Part shown: positions 1-64,000 of the stretch, piece after piece | Layout: the number at the start of each line of letters is the position of its first letter | Position numbering within the stretch: the stretch's first letter is position 1 | Program-made: the position numbers and the translations under genes | NCBI RefSeq assembly: GCF_947623445.1 | Contig: NC_135243.1 | Span: forward strand, 6,078,501 to 6,142,500 | Reading direction: 5' to 3' | Length of the DNA: 64,000 bases | Source of the DNA: Clavelina lepadiformis | Taxonomy: Eukaryota; Chordata; Ascidiacea; Aplousobranchia; Clavelinidae | The notes under the pieces: model-generated | Databases searched by the model: none | Told to the model about the DNA's origin: nothing | The model's input: only the letters and a program-made list of their open reading frames with translations

Positions 1-164
1 TAAAATCTTTCCGAAGCCACAGTTTGTCTCAACTATTAAGCAAACAGCGAAGCGGATGCAATTTCGCGAACCTGTTTATTTAACTTATGGGTGTTTTCAT
101 ATATCTGATATAAAATCGTTTACGACAGAAGGCTTGCCGAAAATGGGTTTAATGGGTAACAGTT
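1..164. repeat. 164-bp segment identical to 23059-23222
   Basis: Every base of 1-164 matches 23059-23222. The match stops exactly where the first 4.1-kb tandem unit begins here and where unrelated sequence continues at 23223. The 23-kb copy lies between the regucalcin gene and its pseudogene, so the left edge of the window is flanked by a recent duplicate of that intergenic DNA, or by an assembly join. No gene is recognised in it. Confidence 0.9.
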
Positions 165-307
165 TATTTGCAAAACTGGTAGGACAGTTATTGTTTTCGT
201 GCTATAATGAAGTGCAGGTAATTTTCTGATAGAATGGAAGCGTTTTAAAGTTAATACAAATGTAAAGCAGTATTATTTTATTAAAATGTAGGCTACACAG
301 ACAAACA

Positions 308-655
308 ATGGAAAACTTTATAAATAGTTTAACAAAGGACAAAGTTCGGCTGGCTGGTAACGCTTCTTGTGTTTGCTGGGTTGGCGCAATATCTGGAAAC
401 GGTTATGGTAGCATCTACTTTGAAGGCCAGCGGCTAGGTACTCATAGACTGGCATATATGTTGTTGGTACAAAAATCAATTTTACCGCTTCCAAGCGAGC
501 TGCACGTAAGCCATGCGTGTCATTGCCGGCTTTGCGTCAATCCAATCCACTTGAGTTTAGAACCAGCTGACGTTAACAACGCAAGAAAACGATGCAATCA
601 CTATAGATATTGCCTTGGCCATGGTGCTTATAAAAACTGCCTTTTCTGGCCTTAA
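308..655 (+). CDS. His-Cys box (I-PpoI-type) homing-endonuclease-like protein, copy 1
   Basis: A 115-residue single-exon protein. Residues 68-96 match the His-Cys box of I-PpoI with the same spacing: putative general-base His69, zinc ligands Cys71, Cys76 and His81, and metal-binding Asn90, 21 residues after the His as in I-PpoI (His98/Asn119). A second cluster (Cys96, Cys102, His105, Cys111) could hold the second structural zinc. The N-terminal part has the Cys-Trp ... Gly-Tyr-Gly ... His-Arg pattern usual before this zinc-binding loop. It is shorter than I-PpoI (163 residues) but keeps the whole catalytic core. Known relatives cut DNA at specific sites and sit in introns or mobile DNA. Here the gene ends 3 bp from the convergent transposase stop. 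The role inside the element (homing, end processing, or cargo) is unknown. Confidence 0.8.
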   Translation: MENFINSLTKDKVRLAGNASCVCWVGAISGNGYGSIYFEGQRLGTHRLAYMLLVQKSILPLPSELHVSHACHCRLCVNPIHLSLEPADVNNARKRCNHYRYCLGHGAYKNCLFWP

Positions 656-658
656 GCA

Positions 659-3069
659 TTAGGTACTGCAATAGTTCTTTGGGTTATTTTTGTAAGTTTC
701 TACAACTGTTCCGCCCAAATCATGCTGTTTAAACCGTCTTCCTTTGCAGAATTTACGTCTTTGACGAGCCACTGGAGTTTTTCTTTTCAGTAGAAGTTGC
801 GTATCTGACGCCTGGAACCCCGCCATCCGTTTTGTTGCTGGGGACCCGTTTTGTAGAGGAATGCCCGAAACATTGCAAGCCATGGCAACTCCGCTACCAA
901 AACCATTGTTTCGGCATAAAACTGCAAGATGCAATCGACCAGGTATGGTGTTTTCGAAATGCCTGCCTTTCGGCAGCGTTTTCGAAAATGTAGCGTTTAC
1001 ACTTTCGCACTTGTTGGTGGTATTACCTAAACGGATTTTACCCAAAATCCGTTGATTGAAGTATTTGGCAACGGTCTGTAGGCAAAGCGTTTTTGATTCG
1101 TCATTTAGTACAAGACCTACTTTGTTATTGTTCCATAACAGTGGTCGCGAATTACCACGGCAAACGAATGAAAACCGCCGACATTGACTGTGATTATTTT
1201 GCAGGCAAGCTAAAACAGCTTCTGTTGCGTTCTTTAGCAGTTTTGTCACAGTTGCAATATCATTCCCGTGTTTTTCGATACAGGCTTTGTACTCTGCAAA
1301 CAACCTTGACTGGAACTCGATGGCAAACTTTTTTCTCGAACGTGCTGCGATCACGCTGTTAGTGGCATCTTTTGGAAAAAGCAAACCCAGGCGAAGCTTT
1401 CGAAGACGCCGACCAAGAGACCGGAAGGTATGAACACAACATGTCTGGCGTTTTACGGGTTCTGCTTGAGATGAATGCATTTGCTTGGAAAAGCCGTCAA
1501 AAAACTTTGAATCGTTGTCAGTTGTGAGAACGTCTACCGCCAAGCCATCGCATTGCAAATCTTCGGCAAGTTTTTTCCCGAGGTCGCGTTCCATGTTGCC
1601 TGCAAACAAAGCAGAAATGATTACGATCGCTACTACCATAAAAATGGCTGCTGTGTCATTTAATGAATCTATATAAATTATATAGAATGCACGTTATGAT
1701 TATTTGTACTGTACCTGGTGGAACGCCGAACGGAAAAGATTCATCTTTATTTGCAGCCTTGCTGGTCCTGCGATTTGTTTCCTTGCTTTTGAAACCGACG
1801 GCAATTATCTTTTTTTGTGGCGTCACATTTTCAACCAGAACACTAACCACCTGTGTCGCAGGCTGAGTTGGTTGATTGAACGCCGCTGCAAGACTCACAT
1901 TGAATCTATAAAAATTGTGCGTAAGTATGACAATTATTCCAAGTTGACGCTAATGCTGTCAAAAATCGTGTTATGTGATAGGCCTGAAGTTAATTGCCTT
2001 ATAACTGGCAACGGAAAATTACCTGTTTGTTTTTAGCCGCATCTATATCTTGCGTATCTTCGGCCATTTAAAAGTGTATGAATGTTTGCTTACCGTGCAT
2101 CGGCTTCAATTGAGATTTTCGCATTTGCAGGAAGTCCGGCTCGAACGTTACGACTTTTCAGGTCCTGGCGCAAGTCTTTCAATTGGCCTTTGTTGTACCT
2201 GGTCACCGAGTCAGAAACTTTTTGGCAATACTTCGACAGATTTCTGGTGGTTGGTGTTGGAATGTCCAGACAGCTAAGGAAAGCTTGCGCTAAACGCTCG
2301 CTTAGGCCGGTAAGTAAAACACCGAGTGCAAATTGAAGATTTGCTTTGCTGGTTGCGTGCCACAGTTTCCGATCCAATTCCACTTTCTCAAAAGTCGAAA
2401 AGGGTTGCGAAACATAGGTGCACTGCAGGCATCGGAGTTTTATAATCGAGCCGCAGCCTCGTAGATCTTCACTGCACACTTTCAGATCTATCTTGCATCT
2501 CGGCGAATGACGCTTATGTTTGCGACAGATTTCCGTCACCAACTCTTCAAAACGAGCGCAGCTGAAAATGCGATTGCCTACAAAGCTGAAAGATCCTTCT
2601 TTATATTGTGCAAGCTCACTTATTAGAGTTGTGCCTTTCGATAGTGACCTTAGACAATGGTGTGCAGCGATATCGCCTGTCTTCGTGTCTGTCAACGATA
2701 ACATTTCCGAATCTATGAGGTACATATGAATAACCGTAAGTAAAAAATTCATTTCAAATTCTCTACATGCAATTGTCTGTTCGTAAGTCCACGCCGCGTC
2801 ATTTCAAAAATCCGGCCCAAAATATACATTTGCTAGCAACGTACTAGTTATGAAAGAAGTTATTTATCTTTTCTCACATTTTTTCCAGTCACCAATCATT
2901 CTAATACGGTCCCCATCAATAGCTGATGCAGGAAATACACAACTTCGCACTAACCTGATGATGGTCGCATCCATTTCAGCGTCGATTCATCACAGCTGAC
3001 ATTTTGTCCGGGGTAATAAGCATGGCCCATTGTAAACTTGTACTGCTTACGTTTCTTCTGAAACGGCAT
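659..3069 (-). CDS. Mutator-superfamily (MULE) transposase, four exons, copy 1
   Basis: Exons 3069-2955, 2712-2094, 1905-1715 and 1668-659 join in phase at GT-AG borders (introns 242, 188 and 46 bp) to give 644 residues with no internal stop. The start was chosen at a basic stretch (MPFQKKRKQYKF) that resembles N-termini of animal Mutator-like transposases. The cysteine-rich N-terminal half has CxxC-type pairs. The catalytic triad looks complete: Asp243 (in IEADARF, spanning the exon 2/3 junction), Asp359 (in TTDND) and Glu530 (in NKCESVN), followed by an FxxTIPGRLH-like segment typical of the family. MULE transposases cut and paste elements with 8-11-bp target duplications. The gene lies on the opposite strand to the endonuclease and shares its 3' side. 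By eye it looks intact. Confidence 0.85.
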
Positions 3070-4419
3070 AATATCCAGCTTAAATGTACGTTTAAAGTTC
3101 AACCAGTAAATGCTGAAATGCGGTATACCTGCTCTTTTTATAGGGTTCCATATCAGCCGGGCAGCCGCTGCAATTTGGTTCCTCCCATTGATAATATGCT
3201 CGGTTTTTATCATATCAACAGGTGTGTTTTGTCTACGTTAATGCTAGACGTCGTCTTCCTACTATTTTCCTGCGAGCGTTCCTAAGATAATCTGGGCAAC
3301 TGACATCGCATAAAATCGCCTTTTTGCGAGATCCTACTGGCGTATTGTTGAATTATAATCTTGTTCCAGGCTTCCTGCGTTTCGCCATGTCGTACACAAC
3401 GCATAGATTTCCAATGGGACTAAATTACTTGTGGCTGGTCCAGAATTTTAACCTTAATTGATGTCTTTTAACCAATTAAGGATGTCTGTGCTCGAATCGC
3501 CACCTAGCGGTTAGTGTAAATTTGCTCTATTTGATAAACGTTTGAGGTCTCTTGGAGGAAGGTGACCAATCTTTCGCGCACGTTGGACTTTCAGTTGGTA
3601 TGTTCTAATGCAAGCGTCTTTAAACTTAGACAGTCGGATTAAAAAATTCCCTATAAGGGCTCAATACCCTATATAAAGACAATTTTGAGCCGGCAACACA
3701 GTGATTATTACGTGTTCGTACTCAATGCGTCATATTAAAAAAAGTAAGAAATTTTCCGGTCCAACGCGCATGTGACGTCGATGTGAACTAGTTTTGTTGT
3801 TGTTTTGGCGACAGCTGGTTCCAGGTTTAGGCTAAATTGTACATTTTTTGAGGGTTTGATTTTTCGGTTTTTAGGAGTATTTGTGCTAAATTTTTAAGTT
3901 CAAAACTTGCTGTAAAGTTTAGGTAGCTGTTATAGAAAACTGAGTACATGGATTTTGTCCAAATTAAGACTGCAGACAGGCCTGACCTAGATGACATTGC
4001 AAGCCAAAATTCAGTGTAGGTTTATGATGTGAATTTGCGACAGTAGCGTCTTGATTTAATGTACTTTGCATTGAAAAGCCTATCTCGTTGAAATGGGTCA
4101 TGACCCCTTAAGCCAAAAACTTATTATGAATGTAAAACTCAGTTTTTAGGCTTACTTAACTTGCTAGCTTGTCTTTGGGCTAGGCTATTAACTAAAATTT
4201 GATTGCACTCTTTCCAGAAATACTTTTGGCTGGCTTTTTTGTATTTAACGGCGTTTAATTCTTTGTTTATTTATTTTATTTGCAAAACTGGTAGGACAGT
4301 TATTGTTTTCGTGCTATAATGAAGTGCAGGTAATTTTCTGATAGAATGGAAGCGTTTTAAAGTTAATACAAATGTAAAGCAGTATTATTTTATTAAAATG
4401 TAGGCTACACAGACAAACA

Positions 4420-4767
4420 ATGGAAAACTTTATAAATAGTTTAACAAAGGACAAAGTTCGGCTGGCTGGTAACGCTTCTTGTGTTTGCTGGGTTGGCGCA
4501 ATATCTGGAAACGGTTATGGTAGCATCTACTTTGAAGGCCAGCGGCTAGGTACTCATAGACTGGCATATATGTTGTTGGTACAAAAATCAATTTTACCGC
4601 TTCCAAGCGAGCTGCACGTAAGCCATGCGTGTCATTGCCGGCTTTGCGTCAATCCAATCCACTTGAGTTTAGAACCAGCTGACGTTAACAACGCAAGAAA
4701 ACGATGCAATCACTATAGATATTGCCTTGGCCATGGTGCTTATAAAAACTGCCTTTTCTGGCCTTAA
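4420..4767 (+). CDS. His-Cys box endonuclease-like protein, copy 2
   Basis: Encodes the same 115 residues as the gene at 308-655, with all putative catalytic and zinc residues. The DNA upstream here is the right part of copy 1, which includes a TATA-like CTATATAAAG at 3669-3678 on this strand, about 740 bp away; whether it is used is unknown. Confidence 0.8.
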   Translation: MENFINSLTKDKVRLAGNASCVCWVGAISGNGYGSIYFEGQRLGTHRLAYMLLVQKSILPLPSELHVSHACHCRLCVNPIHLSLEPADVNNARKRCNHYRYCLGHGAYKNCLFWP

Positions 4768-4770
4768 GCA

Positions 4771-7181
4771 TTAGGTACTGCAATAGTTCTTTGGGTTATT
4801 TTTGTAAGTTTCTACAACTGTTCCGCCCAAATCATGCTGTTTAAACCGTCTTCCTTTGCAGAATTTACGTCTTTGACGAGCCACTGGAGTTTTTCTTTTC
4901 AGTAGAAGTTGCGTATCTGACGCCTGGAACCCCGCCATCCGTTTTGTTGCTGGGGACCCGTTTTGTAGAGGAATGCCCGAAACATTGCAAGCCATGGCAA
5001 CTCCGCTACCAAAACCATTGTTTCGGCATAAAACTGCAAGATGCAATCGACCAGGTATGGTGTTTTCGAAATGCCTGCCTTTCGGCAGCGTTTTCGAAAA
5101 TGTAGCGTTTACACTTTCGCACTTGTTGGTGGTATTACCTAAACGGATTTTACCCAAAATCCGTTGATTGAAGTATTTGGCAACGGTCTGTAGGCAAAGC
5201 GTTTTTGATTCGTCATTTAGTACAAGACCTACTTTGTTATTGTTCCATAACAGTGGTCGCGAATTACCACGGCAAACGAATGAAAACCGCCGACATTGAC
5301 TGTGATTATTTTGCAGGCAAGCTAAAACAGCTTCTGTTGCGTTCTTTAGCAGTTTTGTCACAGTTGCAATATCATTCCCGTGTTTTTCGATACAGGCTTT
5401 GTACTCTGCAAACAACCTTGACTGGAACTCGATGGCAAACTTTTTTCTCGAACGTGCTGCGATCACGCTGTTAGTGGCATCTTTTGGAAAAAGCAAACCC
5501 AGGCGAAGCTTTCGAAGACGCCGACCAAGAGACCGGAAGGTATGAACACAACATGTCTGGCGTTTTACGGGTTCTGCTTGAGATGAATGCATTTGCTTGG
5601 AAAAGCCGTCAAAAAACTTTGAATCGTTGTCAGTTGTGAGAACGTCTACCGCCAAGCCATCGCATTGCAAATCTTCGGCAAGTTTTTTCCCGAGGTCGCG
5701 TTCCATGTTGCCTGCAAACAAAGCAGAAATGATTACGATCGCTACTACCATAAAAATGGCTGCTGTGTCATTTAATGAATCTATATAAATTATATAGAAT
5801 GCACGTTATGATTATTTGTACTGTACCTGGTGGAACGCCGAACGGAAAAGATTCATCTTTATTTGCAGCCTTGCTGGTCCTGCGATTTGTTTCCTTGCTT
5901 TTGAAACCGACGGCAATTATCTTTTTTTGTGGCGTCACATTTTCAACCAGAACACTAACCACCTGTGTCGCAGGCTGAGTTGGTTGATTGAACGCCGCTG
6001 CAAGACTCACATTGAATCTATAAAAATTGTGCGTAAGTATGACAATTATTCCAAGTTGACGCTAATGCTGTCAAAAATCGTGTTATGTGATAGGCCTGAA
6101 GTTAATTGCCTTATAACTGGCAACGGAAAATTACCTGTTTGTTTTTAGCCGCATCTATATCTTGCGTATCTTCGGCCATTTAAAAGTGTATGAATGTTTG
6201 CTTACCGTGCATCGGCTTCAATTGAGATTTTCGCATTTGCAGGAAGTCCGGCTCGAACGTTACGACTTTTCAGGTCCTGGCGCAAGTCTTTCAATTGGCC
6301 TTTGTTGTACCTGGTCACCGAGTCAGAAACTTTTTGGCAATACTTCGACAGATTTCTGGTGGTTGGTGTTGGAATGTCCAGACAGCTAAGGAAAGCTTGC
6401 GCTAAACGCTCGCTTAGGCCGGTAAGTAAAACACCGAGTGCAAATTGAAGATTTGCTTTGCTGGTTGCGTGCCACAGTTTCCGATCCAATTCCACTTTCT
6501 CAAAAGTCGAAAAGGGTTGCGAAACATAGGTGCACTGCAGGCATCGGAGTTTTATAATCGAGCCGCAGCCTCGTAGATCTTCACTGCACACTTTCAGATC
6601 TATCTTGCATCTCGGCGAATGACGCTTATGTTTGCGACAGATTTCCGTCACCAACTCTTCAAAACGAGCGCAGCTGAAAATGCGATTGCCTACAAAGCTG
6701 AAAGATCCTTCTTTATATTGTGCAAGCTCACTTATTAGAGTTGTGCCTTTCGATAGTGACCTTAGACAATGGTGTGCAGCGATATCGCCTGTCTTCGTGT
6801 CTGTCAACGATAACATTTCCGAATCTATGAGGTACATATGAATAACCGTAAGTAAAAAATTCATTTCAAATTCTCTACATGCAATTGTCTGTTCGTAAGT
6901 CCACGCCGCGTCATTTCAAAAATCCGGCCCAAAATATACATTTGCTAGCAACGTACTAGTTATGAAAGAAGTTATTTATCTTTTCTCACATTTTTTCCAG
7001 TCACCAATCATTCTAATACGGTCCCCATCAATAGCTGATGCAGGAAATACACAACTTCGCACTAACCTGATGATGGTCGCATCCATTTCAGCGTCGATTC
7101 ATCACAGCTGACATTTTGTCCGGGGTAATAAGCATGGCCCATTGTAAACTTGTACTGCTTACGTTTCTTCTGAAACGGCAT
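4771..7181 (-). CDS. MULE transposase, four exons, copy 2
   Basis: Exons 7181-7067, 6824-6206, 6017-5827 and 5780-4771, by exact translation of the copy-1 model (+4,112). The encoded segments are identical to those of copy 1, so the same 644-residue D-D-E protein is predicted. Confidence 0.85.
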
Positions 7182-8531
7182 AATATCCAGCTTAAATGTA
7201 CGTTTAAAGTTCAACCAGTAAATGCTGAAATGCGGTATACCTGCTCTTTTTATAGGGTTCCATATCAGCCGGGCAGCCGCTGCAATTTGGTTCCTCCCAT
7301 TGATAATATGCTCGGTTTTTATCATATCAACAGGTGTGTTTTGTCTACGTTAATGCTAGACGTCGTCTTCCTACTATTTTCCTGCGAGCGTTCCTAAGAT
7401 AATCTGGGCAACTGACATCGCATAAAATCGCCTTTTTGCGAGATCCTACTGGCGTATTGTTGAATTATAATCTTGTTCCAGGCTTCCTGCGTTTCGCCAT
7501 GTCGTACACAACGCATAGATTTCCAATGGGACTAAATTACTTGTGGCTGGTCCAGAATTTTAACCTTAATTGATGTCTTTTAACCAATTAAGGATGTCTG
7601 TGCTCGAATCGCCACCTAGCGGTTAGTGTAAATTTGCTCTATTTGATAAACGTTTGAGGTCTCTTGGAGGAAGGTGACCAATCTTTCGCGCACGTTGGAC
7701 TTTCAGTTGGTATGTTCTAATGCAAGCGTCTTTAAACTTAGACAGTCGGATTAAAAAATTCCCTATAAGGGCTCAATACCCTATATAAAGACAATTTTGA
7801 GCCGGCAACACAGTGATTATTACGTGTTCGTACTCAATGCGTCATATTAAAAAAAGTAAGAAATTTTCCGGTCCAACGCGCATGTGACGTCGATGTGAAC
7901 TAGTTTTGTTGTTGTTTTGGCGACAGCTGGTTCCAGGTTTAGGCTAAATTGTACATTTTTTGAGGGTTTGATTTTTCGGTTTTTAGGAGTATTTGTGCTA
8001 AATTTTTAAGTTCAAAACTTGCTGTAAAGTTTAGGTAGCTGTTATAGAAAACTGAGTACATGGATTTTGTCCAAATTAAGACTGCAGACAGGCCTGACCT
8101 AGATGACATTGCAAGCCAAAATTCAGTGTAGGTTTATGATGTGAATTTGCGACAGTAGCGTCTTGATTTAATGTACTTTGCATTGAAAAGCCTATCTCGT
8201 TGAAATGGGTCATGACCCCTTAAGCCAAAAACTTATTATGAATGTAAAACTCAGTTTTTAGGCTTACTTAACTTGCTAGCTTGTCTTTGGGCTAGGCTAT
8301 TAACTAAAATTTGATTGCACTCTTTCCAGAAATACTTTTGGCTGGCTTTTTTGTATTTAACGGCGTTTAATTCTTTGTTTATTTATTTTATTTGCAAAAC
8401 TGGTAGGACAGTTATTGTTTTCGTGCTATAATGAAGTGCAGGTAATTTTCTGATAGAATGGAAGCGTTTTAAAGTTAATACAAATGTAAAGCAGTATTAT
8501 TTTATTAAAATGTAGGCTACACAGACAAACA

Positions 8532-8879
8532 ATGGAAAACTTTATAAATAGTTTAACAAAGGACAAAGTTCGGCTGGCTGGTAACGCTTCTTGTGTTTGC
8601 TGGGTTGGCGCAATATCTGGAAACGGTTATGGTAGCATCTACTTTGAAGGCCAGCGGCTAGGTACTCATAGACTGGCATATATGTTGTTGGTACAAAAAT
8701 CAATTTTACCGCTTCCAAGCGAGCTGCACGTAAGCCATGCGTGTCATTGCCGGCTTTGCGTCAATCCAATCCACTTGAGTTTAGAACCAGCTGACGTTAA
8801 CAACGCAAGAAAACGATGCAATCACTATAGATATTGCCTTGGCCATGGTGCTTATAAAAACTGCCTTTTCTGGCCTTAA
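8532..8879 (+). CDS. His-Cys box endonuclease-like protein, copy 3
   Basis: Same 115-residue product as at 308-655, with His69 and Asn90 present. Confidence 0.8.
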   Translation: MENFINSLTKDKVRLAGNASCVCWVGAISGNGYGSIYFEGQRLGTHRLAYMLLVQKSILPLPSELHVSHACHCRLCVNPIHLSLEPADVNNARKRCNHYRYCLGHGAYKNCLFWP

Positions 8880-8882
8880 GCA

Positions 8883-11293
8883 TTAGGTACTGCAATAGTT
8901 CTTTGGGTTATTTTTGTAAGTTTCTACAACTGTTCCGCCCAAATCATGCTGTTTAAACCGTCTTCCTTTGCAGAATTTACGTCTTTGACGAGCCACTGGA
9001 GTTTTTCTTTTCAGTAGAAGTTGCGTATCTGACGCCTGGAACCCCGCCATCCGTTTTGTTGCTGGGGACCCGTTTTGTAGAGGAATGCCCGAAACATTGC
9101 AAGCCATGGCAACTCCGCTACCAAAACCATTGTTTCGGCATAAAACTGCAAGATGCAATCGACCAGGTATGGTGTTTTCGAAATGCCTGCCTTTCGGCAG
9201 CGTTTTCGAAAATGTAGCGTTTACACTTTCGCACTTGTTGGTGGTATTACCTAAACGGATTTTACCCAAAATCCGTTGATTGAAGTATTTGGCAACGGTC
9301 TGTAGGCAAAGCGTTTTTGATTCGTCATTTAGTACAAGACCTACTTTGTTATTGTTCCATAACAGTGGTCGCGAATTACCACGGCAAACGAATGAAAACC
9401 GCCGACATTGACTGTGATTATTTTGCAGGCAAGCTAAAACAGCTTCTGTTGCGTTCTTTAGCAGTTTTGTCACAGTTGCAATATCATTCCCGTGTTTTTC
9501 GATACAGGCTTTGTACTCTGCAAACAACCTTGACTGGAACTCGATGGCAAACTTTTTTCTCGAACGTGCTGCGATCACGCTGTTAGTGGCATCTTTTGGA
9601 AAAAGCAAACCCAGGCGAAGCTTTCGAAGACGCCGACCAAGAGACCGGAAGGTATGAACACAACATGTCTGGCGTTTTACGGGTTCTGCTTGAGATGAAT
9701 GCATTTGCTTGGAAAAGCCGTCAAAAAACTTTGAATCGTTGTCAGTTGTGAGAACGTCTACCGCCAAGCCATCGCATTGCAAATCTTCGGCAAGTTTTTT
9801 CCCGAGGTCGCGTTCCATGTTGCCTGCAAACAAAGCAGAAATGATTACGATCGCTACTACCATAAAAATGGCTGCTGTGTCATTTAATGAATCTATATAA
9901 ATTATATAGAATGCACGTTATGATTATTTGTACTGTACCTGGTGGAACGCCGAACGGAAAAGATTCATCTTTATTTGCAGCCTTGCTGGTCCTGCGATTT
10001 GTTTCCTTGCTTTTGAAACCGACGGCAATTATCTTTTTTTGTGGCGTCACATTTTCAACCAGAACACTAACCACCTGTGTCGCAGGCTGAGTTGGTTGAT
10101 TGAACGCCGCTGCAAGACTCACATTGAATCTATAAAAATTGTGCGTAAGTATGACAATTATTCCAAGTTGACGCTAATGCTGTCAAAAATCGTGTTATGT
10201 GATAGGCCTGAAGTTAATTGCCTTATAACTGGCAACGGAAAATTACCTGTTTGTTTTTAGCCGCATCTATATCTTGCGTATCTTCGGCCATTTAAAAGTG
10301 TATGAATGTTTGCTTACCGTGCATCGGCTTCAATTGAGATTTTCGCATTTGCAGGAAGTCCGGCTCGAACGTTACGACTTTTCAGGTCCTGGCGCAAGTC
10401 TTTCAATTGGCCTTTGTTGTACCTGGTCACCGAGTCAGAAACTTTTTGGCAATACTTCGACAGATTTCTGGTGGTTGGTGTTGGAATGTCCAGACAGCTA
10501 AGGAAAGCTTGCGCTAAACGCTCGCTTAGGCCGGTAAGTAAAACACCGAGTGCAAATTGAAGATTTGCTTTGCTGGTTGCGTGCCACAGTTTCCGATCCA
10601 ATTCCACTTTCTCAAAAGTCGAAAAGGGTTGCGAAACATAGGTGCACTGCAGGCATCGGAGTTTTATAATCGAGCCGCAGCCTCGTAGATCTTCACTGCA
10701 CACTTTCAGATCTATCTTGCATCTCGGCGAATGACGCTTATGTTTGCGACAGATTTCCGTCACCAACTCTTCAAAACGAGCGCAGCTGAAAATGCGATTG
10801 CCTACAAAGCTGAAAGATCCTTCTTTATATTGTGCAAGCTCACTTATTAGAGTTGTGCCTTTCGATAGTGACCTTAGACAATGGTGTGCAGCGATATCGC
10901 CTGTCTTCGTGTCTGTCAACGATAACATTTCCGAATCTATGAGGTACATATGAATAACCGTAAGTAAAAAATTCATTTCAAATTCTCTACATGCAATTGT
11001 CTGTTCGTAAGTCCACGCCGCGTCATTTCAAAAATCCGGCCCAAAATATACATTTGCTAGCAACGTACTAGTTATGAGAGAAGTTATTTATCTTTTCTCA
11101 CATTTTTTCCAGTCACCAATCATTCTAATACGGTCCCCATCAATAGCTGATGCAGGAAATACACAACTTCGCACTAACCTGATGATGGTCGCATCCATTT
11201 CAGCGTCGATTCATCACAGCTGACATTTTGTCCGGGGTAATAAGCATGGCCCATTGTAAACTTGTACTGCTTACGTTTCTTCTGAAACGGCAT
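8883..11293 (-). CDS. MULE transposase, four exons, copy 3
   Basis: Exons 11293-11179, 10936-10318, 10129-9939 and 9892-8883 (+8,224 from copy 1). The same protein is predicted. The single base change at 11078 is in intron 1 and away from the splice sites. Confidence 0.85.
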
Positions 11294-12333
11294 AATATCC
11301 AGCTTAAATGTACGTTTAAAGTTCAACCAGTAAATGCTGAAATGCGGTATACCTGCTCTTTTTATAGGGTTCCATATCAGCCGGGCAGCCGCTGCAATTT
11401 GGTTCCTCCCATTGATAATATGCTCGGTTTTTATCATATCAACAGGTGTGTTTTGTCTACGTTAATGCTAGACGTCGTCTTCCTACTATTTTCCTGCGAG
11501 CGTTCCTAAGATAATCTGGGCAACTGACATCGCATAAAATCGCCTTTTTGCGAGATCCTACTGGCGTATTGTTGAATTATAATCTTGTTCCAGGCTTCCT
11601 GCGTTTCGCCATGTCGTACACAACGCATAGATTTCCAATGGGACTAAATTACTTGTGGCTGGTCCAGAATTTTAACCTTAATTGATGTCTTTTAACCAAT
11701 TAAGGATGTCTGTGCTCGAATCGCCACCTAGCGGTTAGTGTAAATTTGCTCTATTTGATAAACGTTTGAGGTCTCTTGGAGGAAGGTGACCAATCTTTCG
11801 CGCACGTTGGACTTTCAGTTGGTATGTTCTAATGCAAGCGTCTTTAAACTTAGACAGTCGGATTAAAAAATTCCCTATAAGGGCTCAATACCCTATATAA
11901 AGACAATTTTGAGCCGGCAACACAGTGATTATTACGTGTTCGTACTCAATGCGTCATATTAAAAAAAGTAAGAAATTTTCCGGTCCAACGCGCATGTGAC
12001 GTCGATGTGAACTAGTTTTGTTGTTGTTTTGGCGACAGCTGGTTCCAGGTTTAGGCTAAATTGTACATTTTTTGAGGGTTTGATTTTTCGGTTTTTAGGA
12101 GTATTTGTGCTAAATTTTTAAGTTCAAAACTTGCTGTAAAGTTTAGGTAGCTGTTATAGAAAACTGAGTACATGGATTTTGTCCAAATTAAGACTGCAGA
12201 CAGGCCTGACCTAGATGACATTGCAAGCCAAAATTCAGTGTAGGTTTATGATGTGAATTTGCGACAGTAGCGTCTTGATTTAATGTACTTTGCATTGAAA
12301 AGCCTATCTCGTTGAAATGGGTCATGACCCCTT

Positions 12334-13491
12334 TAACAAAAAGAAAGCGTTGATTCTGACGACTGTACTTCCTGGTGCCAGTTTACCAGCCCGTCTGTTT
12401 GCTTAACTCATTTGCTCTTTAGGAACCTAAATGCTCCTACATGGCGAGGAATGCAATTTTGCTCAGTGCCAAGTCGCGATGTGCATGAATCCATGATTCC
12501 ATTTCTTTTTTTGAAAAGCGTTCAACCACAAATCGAATGAGACAAAAATCTTTACGGACCATAGTTTTTTACGCTTTTTTCCGTCGTTTTTCTTTGCAAA
12601 CAAACTTAGCATAGACAAATGACAAGCAAAAACTAACCGACAAAGTTCCATCGCAAACGAAACAGCTAAAAGGCTGCAAATACAGTAATAGGCCTGGTTA
12701 ATTAAATATGTATCTGCAACTATTGACAAGAGCACGTCAAGATGACAAATGCCGCTTTAATGACATACTTTATGGCAATACTTCCACAAAACTGAAATGC
12801 CTAACCTGACAACCAGAGGTGGCAAAACTGGAGTTTCATTGGCTGGAAATCACAAAGGTTGTTGTGTGGTTAAGACTTCCATTAAACAGCTTTAGTGGTT
12901 TATTATGTAATAAAACAACAACATAATAGGTTGGGTTACAGATCGATCGGACCCGCCTTCGCTCGGTATCATACTGTTCGATGATACACAGGGTATTGAT
13001 TTACATGGTGAATTGACACCAAGTATATGTTGCATCTTAGAGGTGATTTCTCCGACCAACTACACGTATTCGCATATCCAATCATAAGCTAACCTTCAAA
13101 CGGGAGGTTGCTGCAGAAAACACGCTACTATCATTTCTTTCTCAAACAATTCTTCATCTCTTTTGCGAGCATTATCATATGTAGCCCCTGCTCAAATTAA
13201 ATGCTTGATGCCAAGGCCGGGGTAGATGGGGTCCTTTGCCGATTTTAGATGCTGTGAATTAATGTAAAAATAATAATAATAACGTAAAATAAGTATTAAC
13301 TCTTTCTAAACCAGCTCCATCAAAGCTCTGCTTTGTTGTTCATTTTAACCAAGGCATTGCCTACGCCCTACGAGAACAAATTGAGAAATAACACTGTTAT
13401 TTGCGCGAAATAAAAGCAAAATTGTTATTTTTGTTTTTGTGCTAAGAAGCGCGAGGCCCAACGCAGTCGCATCGCTCGCATTGGCCTAAGG
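12334..13491. repeat. 1.15-kb interspersed repeat, copy A
   Basis: The whole stretch is repeated at 15432-16610 with mostly scattered base changes and small indels. It starts TAACAAAAAGAAAG and ends in a GC-rich block with an imperfect hairpin (GGCCCAACGC ... GCATTGGCC). I see no long reading frame, no terminal inverted repeats and no target duplication, so the class is unknown. Its left side abuts the truncated MULE copy and its right side is cut by a hAT end. Confidence 0.8.
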
Positions 13492-14470
13492 CAGGGGTGT
13501 CAAACTCAATCGCACCAGGGGCCAAATCTCAAAACTTATTTAACGCCGCGGGCCGTAAGGATGAAACTTGATTGAACGATTCGTAACTTGACGTGATTTG
13601 ATTGAACGTTTCGCGACACCAGTACATGAATTGGAACAGGCATCGAAATAACACCAAGTTTTTGATGTTTAAAGCTCGGTGTATTATTCTTCTTCGAATA
13701 CGAGTCGCACAAATACGGACGAAAAACAGGAAAAATACGTCGCACTCGATAATATATCCTACCAAAAAGTAGAAAGAAAGGTCACCTACCACGAAGTAGG
13801 CTTATTATTGAAAACAAGGCTTTGGGGAAAACCCGTGTATTTCACGAAAATTGCGCCGCGCAATCAGTTAAGAACAACGTGAATTGAAAATTTTTTTGTT
13901 ACGTTTGTGCTGCATTGTACGATGTTTAAAGAAGCCGCTCTCAAATATGAGCACAAAGTAGACCGATAAAAATAAAATGAATATGTAAAAAATTAATGTA
14001 CGCGGCATACGGTATGCTACAACCATAAGCACATACACAGAAATGCAGTAATAAGATTCTGTCAAACACGACCATACTACAGGTAGCCTGTATAAAAAAA
14101 TGTAAATTAAACCGTGCATTTGAAAGTTAAAAAGTTAGCAAATTGAAGCACTCAACTGTCTTCACTTCAGTGGTGCCACTTTATCAGAGCTGGATGTTTG
14201 ACATCTTTTCATGGAAACAAGTTTGTCGATGTTTGGGGTAAGACTTTGTGTTGCGGAAATTCTTAAAATGGACTGTAGGTGTTCATCAGTAAGACGACTT
14301 CTGTGTGATGTTTTGTTAATCTTCATCACAGAAAACAACTGTTCACATATATATGTGCTACCAAACATACACAAGGTTCGAGCGGCATGTAGAGCCCTAA
14401 GGCCAATGCTGCTTGATGCTTTAAAAGCTATACAAGTATGCAGGTTGCACGCAACTACAGGTACAACCAT
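13492..14470 (-). mobile_element. hAT transposon remnant with C-terminal transposase fragment
   Basis: The segment opens with CAGGGGTGTCAAACTC, a terminal repeat widely seen in animal hAT elements. The minus-strand frame 14470-14162 encodes 102 residues that include FGSTYICEQLFSVMKINK and RSRLTDEHLQSILRI, the dimerisation region of GTF2IRD2/SCAND3-like hAT transposases. Only the C-terminal end and the flanking terminal repeat are present. The N-terminal part and the opposite terminal repeat were not found, so the copy is a broken fragment. Confidence 0.75.
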
Positions 14471-15431
14471 ATATATGCTTCCACTTATTTGTGTATGCTC
14501 TGTGATGTATAGTCTTTCCGAATTCTTTACTTTGTTTGTTAAAAACGTCCATTTTATGACAAAAACTTTAGCTTAAAACTTATATCATGAATGTTGAATG
14601 TTCCACAAACACACTGGTCGGAGAATCGACCAAAACATCTGTGTATAATCAAAATGTTTTCTATTCTTCCGGTTCTGGTGCTTTAGAGGACAAAGCCCTT
14701 ACTGAAGCTTGCTGTGTGAATGCATCTTATAATTTGCTATGTCAAGGAGCAACGGCTGATTACCGTAAGGGCAACTAAGGCACGTGCTCTAGGTCTCCGA
14801 GCTTCTGAGGGACCAATTTTGCCACGCGGAAACGACAAAGACAACACTCATTAAAAAATCAACTTAATATTTTACAGAATCGTGCAACCATCATCACAAC
14901 TAAGAGATAATTCACCGTTGCTTATCGTAATACTATTTCGAAAATGTGCAACATAAAATATAGAATTGCACTCGAAAACCTATGAAAAGCAGGTTATCGT
15001 CGTATACGGCGTTTCAATATTGTAGCCTACGTTATAAATTTACGCAGCTAAATTTTATGAATATGTCTAAATATGTAAATATGAGAATAAACTTTTTTTC
15101 GAGGTATTTTAAAGTGTTTTTTTCAGGTTTAAAAACTAAAACATTTTGCATCCCGCTCATTTTGGGTGAGTTGGACTAATACAGGATTTAACATCCCAGC
15201 TTTTAATACACTTTCAGAATACGGCAGTGGAAATGAGGATTATTTAGAAATATAAAGATATTCGGATAAGAAAACCCTACTACTCAACAATGACTGTCTA
15301 ATAACAACAACGATAACTAATCCTCATATTTGATTGCATAAATGTGAAAATTAAGCTAGCACTTGCTTGCTTTCAGAAAGTAAAACTGTTATCTCGAATA
15401 CGGGTATTCCCCGCCAGCTGATTTATTGTTC
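14471..15431. other. Spacer with no recognised gene
   Basis: AT-rich sequence between the hAT remnant and repeat copy B. Only short frames (63-65 codons), none resembling a known protein. Confidence 0.5.
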
Positions 15432-16610
15432 TAACAAAAAGAAAGTGTTGTTTCTGACGACTGTACTTCCTGGTGCCAGTTTACCAGCCCGTCTGTTTGC
15501 TTACCTCATTTGCTCTTTAGGAACTTAAATGCTCCTACATGGCGAGGAATGCAATATCGCTCAGTGCCAAGTCGCGATGTGCATGAATCCATGATTCCAT
15601 TTCTTTTTTTGAAAAGCGTTCAACCACAAATCGAATGTAACCAAAATCTTCACGGACCATAGTGTTTTACACTTTTTTCCGTCGTTTTTCTTTGCAAACA
15701 AACTTAGCATAGACAAATGACAAGCAAAAACTAACTGACAAAGTTCCATCGCGAACGAAACAGCTAAAAGCTGCTAAAAGGCTGCAAATACAGTAATAGG
15801 CCTGGTTAATTAAATATCTATCTGCAACTATTGACAAGAGCACGTCAAGATGACAAATGCCGCTTTAATGACATACTTTAGGGCAACACTTCCACAAAAC
15901 TGAAATGCCTAACCTGACAACCAGAGGTGGCAAAACTGGAGTTTCATTGGCTGGAAATCACAAAGGTTGTTGTGTGGTTAAGACTTCCATTAAACAGCTT
16001 TAGTGGTTTATTATGTAATAAAACAACAACATAATAGGTTGGGTTACAGATCGATCGGACCCGCCTTGACTCGGTTTTTATACTGTTCGATGATACACAG
16101 GGTATTGATTTACATGGTGAATTGACACCAAGTATATGTTGCATCTTAGAGGTGATTTCTCCGACCAACTAGACGCATTCGCATATATCCAATCATAAGC
16201 AAACTTTCAAACAGGAGGTTGCTGCAGAAAACACGCTACTATGTTGTCAAACACTTCTTCATCTTTTTCGCGAGCATGATCATATATAGCCCTTGCTCAA
16301 ATTAAATGCTTGATGCCAAGGCCGGGGTAGGTGGGGTCCTTTGCCGATTTTAGATACTGTGACTTAATGTAAAAATAATAATAATAACGTAAAATAAGTA
16401 TTAACTCTTTCTAAACCAGCTCCATCAAAGCTTTGCTTTGTAGTATATTTTAACCAAGGCATTGCCTACGAGAACAAATTGAGAAATAACAATGTTATTT
16501 GCGCAAAATTTATAAAATTTATAAAAGCAAAATTGTTATTTTTGTTTTGGTGCTAAGAAGCGCGAGGCCCAACGTAGTCGCATCGCTAGCATTGGCCTAA
16601 GGCCAATGCG
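15432..16610. repeat. 1.15-kb interspersed repeat, copy B
   Basis: Near-complete second copy of 12334-13491. Its right end runs into a near-palindrome (GCATTGGCCT / AAGGCCAATGC, about 16589-16609), which is followed at once by copy C in the same direction. Confidence 0.8.
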
Positions 16611-16613
16611 GTT

Positions 16614-16936
16614 CTAACAAAAAGAAAGTGTTGATTCTGACGACTGTACTTCCTGGTGCCAGTTTACCAGCCCGTCTGTTTGCTTACCTCATTTGCTCTT
16701 TAGGAACCTAAATGCTCCTACATGGCGAGGAATGCAATTTCGCTCAGTGCCAAGTCGCGATGTGCTGAATCCATGATTCCATTTCTTTTTTTGATAAGCG
16801 TTCAACCACATATCGAATGAGACAAAAATGTTTACGGACCATAGTTTTGTACGCTTTTTTCCGTCGTTATTCTTTGCAAACAAACTTAGCAAAGACAAAT
16901 GACAAGCAAAAACTAACGGACAAAGTTCCATCGGGA
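16614..16936. repeat. 1.15-kb interspersed repeat, copy C (left 320 bp only)
   Basis: Same left end as copies A and B (TAACAAAAAGAAAG), directly after copy B. Similarity stops near 16936, so about three quarters of the repeat is missing. Confidence 0.75.
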
Positions 16937-19186
16937 ACGAAAATGAGAACAGCTGATCTTGCCCATAGTCGTCCTATGGCAAGCACTGAGATCGATCCAC
17001 GCTTGTAGAAATGAGGCGTTTCTTGTTGTTTCTGTTCCAAATGAAGCCTGTCAAACATCACAGCAAGTTGACGCGCATTGAAGTTGAGTGATAGAAAATA
17101 ATGAAATTTAAGCAAACTTGTCTCTTCTCTCCTCTAGCTAGGCTGGACTATTTGTGTTACGTTCTAACAACAGAGCGAGTCTCTCCGAGGTAATAATTTA
17201 CAACTTTTAAAGCTCCCCAACTAGACTGTTGATTGCGTTACTTCAATAAACCACAGGAGTTGTAAAAATTCCCGCCATAGTAAATTAATGAAACCATGTT
17301 TAAACCTCACCGCAATAAATTGATACGTGACGCCCATAAAATGATTTATGTTTCTATGTGGGTGACACTCCAAGGATCATAAAAATCTTAGAGGTTGTAG
17401 AAAGGCTTTGGCCATACTTATCGGCACAGATTCTTCTTGGTAAATGAGCGTAATCATATAGCGAGGTAGATTTGATGAGTTTGCCATCACCGTACTTCCA
17501 ATACACATTTTATGAAAATTATGGTTCAAATCATTTTATTAACAAATAAATCCCTATCAAGCAGTGAAAGACGGAGATGTCAGTAATATGATTAATCACC
17601 CACTTCGTATAACGTGATTTTCAGCTTCAGTTTTTCAAAGTTCTTTCTTAAATGTTCATTTATGTGACGTAACTAACTTTTTATTAGGCCACGTAACGCA
17701 AGGTGGTATTTTTTGCCGAATAACTTTGCTGCTTTTCCCCTCAGCAGTTCCATTCGTACAGTATCCAACCAGCCTTCGAGCGGCGCCATTCAAACATGAT
17801 AACTTATAATATAAGTATACGACGGCCAAGTTGATTGTCCTGGTTTACACTGGTTTATAGTGTACCATAAATATTTATAATATTTCAATCTGACTCTTAA
17901 GAATTATAAGAAGGATGCGAATACTGTCTAGAGTTATCCTAGACTTCAGTCGAATAGGTTACAGCATTATTAAACACTGAAATTCTGATTAATTTCGCTT
18001 TTAATGCATTTTATTATTACTTCGGTCAACACGAGAAAATACAACAATATTATTGTCCAAGGAAAAGGTTTTAAAAACTCAATTGTCGACAAGCGCAACT
18101 CCTTATATCTCACGAACAATTAAAGAGAACGACCAATTCGTTCTCGATCGTACATATTCGTTCCAATTTTCCAACTCTCAGTGTGTCTAAAAACATTGCA
18201 TGCAACGGTACATGTATACACTGACGGAGGAAATTAAAGAAACAAAACAATGACAATATACAATAATAGTGCGTTAAATGACAGATACATATTTATAACA
18301 ACACAACTTGGAAGACAGTGGAAACAGCGTCTTCCAGACCTGCCAGTCAGGGCAAAGATACGCTAGTTTGTTTTATACGCTTAGCCTACAGTATATAAGC
18401 CATACAGAGTTGTTGCTCGTGACAACAATGAAACTGCTGGTTGCGGTTACGTCCTGACTGCTGAGCATAAAAAGGTAAACGTTATTCATCAACTGCTGCT
18501 TGATGACCGTAAACCAGTATTTGCCTGGTTTTGGAAGGTAATGCTGGCTCGTAAGTTATTAACACCGAGAAAGGTATTTGGGTGACTATTTGTTTAGCCG
18601 CTAGCGCTTTAGGCGAGCGTAAGTACATAAGCCACGGTAAGACCGGTTTTCAGTTGATCAGTGATTACCAGCAATGAAGATCTTTCAAGTGTGGTTAGAC
18701 GCAAACTATTGCAGCATCGCTGAGGAGATATAAACCAATTCAATTGCTAGCATGTTTATGGCATTACTATAATTGACTTTCCATAAGATTATATTTCCAT
18801 GGTAAAGATTTAACGAGCAGCAATATAAATCGTGCAACTCATTCAACTTAGAGTTATTGCAGCATGAAGCTATTGATACCTGCAGCTGCATATTAAGCAG
18901 TGTATGCAATTTAAATGTACTTTGAAATGAATGGTCTCTTAAGATAGCAATAGTCGAGTTTTTGAGGTAGATAATATTTTCGAGTTTCCAAATTCAAGCA
19001 GACTAAAATTTCAAAAGTTATATTCTGTAATTCAAGCAATTGCTATCGAGTATACCGCTAAACAGCTAACTTGAACAGTAACTGAATTTCAAAGATAGAA
19101 CCATGTCATTTTATCGCAAATTTGGACCCATAACTCAGTTACAATACATAACTATAGTTGAGTTTTTTTTAAAAGATAGGTTGCCC
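16937..19186. other. Intergenic region upstream of regucalcin
   Basis: AT-rich, with no open frame resembling a known protein on either strand. Presumably holds the regucalcin promoter, but no clear element could be assigned. Confidence 0.5.
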
Positions 19187-22100
19187 ATGGCCATGGCCCC
19201 CAAAGTGCAGTTAGTCTTGAAAAACTCTTGCTTGTTGGGGGAAGGCCCCCACTGGGATGACAGAACCAATACACTGCTGTTGGTTGACCACAAGTCACGT
19301 GCCGTTCTTCGTTGGAATCCAGTCACCGACGATTTGAAAACAACAATTGTGGAAGGTTTACTTGTTTTTATAAGGAATTTGACATGAAGTGTTCGTTGTT
19401 TTGGCTCATAAACAACGCCTTTTAAATGGAGTAATCGTAAAAAAACCGGCATAACAACATCATGCGCGTTAATCAGATTAATTAAACTGGTTCTAGCCGA
19501 ATGAATAAAGCTTAATGCAATCGCTTATACAATAGCCTACCTAATGGAGAGTTTTACTAAAATTAACGGTTAAATTAAGAGGAAACTAAAAATCACTACA
19601 GTTGACAAATTTTGCAGATCCTACCGTTGGCTGCGTGGTGCCACGGAAAACTGGCGGATTGGTCGTGGCAGCAGAACATAGGTTCGCATTTCTCGACGAA
19701 GAAACCGGTAAAATGCAGACTATTCAGGAATGTCATACTGAATTTCCAGCAGTAATTTTCAACGATGGCAAATGCGATCCAGCTGGACGATTTTGGGCTG
19801 GTTAGTTGTAACTTGAAGGGAATCGTTGGCTTGCGTATGTAAATGTAGCTTGGATGCGTATTTCTCTTAACTTAAAACCTAATTGGCTTGCAACTTGGAT
19901 GCTCCTTTTAAGTTTTCTCTAATACCTCCTATTATATTTTCCAAGTATTTAAACGGTTTTCTTCGTCTATTTGTCAAACTCTCACTTATCTTTCACTTCG
20001 AACCTTAGTTTATTAGCTTCAGATCGGCATAACATAAAACACTGTCCCATCAATCATTGTGTCATAAATGTAATATATTCACGATTAACCTACTATTCCT
20101 TCGTAAGACATATTTCGAGAACTACCATTTTTTAATTTTTAAACCAGCTTAAACGGATTCGTATTATTTTGTTTCAGGCTCCTTCACCGAACCCAGATCC
20201 TGATAATCCCCCTCCCAACGATGGCGCTCTTTATTGCCTGTCGACTGACCACACTATGGACTTGAAGGTCGATCAGGTGTGCATTTCGAACGGTCTCTCG
20301 TGGTCACCTGACAAAAGGACTATGTACTACTGTGATTCATTTAAGGTGAGTGCTTGGTTACGTAAGACCAGTCATTTTAATTTGTTGCAAAATATAAAGT
20401 ACAAAATAAATATTACGAGATTAAAAAGCTTGTATGAGGCTTAGTTAAATTAGCAAAATAAAATTTTTGTATCAGTAATTCCTAATAACCAAACAATAAA
20501 TGCAAGTATAGTGACCAATTGCAGCTGTCAAAAAGGCAGTGAGCTTGTCGTGTTTTGTACATTGAGTTTCTCGATCCATGTAGTTCTTAATTAAACAGAT
20601 GGAGGCATGTGCAGTGTTGCATTTAGTGCGGTAGGATTTCAGTTGTAACAAAACGTAAACTATAATAAATAGCATATTAATTTATAGTTATGTTATAATA
20701 TGTTTGCTTTTCACAGTACACCTGAAGAAGCGAGCTTGCGAAAGCTCGTTTCGAAAAATATAAAGTTAACCTTAAGAGTGCCAAACTATATCCTGTTTCT
20801 TATTTTATTTTAAAATTTGGTTAAAACGGTTTAGAAAACATCAGTTATAATATGTATAATACATATATATTATATATTAAGTATTTATATATGTAATACT
20901 ATATATTGTCATGTATTATATTTTAAGTTGGTTGTAAACTATTGAATAATAATCTAACAAACTAACATTTAAGTTGGTGAAAAAAGTCACAATTTTGCCC
21001 GTTTTGCGTATATTTTGTATAGGCCTTGGTTATACGTTGGTTGAATATTCTGTGGTGTTTTTTGAAAAACATATTGTTTTTGTATTTTATTGGTCGTAGC
21101 AACAATATGCCAAAATATGCTTATTTTCAAACTGTTTGTTTCCTTCAAATGCTTAAGGAGTTAATTATTTTTTTCATAGTATACCATAGATGCTTACGAC
21201 TATGACGTTGACACCGGGAACATCTCCAATATGCAAGAGGTTGTGAAATTTGATCGAATGACAGATGGCATCCCCGACGGTCATACCGTTGACGTTGATG
21301 GGAATTTGTGGGTCGCAATGTTCTCAACCGGACAAATAATTAAAGTTGATCCTCGTACAGGTTGGTTTGTATGTTTTTAATGCTGATGTAAGTGGTAACT
21401 TTGCATCTCATTTAAAAGTATAATCATAATGATAACAAAACTTTTGCAGTCAGTGAAATAACATAACGTCTATTTAATGAAAACATATATAAGCAAGTGT
21501 CGAGTATTGTACGATTCTGTTGGCAATATAAGCTTATTATGGCACATTTTAAGCCTGCGAGAGCTCACTGCTTGAAGTTTTAACATTTTTGCTTTGTGCT
21601 CGAATAGCGTCTAATTCTGATAGCAGGTTTCTGTTAAAACTATAATCGCAATATATAATTACATGACTTTTTGTAGTAATTTTTAATCATTTTTCATTCG
21701 TTCATTTTTCATTCATTTCATTTTTCGATTAAAATAACAAAAAATTTCATTTTCTTTAGGTACAAAACTGGAATACCTAAAAATCAGTGACACTGTTCTT
21801 AAAACTACGTCAGTTTGTTTTGGCGGACCTAATCTAGACGAGTTGTACGTGACATCTGCTAGAAACGATCCTTTGAAGGGCAGACAGGATATGTCTGGTT
21901 GCACATTCAAGGTATTGGACGATTAACCCAAAAAATTTATTAGGCCTTAAACTGATAAATTCAAAATTTAAAGAACAAAATCACTTTTTATTGATCTTTT
22001 CCATGAATGAAAGTCATAGACAAAATTTTACGAAATTTGGGGGTAACTTTAGAATTCACGGCTTAGGTTAAAATCCACCAACAATAGTCTCCGATATTAT

Positions 22101-22635
22101 AAATTCATATCTTTCTGTATGCAAAGTCTCCCGAATAGCTTTGTTATAAATTTAAAAAAGCTGTTTATTTTGGCAAAGATATTGCGACAAACGGCGAGTT
22201 GCCGATGTAATTTTCTGCATAAAACCACTGCTAATACGTGTATATGGGGACGCTCAAAATGGCGGTAATGACAATGACGATAACCAGTGTTTCCATTTCT
22301 GTTATAACTTTGAGAGTTTGGGTTAGTTAAATTTAATAAAGCTGAAAAATTTATCAGAAAAATTAGTTAAAATATTTATTAGGGTATATAGTAGTTGGAT
22401 TATGCTGGGGTTGGGATTAAGATCGGATTCTATGTTGTCATATATTGTCATGAGCTATTGTTATAACAGAAATGGAAACATTGGTTGCCGCCATTTTCTA
22501 TGCGCACCCATATACATAGAAGTATTGATAAATGCTATATTAGAATGAAGATTTTTATTCTTTTGCACAATTTATTTTTTACAGGTAACCGAGCTGGGCA
22601 CGAAGGGATTACCGGCAAATGTATATGAAGGTTAA
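19187..22635 (+). CDS. RGN: Regucalcin / SMP-30 family gluconolactonase, six exons
   Basis: Exons 19187-19355, 19618-19800, about 20197-20345, 21180-21360, 21760-21911 and 22585-22635 give about 294 residues (human regucalcin is 299). The family folds as a six-bladed propeller that binds a divalent metal and hydrolyses sugar lactones in the cytosol. Metal-site residues are in place: Glu19 in LLGEGP, Asn149 in ISNGLSWSPD and Asp205 in VDVDGNLWVA. The start is the ATG in a GCCC-ATGG context; an in-frame ATG upstream at 19103 would add 28 unrelated residues. One oddity is exon 3. The strong acceptor at 20177 puts the exon one base out of frame, whereas a weaker AG at 20196 keeps the frame but drops about six residues. 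That is either real use of the second site or a one-base error. Confidence 0.85.
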
Positions 22636-22721
22636 GTTCAAGCAATTGTAAATGGAAGCCTCACTTTCTCATTTGTTTGTAATAATTTTACTTTTAGTCA
22701 TTGTAAAAAAGCCAAGATATC

Positions 22722-22766
22722 GTTAATACTGTTAATCTTGTTAATTCTGTTAATTCTGTTAATCCA
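22722..22766. repeat. 9-bp tandem repeat (GTTAATNCT), five units
   Basis: Five imperfect copies of GTTAATTCT follow one another just downstream of the regucalcin stop codon. Confidence 0.8.
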
Positions 22767-22804
22767 CAACTGAAGAATTTTTCGATTTTATTATTGTTGC
22801 AACT

Positions 22805-23272
22805 GTGAACCTGCCTGTAAGCGTTGCAATTGAACTCGAAAGTTGGAAAATTGATTTTATATTAAAAATGTTTTATACCAATCTTTGGTTTTGTAAATCG
22901 TTTTGTACGTTTTGTCGTCACTATTTGGTTCGAATGGTAAATACTCCAACAAGATTACATATCACATCGCGAAACGGATTTCCCGGGATGCTGGTTTTGT
23001 TTTGCTCTATAATATCAGAAACGTCATGTTGGCGTTTTCCACCTTTAGACCCAAAACCTAAAATCTTTCCGAAGCCACAGTTTGTCTCAACTATTAAGCA
23101 AACAGCGAAGCGGATGCAATTTCGCGAACCTGTTTATTTAACTTATGGGTGTTTTCATATATCTGATATAAAATCGTTTACGACAGAAGGCTTGCCGAAA
23201 ATGGGTTTAATGGGTAACAGTTACATAAACAGGAATTTGTTAAGAATGGCACCGGAAGTTGATTTCTGTTGA
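22805..23272 (+). other. Unrecognised 155-codon open frame over the duplicated segment
   Basis: An open frame with a non-ATG first codon that covers the 164-bp segment shared with 1-164. The predicted sequence resembles no family I know and has no clear signal peptide or domain. It lies between the regucalcin gene and its partial copy. It may be chance, or the fossil of an unknown element; coding status is doubtful. Confidence 0.2.
23059..23222. repeat. 164-bp segment identical to 1-164
   Basis: Exact copy of the first 164 bases of the window. Here the MULE unit is absent and the sequence continues as unique DNA from 23223. Confidence 0.9.
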
Positions 23273-24417
23273 ATTTTAAGATCTTAGTGACATGATCTTT
23301 ATCACGACCGGATAATTACAAAGGCCGCCAGACAGGAACTAAAAAGATCAGAATACTACACTCTACTAGAGTTTGTGTTTTCAGCAGATTGTTTAAACCT
23401 AATCTATGGTTAAAGCAGTAATCTGTTATACATATGTATGATTGTCTTCTGCGTGTAAATATATGCTGCTTTATAGCAGTATATGACTATTACATTTGGC
23501 TGCTATACTATTATTACTGCAGCTTGCGTTACAAATTTGTGATTAGGGTGCGATTAGAAATAATAGAAGTTTTTGAAATGGTATGTTTATCAAGTAAGAA
23601 AAAAGAGATGCAGCCTAGAATGCTAAGACCAGCTGTCACGATTTCCCCAAAATGTTAAAGTTCTCAAGCGATTTTTCCGTATGCTGTAGTATAGTAGTGA
23701 CTTGGGTCATTGACAAGTCGAGTCGAATTACACTTTAAAATGCCTTGACTTGACTTCAAGTCAATGTTTCAGTCGTTGTGCAAGTTTTGATTGTCACACA
23801 TTTTTTATTTGTTACAAGAGTGATAATACAAGAATTTCCCTTAACAGTTTTCAATGATTGAAAATGCGACCCACCTGATCGATTGTGGGGAGGTAATTGT
23901 TGTTAACGCATTCACGATAGGCTTGATGAATGGGTAACTGACAATTACAGATGTTGGTACTTGGGACTTAAAAATGTTTCAAGGAAATAAACTTTTTAAA
24001 ACTATCTTGTTTAGAAACAAAATAATGTTTTAATACTTTTTTGGTGAAATAGTTTATGTGGTAAAATTTCCAAGGTAGTTTGTTGTAACCAGAGTGCAAT
24101 GAGTCTGACATGAAACACCTCTTCACCGTAATTTTAATATGCGGTACAGCATGTCACATATACAGTGGTCTATGGTCTTCTGTGAAGGGCAAATTTTTAT
24201 TAGTAAGTAATTATCGCTTGTTAGTTTAAGAAACTACGCAATTATTTATCTGAAATGTTTGAACCCAGATAAGAACCGCAAAGCGTTTCTTTACACAGTG
24301 TAGGTCACTGTTACACAACGTGTGCAGTGTTGGTGCGGCAGATATTCCTTAGCTTAAACCATTCAACATAATTCTTATCTGGTTAATATAAAGAATTACA
24401 CGTTATCTATCTACAGG
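23273..24417. other. Spacer between regucalcin and its pseudogene
   Basis: No exon resembling regucalcin exons 1 or 2 was found here, which is the main reason the next locus is called partial. Otherwise AT-rich and featureless. Confidence 0.5.
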
Positions 24418-25475
24418 ATTTATGTCAACAGTAGACAGGGATAAACCACGTCCAGATGATGGAGCTCTCTTCTGTCTTTCGATAGATCAAATTGTTTCCA
24501 CGAAAATCAGTCAAGTGAACATTTCGAATGGAATCTCGTGGTCACCTGACAATCAAACCATGTATCACTGCGATTCGTGGAAAGTGAGGTTTTACTTTGT
24601 GTCAACGTTCAAAGTTTTTCGTCAGTTGTCAAAAATAGAGGCAAAATGAAACATAGACAAAATACAACATTTCCACTGGGCTAATAAAAATATAACATCA
24701 CTCTATTTCAATTGCTCTCAATAAAGCAGAAATATACGTTTCTGAAATTGCAGTCGTAAAGCACATTTTTTTGAAAAACACATCATTCAATATTTACCAA
24801 AGTAATTCTGTACAAAGCTATTTTGAGGTTTTATCTTTGACGTGTTCTTTGCAATCACAGTATCTTGTCTCTGTCTAGCTTACCATAAACGCATTCGACT
24901 ACGATATCAACACCGGTGATATCAGTATAGTGGAAGAGAAGTTGTAAAGTTTGATAAGAATGCAGATAGCATTCTAGATGGACATACCATGGATGGAAAT
25001 TCAGGGGTCTCTATGTTCTTAGCAGGGCAAATAATCAAAGTTGATCCAAGAACAGGTTTGAAAAAATAACTTAAAGGGACGCCAAACAAAATACGTAATT
25101 GTTATTAATTCAAGTTATAATTTCACACATTCATATTCATATAATTTCACACGTTGTACTTAAAAAATACAACTTTTTTTATATTTAACATACTTTTATA
25201 AGAAAATTGTTTGCCGCAACCAAAACTAAGCCTTTGGCGCACATTACAGTTTGCTTTCAAAAGTGTGTTTATGCACCTTAATTGCCCCATGAATCCTGCA
25301 GTTGCCAACAAAATTAATGCATTATTCGAATACTAATATTGAAAAAACAAATAAATACTGGTTTATCCATTCAAATATCTTTTACATTTTCCCTACTTTT
25401 TGTCCACAGGTTACTGAGCTGGGCAAAAAGGGTCTACCAGCAAATGTGTACGAAGGACGATACGACACAAACTGA
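24418..25475 (+). pseudogene. Partial duplicate of regucalcin (exons 3, 4 and 6 only)
   Basis: Three blocks match the upstream gene: 24418-24583 (exon 3, with DDGALFCLS and NISNGISWSPD), 24889-25055 (exon 4) and 25410-25475 (exon 6, with VTELGKKGLPANVYEG). Counterparts of exons 1, 2 and 5 were not found, so the lactonase propeller would be incomplete. Exon 4 also has two extra bases after IVEE that create an early stop (near 24943-24948), and it has lost several codons around the DGHTVDVDG segment, including the metal-site Asp. Introns are kept, so the copy arose by DNA duplication rather than through mRNA. Exon 3 here keeps the frame with the acceptor equivalent to the one that fails in the parent gene. 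Confidence 0.8.
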
Positions 25476-27487
25476 ATCCTGTAGCTTCTGTCCTTCATCT
25501 ACATTCGTTACAAAATAACCAAAATTGCCTAACTTCACAAAATAATGTCACTGTAATGACTGCAGTTAATCAATTTTTTTTTTCAAAATATCACACAACA
25601 TTATTTTAATAATTCATAAATTAAACTTCATTCTTAGGCTATCATGACACTGGGTATTTGTTTTATTGTAATTGCAAGGAATGTTTTAATCTATTACAGT
25701 TAATGTAGGCTATATAAGCTTACATATTTTTAAGTCGTTCAAGTCCATTTATTGTGTAATTTTTCAATCCGCTTAGTGCTCGCAGTTTGTTTATATTGCT
25801 GGCATTTCTAATTTCTATAGTATATGTTTATTCTCCATTCTATAGTACGCTACTTGTTGTTCTAAGTTATAGTATGTCCAGTTTCATAAGCTACCTGTAA
25901 CTTATATCTGTTAGAACTTGGCCACTTGCATAGTTTCCCGTCAGTTTACAGTTGGAATTCTCAACAGCTTACACTTTAGGTCAAACTCAAAAATTAGATC
26001 ACGTAGAAAATTAGATTATGTGGCAAAAGTTAAACAACTTTTGCCACGTAATGCATGCCTTTTTGAGTCCTCAGTGAAATTGGAAAGAATTGCAATGTCA
26101 ATAAGATGTAGGCTACATAGACAAGTGTTGACAAGTTGAGGGCGAGTAGATGTGTGGATTTATTTGTTTAATACCCTGTGCAGAGCAGTCTCTAGTTCAT
26201 TCACAAACTTGCTTTAACTTCAACATGCATAATATTCCAAGGTTTCCAAAATAAAAGCATTCATTTAAATCCTAAACAAACCGTACTTGAGAGTAGGCAT
26301 AAGCTCAGTCTTGTCCTCACACACATCTGAGCAAAAACTGTTGGACTGGGGCCCGAGTAAAGGAGTTTCCATGCATGAACCAGCTGAACAATTTCAAAGG
26401 TACGTCGCTTTGTCGAAGAAATGCGTACGATATCCAAGTAATAACGCTTAGCTTCTTCAACTAGGTAATAATTGCTCTTTTCTTGGCAAAGAAAGAACAA
26501 TCCTACAAGGAAATCCAACTGTTAACCGTTGACAATTATTTTCTGACCAAATAGGTATAAGATCATGAAAAGTATCATTATCGGTAACTTTTGCTGCGCT
26601 GTCTCCGGTCATCGCCCCAAACGCATTTTTAGATTACGGGCGTAATCATTGTCATGCTTTCCAGCACATGTAGGCTAGTAATAGTGGTCGGTAATATTTC
26701 CACATAATTTTGTTTAAAAACAGCAGCTAAAAAGGATCAAGGGAAAAATCGGAAAAGTATTTTATTTCAAAGTAGAAAACTAACGACGCAACTTTACTTT
26801 TTATAGATTTATAAAATTTAGTGAGCAAAAAGCTTTTAAACTATAATGCTAAAAAGATTATGAAAATTTGTTTCAGAAATTTACAACAAATTGCTGAAAA
26901 TTGTTAGTAATCGTCGATTTTGACTTACTTGGCACGTGTGAAGTGTGACGTTTGCGATTCTTTTTTTGTGCCACATCAGAAAACTTCAGGATGTGCTGCA
27001 ACTGTTTTTAGTTAGAATTAAGTTAATTTGTAATTTTTTTATTTCTGATTAATGTTAGTTCTAGCAGATTTCAGGCACATTATTACTTTAATTCCGTTGC
27101 CTTGCATTTTATTTGTTGTTCCCAACAGTCCAATTTGGCGCCATGTCAAATTAAGAGCACCAGGCTAAGCCTAGTGGACGTAACAATAACAACAGGTAAG
27201 TGGTAACCAAAGAAAAGTACCAAACATCACCACTTTACCAGATACTAGCCACGAAAGCGGTGGTTGTAGGGGTTTCTTTACTTTTGCACTTCCATAATAG
27301 GATCGAGTATTTAGGAATAATTACGTCATAATTTTTATTGTATTACTTCGTAACTCCTTCTCATTCAAGGCTTCAAACCAAGTGCAAAAGTAAAAGAGAT
27401 CCGTTTTTTTGTAGTGAGACAAAAGAAAGAGCTTGTGTACTTGCATTCGTTTTGGCTGATGATCTTTACTGCTTGCTTTGCAATGTT
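25476..27487. other. Intergenic region
   Basis: AT-rich, with no recognised gene. Short frames on both strands (for example 26261-26518 and 25918-26139) resemble nothing known. Confidence 0.5.
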
Positions 27488-27700
27488 ACTAGGCCCATAG
27501 GCGTAGCCAGGGGGTGGGGGCGAAAGGGGCCTCCCCCCCCAAATTTTCAAAGTTTTCATTCCGAAGTTGAGCCTTTTGTTAAAAATATAATAAAATTTGT
27601 ATATGTATTGGTATTGTATCTGTATTGTATGGTTCCCTTGAACTCGTCAAATAAATGCCCGCCCCCAAATTTTTTTTCTGGCTTCGCCACTGACTAGGCC
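27488..27700. mobile_element. hAT-type miniature element with 8-bp target duplication
   Basis: The element body is 27496-27692 (197 bp). Its ends are imperfect inverted repeats (CATAGGCGTAGCCAG and, inverted, CAGTGGCGAAGCCAG; 12 of 15 match), and it is flanked on both sides by ACTAGGCC. The 8-bp duplication and CAGTGG-like ends are typical of hAT transposons. It has no coding capacity, so it depends on a transposase elsewhere. Confidence 0.8.
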
Positions 27701-28715
27701 TGTATAGTTCAGTGTGTATATATATATGTAGCTCAGTCTAGTTTATTATAGTATTATGACACGCAAACAAATGCGATGTTTCTTTATGACTTTGCAAATT
27801 TACATAGGCTAGCGTATGCCCGTTCAGGCGCGGTTGTTAATTGGGTCGTCAGGACATATCAACTTTAAATTTTACGAAGTTAATATTTCAACGTATGTAG
27901 GTCACACAGCCGGTTGCTAAAGATAGGCGGTTAGGAGAATTAGTACCATGCAAAAAGCTAATTTTGGCTATTTAAAGTTTTATTGGAGTTAAATTTTGAT
28001 TAGAAAGTAGGTTCAGATTAGGTTTAGGTTACTATCTTATAACACTTAACTTAACAAGAAACTGAAAAATAGCTTTGATCATAATAGCTTGTGTGCAGCT
28101 GCCACAATTTTCACCTTAACATGCAAAGATGCAAATTTTGGCATGATGGTGTGCACTGAAACGTCAATTCATTGTTTATTTATTCTAATTTGGTATTCAA
28201 ACAACAAACTTTTGATCGTTCATTATAAATTGACGTGAGGATGCAAAAGTTTGCGTTCAAGTTAATGAATCTCGTGCGTGCAACAGGTACAGGGGTGCCG
28301 CAGTTTCCATCGCATTGCATTCACTTGGCATCAACGCAATTGCCACAACGCAGTTAATTTTTGTGCCACTGGCGCATAGATCGTCACTATACATCATCTC
28401 ACACTTTTGGCTGGTAAAACTGTATGAGTTTCATCGTTAATAAGTTTATCACACTCTGGCAGTAACAGTCAGTACAATTGTTAGCCCATGCACGCAATAT
28501 TGCCATGATGCCTTGCGAGCATTGCAGGAAAAATGGAACTAGTGTAATAAATTTATGACACAAAATACAGCATTACTTAATGTAAGTTTTTAAATACAGT
28601 ATATTGGAATATAAAAATTCATGCATTAACTGGTTAATGTGCTGGTTTCACTACAGTCAAAGTTGTTTTTTAGCAGAAATAGCTGTTTTAATTGTAAAAT
28701 AAGAAATACAGATAG
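27701..28715. other. Intergenic region upstream of the NHERF gene
   Basis: No gene recognised. AT-rich, with no clear core promoter that I could assign. Confidence 0.5.
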
Positions 28716-31700
28716 ATGACAATGCCTGCTCATAAGGCTCGTCTGTGCAACGTTGTGAGGGGAGCAAATGGTTACGGTTTCCACTTGCATGGTGAGAAAG
28801 GTAAGGCTGGACAAAGCATTCAAAAAGTTGAGCCTGATAGTCCAGCTGTTGAAGCCGGATTAAAAGCAGGTGACCGGATTATTGAAGTTAATGGTCACAA
28901 TGTTGAGGAAGAGAACCATCAACAGGTATATATATATATATATACATGCTAGATTTTGTTTTGCGGTATTGGGATTAAAGTTTTCATATACTATATATGT
29001 GAGTGTGTAGTCAGTGTGTTATAGTCAGTCGTGGTAATTTTGGGGTGGATGGATGACTTGTGTGTCTTGGCCCTAACACCAGATATTGGTGTTAGGACTT
29101 ACTATTATGTTACTAATAACCACCAGGTTATTAGTATGGTATGGTATCAGAATATTGACCTCAAACTGGAAAGTCTTTGCGCGACTTAAACTAAGCAATG
29201 AATGCTAAAAAAGGCCTGGATTTTTTTTGCTACACCGTCAAGCCAGTGGTTAACATTTCTACTGAACATAAACCTTAGCATATGCAATATGAGGCTTAAA
29301 TAGTTATAATGGTTAGATAGTATGATATATCTAAAACAAGATTGATGTAATGGCGCTGATGGTTAAGCTGAGCAGGGAAAATACAATACCCAGAATATTT
29401 GGTTGTGCTTTTTGATTGTTATTTGTTGCGATCAACAAACACAATTTATGGTAAGTTCATTGGTTGCCAAGAAATAAAGACACCTTTGCGTAAACATGCC
29501 TGCTCTTATTTAGTCAAATTCTATAACAGTCTAGTGAGTCTACGCGACTGAAAACAAATTAGATGTTATATATTTTAGGAGGTTGCACAAATGGTGCAAA
29601 CTTAATTAACAAGTGTTGTTTCTCTAATTGCTAAATACATTAAAATAAAATAAAAGCTTACACTGGAAACATCTCGTAATGTATATATAGCATTTCATGT
29701 ATTCAAACAGAAAACAACCATAGTTAATTCTTCAATGTTGTACAGCAGTTACCGTTTAGTTTAGTATTAAATGTACCAACCTTCTCCAAAGGAACATCAT
29801 GCCATGTCACGTGCGTTTATTACATCTTACTTAGTATCATAAACGATTATTTTCTTATAATAGAAGGTTTTTGAACACATTAATAAATTTAAAATTTCAT
29901 TGCGTTGAATTGTAGGTTGTAGCACGAATTAAAGAACGAAGTGGAGAAACAGATCTTCTAGTAGTTGATGTAGAGGCGGAAAAATATTTTAAGGATAACA
30001 ACATTCCAATCACACAAGAACTCACTGAGAATGGAACTCCTGATGCAGAATCCGATTCAGATAAGACAGATGAGGAGAAACCAGTTAGTAATTAGTTTTT
30101 TTTAAATGATTTTTGTATATTTAATGATGGGATGGCAAATTTTTTGTAAAATGGTTATCATTAATTTAATATTACATTTTAGACTCGTATTTTTAGTATA
30201 TAAATTGTATATATAAATATATCATAGTCTGTACAAATTAATCCAAACTTAATTCATCTATTAGCTATCTGGTTCGTTTGTTACTTTTGTACAGTAAACA
30301 ACCGCTTACAATAAAAAAGAAAATTGGTTGAATTGAAGTTTGAAGACTTATATTTATATTTCTAACAATTTAATGTTGTTATAAACAGGAGGTTGTAGCA
30401 GAAGACAACACTTCTTCCGATTCACGCCGGCCTCGTTCCTGTAATCTTGTTCGAGGAGAATCAGGCTACGGCTTCAATCTTCACAGTGAGAAAGATAAAA
30501 AAGGTCGATTTATCCGATCAGTGGATCCTGATAGTCCTGCTGAAGCTGCGGGATTAAAAGCCGGGGACAGAGTGATAGAGGTCTGTAGATTTGCTGTATA
30601 TGTATATATGCGATTATTTTTTAGCTGCTTAATTGCCAAAGGTGAATCAGCTGTACAATAGCAGGAAACACCCAGTTAACGGAGAAATTGGAGATGTTGC
30701 AATTCTATTAAGGCTCTCTAATGTTTTTCAAATTCCAGAATTGTTTCTTAGTTGCCAGTTGGACTTCTTTGTTCCTGGAATTGCTAATGTGTAGCGACAT
30801 TGCAATATGGCTTTGTGGTTTCTGTGGCTGTAAATCAAACGAGATGACTGTTACACTTACAGTAACAAAATGATTTATTATTAGAGTCACAAAAAGTATC
30901 AAGTTTAATTATGTAAAGACATTTACATAGCAATACAGCAAGAAACTTTAAATGTATCATGCAATATATATTTATCTGTTAATCAACATTCTATGCTAAA
31001 ACTTTGAAGTACATGTCACCTTATACAGAAATACATTTATACATATTTGTTATAAATCTTAAAGTTTACAAAAGTAAAGTATGTACCAGCACATAAGTTT
31101 ATTTTATGGTACTGTTATCATAAAAAGTGTCTTAGTTTCTAAAAAGTTTACAAGGCAGGCAAGCTGTTGGCCTGGTATGTAGACATAGATTTTGGAAATG
31201 AAATCAAAGTGCTCTTAAGTTGATTATAAAACGGCTAAGCAGTATAATGTTTACATAAGTGCTGTAAAATACCAACATTGCTCTCCAGTATCGTAGCTTC
31301 CTGCTTATGTAATGCTGAAAATATGTGCACATAATTTCGTGAAGGTATTTTTATGTTTAGTGATTTAGATCTCAAAAACTTCGCTCCTTGCAAAGATGCA
31401 AATGCATAAATTGTACTTTTTGGTGTTGTAACAACTTTATATGAAGCGATCAAGAATATTATCAGTTATATTCTTGTATACATTATAATATTATACATAA
31501 ATCATCAGATTTGTTATGTTAAATATATATATTTGGCAGTCAAGTTCAAAACTTTAAAATGTCAATCGAAATTTACGAAACAGTAAGAAGCGTTAAATTA
31601 TTCCAAACACAACATAAATGGCAAATTTTGCTGATGAGTTAACAAAATCACTTAATTGTGTGCTTATGCCATTTACTAAGTAATTACAGCATACATAGTG

Positions 31701-33630
31701 GACACATCTATTAAAGAGTGTTTCATTTTGTTGATTTGGACAGCAGTTTACCTTAAATCACATAAATCTTGAATCAAACTGGTTTAAATTGTTATCCCGA
31801 AGCTTACATAATAGGCAGAATGCTGTAAAGTGGGTATGTAATCAAACTTGGTTAATAATTAAAGTCAGGGCATTGGAGAGGTTGTGTGCGTTGGGCTGAA
31901 CATGCTGCTGAACTGCTGGTCTGGTATGTGTTTGTGTAAACACAACTTGTACGTTGCCTTCTGGCAGCTTTCCCCTGTTCTACTAGCTTTGGGCGTGGTT
32001 TTAAATGTGACATGAAAGCCTATTCAACTTCTATTATGGCACGAAACTTACTTCACTTTAGTGGGGAGGAAAATGTCTTTGTTAATGCTGGACTTTTGTG
32101 CTGTCACAAATTTTGAATGGTGGCAAATAACGAGTGCTTTTAAAATAGGCATACCATTACAAAGATTGGCATAGAAAGAAATTTTATCATACGTGTAAGA
32201 TGCCTAAATCTCTTGACAGGTGATGAACTACCCCAAACAGTCTGCTGTATAATTATTATTTATTTTCATTTGAAGGTTCATGCTACATTGCTCACTGATG
32301 TGTTGTAAAGTTCTTGTAAATCATTCATGTTTAGCACTTTATTTAGTAAAATATGCACAACTTAAGAAAGTGGTTAGTCCAGTCTATGTCTAGTACTTAT
32401 AAAGCTATGGCATGCCAATTATTGCCGGCAGACATATCAATGGTACTTAACTCTGTTTTCCGCTTTATTACAAGTAGGCTATAGGACAAAGCTGTTTCTT
32501 CGAGCTTTCTGTATTGTACCATATCATTTGATCTATTATATGTGTATATAATAATGTGACATATATACTTCGTATGGAGAAATTGCCAGCTTTCATTTGG
32601 GTGTTTGCTGTTTGCCAAAGGTTTGTCTTTGTCATAATGACATTTAAGGGTTTTCTGTACAGCCATGTATATTTGGATAGAGCTAAATTTTTAACTAATC
32701 ATATCATATCCACCTTACGTCAATACCTTTTCAATAGACCAGGTTTGTAAGTAAGGCTATCAACTGTGGTTTGTCTTTGATAAGTTAAAACACTTTTTGA
32801 CTTTAAAAAGTTATTTCGCCTTGCATCCTGACAGCTTGGCATACACTCTGAATTTAGAGAACACACAATGTCATGGCAAGGCAGGAATTTCGGGGGGGAT
32901 GACCATTGCAGACTGTCTTATTTTTTATAAACAAGACACTTTTATCACCATATCACTACATATTATTATTGATGCATGTTTGTTGCAGGTCAATGGCACA
33001 AACATGGAATATGACAAGCATAATGAACTCGTCAGTGCTATCAAGCAAGGTGGGGATCAGGTTGACCTATTGGTAGTCGATGAATTGTCCGATCTATTTT
33101 TCCAGTCATGTAAAGTCACCCCTACTGCTGAACATGTCAGTGGATTACTTCCTACACCAGTTGAAGGTAGCTGTTATTTAAATATAAAAATATGCAGAAA
33201 ACTTTCAGAGAGAATGTTTACGTATGTCGTATATGTATTTTATATGTTTTGTCTAATTTACTACTACGGTACCAGTTTGTGATAAATGATGATACATTTT
33301 GCTACTCGTTGGTGTAGCCGAGGCCCAGAATACAAATTAATTTATTATTCCACTAGTTATCACAGTATGTCACCATAGAAGATTTTGTAAAATAAAATGT
33401 TTAATATTGAAACTTTAGAACCAGCAGATACCCCATCGGCGCCCCAGGCTTCAGCTAGTAGCCCCGCTGACGAAACCACACCAAAACCAACAGAAAATAA
33501 TCAACAAGCAAATGGGTTTGACCCATTCGCTGTTGATTTGAATGTCTTGAAAGAAAAGTCCCGCCAGGGCAAGAAAAAGGCGCCATCAAGCAACTGGAAT
33601 AACAGGCAAGCCATCTTCAACAATCTGTAG
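28716..33630 (+). CDS. NHERF1: NHERF-type scaffold protein with two PDZ domains, five exons
   Basis: Exons 28716-28925, 29916-30083, 30389-30580, 32989-33166 and 33419-33630 join in phase to give 319 residues. PDZ1 (about 8-90) carries the ligand-binding GYGF loop at 19-22 and PDZ2 (about 142-220) a second GYGF at 152-155. The C-terminus (about 301-319, [19 protein letters not shown]) matches the ezrin-binding tail of NHERF1/2, which ends in FSNL in vertebrates. The protein is expected to link membrane transporters and receptors to ezrin/radixin/moesin and actin beneath the plasma membrane. A single invertebrate NHERF usually stands for both vertebrate paralogues, so the NHERF1 symbol is approximate. 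Intron 1 holds a TA microsatellite right after the donor and two perfect hairpins. Confidence 0.9.
28926..28944. repeat. TA microsatellite at a splice donor
   Basis: A run of alternating TA begins at the GT donor of NHERF exon 1 (CAG, then GTATATATATA). Confidence 0.8.
29073..29136. repeat. Two adjacent perfect hairpins in NHERF intron 1
   Basis: 29073-29095 has 9-bp arms (CTAACACCA / TGGTGTTAG) around GATAT, and 29111-29136 has 11-bp arms (TACTAATAACC / GGTTATTAGTA) around a 4-base loop. No function is known. Confidence 0.75.
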
Positions 33631-36296
33631 GCTTGTGAGGTTATGCATTTTTCAATTGCTTTTGTAAATCGGAATTCAATGGAAGTGGAACTGAACATTT
33701 TACTTCCATCTTTTACCACAATATCAAATAATTTTGACAAAGGTGGCAACTTTTTATGAAATTTCACTTTAATCTAAAAGTTATTGCTGTTATTGCTCAG
33801 ACAGAATTCCAACCACTTTCGCCTGTACTTTATTTCATCATGTGTTGCGTCACAATCACCCTCCCCATTGTCTATTACTGTAAACCATTTTATAAATTGT
33901 TTGCATGTCTATTTGCAAGGTACGAACGGTTATATTATTTTTGGTGAATGATACAATTGAAGCCAATTATAATCATAGCGAGCACATGGAACGCATATCT
34001 GTGACAAGCCTGAATGTAATTTTATATTGCTGCAGGCAGTGTGAAAAGTTCTTAGATCGTTCAGTAAGTGTATACAAGCGGTATCATGTTACTATTAGTC
34101 ACATCTTAACGTAGCAAGTACTGCGTTGGTGTCTTCCATACCGTTCCGAATATGGTTCAGGACATGCTGTTTATTGCATTTGTTGATGAAGTGTTTGGTG
34201 AGTCATAAACAACGCGTAGTGCCGCTTTTCTGTTTTCATTTCCACGCAACCGGCAAAAGTGCAAACCCTTTATTGCGTCAAACTTATGTCATAAACAATT
34301 TTATTACGCCCCCTAACTGACTTACTTGAAGAATCTCGTTACGTAGCTTGCTGTTGGATTGCTTGTCAAAATCTTGAACACAGTGTTTCTTTAATGAAAT
34401 TCCAAACGTACTAGTGTAATGCTTTTTAACGGCAATATCAAACATTACTGTGCTATAATGTGCATATCCATTGTATTTTTGTACTTTTGAGAAGGAATTA
34501 TAAATAGTATTACTATTATGAACTTATGACATACCATGGTAATATTAAAACAATGAATTTTCTAAAAGCAGAAGGATGACGTATTTGATAAAAATATTGA
34601 ACCAGCTTTAATGTTCATATTGTTACGATATTAAATCTGCTTTTAACGGTTAACAAAATCAAATATATGTTAATACAAAGTAATAAGTGGGCAGATAAAA
34701 CCATGCTACATTTTTTCATTGCCATTAGTGGCATCAGGTATTGATAAATATGTGCGTTTTAATTAACTGTTCAATTGATTGTGCGTCATGATATTGGATC
34801 AATTTATTAGTTTTGTTCATTTCATGTACAATAACTTGGTACTTGATTTAATTATGTTGTTATGCGTTTGTTACGACTTGTTGAATGTCAAAAACACACA
34901 TTTTATTCATCTCATTGATAAAAACTATTTTGGTTCTAACAACTGCAAAATATGTTCAAACGTCTCCATAACTTATTGTTTATTATCTTAAATGCATACT
35001 TATGTGGGCTGGCGACGGATACTGTTTTCACCAATGTGTCCGTTATTGCATATTCTGTAACAATAAACATGTCATTGTAAGCGTTAACTTTGATTTAGAA
35101 GTGCATGCACATATTGATTATTAATTTGTTAATTGTGCCTTGATTAACAGTGTAATTAACGCCAGATTACTGGTAAATGTGTCATTTTCACCGGTATATA
35201 TTTTAAATCAGCGCTTTAGACTTGTATTACGTGCCGCATGAATGTCATTGTTTTTTTGAACAATGATAGGTCATACAGTAGTAAACCGTCATATTGTTAA
35301 GCCGTGACCTTCTTTTCTATGATACATATTTTTTTACTATTTTGGACACAGTGCAAAATGTTTCTGACCAAGTTACATGTAGCCTTCCTCGATATATTTT
35401 CTCATTTACAATAGTACGGTTATTCTTTTTCTATCCTTATGGTGCTACTTCCATTTAGCAATGCTTTGTTTTAATCAATCGTGATTTATATAGACTATTA
35501 CATTTGATAAAGTATTCTTGTGTTAACGTGGAAAACTAATCAACTTCTTCTGGGGGTTATGGTAAGATTTTAGGACTTCCGTTGGTGAATTTTTTTTCCT
35601 ACAGACTTTAGTGTTTCATGTACATAGCGTCAAATCGTAATATCATGTTTCAAGGCTTTGTCCATTTTCAGCGTTGTAACAAACGTACAAATTTCTTGTT
35701 GATTCACCAATAACCCACTGTTAATTTACCACTGTAACTCCCTGTAAATATCTTATAGTAATGTACAGTAATAAAAGATGGTAACACGCAAGATTGATGT
35801 CTTCAAGCAAGACGATAGATTTAGAGTAACCTTCATTATATTCCTAGGGTTTATTGATAAATGTTGCGTCCACTTCGTCGGTTATTCAGCACAACATTAT
35901 TAAGCACGTTCAAATCTCAACAGTGAAGTAGATTAAACATTTAATCTGCCCAGTTTAATTCACTGCAATCTTTTAATTAAACCAGCGCCTGCTTAGTGCA
36001 CAGCGGTCAGTTGTTCATTGACTTAATCTTCCGTTCAACGGCTACAGATATAACTCCAGCCAAGCATAGTAAACTGTTAAGGAATCTGTTTAGAAATTTT
36101 GTTTTTGCAAATACACAACTATGCACAAAATCGAAATAACCTTTTAATAAAACAACTGCAAACGAACACAACGAAAGAAAAGAATATTATAAAGCGACAA
36201 TTACTTGAAATAAACTGGCAGTGGTTTCAAGAAGTGTGGTACAGGTAACAGAAGCGCCATTCAATTGTTGAAACAGCACACGTGTAAAGTTCCAGA
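33631..36296. other. Intergenic region between NHERF and NTHL1 3' ends
   Basis: The two genes converge on this 2.7-kb AT-rich stretch, which should hold both 3' untranslated regions. No further gene was seen. Confidence 0.5.
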
Positions 36297-39200
36297 TCAC
36301 TTTTTACATCTCATTTTTGCAGTTGAGGCCGGGCATATGTTTCTGTTCAAGCAGTCTGCGCATTTTGGGTTAACTGGAAGACAAATTTGTTGACCAAATC
36401 CAACCAGTAGCCAATTAGCCTCCTTCCACATATTTCTGAAAAACAGCGCTGATAGCTAGTTCACCTGCTTTCTGAATATAAAGCTTTTTGACAGTAGTAA
36501 GTAACTTAGTAATACAGTAGTGCAAAGTTTTATTCAAAACACCATTGAACGCACCATTACAGCATCAATTAGTCATAGCAAAAATGCACATCCGTTAAGT
36601 ATTTTCTTTAAAATTCTAAAAGCCTGACTGCGTTGCCTTACGGCTTACGCCAAGAATTCTGCCTACAGTTAGTAGCGTGAGTGAAATGCGACTTTTCCTA
36701 AATAAAAAGCTGGGTTTCACTATTGCTATTTTAGTTAAAGCCACTCACAATGTACCCAGATATGTGAAATGTGTGAAGTGTATGAACATCTGTAGAGGCT
36801 TTACGAATGACCAATCTAACCTACGATTTACACACTTTCCAGCGAAAGCTAAAGTAAGCGCCAATCAAAGAAGCATAACATAACACGGCGTTAAGCTATG
36901 GCAAAAACGTTACGCATTCGCGTATTGGAAATAAATTCTATGTATACTTTTGTGATGTAGGTACCTATCGTTACGACTGTGCGTTTAGTGCAAACTTAAC
37001 ACAATTACTGTATTTATCTTATCCTACTGCTACCTTAGGTCCAAATTTGTCACGATACGTACTTCGTCTGAGATGTATTATTCTTATTCCATGTTACTAT
37101 AGCGATAAGTTTTTGAGGCAAAATCGAAAAAAATCTTGAATCAAACCGCAGACAGTAAAAAAATTCCCCGGAATGAACGGAACGTTAATTTTCTTGACTA
37201 ATCCAACGTGTTGATTGAAACGTCAAAATTTTCAAAGGTAGAGATGTTGCCCAAAATAAGAAAGCTTCTTAAAGTGAGCATAACGTAACATGAATGTTCA
37301 AGGTAAATTTGATCAATTGCTTACGACAACAACTGTAACCGTTACCGTATAACGTAACGTACCGTATAATATAACGTTAAACGCCTAAGTTTATTTTCTC
37401 AAATAATACTAGTACTGCCCGTTTCGACCGTGTTAATTGACGGAAACTTTACCACTCTCAAAATGTTAAAATCGTACACACGAGATACGATATTTTTCTG
37501 GGCAATAAGAATTATCTGTTTCAGCGCTGGTGCACATTTACCAAGAAATTTGTTCAAACATAAGATGCTTTTAATTGCATTCTAAACAGCGATTTAAATC
37601 TCAAAACCGTTGCCTGTTGTTGTTAGTTTTATTATGGTAATAAACTTCGCAGATTTCCTGTTGTTTCATTTCAAATATTTCTTTTCATGATTTATCAGTT
37701 TGTAGTGTTTCATATTGCACTTTAAAAATATCTTAATCAACGCGAGCAAATGCGTAATCCAGCCAACGAGGTGGCCCCAGTCTGGCAATGCGTTATGAGA
37801 TATTGGGTCGACACTCTAGGAAGAGTTAATAACAATATTAGCCAGGCGTCAAGATTTGACAAACTTCTACAAACAGAATCGAAAACCAAACAACCGCTTG
37901 GTAAAGATAGTATTGGTGATGACAACAACAAGACATGATGCATGAATTTCAGTGACCTGTGTTTTTTTATGAAACAGTGCGTTGCGGTTTTGGGACACAA
38001 ATTTCAGACCAGTGCAGGATTTAGAACCCCTTTTGCCACTATCCTTGCTATGCGCTCGATAAGAAGAAAAACTCAGCGCATGGGAAATAAGGTAACACCC
38101 GTTAGAGTAATACAGGCTCAGACGCAAACAAAGTTTTTCTATCACCATGTAACTTACTGAGGTAACCAGGATTCCAATTCCTTCCTAGTTTGTTCTGGGT
38201 CTGTTGTCTTTTTTCTGGTCCATGCTAATCTGTTTGAAATGCGGTGGACATGGACATCAACTCCTGGATAACAAGCATTAAGTTAAGCATATCTATTTCT
38301 TAATGCGCATTTGCATTTCAATCCAAATTTAAGGTAATAAGTGACAGCTAGTGACAACCACAAATGAAGTGGTTTTTAAAACTTCCAGTATAGTTTCTAC
38401 CATAGAGGCTGACAAGAAAAGTGAAAGTTGTGGTAATCATAGTGCAAGAAGTTTCTCTAAGATCAGGTTGTGATGTAACACATTAGACACTATATAGGAT
38501 ATTAAACACATAGCCTGTGAACATAGGTTGGCAGTACTGTGGTACTGTAGCTCAAATTTACTGTACTGCGATAATTTTTCAGTACCAATACCGGTACCTT
38601 CAGTATCATACTTTGAAAAAAAGTACCCAATGCCTGTACCGAATTACTTTTTTCAAGAAATTTTAGTCGGTCCCGGTACTCAGTATGTTCAAGTGAACTT
38701 TTAGCGTTCGCTGTTCTTTTTAATCTATAAATGTCTATCAAAGTTGCAAGGAGTGAAGTCACATATGTTTTGAATTAGAGTAACCCGTAACTGGGCCCAA
38801 AATAGGGCAAAAATTGCACTTGGAGCAGCATCCTTTCTACAAAAAGTACTGGTACTGAGTACCGACAAAGTACCAAACTATGTTTTTGAAACAGTACCGA
38901 ATACTGGTAACGTCGGTACAATTTTCTGCCAATTATCGGTACAGGTACTGACGGTACTTTTAAAGTATTGACTGTCCACCTCTGCCGGTAAATAACTGTA
39001 GAATTACACTTCTTTTCAATTGTTGCAACATCAAAACAATATTTTGAGAAACTGTTTAACTATTCACGTTTACAGCCATTTACACATTTACCAATTCCCA
39101 CAACTTCATTCCAAGCACAGTTCATTGCTAAATACGCCATTTTGGGCCCAACACCGGGCAACTTAATCAGCTCCTCCACCGAATGTGGGATGTCATTTTC

Positions 39201-41752
39201 GTAATCTCTTTGCAACATGGCAGCAGTCTTCTTTAAATAATCAACTTTTTTCTGAAGACACAAACATATATCATTTGTTGAAGGTACAGCATGCCATACA
39301 AACGTGTACCGGAAAATAGTAACAACTAGGGATGAACCGATGCGAACTCAAGCCCGAAATGATTTGTCAAATATCGCTTGTGTAGAAGATTTGGGCGAAC
39401 TCTGATACAAACCATGACAAACCCGAATATAATAATACCTACCTACCTATAGTTTGATTGATTGATTTTGGTACAATATAATAATCTACTTTCCTGGCTA
39501 AGCAAAACTAGGGTCAACAATCCTTGTAATGAAGTTCGTTTATTTAATGACTTTGCTTTATTTAACCATCATTTAAACATCGTTTGGTTTGAAACCAAGC
39601 TGTTTTTTTAGCATTTACGTCATGTTATAAGTAAGATTTGGCAACTTATGAATAACATTTTATCATTTGGTGCTGATACAAATAGACTCTGGATTAGTTC
39701 ATGTCGACCTTCATGATATTCGGATTGGCACAAACCCGAATAATCTTCCTCTCAGCACATCCCTAGTAAACATCACTCAATTAATCATAGTTTAACGAAA
39801 CCAAGTACTCAGGAAATGGCAATACGGTATGAAAGGGACTGCTACAGTACAGCTTTTGTAATGAAACAGCTAAAGTTAAAATGCAACTATCGGCCCGATT
39901 ATTATTTCAAAATTGGATCTGGAAAGAAAAACAGGTTCAGATTACTTTGTAGTGGTTTTTGGATGAAACTCCTTCAATCACCGGTTGGTGCTCATAAGCA
40001 GGGTATTTGTAGTGAAAAGAAAAATGATATTGTCTTTTACCCGATAATAATTTTCTCGCTTGTTATTCATTTCAGTTTTTCATGGCCAGTAGCAAATTTG
40101 ATTGATTAAGGAAATAACTATTTAAATTTGTGAACACCTTACACACACCTTTTGTAGTCGAATAGGACCAAGAGTTATCACCTTGGCATTATTACTGGCT
40201 CATCCCTACAAAGCGCATATGATACATACATTGTCAATGTGGAATGGGATTCGACTAAATGCAAGATGCCCTACCATAAGTACACTTCTTCATTACTATA
40301 AAAAATGCAAGGTGGCCAACTTAATCTCACAAAAACATGACGTAATTATAATCTAGGTTGTTGTTATCACTTTTATCAACCCAGTTTTATGTGGGGTTCT
40401 TACTTTATTTTCCACCAGTATGATACAATCCTACATTTGCCCATAATAAAGCTGGGTGTTTGCCAAGGGGCGTTTCATTTATGAAGGGGGTCAACAGCTA
40501 TTTGCCCCTCGACTTAATTAGTGCGTAAAGATGTTTTAATTTTATTACTGCGATGCTCTTGTCGCGATGTAATTAGCTTAATTGTATTGAATGATGAAAT
40601 TTAGGATTGCTTGCATTGTATGTAGTACTATGGTATCTAAATCACTTTATATATTGGTACACGCAGATTTGGAGTTCAAACTAAATATGCATTCATTTTG
40701 GTTACAGAATGACAAAAATTTTTATCAAACCCTGAAATTGCTAAGTGGGAGATGGTGATGATGGGGATATATAGTTTCATTATGTTTTAGAAAGATTAAG
40801 TTTAATATCTGGTACAGTCTGCATATGCATCCAGTATTCATTGTATTTAACTTTAGGAGTCAATGCAGCTTAATTTTTTTTTTGACAAAAAATGAAGGGA
40901 AAGACTATTAGGCTAATCCTGCATTTGAAATACTGCTAGCTGAAAGCATATTATAACAAAACAGTTATATCTGTCAAACAATTCTGATTTTTTTTTAATT
41001 TCAGAAAAATGCAAAAGCTTGTTTTACCTTCCAGAAACCAACTGGATAAATAAGTTCACCCAGTTTCTTATCTGATATCTTCACAATTGATTTGATGGAT
41101 AGACCATAATCGTGCAATCGTTGCATTGCAGCATGAGTAATATGGTCCTTAGTTTGGCTGGATAACATCAACGAAACCAATATGTGATATCTTTTCTCCT
41201 AAAACGTAAAAACATTTGCATTTTAAAATTAACAATTAACACATTTAACAAAATTTAAAGACATTAGATTTAAAACACAAAGGAATAAATAGTCAATAAC
41301 AGAGCATATAGCTTTTAAATGAAACAAAGATCATAAAAAAATCATAAGCTTAAGTATGGCAAAATACAAAAAGTACAAAGCTTGCCAACCTTTTCTGTAT
41401 ATTTGTCTTCAGTACAACGTTCACAACCCATTTTATCCACTGGGGCATCTTTTTTTTTGCGCATTTGTCGAATGTTATCGAATTGTGTCTGCCAGTGAGG
41501 CGGTTCAAAACCGATTTCCAACTTTGGTCGAATTTTTTTTTCTGTTTTTACTTGTTTTGCCTTTTTCGCTACTTTCCCAGATAAGCTTTGATTTGGTTCA
41601 GTTTTCACAATCAAGCCGGGCTCTATCTTGATTTCCTTTTCAAGGCTAGTGGGTGAAACATTTTCTTGTAAAGCAGTTCTTTTTCTGGTCCTTGTGCATG
41701 GTCCAAAATACATGCTTGTGTTGGTTGGAGCGTTGTTAAGCATTCTCAGCAT
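36297..41752 (-). CDS. NTHL1: Endonuclease III-like DNA glycosylase NTHL1, five exons
   Basis: Exons 41752-41390, 41198-41028, 39251-39092, 38263-38158 and 36435-36297 join in phase to give 312 residues, the usual length. The enzyme removes oxidised pyrimidines and nicks abasic sites in nuclear and mitochondrial base excision repair. Seen in the sequence: a basic, low-complexity N-terminus (1-85), LMLSSQTKD (about residues 131-139), the helix-hairpin-helix LPGVGPK ending in catalytic Lys215, the catalytic Asp234 in VDVHVHRI (the Thr usual after the Asp is Val here), and a C-terminal 4Fe-4S loop Cys285-x6-Cys292-x2-Cys295-x5-Cys301. The start at 41752 is the first ATG in the exon-1 frame; another at 41743 is possible, and an upstream exon cannot be excluded. 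Two small hAT-type elements lie in introns 2 and 3. Confidence 0.9.
38522..38984. mobile_element. hAT-type miniature element in NTHL1 intron 3
   Basis: About 463 bp, rich in GGTACT/AGTACC words. The ends are imperfect inverted repeats (CATAGGTTGGCAGT and, inverted, CAGAGGTGGACAGT). The flanks CCTGTGAA and CCGGTAAA agree at 6 of 8 positions, as a decayed target duplication would. Non-coding. Confidence 0.65.
39327..39765. mobile_element. Possible hAT-type miniature element in NTHL1 intron 2
   Basis: About 439 bp bounded by TAGGGATG and its complement CATCCCTA, ends common among animal hAT elements. The flanks (GTAACAAC / GTAAACAT) are only loosely alike. Non-coding. Confidence 0.55.
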
Positions 41753-42031
41753 TAACTGAACATTAAGCAGCAACAATCTAGCCAGTTTTCCAAAAGCTGA
41801 AAAGACTAACACTTTTGGAAATGATTCAGACAGAAACGAAAACTTTCCACTCGGGCCCGATCAGCTAGGCCTTGTGTTTTTGCAGTTATGCAAATCTAAG
41901 GGTGGCTCCGTGGTTGTAGTATATTGTGGGGGACTCCCCTGTGTTGATTATTATGTAAGCCTCTCCTCATGGGCAAACCTTCATCGTATCGTCACTTCGT
42001 CAGTGGGGGAACGAAAAATAAATTGCTAACC
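41753..42031. other. Upstream flank of NTHL1
   Basis: Probably holds the NTHL1 5' untranslated region and promoter on the minus strand. No specific element was assigned. Confidence 0.45.
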
Positions 42032-42636
42032 ATTATAACCAGTGTTCCCTCTAAGGTGCGCAACTGAGCAAATGCGCAGTACCACCAGACTATTTGCGCA
42101 GTAAAATCTCATTCTTGTGCACTTGCAATTTCCAAATTTAAAAGTAAAATGATTTTCAACAGTATTTTTGGACAGAACGCTTCTGCGCTTATCGCATTTA
42201 TACCGTGTGCTGATGCACATGAGCATACTTTGCTTCACAAACACTCCACACTTGTGGATGCAACTAGCTTTATTCCTCAGCTTGCAAAAGATAGCCTATT
42301 TTCCAGTTTCGACTGTGAAGACTGGCTTTACTATTTACAGTAATTACATTTTCTAAACTGAGCTAATATTTATCCAAGTTAAATACAGACCTACCAGTGA
42401 GATGTCTATTCAAGGAAACGAAGCTAAAAAAGGAAGACTGAATTTAGAGAGGAATGGTTAAATACAGCAGTATATAGCTGAGTGTGTGACACTAAATTAC
42501 AATGATGATACCGGAAATCAAGTTGATAATTCACAAAGTTGGTAATTCATTTTAACTCAGCATTAAAATGCCCATGCTCACTAAATCAAATATTTGCTCA
42601 GCGTAAAATTTTCTTAGAGGGAACACTGATTATAAC
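42032..42636. mobile_element. hAT-type non-autonomous element with 8-bp target duplication
   Basis: The body is 42040-42628 (589 bp) with 16-bp perfect inverted ends CAGTGTTCCCTCTAAG / CTTAGAGGGAACACTG, flanked on both sides by ATTATAAC. The end sequence is one used widely by animal hAT elements. No transposase frame is present. Confidence 0.85.
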
Positions 42637-43809
42637 GTACAAAAATTACAATTAAGCCAGCAGACAAAAACGGAAAAAGCAGCAAAACCCAAGGGCCTAA
42701 GACGTGCAAGAATGATGTTAACACATGATAAAGACGAATAATGGTTAGCACGACCACTAAACCCAACATGAAAATAACAACAAAGCAAACGAAAAAATAT
42801 GTGATACAGTTATTTTAATTTGGACACTGATGCAGCGTGGTAAATAAAACCTGATAGTAGAAATACGCTTCAGTAACAGGGTAACAACAAAAAGTCGATT
42901 AAGATTTTTACAGCTCGATGGTCAAAAGATACCCCTCAAAAACAAACCTCATTTCAAGAATAGAAATCCCGTTTCCGTGGCCAAGGAGAAGGTACGAACG
43001 ATGGTAGGTCCCTCTGGTGCAATAAGCTTAATGAATTACACATGTCGGAAGTAAGATATTGAGAACTCACACGTCTCAAATGTCCTATAAAAGGTAATAA
43101 AGCGAAATGTTACATTAACACAAGAAATAAAAGAACACACACACACGGAGCCGTTGGAAGAACATGCCCGAAAGCAAATCAGTTTTAAAATGAAGATGAA
43201 GATGGAGCTAAAATGATGAAACCAGACCAGATCAGTATTCTCAGAATGATCTTCTTGAGAATCCTTACAGACGTTGATTGATTTATCCAAACAAAATGGG
43301 CATAAAACCAATTTAAGTAAAACAAAATGACTTTCGAGCTATAAGATTTAAGGGTGTACGTCAAACGGTTTAATAAGGATATAACCATGTACCTAACCTG
43401 GATCTTTACAAACCCATTTTAGAACTAGGGAGAGGATTTAAGCATTTATCTTTAACTGTTAGCTGGATGGCGTTAGCCGTTGGTTAATGGTTAGCAGCCA
43501 AAGTCGCTATATAGTAATTAGGCCTATCGTTGTTAATTGCAGACAAAACTACAGTTTTCTAAAAAGCGAGATGAAAAGTGATGATTAGCAACGTATGTTC
43601 TGCTAGAATTCAAAATATATCAAGGAAACAAACTGTTCAAGCATTAAAATGATTAAGCAGCACATATTCGATATAGATTATCAAAAAGTTTTGCTCTTAA
43701 CTCCCTCCTAGGCATGTACGTTTTCGGTTAATAGCTAACATAACGTTTAGTTGCTAAAAGCTACTAGTCGTATAAATTTTCCCTGCCTTATTTAAAATGC
43801 CTTGAAATG
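42637..43809. other. Intergenic region
   Basis: AT-rich, with no recognised gene. Confidence 0.5.
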
Positions 43810-44058
43810 AAATGTTTATATGTATTCTTACATTTATGATTTATGCGTACAATAGCTGTCAATTTATGGTATACAGTTTTGAAACGCCGTTTTGCCGCCT
43901 GTTATGTGTTTTCCTACAAGTTTCAGCTGATATAAGTCGTCGTAAATAAAGAAACGCGATAGACCGCAAAACAGGAAGACGAAATCTAAAAAGGCCAATG
44001 CTTCAAAAAGTTTAGTTTGTGAGCGGGGGCCATGGATCAATGGTTACCTAAATATAGG
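43810..44058. repeat. 249-bp direct repeat, copy 1
   Basis: Almost identical to 44671-44919 (a handful of base changes), spaced 861 bp apart. Both copies begin AAATGTTTATATG and end AAATATAGG. No reading frame is recognised. Confidence 0.85.
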
Positions 44059-44670
44059 TGTGATAATATTGTGATAATAACCAAAATTAATATACAGACT
44101 GTGCACGATTTATAATTCTAGTACTTATGTGTCGTTTTAGCAAAGAGTAACACGAGACACAATCATTTCCTGTACTATTGTTGTGACGTAATATTTGTGC
44201 CTTTCTCGCATGCGTTTCGTTTGCAAAATGTTACTGTGTTAGCGTATGCCAGTACGAAGTAACAAGTTTGGAAATAATCAGCAATCAGCAATTTAATGCA
44301 GTTGAATATAGCTAAGCCAAAATGCTATTACATTGACTGTTGAATGAAGTGCTGTTGATGTGCCAATGTTCTGTCAATTTGTAATCGTATAAAGAAGAAA
44401 CAATATAACCAGTTTATACAATCAACAAATTTGTGCAAACTACTGAACAGTACAACTTAAGATAAGCTCAGTGTTAAGTCAGACAACTCTGCTTGTCGGC
44501 TTCACAAGACAATCAGCTTTTAGCTGAACAATCGAGTCTAGGATTGATTAAGCAAACAACGACCTTGAGGCTCATTATATCGAAGACAATAAACATTCAG
44601 ACAATCAAAGATTGTATTGGAGTGACTGGTACAGTCAAGTTCAACAACAATAACCAATCATTCCATTACA

Positions 44671-44919
44671 AAATGTTTATATGTATTCTTACATTTATGA
44701 TTTATGCGTACAATAGCTGTCAATTTATGGTATACAGTTTTGAAACGCCGTTTTGCCGCCTGTTATGTGTTTTCCTACAAGTTTCAGTTGATATAAGTCG
44801 TCGTAAATAAGGAAACGCGATAGACCGCAAAGAAGGAAGACGAAATCTAAAAAGGCCAATGCTTCAAAAAGTTTAGTTTGTGAGCGGGGGCCATGGATCA
44901 ATTGTTACCTAAATATAGG
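44671..44919. repeat. 249-bp direct repeat, copy 2
   Basis: Second copy of 43810-44058. The 612 bp between the copies carry no recognised gene. Confidence 0.85.
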
Positions 44920-46949
44920 CCACGTTAGTGCTACCAATACATAGAAAAAAACTGCAAGGATTCTGGCCACCCACGGTGATTGCAATTCTAAAATATTTAC
45001 TCAGCAAATGAGACCGCCATACTCTTATAACAATGTAAGAAACACCAGCATGCACGTCGTGTTTTTGGCATTGTAGGTTACTATTTTAGTCATCCAATTG
45101 CTGTATTAATTTCGCAGGAAACCTTTAACTGACCTTACGTTATCGTCTGAAAAGTCAAATAACAATTTTTCTGTCTTAAACTGCTGGCATATGATTTAAT
45201 TATAATTATTGATGTAATTGAATTTTTTTGCCGCTCAACAACAAACAACGGTCAACTTCGGTAAATAGGCTTACGTGGAAATGACATTTTTTCCTTCGTT
45301 TTACTGCTGCAATATTTCGTACAAAAATTTCATACGAGTTTTTGTCAAATCAAGGATGATTGTTAGGTTTGTAACATATCGCAGAGGTTTGATACGCGTA
45401 GTACGCTGCCGAACTGACTACAGTATAGCCGTGTGTGGTGAACTCCGATCATTAGAAGTGCGTCTCCATCCCAACTCACAGGCGGCTTCAAATCCATGCA
45501 AGCACAAGATGTATCCTATGCTGCTACCTGGAGTGTAGCCAGTTTAATCATTAATATGTTCGATCTCTGCTGACTGTGCTAAGTACACAGTCATTCCAAT
45601 TACGTCATAATTACAACGTGAACACAAGCATCTAAATTATAAAATGAACAAGTAGGCCTAACAATCTGGTGGCTGTGTACGCCACAGACTAAATCTAAAA
45701 TTTGTATTTATGTCACAGACATTCCGAATTCTCAATACCTTAAATTGACATCCGTCTCAACTATCAAACAATAATAATAAAAAACAGCGATTATGCAAAT
45801 CGTTCAACAGAAACGGTAAGCGGTAGACTACTAAATCTAAAGCGATAACTAATGAAAAAGATTGCATGATTGCACAAGTTTGAAGCTGGTTACCAAAAGG
45901 CGACTGGCAGTTAGATGACGTATGGTAACGGTTCGAACTCTCAAAAGTAGCCCATTAGAGATTTTATCTTTTATAAAACACAAAACTTTAATGAAAAGAG
46001 TTAAATAAATATACCGTTAGGATGCGCTATATCTTGACCATAAAAATCAAAACTAACTATAAATAAGCAATTGTTACGCCACAATTGGGACACACAATAA
46101 TTGGTCAAAAATCGATCAATCTTCTGGCCTTGCTTCTGTAGAGGTGACATGAAAGTGGCCATTGAACAGTTTTTTTCGTTACGTTGTTCTATTTTTTGCA
46201 CCGTCTCAGACGGCAATGTTTTTGCTTTGAGTAAGACGAGCCAATTGTCCTAATACGATTACGAGCTATGGGTTCTCGAGTATAATACTTGTAGTTAGTA
46301 TTTTGTAAGCCGTGGCGAACAAAAAAAGTTAGTTCTGCCTGGAAAGACCACTGTCCTTATGACTGTGTCGAGTCAAGTACTACAAGCTTTTAATACAAAA
46401 ACTGATGACCAACAAAATATCCGGCGCAACAAATCGCCAGACATCTAAGAAGCAGAGTGTTGAACAACAACCGAAGCTAAACTTTTTTTTTTTTTGGAAA
46501 ACGAACTGGAAACAGGAACGAATACTTATAATTTTATGCATCCAAACGAAACCTGAACGATTAAAAATCAAGAACCAATATCCGAACCAAATAATAACAT
46601 TATTTGACAAAAATTGCAACAACTAAGCAAAATTGTATCAGAATACTATGCTAAACTAAAATTTTGTGAAATTTATTTTAAATAAATCTGTTTTTACCAT
46701 TTTTTTTGTTGCGGCGGAAGGACGCGTTATGTTTTCTATGATACATGCATCACTTGTGTTTAAAACCACGTGGCATGACGACATGCACGTTTCCTTACCA
46801 CATTCACTGGCTAAGTTTTCCAGGTTGCAGGGTTGGATGGGTAGGAAGGTATTGCGTTTGCTTGTGACAAATCGCTTTGTTAAAAATATTAATATCGGAA
46901 TATTGTCAGTAAATAATAGGTTTGTGCAACTTGACCGCTAAGAAATATT
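44920..46949. other. Intergenic region upstream of eRF1
   Basis: No gene recognised. An AG at about 46942 (CCGCTAAG) just before the eRF1 ATG could be a cis- or trans-splice acceptor for a 5' untranslated exon; this is inference. Confidence 0.4.
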
Positions 46950-48254
46950 ATGGCAGACGCTGAAACTGCAGCCGATAGAAATGTGGAAATTTGGAAGATC
47001 AAAAAACTGATAAAAAGTTTGGAGGCCGCACGTGGGAATGGCACAAGCATGATATCGCTAATTATACCTCCAAAAGATCAAGTTTCTCGCGTTGCAAAAA
47101 TGTTAGCTGACGAATACGGAACAGCCTCAAACATCAAAAGTAGAGTTAATAGATTGTCTGTTCTTGGTGCTATCACGTCTGTCCAACAAAGACTAAAGCT
47201 ATACAACAAAGTCCCCACAAATGGATTGGTTGTTTATTGTGGAACGATCGTCACCGATGAAGGAAAGGAAAAGAAAGTTAACATTGATTTTGAGCCGTTT
47301 AAACCGATCAACACTTCACTCTACTTGTGTGATAATAAATTCCACACAGAAGCCTTAACCGCGTTACTCTCAGATGATAACAAATTTGGATTTATTATTA
47401 TGGACGGAAATGGTGCTCTGTTTGGAACGCTACAAGGCAATACCAGAGAGGTGTTGCACAAATTTACTGTAGATCTACCCAAAAAACATGGACGAGGAGG
47501 GCAGTCTGCTCTTCGTTTTGCTCGTTTGAGAATGGAAAAACGACACAATTATGTTCGAAAAGTTGCCGAAACAGCAGTCACCCTCTTTATCACAAATGAC
47601 CGACCGAATGTGACAGGTCTTATTCTTGCAGGCTCTGCTGATTTTAAGACCGAGTTGAGCCAATCAGACATGTTCGATCAAAGACTACAAACCAAGATTA
47701 TAAAATTAGTTGATGTTTCCTATGGTGGGGAGAACGGTTTCAACCAAGCCATTGAATTGTCGGCAGAGGTTTTATCAAATGTCAAGTTCATTCAAGAAAA
47801 AAAATTGATTGGCAAATACTTCGACGAGATTTCCCAAGATACTGGGAAATTTTGTTTCGGCGTCGATGATACCCTTAAGGCATTAGAAATGGGAGCCGTT
47901 GAAATTCTTATTGTTTGGGAGAATCTGGACATTATGAGATATGTTCTTAAGAATCACAGCACTGACGAAGAAAAAATCCTTTATTTACGACCAGATCAAG
48001 AAAAAGATAAAACCCATTTTACTGATAAAGAAACTCAAGTTGAATTGGAAATGACAGACAGCTGTCCGCTGTTAGAATGGTTTGCCAACAATTACAAAAA
48101 GTATGGAGCCACGTTGGAAATCGTCACTGATCGATCTCAAGAAGGCTCACAGTTTGTTAAAGGTTTCGGTGGTATTGGGGGAATGCTTCGTTACAGAATT
48201 GACTTTCAAAGTTTGGAATTTAATGAAGATGATGAGTATTATGACGATTACTAA
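46950..48254 (+). CDS. ETF1: Eukaryotic peptide chain release factor eRF1, single exon
   Basis: A 434-residue frame (human eRF1 has 437) with all key motifs: TASNIKS (58-64) and YLCDNKF (125-131) for stop-codon reading in domain N, and GGQ at 183-185 for peptidyl-tRNA hydrolysis in domain M. The acidic C-terminus ([10 protein letters not shown]) resembles that of metazoan eRF1. Domain C binds the GTPase eRF3. The protein acts on cytosolic ribosomes. The whole coding region is uninterrupted, whereas the human gene is split into many exons. The frame shows no damage, so it is either the main gene after intron loss or an intact retrocopy. TELO2 begins 575 bp downstream on the same strand. Confidence 0.95.
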
Positions 48255-48828
48255 CTTTGTTATCTCGACAACGTGTTGAGAGATGTTTTGTTTGTGAAAC
48301 TTTGCTCTGTGGTTATTTTGCTTTGGGTGAAGACAGTGTGCATGTAAATATCTAACATTTTTGTCGTTTTGCATTTAGACAACTATTAATTGTGTGCAGT
48401 ATATGCCACTGGCTGTGACCATTTCGCATTCTATTCACAGAGTCATGTCAATCTGATAAAAACGTTATTTATCTAAAGTATACATACATCATGGAAATAT
48501 CTTTCAACTTTTTCTTTGATTCATGCTGTATATATACTAGTCACTCAGTCATGTCCCTATGAACACACTAGCATGATACCTGCTAAATATACTGTGCAGT
48601 TAAGCGCTATATACATACCTAGGTTAATTTTTATTGCGTTTTAAACAACATTGCATGGATCTATATAGTGATGTGAAATGTGTTATACCGATGCCAAGTT
48701 ATATATTTGTATTATCGTATAAAATAGTTGTTTTTCGGTTTGCTGCTCAACTTGATGATTATAATGCTCATTAACTTTGTTTGTGACTTTTAACTTCCAG
48801 TTTATAATTTTTATCTCTAAGCTATGCA

Positions 48829-51800
48829 ATGATGAGTACTGCTAGTGCTAACCGATCTACACGTGTCTGCATTAGAGAATGGATTAATAAATTGGAGTCT
48901 AACGAATATGAAAGCAGGGTCACAAGTGATTGTCTTTTGCACCTTATTAAGGTTGGTGTTGTACAAACAATGCTTTGCTGGTGGTTTACAGAAATCCGCA
49001 AATACTTTGTGTTCAATGTTCACTTCACGTTTTTTCATTCAAAAGTAAATTTTGGTAAGAGAAACAATAAAACATCATTTGAAATGCATTAAAAAGACTA
49101 ATAAACTATAAAGTTACTGATAACTAGGGCAAGTTTTTGTTGCACTAAAATCGTGAGAAAGTTGCACTTAATTTTAACAAAAGTTGCATTTATGCACAAG
49201 TTTTTTAAAATTATTAGGGTATGAGATACTCGAAAGGTTCCGTTGTATAACCCAACAGTTTAAGATTTGCAGGGTGTCTGCTTGTTCCGTTTCTTTCTTC
49301 GCTATTCAATCGATCATGCATACATTTTTATGTTCTTTTGGTTTGAAACCTACATCACAGCATTTCGCTGTCAGCTCCTGCAGAGCTGTCAAATTTGGTA
49401 CTTTCCCATTTCACGGACGGCCTGGCGAGACCGCCGAAACTTACATTTTTTTGCGGGTACGCAGCAAGAAAATAACGCAATGCGGAAATAATTTTCCGCA
49501 AAAAGCCAAACAGCAAAGCGATAACCCACCCCTCCCCTCCCCCCAAAACAAGTCAAATACCACACCCCAACCCCCCTAGGTCTGCAAACTTGATCCAAGG
49601 CATTGCAGCAAAACTCAGTGTTGGCGACTTTAACAAAATAAATAGCCTGAAAAAGGTGACCCAGTGAAAATGTAATTTTCGGCGGTCTCGCCTGGGCGTC
49701 CATGAAATGGGAAAGTACCAAATTTGACAGCTCTGCAGGAACTGACAGCGAAATAGCTCTTTGTTAAATGCAAATCAAAGAGAATAGAACCATACTAGAA
49801 ATAGTTTTATAGCATGTTTTTAAAATCACTCCTTTACATTTTGCGCAATACTTGATAAAAGTTGCCTGAAAAATAGAAAAAAGTTGCAATATAAAATTCC
49901 TACAAACAGTTTAAAACATCATACTACATAAATTCTGAGTATTTAGGAAGCTGTAAAAAAAAGTTGCAAAAACTTGCCCTACTGATAACTGGTTTGCTCG
50001 AACCTGTTTAAAGCAGATAGTAATTTTATCTCAGTCATTTTCATTGTACTATTTGTTGCAAGCTTGTCCTGTGCATGAAACAGATTCAGCCAAAAATAGA
50101 TTAAACTTGAAAGATTTTTCCAAAGTAGTTTTCCTTAAAGGAAAAGCAGACAGTGCACAAAAACTGCAGACTTATGATCTGTTCTAAAGTATTTTATAAG
50201 TTATCTTACTTAATATCTAAAACATATAAAATGTGACTAGAAAAGTGCCCAGAGACTTTCTCAACACTTTGTAAAGTTATACCCAAAAGGTAAACACTTA
50301 AATTTAGGATGAATCAACATATATTCCGGCAGTGTAGTAATGACTTGACATTTAATAATTATGAATTTTAAACAATCATATAGTTTAAGAAACCAGTTGC
50401 GACCGAACAATGCAACACGGGTTTATAATTAATTGTTCCGAAACTATTTCGATCAGGGCTTTTTGACAAAGTAGAAATTTATCAAGCTTGCTTACATGCG
50501 TGAGAGCATACGCATAACTAGGTTGGGGCTAAAAGTGTTGGTACCTTTCACCCAAATATTTTAAAACTATAGGGACAATATGAGAATGAATGCCTGTACA
50601 TCTTCAGTTTGAGTTAACAGAAAACCTGCTTTTAAACTGACCTTTTGACATTAGTTTTGACTTCTTTTTTGAGTATATATAGATTAACTAAAATGTTCAA
50701 TTATTCAAAATTTTAACTATCTGAAAATTTAAGTTACCCCAGGATAATAAGATCCAGGGTTTTTGCAATCTGGGTAAGTGTAACATTCCAGCACTGGTTT
50801 AACAACATTGATTTTATATATAAATTACATGATATATGCCTACTTTGGGTTGAACCTGGTAGAAGAACTAGGGATCCCCATCAATATGTTAATATGCATA
50901 AACAATATTGGTATGTTTTAGTCTCTTGTAGGGTTTTGAAATAGGTACTCAATCCGTATTTCCCTTTATTTTAAGCAAAAGGTGACAAAGGACGATGAAC
51001 AACTGCTTTCCGCTTTACTGGAAAACATCATTAACCATGCCAACCATGATTGGATAAGTAGCTTGTACAGTGAAGTCTTGGTCTTTGACCTTCTTAAGAA
51101 TTTGCCATCCGAGTTTAGCTTTTTGCTTTTAATGGCACGTCTTCATGAACTTAGGTGAACCATTTGCGCATTGGTACAAATACTGCAATTAATATACAAT
51201 ATAATATTATACAGCATGTGTATGTGTTATAATATACAACTTTCTAATACACTGTAATAATACGAAGACGAACAACACAGACTTGGTTTGCGATATCAGT
51301 TATTTTGAGACATCGTATTACTTATATGTTTAGCATTGGATCAAGACTCGAATTTGTGGTGTCAGTCCTGGAAAAGCTCTTTATCGGTGGCTGCTATCGC
51401 TCATTATTAGTCCAAGAAAGTAATGTGTCAACCACTTCCTCGCATTTATGGAGCAAGATGATTACTTGCATTGGGGCATTACCGGATCATGTGGCAAATA
51501 AATTTCAAAATCCTACGAAGTATGAAAATTATTTTAAAGTGGTTTCTAAAGTTTTTAATAGTTTTTGCTGTACTGTAACAAAACTTCCAGTCTTATGTTA
51601 AAAATATTTGGGAATACAGTAGATACTTGTAATAGCAATAATGAATAATGACGGTATGCATGACATGAAGTATAAATGTAAAAGATATACTGTAGTATAA
51701 CATAACCGACAGAAATTGTTTATATTTTATTAGGTTTAGATTTTTCCACTCTGAAACGTTTTTCATTTTTCTTGGTGTAGAAATAGCCCAAGCTATTTCA

Positions 51801-54800
51801 ACCTTGGCTGATGTAATAAAAAATGGAAAAGAAATCAAAACGGAATTCATATCTCTAAATATTGGACATTTTTGCCTTTTGGGAAAAGCTGGTTTGTGCT
51901 CACTAGTTTTATGTCAAATATCTACCAAATGAAATTATTTTCGTTGATTCTTTGGTCTCTCCTCAGAATATCTCTTTAAAGCGTTATATCCAGCGTTAAT
52001 AACCCATTGTGAGTCTAACTTCTTGTGGCAAAGAATAGTCCAGAAATGCTTTCTCAGTGTACCGGATCGACAGTTGGAATCAGTTCTGACCTTCTTATTT
52101 AAACATGCCCCAATGTATGTGCTGCCAAATCTACTTGTCTGTGTGTGATAAAGGTCCTTTTATTTTTTGTCTAGTTTATATTACTCCATAGCAAGTTATG
52201 TACACTTTTGTTAACTATCATAATGTTATTAACTTGTATATTTTTTCTTCAGTTGAATTTTGTTTGTTAGTTTTGCTGATATTTCTAGTGACAACTCAAA
52301 ATCGCTTCGAATTGTTAATGATTTTTAAAAACATAACACAACAAAAACATCTGCAAATGCATTGGTTCTCAGTTTCTTGACTTCAATATATATTGAATAT
52401 TATATATCTTGTTTTTGTTCTCATTTATCATGTACATAAACTTTCTTGCAGACCACACTGTTTGCCACCAATCCTTGGCGACATGGTGACAAAGAAGGCC
52501 AAAGCGAAGTATATAATTCTGCACAAGCTTCTTCTACTTAGTAATTTGTCGGAAACAACAGCTGCTGAAAATGTTATTGGTTATATTTCTCGTTTATCAA
52601 ATGCAACGTTTCTTTTAACAGAAGTAGGTGAACCTTTTGTACATCCAAGTCCTTAATGCTACTGATGCTTACAATGTAAAAAGTTTGACCAATGTATAGT
52701 AATGATGTATCTGATGACTAACATATCAAAAACTATTTTAAATAAATTAATATTTTTAGACAATAAAGAAACTTCTAGAAGCGTGGGGCAATAAAAGTTC
52801 CATAAAGCACACCACCTACCAACAACATAAATATCTAACTGCATCGATTTTGGTTTGCGTTGGTCATCTGAGTAGACACACAGCTGATAAACAAACCGAT
52901 GGTTTTTTGTAGTTCATTTTTAACTGATGTTTCTCTTAAGTTTTTTTGGTTGTGTGTATAACAACAGACTGTCTTACCTACGGTAGGTAAGTTATAAAAT
53001 AATGCACTTGCATGTACTTCATAGGATTACTAGAACACCTAATGGCCGGCATGAGATACCATCTTGAATCACCCGATATGAAAATAAGGAAGCTAGGAAT
53101 GATTGTGGGCGAAAAAGTTACTGAACTGATGAGCATACCTACAAAAAAGGACGCAAAGTAACTAAAACTATTTGTATTGACCATATTAGACGGCTGGAAC
53201 TCATGTGATGTGAGATTCTAATTAACGCGGGAATAGCTAACCTAGTTGTCTGTATGTGGTTCTCAATTTGTATTTTACAAAAATTGATGTACCAGGCTAA
53301 AGCAGTTTCTAAATATTTAAAGCTTTCTCCTTTGAATATTAGTTGTTCTAATATAGTATTCTTTAAACTCCAAGGTTGCTGTTTGAATATGATTGTGATG
53401 ATGAAACAGTGAAATTAATATCGTTATGTGATCCTGAAGATAAACCAACAAGTGATTTTTATCAATCGCAACTGAACCTCTTTGAGTAAGTTCTTTTCAA
53501 TGCAATCTTATGGGAGTTAAGTCAGCATTATAAGTGTTTTGTTTAACTAATATACTAAAAAAAGTCGATCAAATTAGCTGATGAGCCATGGACTTAAAAG
53601 TTATTCGTCACAGATTCAATTCAAACTTATCCACAGAAAATTCAAAGACGACGTTAGTTTCAAAGCTGATGTTGACGACACAACCTATTCTGTGGCCAAA
53701 AGTTCATTTATGGAAATGGCAAAGGCGCAGAAACTTCAGCTGACAACAGCAAAGGATGAGGAAGACAATACGAGCTTCGAATTTAGTCGACCAGATGATG
53801 AAGTTGTTGACAGTGACGATGAGCTCACACCTTACAATCTTCCAGAAGAAGCAGCATTTAGCAAGGTATCTGAAGCAAATTGTTTTTCAAAAGTAACTGT
53901 TAAGGACCAAGGAGGGGCTTGTGGATAAATAATTGGAACGTTGCATGCCTTGTACCAGGGGTTCTCCCCCAGGGCTAAATTTTGCTTACTTCGGAGGGTA
54001 AATTTAATGAAACAGGCCATCAACTTCAAAACTTTATATTTTCTCTTCAACAGTCTCTTAAGTTATATCTTTACAGTAGGAGTGCGCTAAACAAAATGGG
54101 GACAAAAAGGCAGTACATAGTGATGTTCTCATTCGGTTAAGTCGATATTTTGAATCATTTTTTTTTTACTTTAATTTCAAATACAGAATGACTGAAATGA
54201 AAGTGCATTGGTTGCTGAAAATTTTTTCAGAAACGACTCACCACTTAAATTTGCTGATATCCACATAAGTTGCCGGCCACTTGGTGTTGAACAAGAGCAT
54301 AAAACATTTCATTTTGCTTTGCCATCATGATTTAGCACTGTCGCTATATGTCATTCAGTTCTTTATAATAAAATGCTGATGAAACGAACATGCGGGGTAA
54401 CGGATAGGCAAAGTGTTTCTTGTTAACTTATGACCACTTTAGATCTGAAACCAAACCAGGTTACGCTGCAGGTCAGCTTTAACGTTTTGCTCTAAAAAAT
54501 GTAACAAACTATAACAAAATTATTTCAAAAAACTAGATATTCGATGTAATATCATTTATGGCATTCTGAAATGAGCATCTCTGTAACACATCCATACATC
54601 TATTATAATTATCTATGGTGTCGTAATCCTATTTTTTGTACCTCTATAAAATATTTACAGGCATCAAAGCCCATGTACATACGGGACTGCCTGGAAGGAT
54701 TAATAGACCACAAGAATCAAGAAGAAATGGAATTTTGTTTGACAAATGTCACTCACTTGGTTGAAGTTGATGTTGTGGCAGCTAAAGAGGTGAGATTTTA

Positions 54801-57292
54801 AAAGCAACTTCGTTTTTGTAGGAACGCTGATCTTAGTTTTTACTCAATAGTTTTTTCTATGTATTGAAAAACATTCTGAAGTAATGAACTTTATGAGAAG
54901 TCTTATTATAGCGGAAATTTTCTTTTGTTATGAAAGATAGCTGTTGAGCTGTTTAAGGTTATCTTAAACCTTCAAGACAACTACGCAATTGACAATTTTG
55001 TTCAACTGAGAAGAAGTGCTCTTTGTGCTGTGTTAGTTTGCAATCCAAAAGAGGTTAGTAATTTAACTGTTGCACAAAATTTTTAAATGTAACGTGTTTT
55101 CATGGGTCTTGTACTTGCTTTTTATACTTGATGATACCTTTACAGCTTGGTGAATTCTGTTTAACGCTAATTTACTTGTTAGTATGATTCTTTGGTACGT
55201 TACAGCAAATAATTTTTCGCTGCACTCCAATTTTATACTCAGATTTGTGAAATTTGACACATTCGTTCGAATAAAATATAAACAATAAACAGCGTTATTC
55301 CGAAATCAGATTAATGTGCACAATACAATTTCCTTTAGTATTTGGAGCTCTTTTTAAAATAAATCCTGCAGAACATTTTAAGAGCCAAAATATATGAGAT
55401 GCAGTCTTATGCCTGTAGAAATGTGTTTTATTTCATTTAAAACTGCTTTTAGATGAAAACCGAACTTTTTATCATGACTTTTATGTTTTAAGGTGGCTGA
55501 ATATGTGACGATGGAATTTTACAGTGAACATTACAACCTCCAGCAGAGAATGGATATGCTTGATGTGCTTGTTATGTCTGCTGGGAGGCTGAGCACTCCT
55601 GAAACCGATAAAAAGGGAAAAAATTCTGAGGTTAGTGTGAAGCAGTGTTTGTATTTATTGTAGCTGCTTCCACCTCGCCAGTGTTTTGCTACCACCTAGT
55701 GCTTATATCTTTAAAATCGGTCCCCCACTAGCGATGCACCAGATTAATGATCAACAACAACGACGCTTTATCCGATCCAACGTGTACAATGTACATGTCA
55801 CGTCGGTACGATAATGACGCAACTTGGCTAAGACTAAGTTATGCGTCACGCTTGTCATGTAAAACAAATATTTTGAAAATCTTGTCACAGTGATACATTT
55901 CTTAGGTTCAACTTGTTGGTGACGTCAATCCCGATATAGACGAGAGTTCGTTGCCATGGCAACAGGTGGTGGAAAAAAGAATAGAAGCAAAAACCAAACG
56001 ATTTGGCAAGGTATTACTCCAAATTCGTCGACCACAATTTTCTATTCTTTGACCTTAATATCGACCCAATACTAATAGCTTTCTACACGCTGTAAAATGT
56101 GTCCTCAACCAATAATGTACGTGTAATCGTCAATGTTTACATTTTACCGTAGCCAAGGAAACCGGCTGGAAAGTCCAACCCTGACCAATTCGGCCCAGTT
56201 GCCGGCTATTTTTTCTACCCCCTCATGTCGGGCTATGATAGGCGAATTCGAACTCTTGACCTGCTTGGCGAAGATTCGATCATCTTAGGAAGATTACTTT
56301 ACGCACTCGGAACTATTCTCTACTCAACAGCTAACTCTCTGGTAAGAGCATTACTTGAATCAAACAATTTTTTGGTAGTCAATACATTCATTCATTATAA
56401 AAACTTCTGGTTGGAGAACTGGAGGTAGTAGTAACTTAGCCTTTCGTTTTCTGTAAGTTAGGGCCGCGTTGTTATTCTTAAAATTTCTTCACCTTTTTGC
56501 AGCAATTTACAACTGAAAACATTTTTTTCAAAGGCAGTAGATTTTGAAATGATAAACATGAACATTAACTGAAAGGAAATTTTGATTTTCATTAAGATCT
56601 GATGTTGTGCTAACTGGGCGTGTTTTTGGGATTGATTGCGGTTAATTATTGCTTAATCGATTGTTCGCTAGTCTGAATCCGTTGATAGCGCGTTCAATAA
56701 TTTTACTGGTCGAAATTTATTATCCACAGCTTTCGGACACTGTTTGTTGATATCGGTTGTGTACTTTGGTCTGAGTCATAGATTTGCGACGTGTTACAAG
56801 CCATACCGGAAAGTTTAGTATGTTTGTTAATGTAGCATGTTAAAGTGATACGGATTGCAAGTCTCAATCTGTGAGGAATCTTCTGCTGCCGTGTCGAGTA
56901 AAATCCTTCTTCAATGAAAGGATATGTACAGAATCCGCTATCATAACATATACATTTTCCTACAATGTACATAGTAACCACTTCATCAAAAACTGTAATT
57001 AATTTTTCAGGTTGTTGAAAAGATGGCATCCTCTCTTCTGGAATTCGTTGCGGAGTTACGCCACCATTTGGAATCTTTCGTGCGCAAAGCGTGCATTTAT
57101 TGTGTCTCCATGGCTACTGTCAGTGTGCCGAACGTTACTCGACTGCTTAGCTCGAACGCGTTCGACTGTCGACAGTGGCTTTGTGACGTCATAAAAGAAG
57201 ACGACGACGAAGACACGAGACGTGCGTCCGCCAACGCCCTTGGGCTGCTAGACGCTAAAGTTCGCGTTGAATTGGGAATGCAAGCGACGTAA
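48829..57292 (+). CDS. TELO2: TELO2 (Tel2), PIKK-stability factor of the TTT complex, sixteen exons
   Basis: Exons 48829-48951, 50982-51154, 51334-51519, 51740-51891, 51967-52114, 52452-52623, 52760-52901, 53025-53157, 53375-53485, 53637-53865, 54661-54789, 54937-55053, 55493-55630, 55906-56010, 56153-56341 and 57011-57292 join in phase to give 842 residues (human 837). TELO2 is an all-helical repeat protein that, with TTI1 and TTI2, helps HSP90 fold mTOR, ATM, ATR and related kinases. Recognisable parts are ALPDHVANKF, the conserved acidic DSDDEL (505-510; in vertebrates a CK2 site that recruits R2TP), QRMDMLDVL, and FDLLGEDSIILGRL-like DLLGEDS near the end. Exon 1 is the least certain: its frame, phase and position fit, but similarity is weak. 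An 855-bp element sits in intron 1. Confidence 0.9.
49116..49990. mobile_element. 855-bp inverted-repeat element with 10-bp target duplication in TELO2 intron 1
   Basis: The body is 49126-49980, opening AGGGCAAGTTTTTG and closing with the near complement (CAAAAACTTGCCCT), flanked on both sides by ACTGATAACT. Inside, a second pair of inverted arms of about 85 bp (about 49364-49450 and 49674-49757) is some 90% matched. A 9-10-bp duplication fits a Mutator-type insertion better than hAT. It carries no transposase, so it is non-autonomous. Confidence 0.8.
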
Positions 57293-57301
57293 TGTTGTTT
57301 G

Positions 57302-57307
57302 AATAAA
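57302..57307 (+). terminator. Polyadenylation signal AATAAA for TELO2
   Basis: A consensus AATAAA lies 10 bases past the TELO2 stop codon. A 3' untranslated region this short is common in compact genomes. Confidence 0.6.
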
Positions 57308-59042
57308 ACAATCAAGAATACTTCACTGAAAAGTTGTCGTGTTTACTACATTTGTTGTTTTCCAAAGATGGAACAAAGTATATGCTGTAAGGAGCAACAT
57401 TTAGCTTCGCATAAGAAAACTAGGTTACAGGGTGACAGCTAGTTCACCAAAACTGCAGATACCAACGAAGTCTTGCAATGGATTAACAGATCACTGTTAT
57501 TTGTGATTACAATAGTCAAACAAAAATGTGACGTTTTGATTAGGAATATGGAAAAAATTTAACAGTTGATCGTAAAAACTGTCCGTAATAAACAACCCAA
57601 GTACCCAACATTTTTTCATAAATCAAAATTTACGGTCAGCCATTGGATACATGTATGTCATAGGTCATATGGTTAATCATCAGGCTACCTACTTTCTATG
57701 CGCTGCGTGGTATCTTGTTGCTGGGAAATGTAATCCATTAATGGTAGGTTTATCATTATGCAGGTTTGATTCTTAGTTAATATGATATACACCCCTTCTG
57801 GTCATTCCATAAAGCTGTGCGTTATAGCAGAAACAACTGTTTGTGTCAAAGATAGTGTGCAATTGTGGGAGGAAAGGAAGACTTGTTTCAAAAAAGTAGG
57901 CACTGCAGAAAGTAACTCGTTATTCCAGCTAGAATACAATTGAAATATGACAGGTAGTCGTAATTCAAATAACATCGTGTTTTATTGACAAATACGTTTA
58001 CTCGCTTTCACTTTTTAGAGGGTAGAGGTTCGCTTGAAAGAAAGTTAGGGTTTCAAAATGACATCGCTTGCGAATACATTGCATCATCAAAGATACATAT
58101 TTACCTATTTATGCTGGGTGTTGGCTATATTTGGTGGTGGTTGGAGTCAGGATTCAACCCTGGACCATTCAACCCAGGACGATTCAAATCACGGACGATT
58201 CAACCCACGGACGATTTAACCAGTTTACAAAAACGTCTACGCAGTTTGTTATTAGGCGATAGTTATAGTACTCTATAGCAGAATTGAAATGCTTTCATTA
58301 GCCCATACAGGCTAGCTTACTGTGACAGAATACAATGACCACTCATTACATCTTGGATAGCCTAGCCATACTAGATTATGCAATACCTGTACAACAATAT
58401 AATACACCCATACCACTGATTACAAGTCCACACTGCCACAAGATTACTCTGTTCGTCAGTCAGTAGATTCGTCTGTGGGTTGAATCGACCTAGAACCATA
58501 TTTGGTGGTTCTGGGCGTGCTGTTGATTTTATGGGCGTAACTGAAGACTGCAGCCAACTAGTTGAAACATATTGAGACCCAACAAGTTTTCACCTGACAT
58601 CAACCGAATTAGGCCTACCTGAAGATTTGTAATGGCTGGTACTTTGCAGTATGGTTGTTCTAAGGTTGGCTTGCAAAATGGCGCCGTTAAAACATTCGTA
58701 AGCTATCAGGCAAAAGTGTGCCGTGAAGTTCTCATAACCCGTACTGCTATTATTAGCCTAATTCAGCAATAGACCATCGATTGCCACTCTTATTAAAAAT
58801 TTGAGATGAAATAGTTCAATCGCTAGGCAAACAAGATTAGGTTTAGATGACGAAAAACTGTTGCATTTTAATTTTGTTTGGAAGGCAATATTATATAAGG
58901 CCTATCGTATAGGTTTGTTTATGATTCCTTCAGAGCTAAGTTTGCGTTATACTAAGCCGTAAAACGCCAGTGACTTAACATCAGGAATAATTTTGGTATT
59001 CTGGTTTTCTTTGGAGGTAGCTGCTTGCAATAAGCCGTTGCT
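57308..59042. other. Intergenic region between TELO2 and the ML-domain gene
   Basis: AT-rich. Apart from a short minisatellite, no feature was recognised. Confidence 0.5.
58151..58221. repeat. 15-16-bp minisatellite, about five units
   Basis: Imperfect repeats of GATTCAACCCACGGAC follow one another; the last is partial. Confidence 0.75.
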
Positions 59043-61918
59043 ATGTCGTTAGGTAAATTTAATTTAAAATGTAAGGGTTTGCCGACTTGTTTGTTTACAA
59101 CTGCTTTTTTATTCTGTTTTGGACTTCTTGCTCTATACAAGTACACTTTGATTGACCCGGATGCAGTGCTATTACAAGTCGATCAGTACGATTATGACGA
59201 TTACGGAATTGACGTATCAGCGCTGAGAACGTCGACGTCTTCTGAAGGTGATGAAATGACGTCACAAGTAGAAAAGTGGGACGAAAAAGTACGCGAGGAC
59301 GGGGGACTTAGAATAAGTTACATCACTGATCACTGCGGTAAGTTATTTTCGAAAGCTCTTTTTGAAAATTAAAAGCATGTATTTTTATATCATCAAAATG
59401 AAAAGCATATATTTTTTTGTTTTTTAAAAAAACTGCGGCACTGCAGTTACAGTGCCTTTGAGCAAGGCAATGAGGACGCTTTCTTCTGTACATTGTTGTT
59501 AGTAACCATTTCCAAGTCCAAACAATGAATAAAGTAAAACAAACAGAATATGCTCGTTTGGAGGGATGTAAAAATACTTCAGCTTCAGCGTTGAGAAATT
59601 ACCGTCGGTTTCAAAGTCGTGCAGAAAATTTCCATCGAAAATATGAATACTCCCATTCTAAACCATGACTGGCAAGGGTTTTGTAATGTAAGCTATAGAA
59701 AGGCGTAATTTTTACATTATTTGATCGTATTTCTTGACAGATGAACCTACAAACGTGTACGGTGTCGCATACTTAAGCAAAAGCGAACTTGGAGGGCTCA
59801 AAGTCGTTGTGCTGGTCAATTACACCGCAGGTTTGTTAAAAATTTGATGAAAGCAAAATTTTACTCTAAACAAATTGTGTCATTTATATAATTTAGTGGT
59901 TGTCACCATATATGGTTGGTTTTTAGAAACATGTAACTTTAGGCCGTAGGGTATGTATAAACGTAAAACAATATTGACAGAGCTATCGTTTTAATTAGAT
60001 CAAAATAAATCTTGACTTTTGTATCAATCTGAATTGATTAATTATGTTTGTTCACCAGATAGCAATTTATTGTCACTTTCGCTTGGCATCCAATGTTACA
60101 ATCTTGTCATATAACATTTCTTATATGTTTATACAACATATGTTTCATGTTGAAGAAACTCAAATTGACAAAGGAACTGCCGAAGCGGTTATACACGCCA
60201 TGTTCGGGAAGGCTTTGGTTTTAAATCAAACTCTAGAATTATGTTCCGTTGATGAAGAAATGCTTTCGTGTCCGGTTGAAAAAGGTTCGTTATTGGTGGA
60301 TATGTATCATGATAGGATTTCATAATCCATTCAGTAAACATGTCGTTATTGGTTCGTACCTGCCGTGTACAACTATGCTATTTGTAAATACCGATTCTTT
60401 ACTGATGTATTCAGCAGAAATTATAATTACCAGTCATCATTAAAAATGCTTTATTGTTCTTACAATTTTGTCTGATTCAATCCCCCTACAACTCGTTATC
60501 TTCTTTACCAAGTGCAACTAAGTGCTGCCTACGATGCAATGTTTGCGATCGCATACGTTAAAAAGTGAAACATCTTTTCAGTAAACATTAGTTGCTCATA
60601 TATATAAAGTGTCGGTACAATTGAAAAGTTAAACTTATTTCTCAATCGTGTTTGTTCAAATTGTAGCTGACGTTATATAAATTAATTTTGCATTTAACAC
60701 TACAGTATTGCCCAAGCTAATTCAAGCTTTCAAACCTATATATGCAAAAAATTGGTCTTAGCAATTAACCGATTCTAATTTGTAACTCACGCTGTCTCGT
60801 GTAGTGAAATTTTTTCTGTGCTAGATGTATTTATACGTTTATACGGTCCGCTGTTGACAAGATAGTTATTGACTATTATTATCGTTCTTGATATTTCTAA
60901 TATACACATAGTAGATGTATGAAATTCTAATGCATTGAAATTATAGAGGGCAAGTTGTCGCTATTTCGTGTAGTTTTTGACTTGTAGTTTCCACAGCTGT
61001 ATTTACATCAGCTTTAGTTGAAAATTTTAAAAGTTTCTCTGTATACTCTTTTATGAATAGTTCTGAATTATAAATTATACAGACGATTACAAACTATAAG
61101 AAAATTGTTTATGAGTTTTGAAGAAAACGTTTGGAAGCGAGTTCAACGTCATCTACGAAATCTCTGAAAAGTTCTTTTTAAATATTGTTTATGCTTTTTT
61201 ATCCAATTTACATTTATAGCCTTTGTTACATTTATTATACCATGCGACAAGTTATTCTTAGTGTATAGGTCTCTCTCTCTATACTCTATAGTATAAGGTA
61301 AAAGAATAGTTGTGTTCTCGACCGTTTGTGTGAGGAAATTGAATTTATAGAGGGAGGTCTTTTTGTCTTTCCATTTCGTTTATTTTTTTCACCGTTATAT
61401 ATCAAGCGTGCAGATTATAATAATATTTTTTTGTTTTTTAGGTTTTCGTTCATTCAGAAGAGAAGTGACTTTACCTCGTTTTGCACCAAAGGTAACGGCA
61501 ACACAAAAACCTTTAAAATTTAATGTTTTTTCTTGTAGAGTATATATAGTACACAGAACACTTTGGTGTATAGTCATTACTGGTGAAATACCTCTGAAGA
61601 AGAAATAAGAGATTATTAATAAATCTTGAAAGTTTAATCTGCTAAATTCTGCTAAATTTAAAACAATACAAACGCACAAAGAATCAGTGCAATTTATGAA
61701 CTGGTACTGTGATAAACTGTTAAGGATCACATGAAAAAAGAACTGTTATACGATGAAATAGAAGTTGGGTTAAAGTTAAGTTTTCGTTGAACACAAGGTT
61801 GAGCACTTCTACAAAGATTTGTTTGTTATTGTAGGGAAGGTATCATGGAATAGTTCATCTCCGGTACACATCAAGCAAAGAGGAAAAACTTTGCGGAAAA
61901 GGTCGAATGATTTTGTAA
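59043..61918 (+). CDS. Membrane-anchored ML-domain (NPC2/MD-2-like) lipid-binding protein, five exons
   Basis: Exons 59043-59337, 59741-59830, 60156-60284, 61442-61491 and 61835-61918 join in phase to give 215 residues. Residues 13-34 form a single hydrophobic segment (uncleaved anchor or long signal peptide), followed by an acidic linker (about 38-90). Residues 91-215 read as an ML domain: Cys98 and Cys208 are placed like the first and last NPC2 cysteines (a disulfide), Cys158 and Cys167 like the NPC2 93-99 pair, and AEAVIHAMFG and SCPVEKG align with NPC2 KAVVHGILMG and NCPIQK. Two N-glycosylation sequons (125, 152) fit a luminal or extracellular domain. ML proteins bind sterols, gangliosides or lipopolysaccharide. 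The ligand here is unknown. Each exon joint is phase-consistent; exons 4 and 5 are short and less certain. Confidence 0.7.
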
Positions 61919-63479
61919 TGCCCACATGGTGGCATTACAAAAAGTTTGAACTGGACAAGAGCAGTTAGAAATGTGTCAACAGTGTTTTTTCCCAAGTTAC
62001 AATTATTTAGATGTTTTGTTTATTGTGACAGCTTACATATGTTGAAGGTTACTTTCTCTTTCAGCCGTTTTGTCAATGAATACTGCATTGATAATAATCT
62101 TCCTAGTAAGAGATAAAATGGCAATGTTTTATGTAATATAAAATCCACAACGATCATCGTCTAAAAGCTGCGGCCTGCGCTTATAATCGTACTGTCTATC
62201 TCTAATTTTTTTTAAATCGCATACATTTGCCATATCAGGAATTTTCGTGTCTAATGTCAAAGCGTGCTTTCATACATTGTTGTTGTGTCCCACAGTTTTA
62301 AAGCACAATTAGTAATTTTTAATGAGTTAAACGTGCTTTGATATAGTTATATTGCGTCTACTGAATTTTACAAGGCACCTTTTTATAGCACTGCAGCTTA
62401 GTGGTATATTCGTGATAACACATTTTACGCATTTTTGACCAGCAAGATGCCAAATTGTACAACAGGTTTTTATAACAACGCATTTAACAAACAAGTCTTT
62501 AGCCAAAATACGAGCTTTGGCAGATGACTTTTTCGAAAACTAAGATATAGTTTGATACAGTTTATATTATTGTTTCAATGTGCATTTGTAACAGGTTTAG
62601 CAAATATTTTTCATATCCAGTGAACTCATTTGGCACAAAATTTCCAGTTATATTCGGCAGTCGCGCCTTTCACAAGCAGCAGATTGTGTCTATGAAGCAT
62701 GTTAAATAATAATTAATCATTAAGTTTTTTAAAAAAATCAGAAATTCATCACAGTATTTCCCAACATGGACCGACAAAATGAGGTTATTACTTTTGGTTA
62801 CAAGTAAGTCGACAAGAAAACTAACCAGCAACTGAAGGCTTTTTTCTTTTCTTAGCTCTTTATATTTTTTCTATTGCAATGTAAATCTCGGTAGTTTTAT
62901 ATAACTGCTTTTTTGTAATTTGTTACAGTTTAAAAGCTGTTTTGTTGTTAACAATTGTTAGAGTCATAACGTCATGATGACATAACAAGGCTGTAATGTT
63001 TAAAGTTGTTAACACTTCGGATAAATAAACGCCAAGCGATTTTTTTCTTTTCTCAAAGCAAGAAAGTTATATACAGAGCCTATATTCGCTTTTGTATTTT
63101 ACACAAAAGGTTTTTTGAAACACAACACACCAGATAAGTACAAATCAAAAAGAAGTAGTCATCGAACACTAACAGGACATTCCCCCTTCGCACGGTGAAG
63201 TCAAATTCTATGTGTCTTTATCCGCGGCAAACCGTTCAAACTGGCGCAATTCTTTTACAAAAGCAGCAAAGTCATTAACGTGAGGACGTCACTTTTTAAC
63301 TCGGAATCTGTATGCGCTACAATACAAGCACTTAAGCGCCAAGTGGCGATTTAACCTGAGCACCAACTGAGCAGTTTTAGTGACATTTCATTCGTTTCGC
63401 CGCTAGAGGTTTTTTATTTCAGCAAAAATTGAATACTGTACTCTAGTAGTTACGCTTTTTACGACACAAGTGTTTCCTT
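61919..63479. other. Intergenic region
   Basis: AT-rich, with no gene recognised on either strand. Confidence 0.5.
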
Positions 63480-63965
63480 AGTCACGATTGCGCAACTTGT
63501 GTAAGTGCTATAAGGATAGTTTACGCGCTGGCCACTTCGTCACGTAAAACAAATATCTTTATCAATTTATGGTTACATTAATTCATTAATCGTAAGTTTA
63601 ACTTGTCAAAGACGTCAATTTCGATCTAAGTGAGGGATTGTTGTCATGACAATAGATGTAATGGGAAAAAAAGAAGAACAACCGGACGGTTTGGCAAAGT
63701 ATTATTTCTTAATCTACAACCAAAATGTTCTGCATACCAGGTTTACCTTCATATCGACCCAATATTAATAGCTACCTACACACGCTGTGAAACTAATCGT
63801 ATAATCGTCTATAATTCCATTCTATGATTCAGCCAAGAAACCTGACCTCAAAATTTAGGCATGATCAGTTTGGGCCAGCTTTTCACTCAGTCAGTCCGCT
63901 CTTTGATAAGCGAACGCGAACTCTATTTTATGTAGCCTATTGGTAAAGAGTCTTTAATCATTTTG
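63480..63965 (+). pseudogene. Decayed genomic copy of TELO2 exons 14-15
   Basis: This stretch follows TELO2 from the end of intron 13 through exon 14, intron 14 and most of exon 15 (about 55810-56295). Shared landmarks include GTAAAACAAATAT before exon 14, GACGTCAAT, GGTTTGGCAA at the end of exon 14, ATATCGACCCAATA in the intron, and GATAAGCGAA in exon 15. Many substitutions, small indels and stops (for example TAA within the exon 14 part) rule out coding. Intron 14 is retained, so this is a DNA-level duplication, older than the MULE array. It may continue past the right edge. Confidence 0.75.
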
Positions 63966-64000
63966 TACTCATAGCCAAGTTACTGAAAGGAGTGTTATGC

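Follow-up and report, generated by a model that had tools for sequence, protein, structure and literature searches.

KolobokP transposons, described in 2022, are composite-like Kolobok transposons (Kojima & Bao, Mob DNA 13:24, PMC9587614). As set out in that paper, they are bounded by long terminal direct repeats (LTDRs) of ~450 or ~660 bp with short terminal inverted repeats (TIRs) and 5'-RR and YY-3' ends, and most families encode a DDE transposase together with an I-PpoI-like His-Me nuclease on the opposite strand. The LTDRs and the nuclease are treated there as KolobokP features that are absent from other Kolobok lineages. The same source describes solo LTDRs, junctions between two internal regions (INT-INT) and multimers of the form (LTDR-INT)n-LTDR, and gives target site duplications of 3-5 bp, with no sequence strongly preferred as a target. 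Further traits named in it are a CCHC finger, near-invariant and placed after the first catalytic D, which KolobokP shares with other Kolobok lineages and which stands outside the naming definition, and a C/DxxH signature common to Kolobok and MuDR transposases. The 228 families reported, autonomous and non-autonomous, come from seven animal phyla, and the eight autonomous families of oyster measure 4,022-4,748 bp. In a model that its authors term speculative, cuts made by the nuclease in the LTDRs lead to unequal crossover; the paper adds that I-PpoI leaves TTAA overhangs, and poses the question of what maintains the composite. Table 1 of the paper has only lancelets (Branchiostoma) among the chordates, and we found no report of KolobokP from a tunicate in the literature searched.

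The window analysed here is a stretch of 64,000 nucleotides from the tunicate Clavelina lepadiformis (NC_135243.1, positions 6,078,501 to 6,142,500), and it contains a repeated unit with a gene pair of this kind. We assign the unit, by comparing its anatomy with the published description, to a divergent DNA transposon of KolobokP type in which both genes are open, and put the probability of this reading at roughly 0.88. A preliminary description of the locus had suggested that the gene pairing might be undescribed, which the 2022 account of most KolobokP families (PMC9587614) overturns: the pairing is already in print.

The repeated unit and its two genes

Window positions 163-12333 form a direct tandem array of ~2.96 units of 4,112 bp, with 99.95% identity between 163-8231 and 4275-12342 in a self-alignment of the window. 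Its features are as follows.

163..3654, + strand: INT 1, without its left LTDR and without about its first 165 bp
308..655, + strand: endonuclease gene, 115 aa, from the open reading frame and a profile match (ATG at 308, last codon 650-652, stop 653-655 included)
659..3069, - strand: transposase gene, 621 aa, from a splice reading and a profile match (exons 3069-2955, 2712-2094, 1905-1715 and 1599-659, stop included)
3653..3656, + strand: ATAA, not TTAA, the four bases preceding GGG at the INT-to-LTDR edge; the other two units are alike
3655..4109, + strand: LTDR 1, 455 bp, AAGGG...CCCTT
4110..7766, + strand: INT 2, complete, 3657 bp
4420-4767, + strand: further copy of the endonuclease gene
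4771-7181, - strand: further copy of the transposase gene
7767..8221, + strand: LTDR 2
8222..11878, + strand: INT 3, complete, 3657 bp
8532-8879, + strand: further copy of the endonuclease gene
8883-11293, - strand: further copy of the transposase gene
11879..12333, + strand: LTDR 3, the right outer end of the window array, with the flank CCCC-TTTA-AC

The two genes converge in each unit, with 3 bp between their stops (653-655 and 659-661), and the open reading frames, the splicing and the near-perfect repeat bear out the initial picture of a four-exon DDE transposase facing a 115-residue His-Cys box protein within a repeated unit. At its left the array is damaged, the left LTDR and ~165 bp of INT being gone, and it is best read as an (LTDR-INT)n multimer minus its left LTDR. 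Because that end is missing, the window array is unable to show a target duplication, and with the flank TTTA at LTDR 3 no TTAA duplication is demonstrable on the right either. The distance from the LTDR to the gene start that follows it is ~310 bp for the nuclease and ~585 bp for the transposase; since each LTDR is just upstream of an inward-facing gene, it may double as a promoter.

The exon borders of the transposase follow a GT/AG reading and are backed by the same break positions, found with tblastn, in a second family (family B, C1:2947607-2955707; the window belongs to family A). The spliced 621-aa protein is free of internal stops and matches the full profile of PF20700, 'Mutator-like transposase' (1-357/357, E=7.1e-43); among MULE-type Pfam models this was the only one listed for the protein at E up to 10, a setting at which the HMMER filters still remove most matches above ~0.1. 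By eye, we find CCVH at 362, HSQC...C at 445 and CESVN at 506 in the window transposase, and CCVH, HSDC...C and VESVN in that of family B, which was read exon by exon, unspliced. Both families have the C/DxxH signature and a zinc finger between the second D and the E. Neither family has a Cys or His in the part that runs from the first catalytic Asp (an assignment by eye) to the GNMER stretch; family A has one Cys past GNMER, in LQCDG. Exon 2 has a dN/dS of 0.22 at a dS of 1.75, which is near saturation, and exon 4 is saturated, with codon-position differences of 0.32, 0.21 and 0.61.

The 115-aa nuclease matches PF05551 with 35.9 bits (cut-off 27, E=1e-8), and its match to HNH_3 lies under the curated cut-off. 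Profile matches to I-PpoI were obtained for 1EVW (E=5.7e-4) and 1A73 (E=5e-3). In the alignment, which spans residues 36-96, with the N-terminal and last zinc ligands assigned by eye, Ser68-His69 correspond to Ser97-His98 of I-PpoI, His81 to His110, Glu85 to Glu114 and Asn90 to Asn119 (numbering as in PMC9587614). All residue types expected of the I-PpoI group (Ser-His, His, Glu, Asn and zinc Cys/His) are found in the nuclease. The preliminary description had assigned it a putative catalytic His, a metal-binding Asn 21 residues further on and zinc ligands with I-PpoI spacing; this stands for His69, Asn90 and the first zinc site (C71-C76-H81) but not for the second (C96, C102, H105, C111), the spacing of which we take to be unlike that of I-PpoI. 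The active-site and zinc residues are invariant in four aligned open copies, with those of L007 and L008 near identical. An AlphaFold2 model of the nuclease from one sequence has a mean pLDDT of 37.6, too low to inform on the fold. The Physarum enzyme further differs in size, with 163 residues in the crystal chain, and in being encoded by an rDNA intron rather than by a transposon. Among viral contigs, one locus has a 36% identical HNH protein amid frames resembling phage genes, which adds little information.

The nuclease is under purifying selection. Its dN/dS is 0.30 between the window and L004 (Fisher 3e-4), 0.19 between the window and L007 (p=4e-11) and 0.16 between L004 and L007 (p=2e-12), and these low values between open copies mean that it is maintained as a protein. 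Between L007 and a stop-bearing array copy, dN/dS is 0.58 (p=0.18).

Ends, junctions and target sites

The LTDR measures 455 bp in family A and 453 bp in family B, with the ends AAGGG(C/G)TCA...TGACCCCTT and GGGGCTGTAG...CTACAGCCCC; the window's 455-bp copy starts AAGGGCTCAATACCC and finishes GGGTCATGACCCCTT. It has short imperfect inverted termini of its own, with GG..CC ends. In related arrays elsewhere it forms the outermost segment at either end, as in these five of family A:

C8:2299225-2314583, 7 LTDRs
C8:2354629-2362538, 4 LTDRs
C2:17848046-17878308, 13 LTDRs
C4:23956010-23978829, 10 LTDRs
C1:3987915-3998309, 5 LTDRs

Solo LTDRs are present too (L085 and L089, for example), and one pair of loci, L015/L016, is an exception to the direct arrangement in having inverted LTDRs. 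Families A and B are ~60% identical over the 455 bp, and a 22-bp block, TCCGGTCCANYGCGCATGTGAC, is among the best-conserved stretches between them. It occurs 706 times in the genome at up to two mismatches, as against 0 for the pattern read backwards. Ten of the 14 occurrences fetched lie in LTDRs or pieces of LTDRs, and the other four (L082, L083, L084, L088) have only ~50 bp of LTDR inside another repeat, scraps that are to be expected when the search uses the block itself. By a rough estimate its conservation is not clearly beyond chance, which makes the block a weak lead as a candidate nuclease site or promoter.

The two inner edges of the LTDR are unequal. Across 42 full-length LTDRs in six family-A arrays, read in LTDR orientation, the INT-to-LTDR edge is ATAA in 37/37 cases and the LTDR-to-INT edge TTAA in 36/36 (the count leaves aside L014-L016, the truncated LTDRs of L005 and L006, and the left end of L004 with its TTGA). 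In family B the same edges are TGAA and TTAA. The arrays are homogenised, so these counts reflect few independent events; the two families depart from TTAA by different bases.

LTDR number varies along the arrays. At C5:14559143-14721324 there are at least 84 nuclease copies with spacings of 2110 (48 times), 1657 (31), 2563 (once) and three others, which by arithmetic would correspond to one, no or two LTDRs per INT, and comparable mixtures of spacings occur on C6 (at least 21 copies), C2 (at least 19, no double) and C4 (at least 7). Junctions read in parts of the C5 array have 0, 1 or 2 LTDRs between INTs. The LTDR-LTDR junction there reads as a perfect palindrome of 24 bp with a single TTAA at its centre; the INT-INT junction has kept one TTAA and lost TGAA, in agreement with the 3-4 bp loss reported for KolobokP (PMC9587614).

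At the outer boundaries, the left 4-mer is TTAA in 5/5 family-A arrays counted and the right one in 5/6, the exceptions seen being TTTA at the window's right end and TTGA at the left end of the L004 array. Both outer sides are TTAA in seven cases, five family-A arrays and two of family B (the C1 element and the C5 array); at 64% A+T, TT on the left with AA on the right is expected by chance at ~1% per insertion. When the flanks of these seven were joined and searched for in the window and the other loci retrieved, two gave uninterrupted copies with a single TTAA: C8:2299225-2314583 over 300/300 bases at 99%, and C8:2354629-2362538 over 300/300 bases at 100%. Such copies are empty sites and indicate recent insertion. 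Each adjoins the other C8 array, and the two C8 segments may be a duplication or two haplotypes. Both arrays are decayed derivatives, with stops in the transposase, rather than copies of the window's own family. For the remaining 5/7, no empty site was found among the window and the retrieved loci.

A TTAA duplication and RR..YY termini, the marks of the Kolobok superfamily, are thus both found here, and classical Kolobok elements insert at TTAA as well. The unit could in principle belong to a separate Kolobok lineage, one in which LTDRs and a His-Cys nuclease arose independently or which branched off before KolobokP acquired its CCHC finger, and the missing Cys and His after the first D in both families, like the insertion at TTAA, fit that history and count against KolobokP. 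We consider it very unlikely: the unit matches KolobokP in the length of its LTDRs, in how its genes are ordered and oriented, in the type of its nuclease and in its multimers, and membership in KolobokP is favoured because losing the finger once takes less than putting the entire design together repeatedly.

Mutator/MuDR elements (MULEs) have target duplications of 8-10 bp and long terminal inverted repeats. The preliminary description called the unit a Mutator-type element, and it might accordingly be a MULE with a captured homing endonuclease gene; PF20700 is the best Pfam match of the transposase, and the C/DxxH signature is common to Kolobok and MuDR transposases (PMC9587614). The ends argue otherwise. 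Duplications are of TTAA, with a single TTAA in both empty sites where 8-10 bp would be expected, the short TIRs lie within 455-bp direct repeats, L015/L016 apart, and PF20700 stands alone among MULE-type models at the E values given above. The ends and the empty sites lead us to reject this explanation, to which we assign only a slight chance; they point to Kolobok, and 'MULE' fits the Pfam label only.

Linkage of the two genes in the genome

Both genes are open in families A and B. The family B nuclease is 63% identical to that of the window, and the C1 element of this family has the structure LTDR-INT-INT-LTDR, its LTDRs identical. In the L004-L006 array, the transposase is truncated and the nuclease beside it is open, with 82% identity to that of the window. 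Both proteins are found at 16/17 loci examined, which amount to 12/13 separate places when L004-L006 are taken as one array and L007, L008 and L012 as another, with many decayed pieces bearing stops; L014 is the sole locus of the 17 without the nuclease. Only the best candidates were scored, and genome copy totals are therefore lower bounds. These data support the view, put forward at the outset, that one mobile element carries both genes and that they are linked beyond a single amplified locus. That the transposase merely sits beside an unrelated endonuclease pseudogene, co-amplified as one satellite locus, would suit the decay and tandem arrangement of many scored copies and the lost left terminus of the window array, but it has next to no probability and is refuted by family B, a divergent family in which the two genes are likewise open and converging, as well as opposed by the selection on the nuclease, the recurrence of the pair at 12 of 13 places and its publication from seven phyla (PMC9587614).

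Mechanism and relation to known transposons

Insertion at TTAA, LTDR-bounded arrays, a variable number of LTDRs and selection on the nuclease can all be read in the genome, and a KolobokP-type element with these properties could work as follows. From what is known of DDE transposition in this family, the transposase would recognise the GG..CC termini and insert LTDR-bounded units at TTAA, and it would also move decayed relatives in trans. The nuclease would break both strands within or at LTDRs, leaving 3' overhangs like those of I-PpoI; if such a break were then repaired on an LTDR out of register, LTDR-INT units would be gained or lost, which would create multimers and offset the loss of LTDRs. 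The nuclease's role is probably to induce the unequal exchange that builds multimers; the repair-based copying suggested in the preliminary description comes close to the 'induced unequal crossover' model (PMC9587614). Given the TTAA overhangs of I-PpoI, the TTAA-centred LTDR-LTDR junction would be a natural candidate substrate, by resemblance only.

A more speculative and rather unlikely idea is that the asymmetric inner edges lock the composite. A transposase needing TTAA on both sides would prefer the outermost ends, and multimers would move whole, while the nuclease, with TTAA overhangs like those of I-PpoI, would cut LTDR-LTDR junctions centred on TTAA, of the form CTACAGCCCC-TTAA-GGGGCTGTAG, and in this way promote the growth of multimers. 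Against this, LTDRs with a TGAA edge have still been lost in the C5 array, and multimers may have grown after insertion. If true, it would answer the question of what maintains the composite (PMC9587614).

The Clavelina elements extend KolobokP-type transposons to tunicates, where transposase and nuclease are both open in two families. The joined flanks of two related insertions match their C8 empty sites at 99-100% identity, so this animal, which has a good assembly, may harbour a system that was active recently. With LTDR numbers per INT of 0, 1 or 2, the arrays provide many junctions at which the excision of LTDRs, and the unequal exchange that the nuclease is proposed to induce, can be studied, and the TTAA target and the missing zinc finger bear on the origin of KolobokP from ordinary Kolobok.

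Classical Kolobok transposons resemble the unit in the TTAA duplication, the GG..CC ends, the C/DxxH signature and the H..C..C finger before the catalytic Glu, and differ from it in the LTDRs and the His-Me nuclease that it carries. From KolobokP as published (PMC9587614), it departs in its tunicate host, in the missing CCHC finger, in its unequal inner edges (ATAA or TGAA as against TTAA), in arrays of 84 or more decayed units bearing the nuclease, and in its TTAA target, where the 4-bp duplication fits the 3-5 bp range and the preference does not. With KolobokP it shares an LTDR of ~450 bp (455 here), short TIRs, RR..YY ends, multimers, solo LTDRs and INT-INT junctions, a repeat (one LTDR plus INT, 4,112 bp) comparable in length to the oyster elements, and the same gene pair, a transposase converging with an opposite-strand I-PpoI-like nuclease.

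Both edges of the tandem array

At its left edge, where the long terminal direct repeat (LTDR) is missing, the array abuts a duplicated stretch, at least 1,357 bp long, whose two copies are 100% identical and which reaches upstream past the window start. Within the window these copies occupy 1-164 and 23059-23222, the first ending at 164, the exact start of the array, and the second at 23222. The two copies could stem from a segmental duplication, or else from a haplotype that the assembly joined in, and their presence may account for the missing left end of the array. On the right, the array stops where a host repeat starts (12334), present in three copies at 93-96% identity:

12334-13492, host repeat, starting at the array end
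15432-16603, host repeat
16615-16942, host repeat

The junction reads CCCC-TTTAACAAAAAG at the array, whereas the other host-repeat copies read GTTC-TAACAAAAAG.

An eRF1-like frame in the window

46935-48254, + strand, open frame of 439 codons, stop to stop, uninterrupted

This frame appears to encode eukaryotic translation release factor 1 (eRF1). It has no intron, which would fit either a gene of one exon or a retrocopy.

Related elements elsewhere in the genome

A related element with two LTDRs in inverted orientation and TTAA at both outer ends occurs at two loci, which share their flanks over the 30 bp compared:

C4:21355831-21359691, L015
C5:13451655-13455515, L016

A decayed KolobokP-type derivative forms a satellite-like array (L069-L072, C5:14555001-14726000) with at least 84 nuclease copies among the matches listed and 0, 1 or 2 LTDRs per internal region; in L069 the units are identical across its 10 kb.

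Inserts and conserved blocks in the LTDR

C1:3621420-3621950, L087, LTDR with a 13-bp insert flanked on either side by a copy of TGACCTTAATC
C1:1673155-1673685, L081, departing from the LTDR at that same insert position

The first bases of the two inserts agree, and the pair looks like another transposon and its footprint.

In the LTDR alignment, two blocks are conserved across families that are otherwise ~56% identical:

columns near 100-123, block 1, TTCCGGTCCA.TGCGCATGTGAC, partly palindromic
columns near 406-419, block 2, TGTACTTTGCATTG

These blocks, whose conservation is of marginal significance, may be promoter or protein-binding sites.
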